The translations under genes and the position numbers were made by a program. Under the pieces are notes generated by a model. That model did not search any database and was not told the DNA's origin. It saw only the letters and a list, made by a program, of their open reading frames with translations. A stretch of 64,000 bases of DNA, taken from Argopecten irradians. Taxonomy: Eukaryota > Mollusca > Bivalvia > Pectinida > Pectinidae. Below are positions 1 to 64,000 of the stretch, piece by piece. Numbering within the stretch: the stretch's first letter is position 1; every line of letters starts with the position of its first letter. The stretch covers positions 32,551,331 to 32,615,330 of the forward strand of contig NC_091143.1 of NCBI RefSeq assembly GCF_041381155.1, in the 5' to 3' direction.

Positions 1-138
1 TACAGACCATTGATAACACTTGATTTGAGATGTTAATGGAACAATGTACAATGTGTGATTCTGTTATATTTTTCATATCATATTGCTCGTTTTCCATTGT
101 AAACATCATGCTTTTATCATTGTAATAAATAATCTAAA

Positions 139-995
139 TGTTATTATCAATTGGTATATAAATAATACTAACACATGCTTATTATCAATTGGTATATAAA
201 TAATACTAACACATGCTTATTATCAATTGGTATATAAATAATACTAACACATGCTTATTATCAATTGGTATATAAATAATACTAACACATGCTTATTATC
301 AATTGGTATATAAATAATACTAACACATGCTTATTATCAATTGGTATATAAATAATACTAACACATGCTTATTATCAATTGGTATATAAATAATACTAAC
401 ACATGCTTATTATCAATTGGTATATAAATAATACTAACACATGCTTATTATCAATTGGTATATAAATAATACTAACACATGCTTATTATCAATTGGTATA
501 TAAATAATACTAACACATGCTTATTATCAATTGGTATATAAATAATACTAACACATGCTTATTATCAATTGGTATATAAATAATACTAACACATGCTTAT
601 TATCAATTGGTATATAAATAATACTAACACATGCTTATTATCAATTGGTATATAAATAATACTAACACATGCTTATTATCAATTGGTATATAAATAATAC
701 TAACACATGCTTATTATCAATTGGTATATAAATAATACTAACACATGCTTATTATCAATTGGTATATAAATAATACTAACACATGCTTATTATCAATTGG
801 TATATAAATAATTACTAACACATGCTTATTATCAATTGGTATATAAATAATACTAACACATGCTTATTATCAATTGGTATATAAATAATACTAACACATG
901 CTTATTATCAAAATACTAACACATGCTTATTATCAATTGGTATATAAATAATACTAACACATGCTTATTATCAATTGGTATATAAATAATACTAA
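139..995. repeat. 38-bp minisatellite, about 22 copies
   Basis: Near-perfect direct repeats of a 38-bp unit. Each unit contains ATTGG (an inverted CCAAT) directly followed by TATATAAATAA, a good TATA-box match. Copies are almost identical, with one single-base insertion near 811 and one truncated unit near 905. No gene is recognised next to it. Confidence 0.97.
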
Positions 996-3900
996 GATGT
1001 TCAACATGTAGGTAGTTGTGAAGATCTCATCTATTCAAGATAGCATTTAAGATGCCCACCGAATATTGAAATTTCCCTCATTTACAGCAAAAATCACATA
1101 TACATGTACTGACTATGCATCAATATAAAAATTCAAGATGACGGAATAAAATTCTCGCCCATTTTTTAAATAAGTTTCATGTATCTATATACATATAGTC
1201 TGGACACCAACGAACGAATTTTGTCAACAGCAAAACTTAAAATCTAATATAGGTTTTTTTCACTATACACTATATCTTTTTTCTTATTATACTACATCAT
1301 CTGTCGGTATGTAATATTATTAGGATCCACATTAAGATATGCATTCTTTGCTTTTTATTTTTGTGTGAAGGGATCTAGGGATCTAAATAATGAAACAGAT
1401 ATACATTGATAATCGAAAATCAATCTGAAGATAGCGTACGCTTTTCATGCATATACATGTATTAATAATTTGATTTTATGGTTCAGGTTTATAAAACAAT
1501 GGCTTTTTCAATATTGTATTAACAATATCAGTAATGGAAACGCCGCTTCTTTGGCATTTCAACTGGTTAAGATCAGAAATATCAAGAAGTTACATTTTGG
1601 ATCTGGCGCCTTAATTTTTCAGTTGAAACCGTTATGTTTCTAATCGAATCTCTATCGACATTTAAAACCGTTTTTGGGGTACATGTGTCCTTTCCGAAAT
1701 TTATAAATAACAACAACTCATAAGTAAGTTGTTTACCAGCTTATCACATATCACTTATTAATTGATCATTAATCAACTCTTGATTAATATCACACAACCT
1801 AATTATTACGTGAACAAATTATGAATGCAAAATTACAGCTCTTATCTTTGATGGCTTAGTTATATATTTCTCGATTTCGTCTTTAAATATAAATTAATTA
1901 ACAAATCAAAGATTCTCTTACCATGCTGTTAGGTAATACGGTATTTGTGGATCATTATTTTGCAGTTATCAAAATATTTTGTCAACCTTTTGAAAATATA
2001 CTTTTTATGGAAACATTGGGTTAAACAAAATGTATGATATAGTTGAGGATGACAATGCGGTAGAGGACAAGTCTGAGTTAATAGCTGGTCATTGTCTTAC
2101 TGTAATTAAATGAATGGACTGTCCTCGTCTGTATCTAATAAGGTCAATGCACACACTAGGGAAATCACACTTGTTAAATACACGTCTCTATGCTGAGGTG
2201 CAGAATATTTTCCGTTATATACAGCTGGTCATGACTGGTCTCCTATACTCCCATCGGTAATATTGAGGACGATACTAAAATTAGGAATCGTTTCGTTTTT
2301 CATCCCACTAACTTGCATTGGAATTTCACCATGTTATCATTGTGTCCTTCTATAAGTCAGAATTAAAAGTAGTACCGGTTCATCGATACAAAAATTAAAA
2401 AAAAATGGTGAAAGACGACCAACAGTCTCTTTGTTTTTTTGATAAATTAACGTCCTATTAACAGCTTTGGTCATGTAAGGACGGCCTCCCGTGTATGCAG
2501 TATGTTGCGTGTATTTTGTGCAAATTGCGTGTTTTGGGAGACTGCTGTACGTTCGTGCTGTGTCTTCTTGTATAGTGGAACTGTTGCCCTTTTTATAGTG
2601 CTATATCACTGAAGCATGCCGCCGAAGACACCAAGCATCACAGTTCTTTTGATAAAACATGAACACACATTTCCTTTGTGTACCGAAGATCGCAAACGTT
2701 CCATACTATGTATGTGCCCATATACCTCGAGTATCCTAATTTCATGGACATACACATAAGTTAATATATTGTAATAATAACCTGAACATTCCATACTACA
2801 CATTTTATTGTCATTGACTATGTTTATGTTTCTGCAAAGTTTCGTCAATGTGGGATCCATAAAAACCGTCTATAATATCATAGACGTTAAAATTGGATTT
2901 ACGCCATGATAATATTCTTATTTTGTGGGTCGCACTTGCATCACAAATAGAAACTGTTTGAATGAAAGACAAGCCATTTCTGAAAAATTTACTTAATATG
3001 CGAATTTTAGAAATGTATATTTTAGTTTTAATAGGTAGTTATCCGTCGGATAATTGGTAGTGAGAAAATCAACATACATGCACCATATAACATTATATTT
3101 TCACGATTTCGCGGGGCATAGCTATGATCACGAAAATTTTATCTGCAAATTTTGAGAAATTATTGATCTGCGTATACGTTACCTGAAATACATGGCTGTC
3201 AATTGAAAACGTTCGTTAACATGCTTAAGATTAAAAGAAAGATTGCAAGTCATGGCCATGTTGCCGAAATAGCTAATAAATATTCATAAATGGGATTCAG
3301 AAAGAGCTTTGCAGACGACACATTTATTGGTCTTTTATTGTATATACTCGCATTTTCACAACACTGCCATTGTATTTGTTCGTTATAATGTTAATCAGTG
3401 TCTTAGTTACTTAGATGTGTCTTTAGTTAGTCACAAGAGAAATGGTGTGACTGAAACTGATCCACGAATAAAATGATATTGCGATACTCAACCATATGTC
3501 CATATGAAGTTGAAAACACACGTTATCAAACTACTTACCTCATCCCCAAAAGACACAACGACATTATTCAATTATGTATTTTAAAGTGAAAGAAAAACAG
3601 AAAAAAGAAAATATGTTAAAAAATTATGGAATTACAGAAATGTAAATAACAATATGATTTCTTATTCAGATCTGTGAAATATAACTTCTGTAATCTTTGG
3701 TATGAAACTCACCTTGACAATTATTTTTGAAGTGTATACACTTTAATTTGAGAACCCATATATTGTGTAGGATTATTTCTTAACCTAAGATATATATTGT
3801 ATAGAGCACAGCGATGTACTTTCAACACAATATAAATACCCAACCGCTGTGTATAACAGTGGCCAGTGCAATACGCCTATGATTCTGAACCCTTATACCT

Positions 3901-5865
3901 TATGCTTTATATAAAATGTGAATCACGACCACAATTCTCTCTCAATTGTTTATATCGGCTATTAATGATATGATAACAGTGCTTATTTTCTCTGTAAACC
4001 TACATCTCCTTCCTTCATGTGATATAATGGAATTATTATTATAAGTTTTACTAATTTTAATGAAAACTAATATCATATGATAAGAATACATATTTAAATG
4101 AATTAGACACATAACCAAAGTAATCAATACAACGGTATAAAGTATATCAAATAAATATATTGATCTGAAATGTCATCACTGTGCCAGGTGGTAATGCGTA
4201 GACGTCAAATCAATGGTCTGTCTCTGTAATATATTTAATCAGGTGGTACGATTTTATGACATGGTGACATTAGACTAGATCTGGGGCAGACAGTCGGTGG
4301 TGACAGTTAATTGACTCAGTATGGTTATATAGTACATTGCAGGTATTGTCAATGGAACTTGATGGTACTCTGGTGCGTAGTGTGTTTGATTCTCTGTTCA
4401 GAAAATCATTCTGGAGCGCTCTGGACTACAGAGACCACACCGTTTTCTACGCAATAGGTAAACAGACTAATTAATAACATTATTATTGTTTTAAGCTTTT
4501 AACATTAAAAAAGTAGCTAATTAAACTGAGTGATTTATTTTACAGCATATTATAATTTAAATATATAGAAATAATGAGCAAAATCGTAAATGCTCTATGA
4601 ATGACAGTTTACATTAAATTGACATCGGTTCATGTGTGAACATGTACTGCAGTAAAACCTAGTGAGCACAGACATTTGTATTATAACACAAATATGGACA
4701 TTTATTGCTGATACAAAAAAATCAGGTGCAGCCAAAAACGCTTTCACTTACTTGTGTAGCCCTGCGAATATCCGAGTTGTACCATGTTTGCAGTTGGGCG
4801 ATATTCTTTAAAACAAGTTAACAAAATCCTGCTTCTTACATCTTTGATGCACTTGCCATTAATGATTTAAACACGACCGTGTTTGTGTAATGATGATGTA
4901 TACTGTCGGGAGATGCAATCTTGAGAGAACAGTCAGTCCTGACAAGATCATCAACGTTTGGCATGACAAACACTGTTGTAAATAGCGCTACTACCAGAAC
5001 GCACTCGGTAACATCGATTCGCTCCCAAGCTTGTTATAGGCGATATAGAGGATGGCAGCTAGCGCATGGACGTGTCAGGTTACGAGGCGGACAAGGCGAC
5101 CAATTGACAGAGATGAAAATGTAAGTGTTCTCTAGTCCTCCCAATGGAATTGACGGCAGTCTGCACGACGACACATAGGCCCCCCGATAGAGTAGTACCC
5201 TGTGATTAAAACCATTACCTATCCGATGACCAGGGACGGTTTCTAACAGCGCCATTTGCTGACTATTAAGATGTTCTGTCACACAAACTCACGCTTTATA
5301 CCTCAGCGACAAGATCTATAAATAAACAGTTGTATTTACTTTTCTATAGGAAACAGATGGACTCTATTGAAGTTGTTTTGATGGAATGAGATAGAGGGTG
5401 CTATACAATTTATATCTGGCAAAAGCCAAGTTGACACTAGTAAGGTTTAGCGCGTTCATAGCACTGATACGATATATCAAAGCTATATATGTTAATTAAG
5501 ATAATGGGGCGTGATTCGTATTGATGGTAATGGAACGATGAAGGGACATAGCAAGAATTGCCAGATCAAATCCAAGATAATATGGTAATACCTATCTTAG
5601 CAGCCACAACTATAGAAACAGCATCGACTTATACGATCACTTCGGGTACAAACAGAACAAATTTCAAGACATGCGTACATTTCTTGGCAAAAGAAACATT
5701 TTTTTTCTTTTCTATTTCGGTTTATTGTAGAAATTGGTTTGATTGTAGAATCTGATGTGGAAAGCTTGGAAAGTAGAGGGATTGGTGCAAAGATGCCATT
5801 CAGGTGGTAATTGAATATAATATCATATCCTTGTATAGGTTTGCATTGTCACCACAATCTGTTTT
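996..5865. other. Gene-poor AT-rich stretch
   Basis: I see no convincing gene. Open frames are short, AT-driven and lack recognisable domains. A possible short open stretch near 4352-4456, flanked by AG and GT, is treated as unproven. Confidence 0.6.
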
Positions 5866-6352
5866 GTAGCCTGTTTCATATTGATGTCACGATCTATTGT
5901 ATAGCCTGTTTCATATTGATGTCACGATCTATTGTAAAGTCTGTTTCATATTGATATCACGATCTATTGTATAGCCTGTTTCATATTGATGTCACGATCT
6001 ATTGTATAGTCTGTTTCATATTGATGTCACGATCTATTGTATAGTCTGTTTCATATTGATGTCACGATCTATTGTATAGTCTGTTTCATATTGATGTCAC
6101 GATCTATTGTATAGTCTGTTTCATATTGATGTCACGATCTATTGTATATCCTGTTTCAAATTGATGTCACGATGTATTGTATAGCCTGTTTCATATTGAT
6201 ATCACGATCTATTGTATAGTCTGTTTCATATTGATGTCACGATCTATTGTATAGTCTGTTTCATATTGATGTCACGATCTATTGTATAGTCTGTTTCATA
6301 TTGATGTCACGATCTCTTGTATAGTCTGTTTCATATTGATGTCACGATCTAT
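5866..6352. repeat. 35-bp minisatellite, about 14 copies
   Basis: Direct repeats of a 35-bp unit containing TGTTTCATATTGATGTCACG, with a few point variants (GATATCACG and TCTCTTG types). No coding content is seen. Confidence 0.95.
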
Positions 6353-8500
6353 TCCTTGGTACAAAGAATACTAATTCGTACTTTTGTATTTCATCGAATG
6401 ACGTATTGTAGAGCGACAAAGGGGAAAATCGCGTACTTTTCATAAAAGCATGAAACAAGGTAAATTTCAAGATGAACGCCATTTTTTCGGGGCAAAGCTA
6501 AGAGAAGTAATAAAATGACACGCTGTGTCTCGAAACCATTGAACTTGGCATGCTAATAGCTAAGACTATCAAAATGAAATTAAAACCGGAAGCTATTGAA
6601 AAATGCACAAATAAAGGATGGCTGCAGTTTCCACAGGCAAAACTAAGAGAGTTAATGCAATAACACGCTGAACGTTATTATCAAAACATGACTTGTTATT
6701 GCCGAGACTATCGTATTGAAGTTTTAGACTCTGTTTTAACTAATACTTGTTATATGCCTATACCTCTTCCCAGTAGGTGTACTTGAACATAACTTAGTTG
6801 CTAAAAAGTGTCTATACATCCGTCTTAACATTACATATTGTTATTGACTCGTAGAGTGTTGTGTTGTTTGTACATTTTGCCAAAATATGCGAAAAATTGT
6901 ACATTTCAGTTGAGTAAGCCCACAAAAATGAATACATTTTTTATAAAAAAACGTATGAAACTTGGATTAGAAGCCAAGTTAATCGAAATTAGGATTTAAA
7001 CCGGGAGACATTGAAAGAAGTACCTATTTCCGGTATTATTCAAGATAGCGTTCATTTCCTTAGGCAATACTTGGAGAAGTAGTGAAATAGTAGACATAAT
7101 ACATAATGCGCATGTGCATTAATATACATTGTTCTGACACACACTGTGTGAAATCACAGACACTATCACTGTCCATATTACAACCCTCTTTGATGTCACG
7201 TTGCAATTGATTTGTATTTTTCGAAATTAGCGACACTGATCATGTGACAACAAGGAAATACATCAAGAGGACATCTACAGTAGTACAGTTCCTGTAATAA
7301 AACTGGCGATCGATCATGTTCGTCAGAAATACCTCCTTAAATAGATAGTATATATCACGGTGCCTTCATCTAGTGTACTCAAACGACATATATATATTCA
7401 GCTTCCAGTCCTTTGTCAAGATAAAGACAAGCCGAACACCTTTTCCAGACCACGTGATTATGTCCATGACTTTCTATGACGATTTCATGTCGCGGTTTGG
7501 TCTGTATTGTTCTCTTGCCTCTTTGTTTGAAAACGTGTGCCGCGATTGATTTTCGCAACTTCTAATCTTTGGCGAAGTAAGTTAAATTTAAAGTTCTGTA
7601 TGCTCAGATACGGTTTTCAGTTGTTTATTGAATATCCATATAATATCTTAATCCGCGAATGTTGATATTTGCAACTTGTTTTGACATGGAAATCGCGAAA
7701 TTTAATTTCCGCGACAGAAACAGTTTCCATCTAGACATTCTTTGCTGACTGATAATTTATTGTATCCATTTAAAAACGTTAAATCGCATTCCAGGGCAAC
7801 GTGGATACCATACTCATTTCAACTATGTAGCGAACATGAACTTTTGCTCGTAGAACTCTAGGTCAATAAATATCGACAAACAAAAATAAATATTGACAAC
7901 CAAGTGACTTCCGGTGACGACCAGAACCCGTGTGACCTTGGACTCCCGTGTTCGAGTTAGGCTGCTACAGCCTCTAAACAGAAACTGTGGGTCTAGTCAA
8001 TGTAACGTATTGACAGAATCACAATGCTGACGGCGCCATCCGGTAAATCTAATTTGTTATTGAAATAATTAATAACAAATCCATTACAAATACATCTGGG
8101 CTGTTATATAATGAACCCGATATATTTTCTCGTGTCTCAATAGAATTAAATTTCAAAATTACTTTTTTTTTTTATTTCAGCGACTATGCAATTGTGATTA
8201 TGCTCAAGTCCAAAACACACTATCCGCAATCATTGTATCTATATTACTACACCAGGAAGCCGATCGAGTAGGAAAATTAATTCAACACAATGACATTGTG
8301 TATCATTTTTCTCTTTCATTCCACCGATTACATTGTATGTAATTGTACTGTGACTAATCCTCATAGTTAACTGAACTGTAAATATGTCCTCGATAAATTA
8401 TCTAACAATCGATATGCCGAAATCAAAACTTCATTTACATGTAGCTACATCGTTTATACGAAAGCACAGCGAATTTACATTAAGATGAGAAGGCGGTGTT
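6353..8500. other. No gene seen; weak diverged repeats
   Basis: No supported gene. Between about 6440 and 7100 several diverged segments share words such as AGCTAAGAGAAGTAAT and AACCGGGAGACATTG-like strings, suggesting an old, decayed low-copy tandem repeat. Confidence 0.4.
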
Positions 8501-8670
8501 ATAGCATCATCCACAGCCATTTATCTTAATGGCATCATCCACAGCCATTTATCTTAATGGCATCATCCACAGCCATTTATCTTAATGGCATCATCCACAG
8601 CCATTTATCTTAATGGCATCATCCACAGCCAGCAATCTTATGGCATCATCCACAGCCATTTATCTTAATG
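8501..8670. repeat. 28-bp minisatellite, 6 copies
   Basis: Direct repeats of a 28-bp unit (GGCATCATCCACAGCCATTT followed by ATCTTAAT). The fifth copy is altered. It lies immediately beside the large 42-bp array. Confidence 0.93.
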
Positions 8671-8689
8671 CTTAACAATAAGGTAATAA

Positions 8690-11600
8690 TCGGATAAAGA
8701 GGTGGTGCGATACGGTCACATATAATGAGTATAGGATACAGAGATGGTGTAATACGGTCACAGATAATGAGTATAGGATACAGAGGTGGTGTAATACGGT
8801 CACATATAATGAGTATAGGATACAGAGATGGTGTAGTACGGTCACAGATAATGAGTATAGGATACAGAGATGGTGTAATACGGTCACAGATAATGAGTAT
8901 AGGATACAGAGATGGTGTAATACGGTCACAGATAATGAGTATAGGATACAGAGATGATGTAATACGGTCACAGATAATGAGTATAGGATACAGAGGTGGT
9001 GTAATACGGTCACAGATAATGAGTATAGGATACAGAGATGGTGTAATACGGTCACATATAATGAGTATAGGATACAGAGATGGTGTAATACGGTCACAGA
9101 TAATGAGTATAGGATACAGAGATGTGTAATACGGTCACAGATAATGAGTATAGGATACAGAGATGGTGTAATACGGTCACAGATAATGAGTATAGGATAC
9201 AGAGATGATGTAATACGGTCACAGATAATGAGTATAGGATACAGAGATGGTGTAATACGGTCACAGATAATGAGTATAGGATACAGAGATGGTGTAATAC
9301 GGTCACAGATAATGAGTATAGGATACAGAGATGGTGTAATACGGTCACAGATAATGAGTATAGGATACAGAGATGGTGTAATACGGTCACAGATAATGAG
9401 TATAGGATACAGAGGTGGTGTAATACGGTCACAGATAATGAGTATAGGATACAGAGATGGTGTAATACGGTCACAGATAATGAGTATAGGATACAGAGAT
9501 GGTGTAATACGGTCACAGATAATGAGTATAGGATACAGAGATGATGTAATACGGTCACAGATAATGAGTATAGGATACAGAGATGGTGTAATACGGTCAC
9601 AGATAATGAGTATAGGATACAGAGATGGTGTAATACGGTCACAGATAATGAGTATAGGATACAGAGATGGTGTAATACGGTCACAGATAATGAGTATAGG
9701 ATACAGAGATGGTGTAATACGGTCACAGATAATGAGTATAGGATACAGAGATGGTGTAATACGGTCACAGATAATGAGTATAGGATACAGAGATGGTGTA
9801 ATACGGTCACAGATAATGAGTATAGGATACAGAGATGGTGTAATACGGTCACAGATAATGAGTATAGGATACAGAGTGGTGTAATACGGTCACAGATAAT
9901 GAGTATAGGATACAGAGTGGTGTAATACGGTCACAGATAATGAGTATAGGATACAGAGATGATGTGTAATACGGTCACAGATAATGAGTATAGGATACAG
10001 AGATGTGTAATACGGTCACAGATAATGAGTATAGGATACAGAGTGGTGTAATACGGTCACAGATAATGAGTATAGGATACAGAGATGGTGTATACGGTCA
10101 CAGATAATGAGTATAGGATACAGAGGTGGTGTAATACGGTCACAGATAATGAGTATAGGATACAGAGATGGTGTAATACGGTCACAGATAATGAGTATAG
10201 ATACGAGGATACAGAGATGATGTAATACGGTCACAGATAATGAGTATAGGATACAGAGATGGTGTAATACGGTCACAGATAATGAGTATAGGATACAGAG
10301 ATGGTGTAATACGGTCACAGATAATGAGTATAGGATACAGAGTGGTGTAATATCACAGATAATGAGTATAGGATACAGAGATGGTGTAATACGGTCACAG
10401 ATAATGAGTATAGGATACAGAGATGATGTAATACGGTCACACATATAATGAGTATAGGATACAGAGATGGTGTAATACGGTCACAGATAATGAGTATAGG
10501 ATACAGAGTGGTGTAATACGGTCACAGATAATGAGTATAGGATACAGAGGTGGTGTAATACGGTCACAGATAATGAGTATAGATACAGAGGTGGTGTATA
10601 ATACGGTCACAGATAATGAGTATAGGATACAGAGGTGGTGTAATACGGTCACAGATAATGAGTATAGGATACAGAGGTGGTGTAATACGGTCACAGATAA
10701 TGAGTATAGGATACAGAGATGGTGTAATACGGTCACATGATAATGAGATATAGGATACAGAGGTGGTGTAATACGGTCACAGATAATGAGTATTAGGATA
10801 CAGAGATGTGGTGTAAATAATGTGTATCCACTGGATAATGAGTTAATGAGGAACAACAGAGATGGTGTAATACGGTCACAGATAATGAGTATAGGATACA
10901 GAGATGGTGTAATACGGTCACAGATAATGAGTATAGGATACAGGAGATGGAGTGATACGGTCACATGATAATGATTATAGGATACAGAGGTGGTGTAATA
11001 CGATCACAGATAATGAGTATTGGATACAAAGGTGGTGTAATACGCTCACAGATAATGAGTATAGGATACAGAGGTGGTGTAATACGGTCACAGATAATGA
11101 GTATAGGATACAGAGATGGTGTAATACGGTCACAGATAATGAGTATAGGATACAGAGGTGGTGTAATACGGTCACAGATAATGAGTATAGGATACAGAGG
11201 TGGTGTAATACGGTCACAGATAATGAGTATAGGATACAGAGATGGTGTAATACGGTCACAGATAATGAGTATAGGATACAGAGATGGTGTAATACGGTCA
11301 CAGATAATGAGTATAGGATACAGAGGTGGTGTAATACGGTCACAGATAATGAGTATAGGATACAGAGATGGTGTAATACGGTCACAGATAATGAGTATAG
11401 GATACAGAGATGGTGTAATACGGTCACAGATAATGAGTATAGGATACAGAGGTGGTGTAATACGGTCACAGATAATGAGTATAGGATACAGAGATGGTGT
11501 AATACGGTCACAGATAATGAGTATAGGATACAGAGATGGTGTAATACGGTCACAGATAATGAGTATAGGATACAGAGGTGGTGTAATACGGTCACAGATA

Positions 11601-12270
11601 ATGAGTATAGGATACAGAGATGGTGTAATACGGTCACAGATAATGAGTATAGGATACAGAGATGGTGTAATACGGTCACAGATAATGAGTATAGGATACA
11701 GAGATGGTGTAATACGGTCACAGATAATGAGTATAGGATACAGAGATGGTGTAATACGGTCACAGATAATGAGTATAGGATACAGAGGTGGTGTAATACG
11801 GTCACAGATAATGAGTATAGGATACAGAGATGGTGTAATACGGTCACAGATAATGAGTATAGGATACAGAGATGGTGTAATACGGTCACAGATAATGAGT
11901 ATAGGATACAGAGATGGTGGTGTAATACGGTCACAGATAATGAGTATAGGATACAGATGATGTAATACGGTCACAGATAATGAGTATAGGATACAGAGTG
12001 GTGTAATACGGTCACGATAATGAGTATAGGATACAGAGGTGGTGTAATACGGTCACAGATAATGAGTATAGTGATACAGAGATGGTGTAATACGGTCACA
12101 GATAATGAGTAATAGGATACAGAGGTGGTGTAATACGGTCACAGAATAATGAGTATAGGATACAGAGTTGTATTAATACGTCACAGATAGTGAAATAATG
12201 AGTATATAAGAGGTACAGAGATGATGTAATTACGGTCACTAAGGATAATGAGTATAGGATACAGTCATAC
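8690..12270. repeat. Large 42-bp minisatellite, about 85 copies
   Basis: The unit contains AGTATAGGATACAGAGATGG then TGTAATACGGTCACAGATAATG. Two main variants alternate (GAGATGG and GAGGTGG). In 11100-11700 they tend to follow a three-unit order (G, D, D when read as protein), hinting at a 126-bp higher-order repeat. Because 42 is divisible by three and the unit has few stops, long frames are open on both strands, up to 337 codons in each direction over the same bases at 10952-11974. These are artefacts of periodicity. The ends (9850-10960 and 11940-12270) are broken by indels. Confidence 0.97.
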
Positions 12271-12931
12271 ATTGCTGGATAACCTTTTCTTAATGAGTAA
12301 TATTCCAAAGATGTTTTGGTCACATAAAATGAGTATTATCAGACTGGTTATTACGATCAGGGCATGCAATCCATAAGGATCCATACAATTTCGATTACGA
12401 TCGTCACCTCATGAAATTTCGATGATGCCCTCTTTTGTGATGCATTTAGATCAATGATGATCAGTGTCATCAGCTCATGATCAGAACTGAGACAGTTAGG
12501 ATCATTTCCATTGATCCTTTCCAAACTGCCATCACAGAATCGGCCAAGAAAAGGTAAGAACCTTTCCATTGACTCAACTGTCGCTATACATTCAACGCAG
12601 AACCTTTGACTTAACCGTCGTCACACCATCAACGCAGATTTGAACAGTGAGGATCCTTTCCATTGACTCAACTGTCGTTATACCATCAGGCCAGATTTGA
12701 ACAATGTGAGGGTCCTTTCCATTGTCTCATGTCGTTTATCTCAACTAACCACCAGTCGTTAGGGTCCTTTCCATTGTCTCAACTGTCGTTATACAATGAA
12801 CCACCAGCCCAGAACGGCAAAAGATAGGATAAATTTCAAAAGCATACATATTAACAAAGATAATATACATAATGTAAATTATCAGTTTAAATGACTTTTA
12901 AAATTTAAAAAAGAGGCCGAATTCGCGCAAA

Positions 12932-12966
<35 letters not shown>

Positions 12967-13287
12967 GAAGACAATCGTATATGTAAATTTTGTTTAATTG
13001 CCAAACTTATTTATTTTTTTCAATATGCAAAACGAATTTTTTTACAATGAAAAATAAAAAAGAGCCTCGTCTGATAAAATGGTTTTACATAAGCGAAGGT
13101 GGCGTGGAATCGTATAAAGCCTTCATTGTCTGATTTTGAGCTGTTTGGCCTCAAAAATATGTAAACAAGAGCTTATTTGTTTATAAAGCTATTCATAGGT
13201 TATCGTCCCAACTCTTGAAGCTTTGCTTAATATTTTTCATGAAATTCCTGCATGATAAACCAATTCCTAGAACCATTTTACAAAATC
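12271..13287. other. Array fringe, degenerate repeats and poly-T
   Basis: Decayed 42-bp units fade out by about 12340. From 12490 to 12800 a loose repeat recurs around CCTTTCCATTG and CAACTGTCGTTATAC. A pure T run of about 33 bases sits at 12933-12965. No gene is supported. Confidence 0.6.
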
Positions 13288-13735
13288 CAAGAGCTCGCAG
13301 CCAAGGTCGAGGTACGAGACAACGAGTGTTCACTCATGCAAGAGTTAGCACTCGAGGCCAGGATACGATACAACGAGTGGTCACCAACAAGAGCTCAAAG
13401 CAGAGGCCGGGGTACGAGACAACGAGTAGTTCCATGTACAAGAGGTCACTGATGAGGCCAGGATACGAGACAACAAGTGATCCCACATACAAGAGCTCAC
13501 AGAAGAGGCCGGCGTACGAGACAACGAGTGATCATCCATATGATAGCCTGGGTACGAGACAACGAGAGATCACACATACAAGAGCTCAATGCTGAGGCCA
13601 GGATACGAGACGAGTGGTCATCCATCCAAGAGCGTACAGCTGAGGTCAGGGTACGAGACAACGAGTGGTCATCCATCCAAGAGTTCGCAGCCGAGACAGG
13701 GTTATGAGACAACGAGTGTTTTCCACCCAAGACCT
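13288..13735. repeat. Degenerate 48-51-bp tandem repeat, about 9 copies
   Basis: The word GGTACGAGACAACGAGTG recurs at about 13311, 13411, 13551 and 13648, with variants between them, spaced 40-52 bp. Partly open frames across it on both strands are explained by the repetition and have no domain. Confidence 0.8.
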
Positions 13736-14763
13736 CACAGCGCTCTACACGACTCCACGACACTCTGCCATAAAGCTAGTTGTTGCTGGTTACAATATCA
13801 ATACCCACAATCACATGACGTTAGATTCAAAAACTAATTGACGGCTGAACTACCACTACCATATGCATATTACACTACCATATTACCACTAGCATTCGAA
13901 ATCGTGGGTAGGAGGTTTTTACTGATTACTATCTAGCAAATGAAAATAAAATTAACCCAAGCAAAAGTCGTAGAATGTACTAAATGGGTGCTCTACATTA
14001 TTGTCTTGTTAACATCACGGAAGGAACAAAATCACTCAGTAATTAAGAGTGGTTGCATAAGTATGCTTTTACATACATGGTACAACAACTGCCGAAGGAA
14101 AAAATTGACGGACAGCATTCATTATCGGTACATAAAGTACAAAACTGATTCTCTCCGGACATATACTCTTCTATCGTACTTTAGCTGTAGTGAACATTTG
14201 TCGGAGAGCTACAACATTTATAAAAAAATGAAATGAGAAAAAAACAGCGGCTTCAAAAAGCATTGCCTTTAAAACAAATTAGTTCATGCAAAGCGTTAGT
14301 TTTTCAAAACGTGTTACACCGTCCAGCCCGATCACGCCATCACCTCTCTCCGAGGAAGACAGCCACAGAGACAAGGCTTGTTTAGTATCATTTGATAGAT
14401 ATTCCTGTTTATTACTCGCCGTGGAAATCTCACCTTGAAATCGATCCTGACATCAGAGAAGCGCGTTGGGGTGATTAGAACTCGTTTTCTGATTCAGAAG
14501 TCGTAGAATCTGGGTTAATGCTCACAATGAATGCTGTGGATAGAGTTTGAATTATCACTGCGTTAGAGTTGTGATGGAAACGGGAACCTGTTCACACTAG
14601 TGCTCCGCTTGTGCTCCACACATTCTGCAATCAACATTATTACATGTTTTAACATCTCACATTGGATATTTTTTTTTTCATTTTAGGGAAGCCTACGGAC
14701 ACCTATACGTGCCGTGTAGTATTTTATTTCTATCGTGAAATACATTTACTTTCATTCCTACGG
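13736..14763. other. No gene seen
   Basis: AT-rich stretch without recognisable coding, RNA or mobile-element content. A 98-codon plus-strand frame at 13940-14236 has no known domain and no splice context that I can support. Confidence 0.4.
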
Positions 14764-15152
14764 GTGTCACGGCGTCAATAAAATCTCTATTTCCTCGTTG
14801 AAATTTTAACATTTTTTCACAAACTTGACTGGTTTTACTATTAAAGATGCAAACAATGGAATTTGTGTTGAAAATATCACGTAATTTTTCATGTATGGAA
14901 AATTGACTTCCAGTCGTGGATTTCTTTGAATTTATTTCAAAATGGCGGGATATTATAGTTGTGGAATTGCAATAAAACGTCGAGGTATGAAAGAAAAATA
15001 CTCTTTCATAACTGGATATGAAGGATATGGATATTCTACCCTCGGGATCACAAAATGTTGCAAAACCCTCGGCAAGCCTCGGGTTTTACTACATTTTGTT
15101 ACCCTCGGGTAGAATATCCCTATCCTTCATATCCACATATGAAAGAGCCTTA
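14764..15152. repeat. Dispersed repeat with terminal hairpin, copy 1
   Basis: About 390 bp, homologous to 44975-45369. The last ~147 bp (15001-15147) form a near-palindrome: ATTCTACCCTCGGGATCACA on one arm is answered by TACCCTCGGGTAGAATATCC on the other. The two copies share sequence outside the hairpin as well, so this is a dispersed element rather than a chance palindrome. Confidence 0.85.
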
Positions 15153-15510
15153 TAATCTTGCTATGATGAGATAACTGTCTTGTTATAACGAAATGAGTAT
15201 CTTGTTAAAACGAGATAGAAAACGATACTACATGTCAAGAATAGGCTTCAATTTTACACGGACATTGTAAATAATTCAATTATATTTACATTTACTTGTC
15301 ACTTCTACTACTATATAAACTGACCAAGGCAAAGTGAAATATATGACGACATAACTGACACCCAAAGCTTGACCATTATGACGTCACTAATGTTGACGTC
15401 AACTGATCACCGTCAAAATGGCTGTTCCATCTTGTGGATTAAATCGTCGTTGATAAACGATTTCCCTCGTTAATGCAGACAACCTAAAATGAGTTGATAA
15501 TGAAAATATA

Positions 15511-15668
15511 AGCATTAAACTATTTTCCTATGGCATCTATGGTCTATATAGATGCCAGAGCTTTGCAGACGATCATCTCATAATGTGCTCGCGCATTATG
15601 ATGATTGTCTGCAAAGCTCTGGCATCTATATAGACCAAAGATGCCATAGGAAGATAGCTTAATGCTTA
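15511..15668. repeat. Near-perfect ~158-bp palindrome
   Basis: The arms pair over about 75 bp. GCATCTATGGTCTATATAGA on the left is mirrored by TCTATATAGACCAAAGATGC on the right, and CCAGAGCTTTGCAGACGATC by GATTGTCTGCAAAGCTCTGG. The loop is only a few bases (near CTCGCG). It is probably a fold-back MITE or a recent inverted duplication. Confidence 0.9.
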
Positions 15669-17289
15669 ATTAAATTAGTAGCATATTCCTCCAATTACTG
15701 ACCTATAGTATACATGTACATTGCCGAACCTAGCGAATTAATCAGATCATTAGTGTGGATCGTCATTAAAAGTGATGTATTTTCACCACCTACCCCCCCC
15801 CTAAAAAAAAAATAATAAAAAAATGCGTCACAATTAATTTATAAGTTATTTAATGTAGAATGCTATGGTGAACGATAGTTATATAGCTTATAATTTGTAA
15901 TCAAATAATCTCTTAAAACGACTTTACACGTGTACGTAAGGTGGTCAGTACTCAAACCTGGTAAAGGCCCCTTCACACTGGATGAATACTCTTCTACACT
16001 CTTCACGACCTCCACGACCATAAAGATCGTAACGAGATCTTGAAAAGTTTTGAAAACCATCTTCAGTGTGACTGTTTTAACGACACTGATACGCTCCTAC
16101 CGCGCACAAAAATAGCCTTGCGCCACATTCTTTACGTCAACGGTTATGTTCTTCGTACGATTATACTACGACAGACCATGCTGTCAGAACGCTATTTTAC
16201 GACTATAAGCCCGGATGCTGTTACGCTCTAGAAGATCTCATCACGCTTGTATTCCGCTGCTTCCACGAGTATACCGTTTGCGCTACGTTATTTCACGACA
16301 TTGTCAAGGCCGATCGACGTTTACTATACATGTATATACGATGTCTTTGAGCCTCCTTTTTCAGTTTCATTCTTGCTTTTGAGGAAGAAACACCTTAAAA
16401 AATGAAAATCAAGCTTCGATGCACCTTACAATGTCAGCAAAGTATATTTCAAGTTTGGATGGCTATAACCCTAGCTATTGCTGCGGAAGGGGAAGAATAA
16501 TGAGAGAACGGTCACATTTGTTTTTCCCTCTAATAATTAACTGTTTTATGTGACTTTGATGACGGTCAGACGATAAATGAAGGGTGGCTGTGTGTATTTA
16601 TATAGATGTGATGACAACGTAAAACGGTCGTGGGGGCCTCGTCGTGAAAACGTGCCATGGTCCTCTTGATCGTAGTAAGATCGGGACTTTGCGTAGTAGA
16701 CGCGTAGCTTGGACTTAACTATATCGTAGTTAGGGCGAAGTCGTCGTAGTGCAAGATCGTTGTTCAAACGCCAGACCAGCGTAGGGAGTGTTGCATCATA
16801 GTTTTGACGACCAAGCCACGCGAATCCTGCGTTTCTACTACGCTGCAATCGCTGCCTCTAAGCTCCGTCTACGACCTGGATACGATCCCACTATGACCCA
16901 GAAACACTACGACCTCGCTACATAAATGTTGAGAATGTTCAAAATAGTCGTAGCACAACCACGCTCTATCGCGCGCGATGACGACCTACCTGCGTTGCTA
17001 ATACGCCTTTAAAGACAATTAATTTGGAAATTAACTATACTTATACCGTACTACTATCATAGCTTTTATTCACATTACAAAAATACCATCATTTTTCTAA
17101 TGAATAGAGACACCTTCTTCAATAATTGGATATTACAAATACCTATAAGGCCACCCATCTTATGAAGACCGGGATTACTATAATAATACTGTGGGATATA
17201 TTTAAATACGTATATTTTTTATTTCTTCGTCGTTTACATACAAAAAGATAGTGAAATCAATCCCCGAAAATTTCATTGCATAAATGGCA
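15669..17289. other. No gene seen; ACG/CGT-rich repeat-like region
   Basis: 16000-17000 is unusually rich in TACGAC/GTCGTA words and higher in GC than its surroundings, resembling a decayed dispersed repeat. A 100-codon minus frame at 16546-16848 matches no family I know. No gene is supported. Confidence 0.4.
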
Positions 17290-19130
17290 TATTCTTTCAC
17301 GTTTCTCAACATTACGCCATCTTCCAGTCTCAATTGGAATTTTTAAATTTGATGTACGGGAATTTAGTTGTGTATACTCTATTCATTTCCGATAATTTTA
17401 TAAGATAATTTTCAAATCCAAATTCTTTTTTATATATTAGATAAATTTGCCCTCTTGAGGAATTTTCCACATCTGAGAACCATTTTTGTATAAACTGATC
17501 TTGAAGGCGCTGTTTCATAAAACTTTTATAAAAAACTGTTAATCATTTTGTATTTCATTGAGGAAGATATTTGACTGACCAGATTCATCAAAAATATTTT
17601 AAATGAAAGATATCCATTTTAATGTGTATATTCCTTCGAAATGTAACTTCGAGAGTAGTTTATAAAGTATACTACTTAATTTATTTTCATTTTGTATAAG
17701 TCTATTCCAAAAACACAGCATTCTCAGTTTTGATATTTATTTCGATTAGTGGGAATCTTCCCAGTTCCCCATACACCTTAAAATCTGGAGTGCTACTTCT
17801 GACTTTAAGTAATTCGTTTGCAGAATTTCAGGTGTGTTTTGCTCGACTGACTTTAAATTCCCATACCCCCAAACTTCGGAACCATATAGCAGTATTGGTT
17901 CAACTAACGAATCAAATAATTTTAGTTGTAAATCTATTGGAATAGCTTGGTTACGCACCTTTTTATATAAAGCGAATATTGATTTTTGGGCTTGGTCAAC
18001 CAATCTGTTAATAGCGTTGGAAAAATTACCAATATATTTAAAAGTGATGCCTAAATATGTAAAAGTATCTGTTGTTTCCAAGACATGACCGTTAAGCACG
18101 AAAATTATAACACTTGTTTTAGTTTTCCTCTTGCTGAAAACTAACACTTTAGTTTTGTTAATATTTACCTGAAGTTTCCATGTATCGCAATACTGTTGAA
18201 ATATAATCTAGTGCGTTTTTGCATACCTTCTGATGTTTTCGGAAAGTATCACAGTATCATCTGCATAAAGTAATATGAATATTTTCAAAAATATGCTTAA
18301 TTTATCAGACATTTTCTGTTCGATAGTCTCAAGGGAGCTAACTCCTGCAACCTCCATATATTGTTCTAAATCGTTAAGGAATATTGAGAAAAGAAATGGG
18401 GATAGATTTTCACCCTTGGCGGACACCAACTAGGCACGGGAAACAATCAGATATTTGACCATTGTATTGTACACAAGATTTTTATATTATCATACATATT
18501 ATAAATTACTTTAAAACATTTCCCCTTTATTTTGCTTTTCCTAATAATATTTTTTTCCATAAACCTACACGCCACACAGTATCAAATGCTTTTTCGAAAA
18601 TCAACAAAAGTGCAATATACAGCTTTTTATTATTAGCGAGATATAGAGATATCAGAGATTGCAAAATAAAAACATTATCCATCGTAGAGTGATTCTTTCT
18701 AAATCCTGCCTGATTTTTTGAAATGAGGTTTTCTTTGAATAGAGTATTTATTCAACCTTGTGTTTATGATAGAAGTAAACAATTTCCCAAGACAACTTAT
18801 AAGGGTTATTGCTCTATAAAATTATCCGGATCTTCCTCACTTCCTTTATTTTTGTTCATGGATTTTTATAATACCAATAGTCCAACTCTCAGGTAATAAT
18901 CCTGTATCCAAAATGACATTAAAAAGTTTACAATATATAGTTATATAGTTCAGGCGGTGAGTTTTTTAAGTATTCATTTAATATCATGTCAATACCAGGG
19001 GCCTTTATTTTTTTTAACTGTTTAATAGCATTAAGTAAATTCAAGTTCAGTTTTTCACTATTCAATATATCATCATCAATCATCATCATCATCATCATCA
19101 TCACCACCATCATTACCATCATCATCATCG
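17290..19130 (-). mobile_element. Broken APE-type non-LTR retrotransposon (LINE), 5'-truncated
   Basis: Minus-strand fragments of a LINE reverse transcriptase occur in the correct order. An N-terminal RT block with KKIKAPGID lies at about 18960-19040. A block with QAGFRKNHSTMDNVF and FEKAFDTVWR follows at about 18570-18720. The catalytic segment FILLYADDTVILSE is at about 18240-18290. A thumb/C-terminal block with FDSLVEPILLYGSEVWG is at 17850-17900. A C-terminal WFSDVENSSRGQIYLIYK segment lies near 17430-17490. Frameshifts and stops separate the blocks and no endonuclease domain is seen, so it is dead and 5'-truncated. The style suggests the Jockey/CR1-like superfamily; the exact clade is uncertain. 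Confidence 0.85.
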
Positions 19131-19405
19131 TCACACATCATCGTCACAATCATCACTACTAACTTCATCATCATCGTCGATCATCATCATCATCATCATC
19201 ATCATCAAACTTCCATCATCATCATCATGTCATCACCACCACTTCTATCACATCATTATCATCATCATCATTATCATTATCATCATCATCATCACCACCA
19301 CTTCTATCATCATCATTATCATCATCATCCATCACATCATTATCTATCATCATCATCATCATCATCATCATCACCATTACCATCATCATCATCATCATAT
19401 CACCA
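19068..19405. repeat. (ATC)n/(CAT)n trinucleotide microsatellite
   Basis: Long, interrupted runs of ATC with ACC and TTATC interruptions. It overlaps the 5' edge of the LINE fragment. The His/Ser-rich plus-strand frame across it is a low-complexity artefact. Confidence 0.97.
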
Positions 19406-21736
19406 CATGCACGTGCACGACGTTGTAACGACCTGCCACGATCTAAATGATTTTCTAGGTCGTAGCGCGGTCTTTGTCAATACGGATAGAATAAGGTCGC
19501 ACGATTTACCTCCCTTATTACCATTGACTTACATTTATCATCTGCACAAAGCGATTATCCTCGTACATCCCGTACACTTAATTCCTTTTCTTTCACAGCT
19601 ACATTGTACACGTACATACATAACTATGGCTTTAAATCCACTTACCGAATGATTGAAATATATGTATGTGGCTGATGTGATTTTTATGCTGAATATAATG
19701 AAATTGACTACATTATATATACATGTATGATAGTGTACAGGTATACATGTAATTTACATAGATCTGTTAATATATATATATTTGTTTAAAGGACAGGCGC
19801 AAGGTTTTATAAACGCACAAAACAGTTTCGATCAAATACAAAAAATAAATTTAATTTTTGCAACCTTACGTGTTGGTGTTTATTCTTCTTGCATTGCAGT
19901 CTCAACTTTTAGTTTTAAAAACTAACTGAGCTATCAATATATTCAAATAAAATGACATGTAAACTAAAAAAAAAAAAAAAAAAAAATACCACATAAACAC
20001 GAATGTACATGTATATTTACCATGCCAGGGTATCTTTCAACACACCCTACAAATAATTTAAAAAAAAAAATCACGATCGAGAGTGTAAAAAAACTATTAC
20101 ATGTACATGTACCACCGATCTTGAGGCCAACAAACCCGACAGACACCGTATGTTTATGTTCGCAACGTAAAATCTTGACAGTGTGTAGTGAAATATGTTA
20201 CTACAAGAAGTGTATTTATATATCTACAACACAAAGAACACAGACAACAGCTTAGGCTGACAATCCTACCGTACAAAAACTAAAACTAAGACCATAGCCC
20301 CCCCCCCCCCCCCGCCTTTGAAAAAAAATAAGACCCCAAAATCTTTTTAATATTGGATGCATATATTTTGACTTGGACATATATACTATTTTACTTAAAA
20401 TATTGGTCTTAAAGAGTTATAAAGCTGCCATTTCCAATTTTTATCTATCAATGTTATAATTCAAATTGGCCTATTTAATCGGTCTAACCGTCTAATCTAG
20501 CCCTACTGAGATCGGCAACTCCCGGCTAAATTCGTAGAATTCTGAATGAACTTTACAAAATGTATGTCATATATGTATCCGTATTTTTGTATGTTCCATT
20601 TTCATTCCACTTTTAGTATGTGCTGTCACTCCGCATTTCGCATTTTAGTATGTACCGTGTTCCGTCAATTAGCATACGCATTACATACGGAACTTCCGGA
20701 CGTTTTGTCAAGAAGGAAAGATGACGTAAGAAATGTTGAAGTTTAACTTTCAAATTTAATAACGATACGTTTGACTTGACGGAGGGCTATTCTGGAGTGT
20801 CCAGAATGCAGCCGTCGTGTTCCGTACAAAGTCTGAGAACTAACTGATTTACAAATAGAACATATCACGCTTTAAAAAATAATGTACAGACAATAAATTA
20901 TAGAATTAGGGCTCATTGGGAGATTAATCAGCCGTGGTCAGTGTCCTTTAGGCAATTAGGATGGCCGTGGCATTAATCCGGTTACGTAATAGAATGGAAC
21001 ATAAAATCTTTCAGAAAAGGTTTATCGAAGTAAATTGCCAGAGGATATATACAGTGTAGAGTAGATATAATAAAGTTCATTATCAAGCCTTAGAAATGTC
21101 AAATTATACACAATAGTAAACTGATAATTGATGTTAAAATTTAGCAACTATTAACAGAAGTTCAAAGCACTTTAAAATTTATTACAAAATTCTTTGTGAT
21201 ACGCATCGTCTTATGTTACACGATGGTGCTAGTTCTATTAAAATAAGAAATATAAAAGTAATGTCTCGTAACATGGTTTCCTACTACAGACTGTTTATTT
21301 GTTCCACCGGTTACTGGAAACAGATTTCATTTCAAAATGCCTGATTAATTTCTAGAAAATCGTGATTTAAAATACTTTTACCACGAATGCTTGCTCTACA
21401 CGGCTAAGATTTTAAAAATCGGTCAAATTTTGAAGACAGTGTGAAACTTTGCACATGGCTTCTTTAGGACATAAGGTTTCTGGAAAAAAAATGGACCCCA
21501 AAAATCACAGCCTTTGGCGGCCGCCATATTGGTTTTCAAAATGGCCGCAAAAAACACCTTCTGCGACCCGTATCTCATGTTCTACCAGATAGACTCAAAC
21601 TTAAAACGTCTTCATCGATATTATTAATATTTAGGTACATTCTGGTAGTGCTAAACTTCATGTAGAAGGACCGCCATTTTATACTTCAAGATGGCCAAAA
21701 AACTTTGCGAGCTATATCTGTAGATAATACCCAGTT
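19406..21736. other. No gene seen; homopolymers and dispersed fragments
   Basis: Contains an A run at about 19966-19986 and a C run at about 20299-20313. Near 21500-21700 there are GGCCGCCATATTGG and AAAATGGCCGC words typical of a dispersed invertebrate repeat. No gene is supported. Confidence 0.5.
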
Positions 21737-21960
21737 GGACCTTCAACCAAACATCAGTAAGTATGATGTGTCATTAAGATATGTCCTTTGGACCTTCACC
21801 TAAACATCAGTAAGTATGACGTTTCATTAGGATATTTCCTTTGGACCTTCACCCAAACGTGTCATTAGGATATGTCCTTTGGACCTTCAACCAAACATCA
21901 GTAAGTATGACGTTTCATTAAGATAAGTCCTTTGGACCTTCACACAAACACCAGTAAACA
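21737..21960. repeat. ~53-bp tandem repeat, about 4.5 copies
   Basis: Direct repeats containing GGACCTTCAACCAAACATCA and CATTAAGATATGTCCTTTGG; one unit is truncated near 21855. Confidence 0.85.
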
Positions 21961-21998
21961 CGTTAGTAAACACGTTAGGTACGCACCTAGCAAAAATC

Positions 21999-22396
21999 TT
22001 TTTAAGCCATCTGACTCGAAGGGTCAGGATGACCTATAGTCATCTTGGTTCGTCCGTCGTCGAGCGCCGTTCGTAAATATTTCATTCTTCTCAATAATTG
22101 AAAGGCCCAGGGTACTGATATTTGGCCAATAGCATGCTGGGACTTGATATTGGTTCTGTGAAATGCTTGGATGAACAGCTACCAAGTTTCGTCAAATGAA
22201 TGACCTTGACTACCATTCAAGGTTACATGGGTTAAATAGGCTTTAATATTTAAATGACTTCTTGTGAATAACTATAAGGCTTAGAAACCTGATATTGGGT
22301 CTAGGACATGCAAGGATGGAGGGCTGCCAAGTTTGTTCAAGTGAATGACCTTGACCGCAATTAAAGGCCACTGGAGTCATATAGGCTTAAATATTT
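21999..22396 (+). repeat. Dispersed repeat family R (left part)
   Basis: Starts with GCCATCTGACTCGAAGGGTC and contains internal ~115-bp sub-repeats built on AATGACCTTGAC and GGTTACATGGG-type words. It resembles 25383-25756 and a separate copy at 40573-41193. It is interrupted by the LINE at about 22400-25380. Confidence 0.75.
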
Positions 22397-22399
22397 TAA

Positions 22400-25380
22400 T
22401 ACCTTAAATACATCAGATGACTCCAATGCTGGCTGGTCCCCTCATCAGGTGGATCCTCCTTCGTTAGACGTTTCGGCGCTTTCCATGACGTCCACCAGGG
22501 ACCGGTCGGCTATCGCATCCGCTTGGTTTTATTGCGAGTAGTTGTCTTATTTATGTCTGTTCATAACTACGAGCAGCGATGTCCCGGAAACCCCTGCTTC
22601 CGATCTCTATCGGTAAGCAACATGTCTTCCATCCTCGATGTTGGCATTCTTCCACCAGCTGCTGGTATTTCTGTTGCTTCCGTTCGTTGGCCTCCTCCAT
22701 CCTGTCTTCCCATGGTACTGTTAGTTCCACCATGACTACCTGCTTAAAGCTGCGGGACCATAACGTCGGGGCGGAGTGGTGTTGAAGCCACCTCTGCTGG
22801 GAAATCCATCCTCTGCTGGATGTCTGCCTCTCATTTCCCAGTCGCTTGCTGTTGCGAGTGTCCCACCAGCCTCTACACTTCCTGTAGCCCGGGTTCCAGA
22901 CTTCACAAATATGACAAACTTAGACCCTTTTGATATCGTCCCCCTTTTTCACGGTCTAGACTTGCTGCTACCTCCTTTAGGACCTGGTCGTGGCGCCATG
23001 TGTATCTTCTATCTGAAATTGCCACCTAGCATGATGTGAGGACATGTGCCAGGTTAGCTGGTTTCCTGCAAAGTACCAAATCGGCGTTGTCCTTGATTCA
23101 CCCAGGTGAATAGGTTGGTTGGGCTTAGCAGTAAATCGTAGGTTGACTTCAGCAGGAAGCTAGGTCTGTGACCTTCCATCTTCCAAATATCATTCCAGGA
23201 TACTTTCCTCTGCCTCACCCTCTCCCAGTGAGTCTAGTGGCCTTGTGATGGTCCCCGGGCCAAGACGGCCTAATGCCACAGACTTTACGATATCACCAAT
23301 CCGAAGTCTTACCTCTGCTTCCTTCAAAGTACTTTCTTCCTGTTCGTGTAACGACCCACGCTTCTCTGACCTTGTCATCCGCACTGTCCCTCAACATGAT
23401 GACTTGACGTACTTTGGTAACCTTGAACTCCTCCTTTAACGATTTGAGCGGGAGTTGGAGTTTGGTCCCTGAGCAGTACAAGCCTACACTGTTGAAGCTG
23501 CGTAAAATGTTAAGCCATCTTCGAAAGTGTCCACTGATCATCCTCTCCATTACCTCTACAGATGTCATTTGCCAAGGCTCTTCACTGGCTTCTCTGTAAC
23601 AGTTGGTATGTTCACTCCTCCGATCTTAAACCTTTCCTCCTTCACCTTGCCTGCCTTAAGTACGAGACTCCGGAACTTGGCTGGTTTGGACCTTATGCGG
23701 GCCCAAGTGATCTGCTCTTCTATATCCCTCAGGGTCCATCTTCCTTCTACCACCGTCTGCGTCGTCCCCGTTATATCGTTCATAAACGCTTTGGTTACCT
23801 ACTGCCTGTCGACAGGTACAGACCTCTATACCCATCTTTTCAACAGCTTTGATGATCAAGTTCATCGCTGCTGTAAAGAATATGACCGATATCGTGCACC
23901 CGGTGACAATCCCGACATCCATTCTTTGCCAAGAAGTTGTGAGGTCTCCTAAAGTGAAGCGCATCTGGAAATTGTCGAAATAATTCTTGAGAATTCTGAA
24001 TTTCTCGGGCACATGATACTTTTCCGTCGTCATCTCTACTAGTTTGTGTGGTATGGAACCGTACGCATTGCCCAGGTCGAGCCAAAGTAGCGCAACATTG
24101 CCTTTGTTCTCCCTAGCTTCCCTGATGTTTTGGTTTAGTACGTTGGTGTGTTCCAGACATCAAGATACGTCAGGAATGCCTCCCTTCTTCCCTGCAATGT
24201 CTATGTATTTGTTGCCCAGCATGTACTTCGTCAATTGCCTCGCTAAGATGGCTAGCATTACCTTTCCCTCCACATTCAGTAAAGATATGGTTCTGAACTG
24301 GCTGATGTCTTTGGCGTTATCTTCCTTGGGTATGAAGCACCCCTCTGCTCTGTTCCAGCTGTCCGCCAAACGCCCTCTCCTCCAAACCTTCCAGGTGCTG
24401 ATCCTGCTCGTGGCTTCTTGATAATTTCACGAACCTCAGAAAGCTTCGGCTCGCTTTCGTCAAATGCCTCTGTTGGCTCTTCGACCTCCCTTATCTTGTT
24501 GTTCTCTGGCAGATCTTCAGCTCTCTTAGGATCACTGTGGGTCTTCTTTAGGTGCTCCTCCACTTCCTCCTTGGAGCTTACCAACTTCGTGAAGAAGCTT
24601 GCTCCCGAAGAGCTTCTTCACGAACTGGAATGGGTTTGTCTCAAAACTTTCTCTATTCCTGCTTCTCTCTTTCCGATTCCTTCTATTGGTTTCTGCTCTT
24701 CTCAGTGTCTTGGGTCTTTCCCCGAGGCCATGCGTCAGTTCGATGATAGGTTGTTTCTGGACGTCTGATACTTCCCTGTATTGTTTCTTCAGTGCTCTCA
24801 GTTCCCTTCTGATGTTACCAATTTCCTTCTCTCTTCTATTTTTCCGGTTGTTTCCACCTCTTCTTTCCGTTTCCTCAGTTCCACATCTCTCTATTCCCAT
24901 ACTGTATATGCATATGGCCATTCCTTTAACCTTCTTATCAATATTTTCAGCTAACATTGGCCCAAGGATGTTGCCGACGTCCTCATCAAACTGCCTTGTT
25001 GAAACTCCGAGGCCATTTTACACGTTTTCTTCTCTCCTCCCCTTGCTTTATCTGATCCTCCGCCAATTCCCTCTGAGAGTCTACCTCCCAGCCTTTCTTC
25101 TCTCCCCCCTCTACATGGAGACTGTGGTTACTGTGGTTGTTTCCCGGAACCTTCTCCTCCTCCTCCACCTCACCAGATTGCTCTGCGTGTTGCGCCAGGT
25201 TGAGAATAGTAGCGCAGACCATCTTTGTGCGGTGGATCTTATATGTTATATCCTATACCTTTTTCGTTCTTGCAGGTATTTCCGCAAGTACATATGCTCC
25301 CCCTTCTTCTGTTGATTGGTCTCATGTCCATATTCCGTTCCGTTGTCGTTTCCAAGATGTATCCGATGGGTCGCTCATCC
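22400..25380 (-). mobile_element. Broken R2/HERO-like non-LTR retrotransposon with restriction-like endonuclease
   Basis: Minus-strand fragments occur in the correct order. A charged N-terminal region lies at about 24950-24530. The RT start motif KPRAGSAPGRFGG is near 24440, and RT blocks with EGCFIPKEDNAKDISQFRTI lie near 24290-24350. A block with VTGCTISVIFF is near 23880-23920. A thumb block with SKPAKFRSLVLKAGK is at about 23640-23690. A decayed Cys-rich finger (LCRKPANLAHVLTSC) is near 23035-23080. The C-terminal endonuclease region has LRPDV followed, after a frameshift, by VELTVPWEDRMEEANERK near 22670-22780. PD plus ELTVPWE is the signature of the restriction-like endonuclease of R2-group LINEs. 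At least half a dozen frameshifts show that it is inactive. Higher GC than its surroundings also marks it as inserted DNA. Confidence 0.85.
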
Positions 25381-25382
25381 TT

Positions 25383-25756
25383 CCAAGTTTGTTCAAGGGA
25401 ATGACCTTGACTGCAATTGAAGGTCACAGGAGTCATATAGAATAAAATCTTTTAATGACTTCTTGTGAATAACTAAGAAGCGTAGAGAGACCTGATATTG
25501 AGTCTGGGACATAAAGTCTGACCTTGTCCTTCGTTTAAGTTCAAAGCTGTCAAATATAGAAGAAACTAACACCTACTGTCAGTAGAGTTTGTAGTATACA
25601 ATACTTTGAATGTTGGTTGAAGATAAGGTGAAAATTGTCAGTCTTTATGATACCCTTTTTATTGATGCAAATTTGTATTTCCCAACTAAATACTTTAACT
25701 GTGCTGTATTGTGTCAATAGTCACATGACCGTTTAGGCCCATGGGCCTCTTGTTTA
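25383..25756 (+). repeat. Dispersed repeat family R (right part)
   Basis: Continues the repeat broken at 22396, with CCAAGTTTGTTCAAG and AATGACCTTGAC, and ends in GGCCCATGGGCCTCTTGTTT. About 58 bp before and after the LINE (22328-22386 and 25383-25440) are similar. This is either a target-site duplication or two internal sub-repeats. Confidence 0.75.
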
Positions 25757-26003
25757 AATGTCATAATACATGCTTCTTATAAATACACTACTTTCCAGAG
25801 TGTGTTCTTCAAAGTTTTTTTTCTTTATACAATATTATCTTTGTGGATAGAATATCAAGACAATTTCTCTTACAAAAATGTAGCTATATTTGTGTCAACG
25901 ATTTACATTTACAGGGTTAAAAAACAAACAAAAACAAATTAATTTCTTCTTAGAAATAAAATACAATTTAATGAAAACAAAAACATAATCCATTTTGCCT
26001 GTG

Positions 26004-29000
26004 TTAGCTAGTGAGAATCTCGGCTCCTTCATCAGTTATAAGAATTGTATGTTCAAATTGGGCTGAGCGACCACCATCTTTAGAAATACACGTCCAGCCA
26101 TCTTTTAACACAGTGAAGGCTGTTTCTCCCTCGCACACAAGTGGCTCTGCAATGAAAGGATATAAAGTAGTCACTATAGGTAAAACTATTGGGTTTTAAA
26201 ATGATCAAAAACTATGTAAAAAACAGTCTTATGAGTAATACTCATCTACAACCTTTAATTGTTTTCTTAAGTAAGCAAGAGTCATCCCATTGTTGTAATG
26301 TATAAATCTAACACTATTTTACAATGCAATCTACCTATTGTGAAAGTCATCCCATGTTGTAATGTATAGATCTAACACAATACACTTTTTTCTTACCTAT
26401 TGTGAAAGTCATCCCAAGTTGTAATGTATAGATCTAACAATACACTTTTTTCTTACCTATTGTAAAAGTCATCCCAAGTTGTAATGTATAGATCTAACAA
26501 TACACTTTTTTCTTTCCTATTGTAAAAGTCATCCCAGGTTGTAATGTATAGATCTAACAATACACTTTTTTCTTACCTATTGTAAAAGTCATCCCAAGTT
26601 GTAATGTATAGATCTAACAATACACTTTTTTCTTACCTATTGTAAAAGTCATCCCAAGTTGTAATGTATAGATCTAACAATACACTTTTTTCTTACCTAT
26701 TGTAAAAGTCATCCCAGGTTGTAATGTATAGATCTAACAATACACTTTTTTCTTTCCTATTGTAAAAGTCATCCCAAGTTGTAATGTATAGATCTAACAA
26801 TACACTTTTTTCTTTCCTATTGTAAAAGTCATCCCAAGTTGTAATGTATAGATCTAACAATATACTGTAATCTTACCTATTGTAAAAGTCATCCCAGGTT
26901 GCATTAAGACTTCTTCATCTGGTTCGTGTGCTGAGAAATCATAATCAAAAGAACATTTTTAATTTCTGTTTCTGTCTCTTGAATTAATTCTAGTCATTTT
27001 TGTATCAATTAGATTTTATGTAAGTAAGCATGCATGTACATTTTGATTGGTTATCTAAGGGAATAACTATTTATGTTCTAAAAACAATACTTGTATTTCT
27101 CAAAAAGACTGCATAGTTAATATAATATATTGTTTTTCAAATGAACTTTGGTAAGTTATATGTGTAGTGACAGTACCCTGGTAAGTTATATGTGTAGTGA
27201 CAGCACCCTGGTAAGTTATATGTGTAGTGACAGTACCCTGGTAAGTTATATGTGTAGTGATAGTACCCTGGTAAGTTATATGTGTAGTGACCTTACCCTG
27301 GTAGTTATATGTTGTAGTGACAGTACCCTGGTAAGTTATATGTTGTAGTGACAGTACCCTGGTAAGTTATATGTTGTAGTGACAGTACCCTGGGTAAGTG
27401 TAGTGACAGTACCTGTGTATATGTGTAGTGACAGTACCCTGGTAAGTTATATGTTGTAGTGACAGTACCCTGGTAAGTTATATTGTAGTGTGTAGTGTTA
27501 CAGTACCCTGGTAAGTTATATGTTGTAGTGACAGTACCCTGGTAAGTTATATGTTGTAGTGACAGTACCCTGGTAAGTTATATGTTGTAGTGACAGTACC
27601 CTGGTAAGTTATATGTTGTAGTGACAGTACCCTGGTAAGTTATATGTGTGTGTAGTGACAGTACCCTGGTAAGTTATATGTGTAGTGACAGTACCCTGGT
27701 AAGTTATATGTGTAGTGACAGTACCCTGGTAAGTTATATGTTGTAGTGACAGTACCCTGGTAAGTTATATGTGTGTAGTGACAGTACCCTGGTAAGTTAT
27801 ATGTTGTAGTGACAGTACCCTGGTAAGTTATATGTGTAGTGACAGTACCCTGGTAAGTTATATGTGTAGTGACAGTACCCTGGTAAGTTATATGTTGTAG
27901 TGACAGTACCCTGGTAAGTTATATGTGTAGTGACAGTACCCTGGTAAGTTATATTGTGTAGTGACAGTACCCTGGTAAGTTATATGTGTAGTGACAGTAC
28001 CCTGGTAAGTTATATGTTAGTAGTAGTGACAGTACCCTGGTAAGTTATATGTTGTAGTGACAGTACCCTGGTAAGTTATATGTGTAGTGACAGTACCCTG
28101 GTAAGTTATATGTTGTAGTGACAGTACCCTGGTAAGTTATATGTTGTAGTGACAGTACCCTGGTAAGTTATATGTGTAGTGACAGTACCCTGGTAAGTTA
28201 TATGTGTAGTGACAGTACCCTGGTAAGTTATATGTTGTAGTGACAGTACCCTGGTAAGTTATATGTGTAGTGACAGTACCCTGGTAAGTTATATGTTGTA
28301 GTGACAGTACCCTGGTAAGTTATATGTTGTAGTGACAGTACCCTGGTAAGTTATATGTTGTAGTGACAGTACCCTGGTAAGTTATATGTTGTAGTGACAG
28401 TACCCTGGTAAGTTATATGTGTGTAGTGACAGTACCCTGTAAGTTATATGTGTAGTGACAGTACCCTGGTAAGTTATATGTTGTAGTGACAGTACCCTGG
28501 TAAGTTATATGTTGTAGTGACAGTACCCTGGTAAGTTATATGTTGTAGTGACAGTACCCTGGTAAGTATATGTGTAGTGACAGTACCCTGGTAAGTTATA
28601 TGTTGTAGTGACAGTACCCTGGTAAGTTATATGTTGTAGTGACAGTACCCTGGTAAGTTATATGTGTAGTGACAGTACCCTGGTAAGTTATATGTTGTAG
28701 TGACAGTACCCTGGTAAGTTATATGTTGTAGTGACAGTACCCTGGTAAGTTATATGTTGTAGTGACAGTACCCTGGTAAGTTATATGTTGTAGTGACAGT
28801 ACCCTGGTAAGTTATATGTTGTAGTGACAGTACCCTGGTAAGTTATATGTGTAGTGACAGTACCCTGGTAAGTTATATGTTGTAGTGACAGTACCCTGGT
28901 AAGTTATATGTGTAGTGACAGTACCCTGGTAAGTTATATGTTGTAGTGACAGTACCCTGGTAAGTTATATGTGTAGTGACAGTACCCTGGTAAGTTATAT

Positions 29001-32000
29001 GTGTAGTGACAGTACCCTGGTAAGTTATATGTTGTAGTGACAGTACCCTGGTAGTTATATGTGTAGTGACAGTACCCTGGTAAGTGTAGTGACAGTACCC
29101 TGGTAAGTTATATGTTGTAGTGACAGTACCCTGGTAAGTTATATGTTGTAGTGACAGTACCCTGGTAAGTTATATGTGTAGTGACAGTACCCTGGTAAGT
29201 TATATGTTGTAGTGACAGTACCCTGGTAAGTTATATGTTGTAGTGACAGTACCCTGGTAAGTTATATGTGTAGTGACAGTACCCTGGTAAGTTATATGTG
29301 TAGTGACAGTACCCTGGTAAGTTATATGTGTAGTGACAGTACCCTGTGTGTAGTGACGTACCTGGTAAGTTATATGTTGTAGTGACAGTACCCTGGTAAG
29401 TTATGTGTTGTAGTGACAGTTACCCTGGTAAGTTATATGTTGTAGTGACAGTACCCTGGTAAGTTTTATGTGTAGTGACAGTACCCTGGTAAGTTATATG
29501 TGTAGTGACAGTACCCTGGTAAGTTATTTGTTGTAGTGACAGTACCCTGGTAAGTTATATGTTGTAGTGACAGTAACCTGGTAAGTTATACTTAGTTGTA
29601 TTGACATTAATACCTACCAACATGATGAATAACGTCTGGTGGACCATGGAAGTATGTGCCGATTCCATGCCCTAAAATCTGTGGTACAACTGAAAACCCT
29701 TCTGACGCAGCAACCTCGCTTTAATACAAAATGATGTAAAATTAAAATAATGTGGTCACACTGCTCAGCCTTATATAATACAGAACAAATATATAATTAG
29801 TTTGGTTATTCCACGAATATGATGAAACTCAAAATAGATAACGCAAAACTCAATTTCTGATTTTCTTCTACCAGGTAACCAGAACTATTTTCAGTAAAGC
29901 GTTTGCTGAAACAATTTTGATATTTTTAAACACTCAGTCACCATGATCCCTCAGCAGGGCTTGCAATAGATTGTCGTCTGATATTTATAGTAACTGCTCA
30001 TTGCCCAGGACTTGACTCACCTTATTGCATCTCCAATGGCACTCATTGGCTGTCCTGGTCCACACACACTAATTCCAGCATCTCGACATTGTCTTGCCAC
30101 ATCAACTAAATGTTTACCATCCTCATCTACGTTTCCAACAAGATAGGTTTCTGATACATCACCATGGTAACCATCCAAATATATCTGGAAAAAATCAATA
30201 TTTGATCTTTTAACTTTTAATTAGATGACAGTTAGAGTATATAATTACTTTTGATGCTTTTATTTCTTCACCCAATATGTATAACCCCATATTTAATTAT
30301 TATAACACAAATCTATTTCTAATTTCTAATGTAAATGGTTGAAGTTATATACAAGAAGAGTACCCCTGATAACCTAAACACTAGTATTTTGTCTACTGCC
30401 CAAACCTTCTGGATTGTAAATTTTCCACATTTCCGAGTTCTGCCTCCTTAGCGTATGAATGATTATATCTAATCCTCCATATCTCTGTCCAAACCAAGTT
30501 GTCCAGGCTGTCAATATCTGGATTATTACGGGACTACTGTACATTATTCTTAAGACCTGCTGAATTCCATGCTACCGATCCCAGAGTAAGACAATTAAAG
30601 GATATATTGAAGAGACCAAACATCAAATGATAAACACATTTAGTAATGGTATAAAGTCCTTACCTGGTACCTAAATAATGGTATACAGTCCATGCCTGGT
30701 ACAAGTAATAGTATACAGTCCATACCTGGTACAAGTAATGGTATACAGTCCAAACCTAGTACCTAAAGTGATTTATACAGTCTACATCTGGTACCTTAGT
30801 AATGGTATACAGTCCAATATTCTGACTATATAATTATATTCTCTTATCAGAAGTGTGATGGAAGGAAATTTGAATAATTTTAAAAGGCATTTTCTTCTTT
30901 TTTTTTTTTGAAAATTTGTTTTCGTTGAGAAAATACTTACTGTTATATCAACGTTGATAATGTCTCCATCCGACAGAGGTCGAAGGTCAGGAATCCCGTG
31001 AATCATTACATTGTTTACCGATGTACATATAGATTTATAATAAACGTTGTAGAACAGAGGAGATGGGTAACAGTTATTTTCAATACACATCTCATGCGCA
31101 AATTCATCCAGTTCATCTGTAGTCACTCCAACCTGTGCAAAATAATTCAATGTTTCAATTAGTAATTTGAATGTTAAAAACACCAAAAGTAACTAGAAAC
31201 AAGTGTACATTCTTTTTATTTACTGTAAAAAGGACACAGATGTATATTTCAAACAATATTTATGATATGACAAATGAAATATATCATCACTATCGTGGGT
31301 ATGTTACACATGAAAAAGTGTACATGATGTACCTGTATTTGTTCAGCAGTTGCATCGAGAATTGTTCTTGCAAGTTTACAGGAGTTTCTCATTTTTACAA
31401 TTTGTTCTTCATTTTTTAGCTCAAGTTTCTCTTTCTTGCCGACTGTGGGGTTCTCAACATATGATGGTATAGGTATACGATCTCTGGGGAAATCTCTCAG
31501 AGGTGTACAATCAACAGGGCGTACAAGTTTGAACTTTCTCCTGGAATAGTGGAACTTTGAAACTTCTCCCTCTGGTTTGACCTCCAATGTTGTGCAGTAT
31601 TTAGCGCCATTATTCACAAAACCTCTGCAGGATAACAATAACCTTCCAACTGAAACAAAAATAATCTTACAATATATATTTTAAAATTCTTTGAAGCTTT
31701 GGAGACATAAGATGTAGAAGGTCTCGATCAGGTGGATTACCTGCAACCAGGTACATTTTTGTACGTCGCTTGGTAGAGCATATGACCAGTGTTCGAAGAT
31801 CCCTGCCCTTATCACATAATCTGGCGTCTACCATTTTCTATTAATTCAAAAGACTTGGTGCCTGACCAAACCCATCCTTGATACTCCAGGGGTTCCTATC
31901 ACTTACGATCTCTACACCCCTGGACTATCTCATAGTGAAATTGAAGGCAGTTCAGCGGAAAATATTTGACCAATCACAGACCAGCAAAGATTTCCTTTTG

Positions 32001-34351
32001 AAGACTACAGAGAGAGCGACGTCCAACTTCAAAGCCACAGAGTCAACCACAGTGTACTGTTATACGACTCTATTGATGTACATCAAATGACTTATTTACC
32101 AGTTCTGTTCTGTTGCCTCCAGTTTTACTTGAGATAGTCCAGGGGTGTAGAGATGGTAAGTGATCGAAACCCCTGGAATATCGATGATGGACCAAACCAT
32201 GTTTCAAGTGTGGTAAATACTTGACCTAGACCCGGATTGTATATTAATTTAATCTTCGCAAATACTGAAAATGGGAGAAAAAATTTTTTATAGGATTAAT
32301 TTGTTTTAGTTATATACAACCAAATTTTAAAACTGCAATATTGTTCAAGTTTACAATAGAAAAGTTAGTATCAAACAAAGTTTGCAGATGTTGTTTATCA
32401 AATATATATGTATCAAATTAAAATTGTTAAGACTGGATTTAAATGAATATTGTTGTATTAAACATTTTTCTAAAAAAATGCATTAACTATTTAAAGCTAA
32501 ATTAATGATATCAAGACTATTTATTATTAAACTTTATGAACAAAAAGAAAAGTTTGAAAATATGACTTATTTATATAATTGATTTAATTTATTTTGCTAA
32601 CTTTCTCAAGGACATATGCAATTTATACTTATAAGTCCTTGACTATATAATTTCTCTAGATAATTATTAATTTCATAAATTTTAGAGTCTGCAATATAAG
32701 AGCAGCCTGATTCTAGACTACCAAAGACCACAGGTGAGAATCAAAGGTACATACATATGTAGCCCTGGGTACTGCCCATTACCTGTATGGGGTTTTTGGT
32801 GTCGATTACCTATCTGGGTGTAGTGCACTACTAGTTTACCTGTAGTTTAAATGCTGTGCACTACTAATGCACTACAAGTGCACTAGGTGTAAAGGTTAGC
32901 TTACACTCAACAGGTTGGGGACACTCCCGTATATGCAGGATAGTCCTGCATTTGAGTAACAATCCTGTATCTAAGGGATAATTTTGTTACGTAATTGCAG
33001 GATTCTGTGAAATGAAAATGGATAAAGTTGTTTTAAAAAACTGTATAAAAAAGGGCAAAATAATTTTCAGATAGCCATATATGCATATAACTGATTGAAG
33101 ACTTTATGTTTTTTGTGCATGAACTATTGAATTCTATTATCTCACTTAATAATAAAGTGGCAATTTAGTTGTTCTCCACTACATAGCTGCAATGTTGTAG
33201 CTCAAAAGACTTTAAGACAGATACTGGTGTCGTCTTTAGAGCTACAATTGGTGCCTATTACTGCTAATGGAGCAAAGTAATGATTATGCAAACCATTATA
33301 AAACGTTTGTTTGCATTTTATCGTACTTGTTTGATATCGCTTACCTACTAGGAAATAAAACTGAACCACATAAAATATAAAATTCTCATCAAGGCATTAT
33401 TTTTTTACACAATACATATGAAGGTTTTTCTGAAATCAATGTATATGGTAAGTCCACAAATTGTGAATTTGACGTCTTGTGAGTGGTACGGTAGATATTA
33501 AGAATGGTACATAATGTAGTTATGTTTGTTTTGGACAAAAATAATATGTAAATGCCTGTATACAAATAAAATAATTGGAAACCTACAAAAAAGTATAGGA
33601 GTCAATGCTCCACTACGACACATAGGGACCAATTCGTACCCGGCCGAAAGGTATAAACTTAGTAGGCCGGGTACGTATATTTGTTCTATAGACTACAATG
33701 TATAGCCATCAGGGAAATTAAGTGCAAATGTCATGGTTGATTGACTTTTACATGTGTTCTATTTTAGCCCAATAGTAAGCAATTGAGGTGATTTTGTTTG
33801 TGACATTTACAAACATTTAGATTATGAAATTTATTTCCATTTGAGTAATGATACATGGAAAGTTACATAATAGTGATGTTGCCATGTAAAAATTATGACG
33901 CTCTTTTTTGATAAAAATGTTTAAAACAACTTTATCAGTTTTCCTTTCACAGAATCCTGCACTTGCGTAACAAAATTATCCCTCAAATACAGGACTGTTA
34001 CTCAAATTCAGGACTATCCTGCAAAACGTTACAACTGTAAAATCAGAGGCTCGATTGGACCAAAGGCGTCTGCATTTGGTTTTGGAAAAATAAAATGTCC
34101 TAACCCTAGTAGGGGTAGCTATATAGGTTATTATATTTTTATCAAACCAGAAGCAGACGCCTGTGATTGGGCACTGTTGTGTGAACTTGATGACAAGAAT
34201 TAAAATGTCATCCACATCTATTAAATGAAAACGGTGCGTTTTCAATCACCAGTCATGACTATGACCTTCAGCAATCTCTTTTTCTACGAAAGAACATATT
34301 TTGGTCAGTAAACAGCAGGTCATGATCATTTTAAATACCTTTCGTCCTCAT
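26004..34351 (-). CDS. METAP1D: Mitochondrial methionine aminopeptidase 1D (type I MetAP)
   Basis: Removes the initiator Met from nascent proteins, here probably in mitochondria. The exons on the minus strand are 34339-34351, 31333-31649, 30941-31132, 30021-30184, 29618-29718, 26877-26930 and 26004-26146. All junctions are GT-AG and the phases agree, giving 984 nt or 327 residues plus stop (human METAP1D is 335). The five metal ligands are visible: Asp in INVDITIYLDG, Asp in [11 protein letters not shown], His in [11 protein letters not shown], Glu in FTIEP (split across the last intron) and Glu in [21 protein letters not shown] is also typical. The N-terminus is basic and hydrophobic ([15 protein letters not shown]), consistent with a mitochondrial presequence. 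The 13-nt first exon is the least certain call; it was chosen because it is the right length, phase and distance. Oddities: the usual YGGFPKS-type stretch reads FYNVYYKS, and large minisatellites fill introns 5 and 6. It is head to head with the canopy gene. Confidence 0.95.
26279..26876. repeat. 60-bp minisatellite derived from a METAP1D exon-intron junction
   Basis: About ten units of 60 bp in the last METAP1D intron. Read on the minus strand, each carries a copy of the preceding exon's last ~25 nt (TTGGGATGACTTTTACAATA, encoding GMTFTI) followed by a 5' splice site such as GTAAGAAAAAAG. Nine units contain the junction. About six keep GTAAG, while those ending near 26520, 26760 and 26820 have GAAAG and have lost the GT. 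The authentic donor is at 26876/26877. Confidence 0.95.
27150..29590. repeat. 30/31-bp minisatellite, about 80 copies
   Basis: Fills most of METAP1D intron 5. The units differ mainly by TGTGTAG or TGTTGTAG (30 or 31 bp). On the plus strand each unit contains CTGGTAAGTT, a near-ideal 5' splice site, but antisense to the gene. The array stops about 28 bp from the real exon 5 donor (29617). The intervening sequence looks like a diverged unit, so the array may have grown from the donor region. Confidence 0.97.
30645..30812. repeat. ~30-bp degenerate tandem repeat, about 5-6 copies
   Basis: Units contain GGTATACAGTCCATACCTGG, in METAP1D intron 3. Confidence 0.85.
31872..32190. mobile_element. MITE-like element with ~65-bp terminal inverted repeats
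   Basis: The left end has ACTCCAGGGGTTCCTATCAC and CTCTACACCCCTGGACTATC. The right end has the reverse complement (GATAGTCCAGGGGTGTAGAG and CGAAACCCCTGGAATATCGA). About 320 bp, no transposase; sits in METAP1D intron 1. Confidence 0.85.
32935..34022. mobile_element. Non-autonomous DNA transposon, ~1.09 kb, ~85-bp TIRs
   Basis: The left end GCAGGATAGTCCTGCATTTG is the inverse of the right end AATTCAGGACTATCCTGC. The inverted match extends through TAAGGGATAATTTTGTTACG and AGGATTCTGTGAAATG. No transposase frame is present. It lies in METAP1D intron 1; no clear target-site duplication is visible. Confidence 0.85.
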
Positions 34352-35120
34352 GTTTCCACTGTGTCGCTTACGCACATAAAAATCCGTTTATTAAAAAGGG
34401 GGAAGTTGACAGTTTATTAGTTCTTTCAGCAAATTAGAAAATAGCTCACTAAGTTGATTACTTTTTTTTAACAACGGTACCAAAAAAGACATACATATTA
34501 TTTTACAACATACGATAAAATATCTATTTTTTGAAATCATAAGCGACACATTTTCAACTTTTGCTTTGCAACACCCTACAGACACATCGCCAATACGAAA
34601 TTCTATTTCTGCATTATTTCCAGTCAAACTTCCATATCTAAGGTAGGCAACATATAGCGTATACATTTCTTACAATATTTTAATTTAAATGTAAATTACA
34701 TTTTTTAATGATAATCTTTTAAAACAATTCTAAACGTTCGTAGTACTTTCGTCCAAGTTTTGGCCAATCAGAATTTACCACATCAGTCATCGGCTCTATT
34801 TGTTATATAGCCTATATGTACAGTTTCGAGATATTTTCTTTTTTTTATTAATAATGTAAATTAATAGTTATGTCATCTTATTTTTATTCGTTTATTATAG
34901 ATGTTCCGTTATATCCATCAAGCTTGACATCTCCCAATTTAGTTTTCATGCGAGTGGTTGTTGACAGAGAAGTAAGAGTTATCTCCAGTATATCGCACAT
35001 GACAGCATCTGCCTATTACTTTAAATGCAACACAGTTATTTATAAACCCCTGTAATAATGTTATAGGCCTATTTCTTTTTCTTTTACAGTAGACTTATTT
35101 AGACTGTAACTGCAGAGAAA
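34352..35120. promoter_or_regulatory. Putative bidirectional promoter region METAP1D / canopy
   Basis: About 770 bp separates the two divergent start codons. A consensus CCAAT box (GGCCAATCAG) lies at 34762-34771. No TATA box is obvious. A polypyrimidine tract followed by ACAG at 35086-35089 looks like a 3' splice site, so the canopy transcript probably has a non-coding first exon in this interval. A 91-codon minus frame at 34391-34666 has no recognisable domain. Confidence 0.5.
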
Positions 35121-38100
35121 ATGGATCTACATATTTCTTGGACCTTCTTCATCCCTCTGATGATCATGCTGACTGAAGCAAAGAAGGATAAAGAACTGTA
35201 CTGTGCTGGTAAATGGTTAAAAAAATGCTATACATTGATGATGAGACAAAGTGTGGTTTGGGCCCTTTTGGACCCCCAAATTGATATTTTTTTAAAGGAT
35301 TATTAAGAAATAAACTTAACATTTATTCAGAATATGTAGTAACCTCAGACACATCTTTAGGCAAAATAATATCACTGATGGCAAGGCCTTAAAGGGCGCA
35401 GCCATATGTTTCAGTAAACCATTAATTATACAATGTTAAAAAGTTCAATTTATGGAAATAACGGAGCAGACCGAATTTTCTGTTTATTTTTTATTCATAT
35501 ATTCACTGTCCTTGTCTCCAAATCCCCATTTGAGATGAAATCCACATTTAATTTCCGTAACAGATATTCCGTTTTTGGTTAGCTGATTATATTGAAAGTG
35601 GTCTATCACTTGAACGCTTGCAAATAAAGAGCAAATAGCACTGATCATAAACTTCTGCCAGATGAAGATTAGTATGTTCGTCGGATCATTAAAGTGTTTG
35701 AACCGTTTGATTATATAATGAGATGACTTCAAAGCATCGCATCACGCTGATGGGATTTTTTACAGTGGGTAAAACAATGGCGGCCGCAAACTGAAGCTGT
35801 CAGTGTTGGATTGAATTTGAAAAGATTGTTTTTTTGTTATATTTTCGTATATGTGTTACCTTAGTAGTGCTTCGCACTTATAAAGTTTGTTGAAGGATGG
35901 ACTCTATTATTTCTAGATAAAAAACTTAGCAAAAAATGGCGAAAATTGTCAAAATTTCCACATTTTCATTATTTATGCATATTTACAGATAGTTACCATA
36001 GCAACTACAACTATTAGAAAACAGCCGAATAGTTGAAATATAATATAGTGAAGTAAACTTGATTGATTTCGGGGCCAAAAAAGGCCCATACCATACATAG
36101 TCCTTTTAGATTTCAAGAGTTATTCTCTTGTGTGCATATAATACTTCAATTTCATTTCCCGATACAAATGCAATGTACCTGCTTGGATCATTATTGCAAT
36201 TAGTACATAGAACATCATGTGCATGTTGGTAAGTTTTAAGTCTGTTATAGGATCATGCATGTATCAGTTTGGATATCACAGGGAAGCTTGCATGGGATTG
36301 TATTCTGTCTTTGAATATTAAAGGGACAATTCATTCTATAAGAGAACATTAAAATTTGTATATATATCAGATAAAACAACTTCTAATGGAAATTACATCA
36401 GTCAGTTTTACTGTGATATGCCTGAAACGCCTATGGTGGTGACACGTGTGTGAAATATTCAAACTTGCTCGCTGTCCGCCATTACACACTGTGGTCGAAC
36501 TTCTTGTATGCCGAACCCTGTCCCTTGCTCGTAAAGTAATGCAACTTTTGGCTAGAACTGCTCAAATCGCTCTGACAGTAGTGTGTTTACCTTATTAGGT
36601 GAATTGTCTTGCCTAAAAATCATTTTATCACCTTCTCAGTGGTTATGTAGTTCATTTGTTTAACGTGCGTGACTTTGGCTCGGGTATGGGTACAGAGTTA
36701 ATATTGTACCTGCTTAATCGTATTGATCAACGATTTGATATTTCAACGATATTAATTAAAATACTTAACAATGTTGTGGAATTTGTCAATGTTTTACGTT
36801 ATATGTTTCATAAGAAATGTAGAACAATACATTTATGCTATATTTTGCTTATTGGTTATGTAAAAGAATTTGCCTGAGTCTTTGAATATTAAAGAGTTAC
36901 CTCCCTTGCAGGTTACAGTATCCATTGTGATGTCTTTATTTTGTGAGCGAAATTCACATCATTTTCTCTGAAAATTATGACTTTGTGCTTGTATAAACAT
37001 GACGTCACAGTCAGTACAGGTTCTATACCTGCAAGGGCAGATAACTGTAATACAGATACAGAATAGTCAGAGGTCCAACATCTTATATTATTGGATCAGG
37101 ATAAGATAGCTAATGAATGATTATTCATATCATTGCTCACCTTGAATACTGAAATTATTAAAAAAAATATATAGAAAATTCAATATTACTCTTTTGTACA
37201 GTATACATTTAACAGGTTTAAATATAATATAAGTATAAACCTTATTTACTTTACATTGATTGTGAAACAAGTTATGTATAATATACAAATCACTTTTGAT
37301 AGCCCAATTATCTGATGTGAGCAATCTTATTCGTGGATCCATTATCCTAAATTGAGATATTTTGGCATAGGGAAAATTTGGCATTTTTTTAAACAAAATA
37401 GGGGGGTTAAATTTTGGTGCTTTAAAATTTGGTGTATCCCTATACCTTATAAAATTTTGGTGCATAACTTGATTTGATCAAAAGAAAAGCGTGAAGATGT
37501 ATTTTGTCTATACACATAGATCCTGCAACATTGAAAACTGACATGATCAGTTTTAAAACCTTATCGATATAAAGACAACCCTCTGAGATATTGGTCTTCA
37601 ATGAAAGTGATGAATAGTTTTTCTTTGGTTGACAGCAGATACCTGTAATGAATGTTTATGTAACGTGATAGAGTAATTTACCTGCAAATACATGTTCACA
37701 TACCTAAGAAATGATATGTATAGATGTAAAAATAGTTACCGACAAAACAAATAAAACATAGCCAAATTTTAGTGCGTTTAATTTGGCGCTTTCATGCAAA
37801 CGCCAAATAAGCCAAAATTATCTTATTATATGTCAGTTTAATTGCATACTTTTTAACTTTTTAAGTCCTTTTGAAATGTGAAATCAGGCATTTAACAATC
37901 AGTGAGCTAGGGATCGATTTAATAATATATATATATATATATATATATACAAAATTGTAATCCTTATAATAATAACATGATTGATTGTTTTTATCCCCAG
38001 TATGCAGAGCCTTGGTTGATGAAGTCAGTTATAGTATTGGACAAGTTGATCCAAAGAAATTAGTGCAGGTTGGAAGTTTTCGAATTGATGGGAAAGGAAA

Positions 38101-40401
38101 TCAGTTAACAAAACAGGTTTGTGAGATTAATTTTGCATTCAATACAATTATCTAACCTGGCCACATGCCAATAGAGTTAATTAAGCTTCTTAGGAGTAGA
38201 TGTGATATTTCTATGTAATTTAGGACTGTATAGAACATATGTATGTACAATTGTATATATATACATGTATTCATCATTTTGATTGCACAGTAATATAATT
38301 TGACAATCATATAATATTATATCTGATTCATTAAAATTTTGTCGGAGACATGTTAATGACAATTATATAATGATTACATTTTCTAAATTATTTCTAATGA
38401 ATGAATGAATCAAATCTGTGTAATAGGAACTGAATGAGCACTTTTTTGAAAACGGATATATATATTTCAGTTGTAACATTGAGCGACATGGTGAAATGCT
38501 GTTAAACTGTTTAATACATGTATGCAGATATGTAAATAACATGTTTGTAATAATTGATGTCTCATTAAAGGTTCCTTTAGCTAGATCTGAGGTACATCTT
38601 ACAGAACTATTGGAAGGCATGTGTGAAAAATTTAAAGATTATTCAGAAACTAAAAACAGTGCCGGAAAAACTAGCGTGGTTAGGACTGCCTCAAGGAATG
38701 GGAAACCTATATCACTGAAAAATATATCTATAAGCAGTGAGAAACAGAAACTCATCCGGTTTGCCGTAAGTGAATTGTTTTCATTTTAAAATTAATATTC
38801 TTAAAGATTCTCCACCGCTGACAGAGCATTATAACAATACCCATCATTTGAACAATAACTGATGTTTAATTGTGTATATATATATGTGTGTAATTAACAC
38901 AAAAATGTATATGAAATAATTTATTTTGCTTTTGGTGCATGCACAATCAGTACTAAATTCTATATATTGCATAGTGCCATGGATTTTTGTGGGACACAAT
39001 TAAATATTTTTCATATTTTTAACTTCAACTAAGATAAGCAGCTCAAACTTTTTAATGGCAGTAATATGGTGTGAAGAATGTAACTTTAATTTGTAACTGA
39101 AGAAAAAGATTAATTTGACTGCTCCTGTTTTTGATAGAGATAAAATACCATTTGTTGGCAATGGAGTATTTTTAACAAAAATTTATTTCTGGATATTTTT
39201 CTTTTTCTTTAAATAAGGAGACAGTGCAGAGTCATTACCCCTGAAAGACCACCATAAATATATAACTTCTCTGCCTTCTCTTTTTTCTGTTTTTCTGTTC
39301 AAAATAGTGTAATAAGATATATGTTTGTCTTATTTTGTCTTAAAAATTTCTAGTCTTATAGTTATCAAAATATAGTATACTTAAATGTAAATTGTCCAGA
39401 AGTTTTGAAATGTAAATTTAGCAAAAGACGTTTAGCATTTAAAAGTAAACCTTATTTATTGTTTTTTTTTTTTATAAACAAATATTTTGATTATTTGTTT
39501 ATTTTTTTTATCTTTGGTTTACAGTGCGATACGATTCTAGAAGACCATGAAGATAAGATGATGGCTGCCTTTAAACAGTATACTGAACAGACTGAAACAG
39601 AAGAGAAAATATGTAGGGAGTTAGCAGGTGAGGAAAATCTTAACAAATTTGGGAGTTAAACTCATTTAGTAAAAATATTTTAAGTTTCTGTAGAATGGCA
39701 TGGAAGACTTATCATCAAATAATACAATATTCACAAAAACGTCTTCTGAAGAATCGCAAGGTTTTCAGAAATGTCTTGAACACACCATGTTTACAAGAGC
39801 ACATTATGTTTACAAGATGAAAGTTCATTACTAAGTAAACAATAAAATTTAGTGGTCTCAGCAATTAGCGAAGTGTATTGTATTAATATTGCATACAGAA
39901 GTCACCAATATTGTCTTGTCTCATCCTTTCATATCGCATTGTGTCCTGTTTCATTCCGATGTGTCCTGTTATCATTTCTCATTAAGTTGGAGGTATTTTT
40001 TAAAAGACGTTATAGCAATTTTCAAAATCCTGAAGGAAATTATCATCAGAACCTTTTACTCATCTATAATATATGTCTTGGTGTTACTAACTGTTGGTGA
40101 ACGATTCAGGTCCCTTTGTTTCATGATTACACTAAAATTGAACCAAAAATATGTGTTATGTTTTATAGAACTGTGTTCAGAGGGAGATCTTCAGATTGCT
40201 ATGCCTTCATCTGAAATGACTGCAGAAGAAATAGCTGCCATGGAGAATGAGAGTGACAGTGATGAGAGTGATGGTGAGGAGAGTGAGGACGAGAACGGTG
40301 ATACAAGTCCTCTGGAGGTGCCTGACGATGAGGAGGAATATGTATCAATGACAAATCAACAAGGAGATACTGAACAGAAATCAGAAAAGGAGGAGTTATG
40401 A
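35121..40401 (+). CDS. CNPY2: Canopy-family ER protein (CNPY2-like), saposin-type cysteine fold
   Basis: Canopy proteins are soluble ER-resident folding helpers and modulators of receptor maturation. The exons are 35121-35208, 38001-38116, 38571-38765, 39525-39627 and 40169-40401, totalling 735 nt or 244 residues; all junctions are GT-AG and phases agree. The start has a good context (GAAAATGG) and opens a signal peptide (residues 1-20, WTFFIPLMIMLTEA). Family motifs follow: YCAVCRALVDEV, IGQVDPKKLVQVGSFRI, VPLARSEVHLTELLEGMC, FACDTILEDHED, EEKICRELAELC. These supply the six conserved cysteines. The tail (about 185-244) is highly acidic, rich in E/S/D, and ends in KEEL, a KDEL-like retrieval signal. 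Human CNPY2 is about 182 residues, so the acidic extension is the main difference. The split between CNPY1 and CNPY2 is not decided here; CNPY2 is the nearer match by length and motifs. Confidence 0.93.
37924..37949. repeat. (TA)n microsatellite
   Basis: Uninterrupted TA dinucleotides in canopy intron 1, just upstream of the exon 2 acceptor. Confidence 0.95.
38801..39175. mobile_element. MITE family M1, diverged copy in canopy intron 3
   Basis: Begins TTAAAGATTCTCCACCGCTG and ends with a decayed inverse (TTGGCAATGGAGTATTTTTAA). It is homologous throughout to the elements at 41356 and 41717. No coding capacity. Confidence 0.85.
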
Positions 40402-40572
40402 TAAACGGGTCTACATTTAGTGATTCTGAGTGTGCTGTTTGAGTGCTACCTTCCCTTAGATTCTCATACCCATATGTCTCCTCTCATATTTATCAGATTA
40501 TTTCTTTCATATTGGTTGGTTAGCATTTTCTCATTGACTCAGTTTTCATGCCACCTATAATGTTTTCTTTTT

Positions 40573-41193
40573 AGGTCATCCTAACCATTAAAGTCATTGT
40601 GTTTCGTCTGTCATCATGCACCGTCCGTAAAAGAACCAAAAAGTTCCCAGGGTATTTGTATTAGCCATGTAGCGCATGCCAGGATTAAGGGCTACCAATT
40701 TTGTTCAAAAGAATTGTAGTGATCTTCATTCAAGGTCACACAGTTCAAAAATGCTAGTCTTTTCAATAACTTAGAGGTCAAGAGACTTAATATTGGGCCT
40801 GTGACATGTTTGGATGAAGGGATATCAAGTTTGTTTAAAGGAATGACCTTGACCATCTTTCAAAGTCACATGATCAAAAAGGTTGAAATCTTGAACAACT
40901 TATTTACTTTAAATAATTCAAAGGGAAAGAGACCTGATATTATGCCTGTAACATGCTTGGATGAAAGGCTTCTAAGTTGATGAAATAAATGACCTTGACC
41001 ATCATTCAAGATCTTAGTTGTCAAACATAGCAGAGAATTTGGAATATGCAATGCTTTAATTGTAAGGTGAAGGAAAGATGAACATTTTGAATCTATTTGA
41101 TTCTTTTGTATTTGTCCAAAGTTATGTAATATTTGATTATAGTGTGTTGTGACAATAGTCAGATGACCATTAACGCCCCATGGGACTTTTGTT
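40573..41193 (+). repeat. Dispersed repeat family R, uninterrupted copy
   Basis: Same family as 21999-22396 plus 25383-25756. It begins AGGTCATCCTAACCATTAAAG-like and contains GAATGACCTTGACC sub-repeats. It ends near CCCCATGGGACTTTTGTTA. It lies just 3' of the canopy gene. Confidence 0.75.
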
Positions 41194-41355
41194 ATTGTTC
41201 AGTGCTTTATCCTCATGAAACAAAGTTTCTTTATACTTTCTCAAAAATCATAGATATCCCAATATACCAAATATGTACTGTGTTTTTTTCTCTTCTTCAA
41301 ACTGCTATAATTAAAGGTTTCAGAAAAAAATGTTTACAATATGATCTGTTTTTCT

Positions 41356-41720
41356 TTAAAGATGCTCCACCGCTGACAGAGCATAAATGATATTCATCAT
41401 TTGAACAATAATTGGCGTTTATTCTTGTATATATATGCCTAATTAGCACAAATAAAATAATATAAAATAACTTATTTTGCCTTTGGTGCATGCGCAATCA
41501 GTACTTCCTTCCATATAGGATATAGTGCCACAGAATGTTTTCGGGATGCAATTCATTATTTTTCATATTTTTAACTTGAAGTAAAATAAGAAGCTCAAAC
41601 TTTTCAATGGTGGTAATGGTGTAAAGTAAGTATCTTTTGTGACTGAAGAAAAATACTAAATCGACTCTTCCTGTTTTTGATAGTGAAAAATTCCATTTGT
41701 CAGCGGTGGAGCATCTTTAA
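41356..41720. mobile_element. MITE family M1, copy 2
   Basis: Left end TTAAAGATGCTCCACCGCTG; right end CAGCGGTGGAGCATCTTTAA, a near-perfect inverse. 365 bp, TTAA at both ends, no coding capacity. Confidence 0.92.
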
Positions 41721-42082
41721 AGATGCTCTACCGCTGACAGGGAATAAACGATACTCATCAATTCAACAATAATTGGAGTTCAATTGTGTATATATATATG
41801 TTTAATTAACGCAAAAAGTAATATGTAATATTTTATTCTACTTTTGGTGCATGCACAATCAATACTTCATTCCATATAGGAAGTAGTGCCAGTGAATTTT
41901 TTCGGGATGCAATTTATTATTTTCAATATTTTTACCTTGAAGTAAAATTAGAAGTTCAAACTTTTCAATGGTGGTAATGGTGTAAAGTAAGGAACTTTTG
42001 TAGCTGAAGAAAAATACTTATTCAGCTGCTCCTGCTTTTGATAGCGAAAAAGTACCATTTGTCAGCGGCGGAGCATCTTTAA
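41717..42082. mobile_element. MITE family M1, copy 3, sharing a TTAA with copy 2
   Basis: Left end TTAAAGATGCTCTACCGCTG; right end CAGCGGCGGAGCATCTTTAA. 366 bp, direct orientation relative to copy 2, with a single TTAA serving both elements. Confidence 0.92.
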
Positions 42083-44462
42083 TATATTTATATTTTGCTG
42101 TAATTGACAATCTTTGTTTGATAAATATTAGTAAATAAGTTTTTCTAATACTTTTCTACTTTGAAGATTTGCAGAATAATTATTTTTAAGATAATAAAGA
42201 AATTCCTTGTTCAGAGGAAAACAATTTAGTAATGTAAATTATATAATGAACTAAATAAACTAAAGTTAAACCATATTGAAAGAAGTCCAGAAATAATTTT
42301 ATGTTTGACTGTTTTTTCCACGAGTCAGTATTAATAAGCCATTGTGAGTTTGATTATCAGGGGATTTTAAAGGAGGCAGGACACTGATATGTAACAAATT
42401 GGGCAGGTATTGCGTAAAATACTGAAAGGGTGATATTTGATTATAATGAAGAAAACTTGACGCATTCGATTTTAACGTTTTTGCCATGTTTATACAGCTC
42501 TTGAGAATAGCTAACGTTTTTGCCATGTTTATACAGCTCTTGAGAATAGCTGCCTAGGCACAGCGAAAATGTGTAAGTTTTCTTTATTCTATATACTTTT
42601 TCCCGTCTGTGAGGAGCATTCTAAATTTATTATGTAAATACATCAACATAAATATTGTGATAAGAGTAAATGTGAAAGCATGTTTGGAGAGAATGTCTGT
42701 TTGTGGTATTAGTGTAAGTTTAATAAAAAAAAAATGTTACAAATGATGATTATTACCCTGAAGTTAAAAATGTGTGAAGAATTCTATGAGATACTACACT
42801 ATTCAAACTATAACAAAATCTAACCTTTTATTTTTGTATTACATGCATGTATGATTGAAACACTTTATGGGCATTTTTTCATAGATTATTTTGTCATACT
42901 TTATTTATAATAGTTTTTCATAGCTCAGTTCTTATCAGATTGATAGGTTATCTACAATAATTGTTATATACTATACTATACTCCTGATAAAATCTACATT
43001 AGAAAGTTAGACTCATTAGATTGACTCTTTGTATTGTCCGTTTCTTTACTTAATTTGACTAAGAAAAACTACATTTGTTTGCATTAATTTTATACTTGAC
43101 GTTGTTTAGATCGAAGAAAGAGCTTTAAAGCAACTGAACCCTTTTCGATTTACATGGAGAATGGATGTTGCTGTGGTGTGAAATCTTCTGTAATTGTTAA
43201 AATCAAGTCATATAAAATCAAAATCAGAGTTATTTTACTATAATCATAGGTAGACCTATTGTAAATTACAAAAAAGGTCTTGAAATAGTAAACATTTTAT
43301 CATGATAATTTGGAGTTCTACTTACATTGTCATACTTTTATACGTATGCTTTCAAAATGTAAAATCAATTTTTTTGTGAACATGTTACATGCATATGTAT
43401 ATGAACGTCTATTCGACAGCGAGGTTGTTTCTGTATACCTTTATAATTATGTCATACTAGCACATGTAATAGAGAATTCGTAGATTGTTACACAAGTTAA
43501 AATTATCAACAACTTGGGAAAAAAATCGGTAAATAAGTACATGTATGTCTTATAAATCAGTATGTTACATTAGACTTGATTTATTAGTTGCTCATAAAAA
43601 TAAAACGTCTATGGTATCTTAATTTCCTGTGTAATAGTCTTTTAACTTAGTTTTAGCATTTTCCCACTAATTCTAATATTATCACACAGATCAATATAAT
43701 CTAAGTAAACGCATACTATACATGTACTGAAAAAGAGAAAATTACATTTATCTGTTCCATTATCTCGGGATTTGGCCACAACAGTAATTACTAGATATGC
43801 CTTAGCCATTTCTCAATTTTTCGGTGATCAAGTTTTTGCGACAATACGTACCACAATTCCTTTTAACCTATCATGCAAATATGGCATACATGTATATGGA
43901 GGCGTTCTAATGATACCGATGTTCATATTCAATGTGATAATGTCATGTGCACATATAGTGGGAATACTGTTTGAATGAAAAATTAGAGTTTATTAATAAG
44001 TGCATTCCCAAAAATCTGCATTTTTTGCCCAAAATACACCAGTTAAACATTTTTGTCTTAAAACTAGTCTTCGTTTTATGTTTAGTGTTCCTCAAAGCAT
44101 ATAATAGGAGTATTTGTGATGATTATAATGCCTTTCTGTATGGCAAATTTGTATGATGTAATTTACAACCGCCAGTTGCATGACAAGTTCAAAGAGGACT
44201 TGATTTGATGTGAATGCTTTTGTAAAGTCGAATCTGGTCAAACCAGCGCTCCTAGTACACGCTATACATGTAGACACTACTGTAGTTAAAATTGCCATGG
44301 TATTTTGGTGTCAGAAACCCCGTAGACTTACTAGACTGAAATGTACATATTTTGGCGTATTTTGCAAAAATTTATAATGATAATAATAAACTGTATTTAC
44401 TGAAGATGAGTATGCTTAATTAGCCAACGGCTAATCTACCACACGGTCCGATCCTCTAAAAC
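42083..44462. other. No gene seen
   Basis: Strongly AT-rich, without recognisable genes. A 37-bp direct duplication containing AACGTTTTTGCCATGTTTAT lies at about 42471-42549. Confidence 0.5.
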
Positions 44463-44807
44463 TTAAAGTGAATAGTCGGGCAAAGAAAACCAGTCTAAAT
44501 GCGTTCATTGGCCTTCCAAAAGTTCTCACATATTAATACGACGGTCAAGTTCTGCTTAGTTTCCCAGTTCTGACCATTAAAGTAAAGAAAAGTTGAAAGC
44601 ATTGAAAGCGAGGCTGCGTGGAAATGTAACCACGGACATAGTGAGCCGGGAGGACGTTTTAGAATTTCCATACTTTAAATTAATTTCTACGTACGAAGAC
44701 AGATTTTGACGAGAGATTTTATTTTTCCATTTCATAAGAAATTATACTGGATACATTCACACCATTTTTACCGACTTTAGCCATCCTTGCCCGACTGTTC
44801 ACTTTAA
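44463..44807. mobile_element. MITE family M2, copy 1
   Basis: Left end TTAAAGTGAATAGTCGGGC; right end GCCCGACTGTTCACTTTAA. 345 bp, TTAA termini, no coding capacity. A second copy lies at 55941-56401 in a PCSK1 intron. Confidence 0.9.
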
Positions 44808-44974
44808 CAAGCAACAGAACAATCTTCGAGTCAACAGTAGTACAATACGCCTAATGTTAGTCCCGATACATATACATATGTCTTTCATACTTACGGGTGT
44901 AATACTGGCTGGTCTAGGGCAATACACTCATGCCGCCTGGGGCTGTATTGCATGGCTACCCATGCAATAAAGCC

Positions 44975-45369
44975 TTGTGACGTCACAGCGTCAACAAAAT
45001 TTCTATTTCCTCGGTAAAATTTTAACATTTTTTTTCACAAACTTGATTAGGTTTACTATAAAAGATGCAAACAACGGAATATTAGTTGAAAATATCACGC
45101 TATTTTTCATGTATAAAAACTGACCTCTAGCCGTGGATTTCTTCGAATTTGTTTCAAAATGACGGGGTATTATAGTTGTAAAATTGCAATAAAACGTCGA
45201 GTTATGAAAGAAAAATACTCTTTCATAAGTGGATATGAAGGATAACGATATTCTACCCTCGGGATCACAAAATGTTGCAAAATCATCGGCAAGCCTCGGT
45301 TTTACTACATTTTGTGACCCTCGGGTAGAATATCCCTATCCTTCATATCCACATATGAAAAAGTCTTAT
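44975..45369. repeat. Dispersed repeat with terminal hairpin, copy 2
   Basis: Homologous to 14764-15152, including the palindromic end at 45219-45363 (ATTCTACCCTCGGGATCACA against GACCCTCGGGTAGAATATCC). Confidence 0.85.
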
Positions 45370-47099
45370 ATTATCAACTTCTCAAGTACACATTAGAAGT
45401 GATATATAGATACATATCAAACATCACTCAAACGGGTATAAAACCTTAATTTCAATATATTTGCGAATACATGAATTTTGAGATACGATGTATTTAAATT
45501 GTGCGTAATTATACATTTAATACAATTATTCGCGAACAAATTTGAATTTACGTTAAAGCTCTCGCAAAAGTTTGTAATCGGCGAAAAAAAGTGGTTTAGA
45601 CTAGATTTGAAAGAAAAGTCTTCCGATGAAAGATCTATACTGTACATTTCATTTTGTGTGAAGATCATTGATGTACTAGTCTGGGGCTACGCAGAAGCTG
45701 TTATAAGCACAGTTGTAGTTCGTTCCATTATCAACACATGATATTTCATTGCTTCAATAATTTTAAATCCATGTGCCGAACCCGTACATTAGAAGAAAAC
45801 ACGTTTCTATATATGTCCTTGTAGGAACCGGTTTGTATTAGTATATTGTTTATTGGGGCTCGGTAGTCGTTCGCCTGTTATATAAGGCGTCGATACAAAT
45901 GAAGCTGAGATTAAAATCAAACATTATCATCTCGGCGGCTTTTATACGGTAGTGTTACACTAGATATCCCATTTAAATAATGGATAAAAAGGAACATTGT
46001 CAAGTATTGTGAGATTTTCTTTTAACCAGCGTACATATGTGACAACACTAATCAAATAATGTTATCAAGAATCAACACCTGTATTCTCTTCTGGAGAGGT
46101 TTAATCGATTAGCATGCACTTTTAATTATAGAAATGCATGTGAAATTTTAGCTATGATTGATCGGCTATTCCCACGGTGATTAACTCTTTGTAACACGAC
46201 ATAAGGAAATGCTTCAAAGAATCAAACAGACATTATCAACGGAAAATAAATTTTATTTCTCTTTAGATTCCTAATTTCCAATTAAGTAAGCGAAACTTAT
46301 TCAGCAGACTTTTGACTTTGTCCAAACGAGCTCCATAGCTCTGGTGAAGTGGTTGGTATGGCCCAAGGAAGGACGAAGATGGCAGATGGGGCCGAATATA
46401 GGGCTTTGGTACTGACGCTTTAGTCTGAACCAGTGGTTTCTGTCGAAATGAAAATAAAAAAAAAAGACTATGAAAAATGAAATATCAAACACTCACACTT
46501 ACATCGAGAAAACGAAAGACAAAAAACCCAACAACAACAACGAAAAAACAAAGACAATGTCAGATGATTAGGTACTTTGATTTCATGATGAGTTTTGATA
46601 TTTGCAATTTCTTTTCGATATTTGGTTGAATCACAAAGTTCATCCACACTTTTCGCATTCGGTTGGTCTTTCTAGAGCTTCAGGTCTTCATAACATCATT
46701 GCTTTCCCCAGCATCTATTAGTAGGTCAACATGATAAAATAAAATCCTTGCTGTATGTAGTCTTTAATCTGTATATATCTTTATAATTGTAAAGGCAATG
46801 TGTATCAATGATATATGTATGGTGTTATTACTATCAACATTTCACGCCGAAACATAATTTGTCAATTCGACAGAACTTTGTTATCCAATGTGGTAATGTG
46901 TGTAAAGAATAATTTCCTGTTTTTGATAGTGAAAAAACATCTTGCATTTTTAACCACACGAGGAGGAAGGCTACATCTGTCTATTATATACTACACAAAA
47001 TTTGGTAAGGATAGATTTTACTGTGTAGGATATAAAAATCATTTTATTGTACAATATTCATTAGAAATACTTAAATGATATCTTTAAGATGTCTGAACG
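45370..47099. other. No gene seen
   Basis: AT-rich. Open frames at 45417-45741 occur on both strands over the same bases and have no domain. Further PCSK1 C-terminal exons could lie here or beyond, but I cannot identify any. Confidence 0.4.
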
Positions 47100-48450
47100 C
47101 AGGTTCCAACAGAAAAAATATGAATTTTACACGAGTGTTCGATACATTACTTGTGAAATGGAGCTACCCCTCAAATGACAAAAACTCAACAAGAGGAGCG
47201 AAAATGAAATACGCATTAAACACAGTTTTCTCGTGTAATTTTCATTTCAGTATCTTGTGTGACGTCCCTTAGGTTCAATAACACTGTGACATCGCCGACA
47301 CATGCTAGCAATTAAGTTCCGTTTCCGGTTTTGCTGGATGGATGCCTATTTCTCTTGCAGGGCCGTTCCATGTTTTTGCAATGACCTTGGCTGATAAACG
47401 CGGGAAGAAATGGATTCCTGTAGCATGTCCCACACGTGCTCTATCGGATTTAGATCCGGGGAACGAGCATACCAGTCCATGCATTCGATAATTTCCATTT
47501 GAAACTCGTTGTCAGAGGTTACGTAATGCTAAGTCACTACGAAATGACTTTATAAACGCCACTGGAACTCGAATATCCATGTAATTTGTGCATAAAAGAC
47601 ATCCTCTGACCGGTCTGACGGCCTGTATACCTGAGGAGATTTTCCTTGATCGGTAGGCATGCTCAGGCTAGGCTTCCATGAGCCCGCGATCATGCAAGAT
47701 GGACTATCGGAGACCGAACTCTTGTTCTGGTCACAGACGAGTCTAAATTCTGTCTCGACTTCACAGACAGGCGTGCTAAGGTGTGGAGACTACCAAATTA
47801 CCACTTTCACACAGCCAACGTCTGCGAACACGACCGACATGGCGGCGGGTCTGTGATGGTCTGGGGCGGTATAAGTGTTCAAAGTAAAACAAACCTCCAT
47901 GTCTTCCCGAACGGGAATTTGACGACCCAGAGGTACTGCGATGAAGTCCTCGGTGTTTGCATTAGACCGCATACTGATGCTATTGGTCCGGAATTCATTC
48001 TATTGGATGATAACGCTCACCCACATAGAGCTCGAGTCTCTGATGCCTATCTTCAGAAGGAACTATCGAACGAATGGACTGGCCTGCTCAACCCCCGAAT
48101 CTAAATCCGATAGAGCACATGTGGGATATGCTACAGGAATCTAATTCTTCTCACCTTAACCAGCCAAAGTCACCGCAAGAACTTGGAACGGCTCTGCGAG
48201 AGGAATGGGCATCCATCCAGCAAAACCAGAAAAGGGACTTAAATGCGAGCAGGTGTCGGCGATGTCGCAGTGTTATTGAAGCTAAGGGACGTCACACAAG
48301 ATATTGAAATAAAAATTACACGAGAAAATTGTTTTTAACACGAATTTCGTTTTCGCTTCAATTGTAGTGTTTTTGTCATTTTGAAGGATAGCCTTGCAAG
48401 TAATGCATCGGACACTTTTGAAATTTTCTTAGTTTTTCTGTTGGAACCTG
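47100..48450 (+). mobile_element. Broken Tc1/mariner transposon with long inverted arms
   Basis: Inverted termini: CAGGTTCCAACAGAAAAA at the left and TTTTTCTGTTGGAACCTG at the right. Plus-strand transposase remnants run from about 47520 to 48307. They include an N-terminal NDFINATGTRISM segment, GGGSVMVWGGISVQSK near 47840-47885, FILLDDNAHPHRARVSDAYL near 47998-48057 and QPPNLNPIEHMWDML at 48086-48130. Several frameshifts and stops break the frame. Unusually, the left arm (about 47100-47512) is an inverted copy of the right arm, including the transposase C-terminus (GRHTRY then stop at 47247 on the minus strand). The element is therefore a head-to-head chimera. Confidence 0.9.
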
Positions 48451-49023
48451 TGTGAAGTCATTAAAACGTCATTAAATTATATTTATGAATATTGTACAAT
48501 AAAATAAATTTGATATACTTTAAAATAAAAGTGATCCTTAGCAAAATTTGAGTTTGAAATCACGATAGTAATGTAGTCAAAAAATAATATTTATAAACCA
48601 ACAGTAAAAATATTTATAGACCAACTGTAAATAATATTTATCCCGGCTTTTGTGGACATTCGTCATAATAAAAATGGTGAATATTATTGACTCACCTGCA
48701 ATATATTATATTTCAACTTATTTGTATTTTTAGGCATTAAAATCATTTCATGGGAATCTATTTTCGCGATTAAGAGTTGTTTTTGTTAAACCGTATGGTT
48801 ATTTTCACGGGTTAATATTTCGGCGATTTGATCTAAAACAATATTGTCAAATTATGGTTTTCCTAGCAATGTCCCGCGAAATCGTGAAAACATTACCCCC
48901 GCGGAAATAACCACATACACATTGTTGTATATTTTCTAGAAAAAAAATCGTAAAAATTCATTTTGAGATTTCTAGAAAAAAAATCGTAAAAATTCATTTT
49001 GAGATTTCTGTGGCAGCACTTAC
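48451..49023. other. No exon seen; short duplication
   Basis: Probably PCSK1 intron, because the exon at 49024 ends in a strong donor (GTAAGTGCTG). About 36 bp (AGAAAAAAAATCGTAAAAAT and flanks) is duplicated in tandem at about 48938-49009. Confidence 0.5.
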
Positions 49024-52000
49024 GTGTGTTTCCACGTGCGATGTTTGGTGTACTGTGGCCTTGTGGTGCACCGTATCAGTATGCTGTGTTACGAAATCCG
49101 TGTCATATATGCGGCTCCCGCCCGCCCTTTGTCTATGGTCCGGCATTTCTTTAGTACCGTGGAGTATAAGCTCAACGGCCTTCACCTTTCCAAAATTGTT
49201 CCCGTGTTTCTGACAACAGTATAATTAACATCTGTTAACAACCATGTATACGTGTATTTGCTGCCAATCTGACATGGTTGTAGATATCATCAATATTTAC
49301 TGGATAATGTTCATGAGAAGATGTCATAATGGTGAAAAAGTCTTGAATACAATCAATGCGGGATGAATTCATGCCCTGTTTCTTTATCATTTACCATCTA
49401 TCATGACCTTGGTTTGTTATATGTAATTTTCGTCTAAAGCTGCTGCGTTCTAAATTATGATTCATTTGGAACACTTCAAATCCGGATGATCCGTGTTAAA
49501 GCCAAAACTAAAGAAAAGATATATTTTACTTGTTACTAAGTATTCGATCTTTTTGACTTGATAAAATTTGTTGAATGAAAACAGCCAAAACTGCCTTTAA
49601 AGACCATCAAAGGAACTATTCTGTATAGGCAGTAACAGACTATTCTACTATAGCGTTCTACCTCGTCTTTGATGGTCAGTTTCCACAGACCAGTTGGGTC
49701 CTCTCCCCATGACTGCACGGACATAAATGTCCAGTTTTGGAATCCGGCTGATGACCTGTCCATGGACCGTTCCGACAGTAGCATTGTCTCCATACCTACG
49801 GGTGTGGCATAGTAGTAATATTAGTCAGAGATATACAACAGTAGTACTGTCTCCATACCTACAGATGTGGTACAGTGGTAATATTAGTCAGAGATATACA
49901 ACAGTAGTACTGTCTCCATACCTACAGATGTGGTACAGTGGTAATATTAGTCAGAGATATACAACAGTAGTACTGTCTCCATACCTACAGATGTGGTACA
50001 GTGGTAATATTAGTCAGAGATATACAACAGTAGTACTGTCTCCATACCTACAGATGTGGTACAGTGGTAATATTAGTCAGAGATATACAACAGTAGTACT
50101 GTCTCCATACCTACAGATGTGGTACAGTGGTAATATTAGTCAGAGATATACAACAGTAGTACTGTCCATACCTACAGAGTGGTACAGTGGTAATATAGTC
50201 AGAGATATACAACGTAGTACTGTCTCCATACCTACAGATGTGGTACAGTGGTAATATTAGTCAGAGATATACAACAGTAGTACTGTCTCCATACCTACAG
50301 ATGTGGTACAGTGGTAATATTAGTCAGAGATATACAACAGTAGTACTGTCTCCATACCTACAGATGTGGTACAGTGGTAATATTAGTCAGAGATATACAA
50401 CAGTAGTACTGTCTCCATACCTACAGATGTGGTACAGTGGTAATATTAGTCAGAGATATACAACAGTAGTACTGTCTCCATACCTACAGATGTGGTACAG
50501 TGGTATATATTAGTCAGAGATATACAACAGTAGTACTGTCTCCATACCTACAGATGTGGTACAGTGGTAATATTAGTCAGAGATATACAACAGTAGTACT
50601 GTCTCCATACCTACAGATGTGGTACAGTGGTAATATTAGTCAGATATATACAACAGTAGTACTGTCTCCATACCTACAGATGTGGTACAGTGGTAATATT
50701 AGGAGATATACAACAGTAGTACTGTCTCCATACCTACAGATGTGGTACAGTGGTAATATTAGTCAGAGATATACAACAGTAGTACTGTCTCCATACCTAC
50801 AGATGTGGTACAGTGGTAATATTAGTCAGAGATATACAACAGTAGTACTGTCTCCATACCTACAGATGTGGTACAGTGGTAATATTAGTCAGAGATATAC
50901 AACAGTAGTACTGTCTCCATACCTACAGATGTGGTACAGTTGTATTATTAGTCAGAGATATACAACAATAGTAGAATTATCACTTTACCTACAGATACAG
51001 TATGTCACACCATTACAATAAGCCAGAGACATTCAACAATATCCATCCTGTGTACCCAAATTTTATAAATCATATTCATCTGTGTGATACAGTAGTTCAT
51101 TAATTGTAGTTAGGTATTTGAATATAAAACCCACTATTCGAAACAGGAATAAGAAAAACAAAGTGCATAAGTACCGGCATCTAGGTTCATTCCGGTGAGG
51201 AAGGTAAACTTAAGTCAGTCTATAACTAACGTATATAACATGGTATCAGGGATTGAGTTTCACAGGAGTACTATCAACGACGACTAATCACTATCCTTTG
51301 TTTAGAAACCTTGTGGTACAAAGGTATAAATCTTTTATAGTTAACAAATTTATCCCAGATACTACTTAATACTATATTTTCAACATAACACTGCTGATTT
51401 TCAGTCATACCAGACACACTGCATAGTGACGAAGTTGACATAGGCAACATACAACATTAGGAAGATATTGTTGATAATTAAACCGAGACTTACCACTTGG
51501 TGACGTTAGACTAATATGGAGATCACCCCTCCTGGAATAGTCCATGGTGATCCGCATCTGAATATGTTCAAGGTAATTGACCTCATTGGCCTGTCCTTTA
51601 CATCCACTTGTGGTCATGTCGATGTCCAGCCTATGACCACTGGACAATGATCTAGTAAAAGCCATACCGAATGAAATCATATGATGTGTGCGAAACCTTT
51701 ATTGAATGGAGACTTACAAAACAACACACATTCCATGCTCTACATCCAAATTACATCTATTAGCAATGTAAAATTTATGTTATTTACACATTGTGCATGG
51801 GAAAATATTGATGTATATATATACATGGACTAACGAATTATAACAATGATAATGCTTAAACATTCACATTGCCTTCCATATTCTGGTATTTCCATATCAA
51901 ACAACTCCACAGTGAATTGATTTCTCGATTCAAAGTCAAATAATCCATTGTACTTTCAGTTAATATTGTTGGAAATTATCCAATGTGTAAAACTCTAAAC

Positions 52001-55000
52001 TTTCCTGTGGCACCAAAGACGTCTCCATTATGACTCCTGGTAAAGTTTATCGGAGACAAAAGACTCGGTGGGGATTTTACGTTTCGATATATTGAACAAG
52101 TCGGACCTCTATAATAGTATTCCACATCGAAATGATTTAAGTTACACATATCAATTAATACTAAATCGTACCATCGTGTATTGTTATTTATGTATTATAT
52201 AATAAAGCATGTAGTTTAATTATTATGTTTCTGTTGACTTCTTCGTGGTTGTTGAAATGAAAAAATCATTGACCTGGTCGTTATTGCATTAATCGATATT
52301 TTGATTTTTCACTTTTTGATGTACTTACTGAGGTAAATTAGAGTTAGAATCCGAGTGTACTGTGCAGATGTATTTCTCCGGAACTGATTTCCATGTTCTT
52401 GGATTAGATTCCTGTACCAAACTAGCAGCGTGTAACAGTCCAAAGCCAAAGGCGTTATTGACCCAATATCCGGCCCCGTTTCTCTTCCATCCGTGGTTGT
52501 TTTTCAGTGGGGAATAACCGGATGTCCACGCAACCAAGTGCTGCATGTCTCTCCATGTCAAATCAGGACTAAATAAATATCGATAAGTTATAAATGGATC
52601 CAAAAACAGATTACAACGGAAAGACTATGAGTGCACAGATCCTATATGCATGTTTGGGGACAAGCCATGTGGTTACAAAGGAAACTGTAACGACATCTTT
52701 AATTTTTTCTGACCTAGATTTAAATTTTAAGATAAAACGGAAACAATTTTATGCAATCAAATCTGTCAATACAGACCTTCAAAAACAAAGGAAATGGTCG
52801 TTAGAGTCTTGTTGCTTTAACGCGGTGTAATTGTGTTAAAATGACCAATGAGATCATCAGAAAGTGGACTCTTGAAGCACATAGTCTTAATAAACTCGAG
52901 CAGACAGTTAGAAAAATCGCCAACTCTATCACAAATCCAAACTAAACACGCTGTGCTTACTTTGCCTCCAGAACGAGGGCAAATATCCCAGCGGCCAATG
53001 GGGCAGCTGCAGAAGTACCCGTATGCTGTACTGTACATCCATTGTGTAAGTCTGCACTGGCCTGTAAAATTATTTTACTTTATTCAACGTGTTTAAAGAG
53101 TATATTTCTTACATAAGATTAGTGGCACGAAAAACGACTAAAATAATATTACTGTTACAACACGTACATTAAATCTGCAGTATACAATCACAATGTTTTA
53201 TTAAATGTGGTAACATATTAAAGCTATTTTAAGTATTTTGTAGATTTACATGTAGCTCAATTTTAAAATTTCGCTGATATTGCATCATGACTAAATGAAA
53301 TGATCTGAACACAGGGTAATTGATTTTGAAAGTGGTTATGTAATCAATTGTAGTCATGTACTAGAATATAAATCAATTGTATAACAAGGGATTTGGGTAA
53401 ATGGCAATATTCTTATTACTGTCGATACTTAGAGCGATAAAATCTCTTTAACTAGAAAATTCATTGTTTTACTATACGGTTCTACTGATGTAGTATCGTT
53501 AGAAAACTCTAGCACATCTCAGTGAGATAAAGTTGTGAAACATCATTTGTTATCTAGAATACCTACGTAACAACTGGTTAAATTTACTTCAAACTGGCAA
53601 AAGTATAGTCACACGTTAATAACGTAGCCAAATGGTACAAATTGTCGGTTAACTTTTTCTATCTTCATCAATGTTCAATTTTACGAAATCTACCAATTTA
53701 ATTAAATTTATTCTTGTAATTCTGCTCCACTAATATGTTTTGCGGTCGTGAAGCATCGTCGCGGAATAGAATTATAAGTCTAATTTTAATCATATTGAGA
53801 CATCTGAAAAGTTTTTAATCAAAATCAATATTAATTGTGCTGCATTCGTCAAAATAGTTAACAACTGAATTACGAATTACTGTCTTAAATATTACTGTAC
53901 ACATACCACTCGTTCGTCACCGAAAGCACCACTGGAGTAAGTTGTTGCCATGGTTGAAGCACATTTTTCAGCATACCATGGGGTCATCTGGTGCTGTGAC
54001 GCACTGCTAATTGAGAGTGAGTATATACTTCCGGTGTACCCATCACAGTCACAGTTGTCACCAAGACGGCCACCATTACCGGAAGCCCAAACATAGATGA
54101 CCCCTTTACCATTACGGCCCTAAAAGCATTAGTATATGTATGACATTCAAAATTTTAAGAGGGAGATTAACATTTTAAAAGTGTATGGAGTATTATACTA
54201 TATGTGCATCTATTGCATCTATATTAAAATCAGCCATCCTTTTTTTACATTTGACAAAGAAATAACTTTTCATTTGGTATTGCAATGATTCTGTTGACCT
54301 TCATGCCTATTTCATCTCAACAAAATAGATATGAGAGGACTTTCATTATTTGATTATTACAGGCTAACGTTGTTGGTTTGTGTTTGAAAGATAAATCGTC
54401 TTTGTGAAAACAACTGTTAGATCGTTTTTTATACCATCAAAGTTATCGTGAAGATGAAAAACAACACAATATTACATATGCTGACCTCTTTTATACCAAG
54501 CTCGAATGCCCTCTGTGCCATTTTGCCAGGTCCTTCCACCGTGGCTCCATCGTCATTCGGTCCCCAGGACGCACTGTATATATCTATATACTTATGGTTA
54601 AATGCTATTGCTTGTCCTTCCAGACTGTCGGTGACCCTTCCGTCCAACATCCGCACACCTGGCAGTCAGGAGTAACACGATAAACACAGATATGAAGACG
54701 TATATAGACAACAAAACGAGTGAAATGGTAATATCAATATAGCATTGAAATTGATTGCTCTAAACAAAATACGACAAAAAAAACTGTAAAATTTTAATTA
54801 ATTTTTTTTCAGCATTCGATTTTACTTCTTTATTGATAAATAAAACAACATTGTATAAATAGTATTGATAGCGACTATGGATTGCATTCAAAGACATTTT
54901 AGTAGATGTTACATGCCATGGGGCTGATGTGAATACATGTAATCACAAATGCATAAAAAGTCTACAATTTCTCACATATGAAATCCTGGCAAGATAATCG

Positions 55001-58000
55001 AATGCATGATAGTTATTCAAACAATTTACCTCTTTCAAACACTGGTTGAGTATCAATTAATCATCATCTGTCTTAATATATATGCTGCATGTACTATTTA
55101 ATATACGTGTACTATAGTTTAATAAGTTAAATGTATGTGTTTAGTACAATCCCCCGTTATCGAACCTGATTTGCCGTTGGGTATTTCAGCGGTACTGATA
55201 GACCCTGTGATAGTAACGCCCTGCAGGTGAGTACACCAAGTGTTTAATTTTATGCATCAATAAACAGCTATTGTAAAAACATTCCACACTTCTTTGATCA
55301 TTGGTCTTGTACCAAGTGATTTACATGACTGGTGCAAAGTCCCTGGTCTGATCCCTTGTGTGACAGTAGGGAAATGAGAGCGACATTAACTAGTGTTGAT
55401 AACATATGTGATGTATGGGATATGTAATAACACCAAGTTTACGATCCTCAAGGCTTTCCAAGGCGCTCGTAAAAATGACTGTTATTGCTCTGTATTGAGT
55501 CTGAAACGGAGGCTGGAAAATACACACTTGCCACAAAGACAATATTCCTTTGGGATATGTACGTTTTAAGGCTCAAAGAAACATCTATACATTTCCAGAA
55601 AGGATAATGTTGATGAATTACAAACAGTGTTAAATACAGGTAGGAATATCCATTGGTCCATTAGCTATTGATAGTAAAGTGGGCTGTAATTTACGAAAGC
55701 AGTTTGCACAGATCTATCAGGACCTCTCATGTATTGACTACACGTATTGCGTCGTCTATCAAACCATCACAATGGAATATATTGTAAACTTTGGAATCAT
55801 CCAGGTCGAATGTGCTTTTATCGGAATTAAGGTTTAACACACTATGTTATGTTCACTAGATATTAATAACACATTAAAACTGGTCAATGGAATGTAAAAT
55901 ATAGAATGAAATATCTACAAACAAAGGCATATACATTTTGTTAAAGTGAATAGTCGGGCAAAGAAAACCAGTCTAAATGCTTTCATTAGCCTTCCAAAAG
56001 TTCTCACATATTAATACGAAAGTTAAGTTCGGCTTAGTTTCAAAGTTCTGACCATTGAAATAAAGAAAAGTTGAAAGCATTGAAAGCGAGGCTGCGTGGA
56101 AATGTAACCACGGACATAGTCAGCCGAGAGGACGAAGGTCAAGTTCGGCTTAGTTTCCAAGTTCTGACCATTGAAATAAAGAAAAGTTGAAAGCATTGAA
56201 AGCGAGGCTGCGTGGAAATGTAACCACGGACATAGTCGGCCGAGAGGACGTTTTAGGATTCCTATACTTTAAATTAATTTCTGCGTACGCAGACAGATTT
56301 TGACGAGAGATTTTATTTTTCTATTTCATAAGAAATAATACTGGATACATTCACACCATTTTTACCTACTTTAGCCATCCTTGCCCGACTGTTCACTTTA
56401 AAGGATCTCGTATGTAAAGTGGATTTGGGTTTTGAAAACCAATATCTGCATGTATATGGATACTAATGTCAACGTTAGTATTTATTATGTTGAAGATTGC
56501 TGAGAAGATATGCACTTTTTATACGAGTTTTAAGTGTGCTTTTTATCTATTATATCAAAGCTAATATACTTTATAACGGTAAATAGTGACATTGACAAGT
56601 TGTCTACATCGCAGATATGTTGATGGGTCCTTAGCGATGTCTGTGCAGGATTCTGGGACGGTTTCTGTTAGTAATGACGTCATACCTCCTATCCTAGAAT
56701 TGAAGGCTACGCCGACACCACACAAGCTATTGTTAGCCACCATGGCAATCTCTCCGGCACATCTGGTACCGTGCCTATAAGATATAAACATCAGGGGTCA
56801 CACAGTCTCACCAGACAATCATGTGTAGATTTCTGTTTATTTTGTGAAACATGCAATACGTTCCGATGAACATTTTTAGCTGCAAACCTCCGAGAACAGT
56901 TTTCATATTTTGGTGCAACATAAGATACTTTGCATAATGATATCTTGATTATAAAAAAACAACGTTTTCTCACGATCTTTTAATTTGAATGCATAATCAT
57001 TGGTTTAACTATTATTTGACATTTTGATAAAACCTACCTATTAAGAGTGTTTACAACATATTGGTTTTAGATAATACGTATCAACATACTTGTTTTCGTT
57101 GGTAATATCGTATCTTGGCTGTGGGTCATGATCACGTCCATTCAAATCTGTACTTGCTCGCGGATCCTGTGTGAAACAATCATCGGACGAATTTAATCAT
57201 GTTTTATGTCATATACTGTAATATTGTAACAGTATACATATAATTTACACAATTTTTACACAGGAGATCTCTCACGTAAATAAAATTGTGTTCATTGCTG
57301 TGTGACTGAAAATCTGTCATTTATAAGGCTAAGTTTGAAATTCATCACATGTTTACTTGTTCGAAATCAATTTGATGTTAACGTTTGATTGTCAAAAATA
57401 AGAATGTTTGCAATATCGAGAATTTTGTATGAACATATTTTTGCATGTGACGTAGCCAAAGAATTTGGCCCATATAGTGATAACCATTAATAGTTCAACC
57501 TTTTGTGGTTGAAGATGTGAGTAGTAGTATGTTGTGGGTCAAGGAAGTAATGCCAACAGTTGTATTTCAGATAACACTGGATTCTTATCAACATATACAG
57601 GGTACAAATTACTGTAAGTAGTACATAGAGGGAAAAGACGTAATTCTAACTGTGTAGACAAAATATTGTCAAATGCTCGAGGCGATCTGCCTCTTTGTCA
57701 AGACACAAAAAGAAACAAAAAATGTATATTAAAGGCGGTCACGATCGCCTCAAAAATTCGATAACATATATACAAAAAATGTAATATTCTCTTTGGTCAC
57801 ACACACACACATATATATATAGTGATGGTTCTTAGTGCTTCATTCATCGTGATATAAGTATGATGTGAGAAGTACAGTTGTGGTCAAACACACACACACA
57901 CACACACACATATACATATATATATATGGTTCCGATTTCGATCTCCGCTTGGCGAAGGATATATTGTATAACTGTATTATAATACTTGTTTCGTTTGTCT

Positions 58001-60619
58001 ATTCTATTTTCTATAATTATTTAGGCTACATGTCATGTGTTTGGTTGTATTCGTGTCTTGATAATGAGGTGTCTTGCATAGTTTGTCTACATGGTTAGTA
58101 TTACTACAGTACCATTTACACACATATGATTATATGAGGTTAGCTTTCAAAATTACAAAGAATGCGAGCCTAAACAACTTGATACAGGCATCTAATACTC
58201 ACGTAGTTCTGCGCTAAGTCCGTATGGTTGTGTTCAATACCTGGACAACAAATTAATCGATATCTTTATTTTCATAACAATCAAGTTTAGTGTTTAATCA
58301 TTGCTGTCACTATTTCTTTTTATTTTTATCGGGGCATGAAAACAAATTTGTTTGTAAACTGTGTGAATCTGCGTAACGGATTCTCACAAAAATTTGTGAA
58401 TAATTTATTTCATACCCCGATTTTTTTTTTCTAATTATGTGACATTAATGCTTAATTTTGTTATCTATTTGATAAAATAAAGTATGTTGAAATGTACCAT
58501 TCTAGTGATTTTTCAAGGGATTCTTTTCCGAGTCAATACGCAACGTCAATGTCGCTATTTTGGCGTCACCATAACGTCGGTGTTTCGGGTCATTCTCGAT
58601 TTTTTTTTCATAGTTATATAAAAAAGTATTGGCCAGTCAGAAAGCCAGTTTTGGTATGAAACCCAAGAAAAAATAATTATATTTCTCTGTGAAAAAACCG
58701 CCTCTCTGTCGTGGAAAGTAAAAGTCAGTACAAATTCGCGAAGATGAACACTTGCAGATTTGAAATTTGTTTATATTGATTAACAGAAACAAACTTTACT
58801 TGCAAAATTTGCGAAAGGAAGTCTCACACAAAACAACTGTTATTTACAGTAAAGCAGATATGAAATACGGAATTGATTATATATAGGTATAAAAAGGAAA
58901 AAAAACTAATATGTTTTGTCCTTTTTTATCACCAATCATAATATAATTTCACTTTCTTTATTATACAACTGGAGATCTATACAAAAAGTAGGGCGAATTA
59001 ACCTCATAACCGGCATATTTCGTTACAAGTCATACGAGAAAATGTCAAATCAAAACTACTCTTTCGTTTATGTCTGTGATATAGTATATCATATCGGTCT
59101 AACGCTTTATTTGATAAAGTACCTTTTGTCTCATTTAACAACTTTTAAATTGCCCGCTATTCAGAAAACGTCGGCTTATTTTTGAGATAATTTCACTGTA
59201 AGAAATCCAAGGCTTACTTTCAAGTGCAGCCTATTTTTAAAGTGGGCATATTTTAAAGATAAATTTCACTATAAGCAATCCAAGGCTTATTTCAAGACCG
59301 GCCTATTTTCGTTTCAGACTTATCATCGAGATTTTAGGGTATAGTTGTTATTGTAAACATACTTAATTCCGCGTGCGATTTATTTTAGTGTATCATATTA
59401 CTATATTACGCGTACAATAAAATTCGTATATTATACGCGAGCGGTTGGAATTTGTTTAATCACTTCGCTCGAAAATGACAATTGCAATACAAGTTTTAAA
59501 CAGTAAATCGAGAACTAAATCATCGCGAAATGTGAAAAGTAAAATGTAAATGAAATGTGAAATGAATTCGACGTGAAAGTAAGTTTGTTGATAATATATA
59601 CATGTTTAAAAAAATAGCAAAACGAGAAGCGTACCGTCGTCGAGGACAGTGATGACAACGCCCTTTCCGGTGATGCCCTGGTTCCACACGGGGATAATAT
59701 GGAGGTCATACTTAGGCTTTGTTAGGTCATGGGTTTTATCTTTCTGTATTAATGTAAATACATTATAAATGAACCATTATAGATAATGATACATGGCAAT
59801 AGATTGATTACTTACACTAAATGTTTTCCAAAATACTATAGCCAAAATCATCATACATCGACTATACAATGCATTGTGTAGTGCGGTTTTATTGATTTTC
59901 CATCATTGCTGCATTTTGCTCCTAATGTCAGATAAAGATACTTACAATGATAATGTATATTATCATTAAAACGGATACATGTATATGTAGCTGTAACTAT
60001 CACCGTTATAAAACAGTATCGTGTAAAGAACTGTGATTTAGCTTCTTAATGTTTTCTTCTTTTGGACGCATTTTCTGAATTGCTATTTTGCTGGTTTGAA
60101 ATAATTCCACGTATCAAGATATTTGGCATTTTGTTGTTATTTTCGATAGGTTTTATTTTTTTAGTCTCCGTTATAGGTGGGCTTATTTTACGATGTATGT
60201 TTTTACTTAATGGTGAGATGTGGGGAGATAACAATATGAAATTTGATGTCATCTTTAAAAATTGATGACGTCATCAAAATAAATGCGTTTATCTAAATTA
60301 TTCTTCAGGTATTTTGCTATACATGTACGTTGATAAATATACCATCGTTTATAACAATGAATTTGTGGTTCTTAAACATCCCATCAATGTACATATGTAT
60401 ATATCATTCTATTTATCTGTATTTAATGTATCTCTTTACAAATAATGTCAGATACTAAAACATTACGTCATTTTACGTCATACTCACTATGTACCACTGC
60501 TTCGTCCACAGAGGATCATTAAACTCCATATGGATGTACTGTCTCTCTTCACGTTCCCGTTCATCCGTGACTTCTCGTTTGGATCGAGATTTGGAAACCT
60601 GTTGTTCAGCCCAGTTTAC
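49024..60619 (-). CDS. PCSK1: Prohormone convertase 1/3 (kexin-type subtilisin protease), partial
   Basis: Cleaves prohormones at paired basic residues in the regulated secretory pathway. Minus-strand exons: 60488-60619, 59635-59743, 58203-58240, 57090-57166, 56686-56774, 54486-54658, 53907-54119, 52961-53061, 52329-52568, 51494-51651, 49662-49795, 49024-49209. They sum to 1650 nt, 550 in-frame codons, with GT-AG junctions and matching phases. In order: autocleavage site KSRSKR, mature start EVTDERE, catalytic Asp in VVITVLDDG, His in [25 protein letters not shown], oxyanion Asn in YVWASGNGG, Ser in [13 protein letters not shown]. The P domain follows with [17 protein letters not shown] (RRGDL intact), [15 protein letters not shown] and [23 protein letters not shown] and [12 protein letters not shown] favour PC1/3 over furin or PC2. 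The signal peptide and most of the prodomain lie beyond 64000; the C-terminal tail after 49024 is not found. Donors at 54485 (GTCAGC) and 49661 (GTAGAA) are weak. Confidence 0.95.
49772..50995. repeat. 63-bp minisatellite derived from a PCSK1 intron-exon junction
   Basis: About 19 units of 63 bp abut and overlap the start of the PCSK1 exon 49662-49795. Read on the minus strand, every unit contains ACCACATCTGTAG followed by GTATGGAGACAGTACTACTG. This is a copy of the real 3' splice site and of about the first 24 nt of the exon (GTATGGAGACAATGCTACTG). The long plus-strand frame with a 21-residue period is an artefact, since 63 is divisible by three. Confidence 0.96.
55941..56401. mobile_element. 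MITE family M2, copy 2, with internal duplication
   Basis: Same termini as 44463-44807. It is about 115 bp longer because the segment with GAAAGCGAGGCTGCGTGGAA occurs twice (about 56085 and 56200). It lies in the PCSK1 intron between exons 56686 and 54658. Confidence 0.9.
57797..57929. repeat. Two (CA)n(TA)n microsatellites
   Basis: CA runs followed by TA runs at about 57797-57821 and 57887-57927, about 65 bp apart, in a PCSK1 intron. Confidence 0.93.
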
Positions 60620-61195
60620 CTAAGATTATAAAAACGAAAACATAAAATGAAGGTTGCATATCTGCACTTAAAATAGCTAGCCGAATGGTTTTCATTGTTA
60701 CTACGTAATTAGCAATTTATTTGTAGCAATGCATCTTAATAGAGTAATATGATATAATTTTTTATCAGAAGATGTCTTTTAGATTTTACCTGTGCATGTT
60801 CATTATTGCTACGTTTCAAAATATTGAAGTGTGTTGCTGTTCATAACTTGACGTTGTTTTGTTAAAAAAAAGACAAACACGTCTAGCGAAGAACATATAT
60901 ATCAAATCGCTGTGCGTCATTATAGAGATTGAACAGTGTTTTGATTGCGTTAAAGGGGGTATGAACGCAATGGGATACAGACATATTCAATGTAGCGCGT
61001 TACATAAATAAGTCTATTTTTACATGATCGTGATCAAATTTAAAACGATGTTGGTTGCTAAGCTGGGTAACTACGGTAGTCAGGATATAGTTCTGATTGT
61101 TTAATGTTATAGCTGCAGTTTGGTTTGATATATAACAATGACAGCTTTCAATTATTTTTAAAATACGGTTTCTTTTTTCAATTTATTATACAATG
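59276..61195. repeat. Direct duplication, copy A (carries intact PCSK1 exons)
   Basis: Highly similar to 62086-64000 at an offset of about 2.81 kb. It contains the intact exons 59635-59743 and 60488-60619. Homology begins abruptly at CAATCCAAGGCTTATTTCAA. If the repeat is a true tandem, copy A extends to about 62085. Confidence 0.95.
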
Positions 61196-62085
61196 TATAT
61201 CAATAATGTCTACTTCGAATAAAAATTGAGATAATCGAGGCGGAACGACTACCGGTATGTATTGTTGTCAGGGTAGTGATGCGGTCCGAAGTGGAGCGAG
61301 CCGCCATATTTGATTTTCAATCGAAGAAAATTACTGTGCTATGGCCTATTGATATGACCGCTGAGCTGCTGAATGTTTGTCATGTATGTATCGGTCTACA
61401 ATCGCGATATAGACTAAATTCTTCATAGTCATGATTTTATTGTACGGAGGAAAGACGGGGGGTAAAGCTGATGATACTGTTTCGGATAGGTTACAATCCT
61501 GTACATGACGTGTTTACCTATTATATCTGTAGCAAGGCGCCAGTTGCAAATTTTGTCAAAAATAACATTTCTATTTTTAGTAGATTTTTTATACGGGGAT
61601 TTTAAGAAATGGCCCAGTTGGCGGCCATTTTGAAATTGTGTCTTTTTTTCGCTTTTATGTGAGCTACAGTTTTACCATTTTTTACTGAAATTGTTTTTAC
61701 TTAAATCATCACTGCGTCAGTATTTTTAGCTGTATCGAGCTATTTTTTGCTGCAAATCTTTTCTGGGTTCGTGGTAACTTAAATATTGAGCATTAATGTG
61801 TGAAATGATATCCTTTTGTCACTTTATTTTTACATTTAATAGTAATTTGAGCACTTTTATATTTTACTCTAAAATACTGAAATAAATAGCAGATATTCAA
61901 ATGGGACAAAAAAGTAAGCACACCGACCCCCCATTTTTCTATTTTTTTTAAATACCAGAACCTTTCCTATAAAGGATTAAATTTGGTAAAAATGGCTGAA
62001 AATGGTGCATTTTGTAGCTCAAAATTAAGGAGTAGCTAGGGGTAGCATATGTTGATATTCGGAGAAAACATATTAGTCTTATTAA
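61196..62085. other. Spacer between duplicate blocks, no exon seen
   Basis: Presumably the rest of the ~2.8-kb repeat unit; its counterpart would lie beyond the window. No exon is recognised in it. Confidence 0.5.
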
Positions 62086-62446
62086 TCAATCCAAGGCTTA
62101 TTTCAAGACCGGCCTATTTTCGTTTCAGACTTATCATCGAGATTTTAGGGTATAGTAGTTATTGTAAACATACTTAATTCCGCGTGCGATTTATTTTAGT
62201 GTATCATATTACTATATTACGCGTACAATAAAATTCGTATATTATACGCGAGCGGTTGGAATTTGTTTAATCACTTCGCTCGAAAATGACAATTGCAATA
62301 CAAGTTTTAAACAGTAAATCGAGAACTAAATCATCGCGAAATGTGAAATGTAAAATGTAAATGAAATGTGAAATGAATTCGACGTGAAAATAAGTTTGTT
62401 GATAATATATACATGTTTAAAAAAAATAGCAAAACGAGAAGCGTAC

Positions 62447-62557
62447 CGTCGTCGAGGACAGTGATGACAACGCCCTTTCCGGTGATGCCCTGGTTCCACA
62501 CGGGGATATAATATGGAGGTCATACTTAGGCTTTGTTAGGTCATGGGTTTTATCTTT
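62447..62557 (-). pseudogene. PCSK1: Duplicate PCSK1 exon (catalytic Asp exon) with 2-bp insertion
   Basis: Copy of exon 59635-59743, 111 nt instead of 109. An extra AT lies at about 62506-62509 (GGGGATATAATATGG against GGGGATAATATGG), shifting the frame upstream of the VVITVLDDG segment. Both splice sites are retained and the rest of the exon is identical. Confidence 0.9.
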
Positions 62558-63298
62558 CTGTATTAATGTAAATACATTATAAATTAACCATTATAGATAA
62601 TGATACATGGCAATAGATTGATTACTATAACACTAAATGTTTTCCAAAATACTAAAGCCAAAATCATCATACATCGACTATACAATGCATTGTGTAGTGC
62701 GGTTTTACTGATTTTCCATCATTGCTGCATTTTGCTCCTTATGTCCGATACAGATACTTACAATGAGAATGTATATTATCATTAAAACGGATACATGTAT
62801 ATGTAGCTGTAACTATCACCGTTATAAAAACAGTATCGTGTAAAGAACTGTGATTTAGCTTCTTAATGTTTTCTTCTTTTGGACGCATTTTCTGAATTGC
62901 AATTTTGCTGGTTTGAAATAATTCCACGTATCAAGATATTTGGCATTTTGTTGTTATTTTCGATAGGTTTTATTTTTCTAGTCTCCGTTATAGGTGGGCT
63001 TATTTTACGATGTATGTTTTTACTTAATGGTGAGATGTGGGGAGATAACAATATGAAGTTTGATGTCATCTTTAAAAATTGATGACGTCATCACAATAAA
63101 TGCGTTTATCTAAATTATTCTTCAGGTATTTTGCTATACATGATAAATATACCATCGTTTATAACAATGAATTTGTGGTTCTTAAAACATCCCATCAATG
63201 TACATATGTATATATCATTCTATTTATCTGTATTTAATGTATCTCTTTACAAATAATGTCAGATACTAAAACATTACGTCATTTTACGTCATACTCAC

Positions 63299-63431
63299 TA
63301 TGTACCACTGCTTCGTCCACAAGGGATCATTAAACTCCATATGGATGTACTGTCTCTCTTCACGTGCCCGTTCATCCGTGACTTCTCGTTTGGATTCGAG
63401 ATTTGGAAACCTGTTGTTCAGCCCAGTTTAC
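63299..63431 (-). pseudogene. PCSK1: Duplicate PCSK1 exon (RSKR cleavage-site exon) with 1-bp insertion
   Basis: Copy of exon 60488-60619, 133 nt instead of 132. An extra base (GGATTCGAG against GGATCGAG) destroys the RSKR reading frame. Splice sites are kept. Other differences from copy A include two synonymous changes (in the Pro-Leu pair of the NDPLW segment) and one Glu-to-Ala change. Confidence 0.9.
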
Positions 63432-64000
63432 CTAAGATTATAAAAACGAAAACATAAAATGAAGGTTGCATATCTGCACTTAAAATAGCTAGCCGAATGG
63501 TTTTCATTGTTACTACGTAATTAGCAATTTATTTGTAGCAATGCATCTTAATAGAGTAATATGATATAATTATTATCAGAAGATGTCTTTTAGATTTTAC
63601 CTGTGCATGTTCATTATTGCTACGTTTCAAAATATTGAAGTGTATTGCTGTTCATAACTTGACGTTGTTTTGTTATAAAAGACAAACACGTCTAGCGAAG
63701 AACATATCAAATCGCTGTGCGTCATTATAGAGATTGAACTGTGTTTTGATTGCGTTAAAGGTGGTATGAACGCAATGGGATACAGACATATTCAATGTAG
63801 CGCGTTACATAAATAAGTCTATTTTTACATGATCGTGATCAAATTTAAAGCGATGTTGGTTGCTAAGCTGGGTAACTACGGTAGTCAGGATATAGTTCCG
63901 ATTGTTTAATGTTATAGCTGCAGTTTGGTTTGATATATAACAATGACAGCTTTCAATTATTTTTAAAATACGGTTTCTTTTTTCAATTTATTATACAATG

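Follow-up and report, generated by a model that had tools for sequence, protein, structure and literature searches.

The locus described here raises the question of how a gene selects its 3' splice site when that site has been multiplied in the intron preceding it. Within the window, that is, the whole 64,000-nucleotide stretch of DNA that was analysed, a minisatellite in a likely PCSK1-like gene repeats the boundary between an intron and a P-domain exon (Table 1). The exons flanking this intron encode a P domain (PF01483, 86.3 bits), and joining of 51494, the last base of the upstream exon, to 49795 resulted in a gapless alignment of 85 residues to furin across the junction (query 3–87, chain 361–445), by which 49795 is supported indirectly as the putative real acceptor. 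The donor of the upstream exon reads GTG^GTAAGT, the caret marking the splice junction here and below, and GTAGAA lies directly 3' of 49662 in transcript orientation. As the P domain and subtilisin catalytic exons are both present, the host gene qualifies as a proprotein convertase; its further exons carry putative convertase catalytic motifs, and the name PC1/3 (PCSK1) is likely from comparison with vertebrate PC1/3 sequences. One PCSK1-like exon is present twice, at 59606–59776 and 62417–62590, roughly 2.8 kb apart and within an apparent longer direct duplication, and in the second copy the exon peptide was matched in two frames.

Table 1. Positions in the window of the exons, intron, arrays and decoy acceptors (for decoys, the first base after AG).
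Feature	Position	Strand	Basis or remark
P-domain second half, exon (ends ...TIKDE), 134 nt	49662..49795	-	furin alignment, PF01483
Upstream P-domain exon, matched part (DIDMTTSGC...LTSPSG)	51494..51626	-	5' end left unfixed
Intron with the array at its 3' end, 1698 nt	49796..51493	-	
63-bp minisatellite, ~19 copies	49775..50973	-	TRF and sequence reading
Nearest decoy	49858	-	
Decoys 2–10	49921, 49984, 50047, 50110, 50171, 50231, 50294, 50357, 50420	-	
Decoys 11–19	50483, 50547, 50610, 50673, 50733, 50796, 50859, 50922, 50988	-	
Degenerate outermost copy around 50988 (TACTGTATCTGTAG^GTAAAGTG)	50966..51028	-	
60-bp donor-side array, METAP1-like gene	26332..26901	-	TRF, sequence reading; gene by TIGR00500/PF00557

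Analysis of the array with TRF returned a period of 63, 19.1 copies and 97% matches. The unit consists of 40 nt of intron end, containing CTGACTAAT with CTGTAG at its end, followed by 23 nt of exon start (GTATGGAGAC...), and the array thus multiplies the 3' splice site of the gene, as the sequence-only reading had proposed. In transcript orientation 20 TAG^GTA sites were counted, namely the true one, with its AG at 49797–49796 and exon base 1 at 49795 in the exon-proximal copy, and 19 decoys (49858 to 50988); the decoys all lie upstream of 49795, and the true acceptor is, as first read, the last in transcript order. The same reading had each unit copying both the acceptor and the start of the exon. 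This was correct for TAG^GTA, kept by all 19 upstream units, and nearly so for GTATGG, which is found in 18 of them, the most upstream unit reading GTAAAG instead. An identical run of 63 letters, referred to here as the common unit, accounts for 12/19 units and agrees with the true boundary copy at 35/40 intron and 20/23 exon positions. When the array was subjected to 300 mononucleotide shuffles, the first 23 nt of the exon were matched at 17/23 positions at best; the likeness to the boundary is greater than chance. The exon part of the unit reads GMETVLL in frame and resembles the GTRSTLL and GTNSTLL found in two convertase paralogs, which makes the exon the likely source of the unit. While the interior of the array is homogenized, the exon-proximal and outermost copies are diverged, the latter sharing 16/23 exon-part and 12/40 intron-part positions with the true copy in an ungapped comparison. 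A search of the 846-Mb genome returned six matches, all of them inside the array, and no other copy of the locus was present among the matches returned for this one assembly; the search skips very common words, and uniqueness is therefore unproven. COX1 had no match in the assembly, and neither had the haemocyanin family, the control for which was likewise without a match.

Use of the decoys is predicted to be harmful. Of the two outcomes foreseen for decoy splicing, repeat-derived residues within the P domain or stops, truncation was borne out, as joining the upstream exon to each of the 19 decoys led to a stop within about 30 codons of the junction and every one of these stops is situated inside the array. 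The unit length had also been noted to be a multiple of three. Frame preservation by the 63-bp unit was rejected, as only the five decoys nearest the exon are in frame and frame is lost for the other 14/19 on account of indels in some units.

The strength of the sites was evaluated with small, home-made score matrices, for which six convertase genes of this genome (the host and five paralogs) supplied 42 acceptors and 41 donors, the index acceptor being omitted. On the full matrix the true acceptor scored -2.98 and the decoys -0.92 to 4.78, such that 19/19 decoys scored higher, and the true site fell under every one of the 42 references, whose leave-one-out minimum was 2.74. The decoys were themselves weak, 18/19 being under the minimum of the references. 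The best of the 20 acceptor copies (4.78) is the most upstream one, which is transcribed first, and the true acceptor is beaten as well by 16 AGs that lie elsewhere in this intron, beyond the array. As the true acceptor ranked last among the 20 copies on this matrix, intrinsic strength was ruled out as the reason for the choice of 49795; sequence alone would not pick this site.

Arrays that copy a splice boundary are already known from lancelets, and the PCSK1-like case is not a new kind of thing. The lancelet arrays, termed mirages, are minisatellite-like tandem duplications of the intron/exon boundary described for Adh3, the globins BflGb6 and BflGb9, troponin C and PGBD5 (PMC3087553, PMC3902484), the PGBD5 mirage having been added in the later report (PMC3902484). 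In the globin mirages the units carry AG/GT signals and the interiors of the clusters are homogenized while their boundaries are not (PMC3087553). The PCSK1-like array is a mirage in that it has boundary-spanning units, retained AG/GT and a homogenized interior with diverged edges, and it shares with the lancelet arrays the tandem duplication of the acceptor or donor side and the presence of AG/GT in many units. It differs in size, as BflGb6 has 6 and 3 units of 150–160 bp in two haplotypes (PMC3087553) whereas some 20 units of 63 bp are found here, and in that copy-number variation and RT-PCR were reported for the lancelet while the PCSK1-like array is known from the sequence of one assembly. 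The RT-PCR of the globin genes suggested that mirages do not disturb regular splicing (PMC3087553), and the Adh and troponin C mirages were described as yielding no aberrant mRNAs in the cases reported (PMC3902484).

Human genes offer further parallels. An intronic VNTR of ABCA7 has a 25-bp unit of which the first two bases are a splice donor; a single VNTR unit was retained at 2 ± 1%, and skipping of exon 19 rises with VNTR length (PMC5954066). There too a tandem unit repeats a splice site beside its exon, but on the donor rather than the acceptor side, and an effect of length on exon skipping has been measured. Internal tandem repeats at exon–intron boundaries of human segmental duplications, where cryptic splice sites can be activated (PMC2812944), have the boundary location and the potential for cryptic sites in common with the PCSK1-like array but are associated, in recent paralogs, with new introns as well as with alternative transcripts. 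Tandem duplications containing AG^GT have moreover been invoked in the gain of introns, in the model of Rogers (cited in PMC3087553) and in the case of a potato RdRp gene (PMC4974935); the duplication is alike, but in the PCSK1-like gene the intron pre-existed and its boundary was copied. Among the matches listed in the literature search, no paper was found that applied the term mirage to arrays outside lancelets.

A second mirage is present in the 64-kb window. It belongs to a METAP1-like gene (TIGR00500, 185.7 bits, with a match to PF00557 also) and repeats ~25 nt from the end of an exon (CAACCTGGGATGACTTTTACAATAG) together with its donor, the true donor being located after 26877. In the nine further copies the donor reads GTAAG in five, GAAAG in three and GTAGA in one. 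A large 31/61-bp array is also found in a METAP1-like intron at 27149–29590, where it begins ~20 nt past an exon and has a plus-strand unit containing GGTAAGT.

Additional boundary arrays were observed elsewhere in the same genome, where the paralog names furin-like, PC7-like and PC2-like are provisional and site counts in paralog arrays include the true site where one exists. The furin-like gene carries a 56-bp donor array with 10 GTAAG and a 38-bp acceptor array with 17 GGTTGTAG and 34 GGTTGTAC. A 22-bp donor array in the convertase at L025–L026 contains at least 98 ACAGGT, the stretch examined ending within the array. In the PC7-like gene 18 GAGGTAAG were counted in a 62-bp array, its exon being inferred from an open coding-like stretch with no query match, and in the PC2-like gene part of the P-domain exon and its donor were found as a 251-bp duplication of two copies that are more than 99% identical (L024, 7674–8174). 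Outside the convertases, of 130 kinesin matches the first 24 were taken, and 20 exons remained after three had been dropped for in-match stops and one as the neighbour of another. Among these, one (L067, 1–339, HVPYRDSKLTRIL) is preceded by copies, ~60 bp apart, of its acceptor together with the first part of the exon, and one (L061, reverse strand, NKSLSALGQ) is followed by several degenerate donor copies, such as CTTGGACAG^GTAAA. A two-copy acceptor duplication was seen at another exon of 1/18 ADH-family loci (L036, 379–538, KGDRVFTVRTDTGG), the 18 including two near-identical-looking pairs. An automatic scan flagged 7/89 exons, index included (PC 4/47, ADH 1/18, kinesin 1/20 and METAP1-like 1/4), of which the ADH case, L038, was weak by eye with ~8 exon nt only and no exact donor copy. 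The furin-like acceptor array, the degenerate donor copies at L061 and the two-copy acceptor at L036 were missed by the scan and seen by eye. Exon edges in the scans are the ends of protein matches and not annotated ends, and the kinesin exons alone were sampled independently of such arrays, as PC and METAP1-like exons were included because of the index finding and ADH because of the lancelet Adh mirage.

The recurrence of such arrays does not amount to targeting of exon edges. Of 170 edges, from 85 PC, ADH and kinesin exons with the index included, 6 were in a direct repeat, compared to 16.7% of intronic windows and to 10.5% of intronic windows within 300 nt of an exon. Repeats are thus rarer at exon edges than in intronic windows, and a targeting of the arrays to exon boundaries is unsupported. 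In the PC genes, 4/20 arrays touch an exon match where 1.44 would be expected (P = 0.05), the index case being included. A high rate of minisatellite birth together with selection against damage to exon edges would be enough.

The likely explanation, in our judgement, is that the array is a mirage in which a boundary-spanning duplication expanded, is close to neutral and is spliced at its exon-proximal copy via exon definition. Such an array would have originated from a tandem duplication across the intron/exon boundary and would have grown through unequal exchange or slippage, with the interior units becoming homogenized and the end units diverging. Exon definition would pair the exon-proximal acceptor with the exon body and the downstream donor and so lead to its choice, the decoys would be near-neutral passengers that are rarely used, and transcripts spliced to them would presumably be cleared through nonsense-mediated decay. 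Within this explanation the anatomy of the array, the copying of the boundary, the decoy scores, the stop codons and the protein-level support for the junction are established. It is the exon-proximal copy that holds the presumed true site in the PCSK1-like, METAP1-like, L025–L026, L061, L067 and both furin-like arrays, partly by construction, as the exon of those arrays was located via protein match or frame reading. The explanation is favoured by the comparable arrays at donor and acceptor boundaries of other genes in the same genome, by the regular splicing reported for lancelet mirages and the 2 ± 1% unit retention in ABCA7. Counting against it are the low score of the true acceptor and the case of ABCA7, in which a boundary VNTR can shift splicing.

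The chief alternative, which we consider unlikely, is a ratchet in which early-transcribed decoys are used, a donor (GTG^GTATGG) is regenerated by each such splice and further splicing steps along the array lead to the true acceptor, resulting in the same final mRNA. AG is directly abutted by GT in all 20 copies, as in recursive splice sites or ratchet points, where an acceptor abuts a donor as AG^GT, and resplicing at regenerated sites is known from Drosophila, where the exon junction complex keeps it in check (PMC8184009). The regenerated donor scored 6.06 and the unit as donor, AG^GTATGG, 6.26, each at the 17th percentile of the 41 donors. The array differs from recursive splice sites, however, in having ~20 copies in tandem, weak acceptors and a short intron of 1698 nt, and its use in this manner is predicted at most; a long host intron is typical, if not strictly so, for ratchet points, and one of this length has no need of a ratchet. 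The weakness of nearly all decoy acceptors against the references also argues against it, and the true exon itself begins with GTATGG, so that the final product would remain open to re-splicing. Less probable again is a more far-reaching version, in which the array would work as a splicing ratchet of ~19 consecutive zero-length exons with decoy mis-splicing mended by further splicing, a boundary minisatellite could expand freely only with AG^GT, and array length would set the delay or the yield of PCSK1 mRNA.

That RNA structure conceals the decoys and leaves the true acceptor exposed is highly improbable. Local folding gave the A of the acceptor AG an unpaired probability of 0.96 in the true copy and 0.31–0.64 in the 19 decoys, but the adjoining G, G and T of the true copy were predicted to be paired, like those of almost every decoy, and simultaneous opening of the eight junction bases had a probability close to zero, at most 0.003, in each of the 20 copies; on these models masking is mostly disfavoured. 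Selection might alternatively maintain the array because decoy splicing and decay would restrain PCSK1 output to a degree tuned by array length, a very doubtful proposition with which the stops following every decoy and the dependence of ABCA7 splicing on VNTR length (PMC5954066) would agree. Tolerated by-products are a better fit to the similar arrays in unrelated genes and to the lower frequency of repeats at exon edges than in intronic windows. A repeat collapsed or inflated during assembly deserves hardly any weight: long tandem arrays are prone to assembly errors and the copy number may be wrong, but several units have distinct substitutions and indels, and other genes carry boundary arrays as well.

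Read as mirages, boundary minisatellites may feed the gain of introns, as has been proposed for the lancelet globins (PMC3087553). They are in addition natural experiments in splice-site competition, in which near-identical sites differ mainly in position. As several such arrays exist in one genome, at acceptors as well as donors and with intact as well as broken decoys, the contributions of position and strength to the choice of splice site can be tested.
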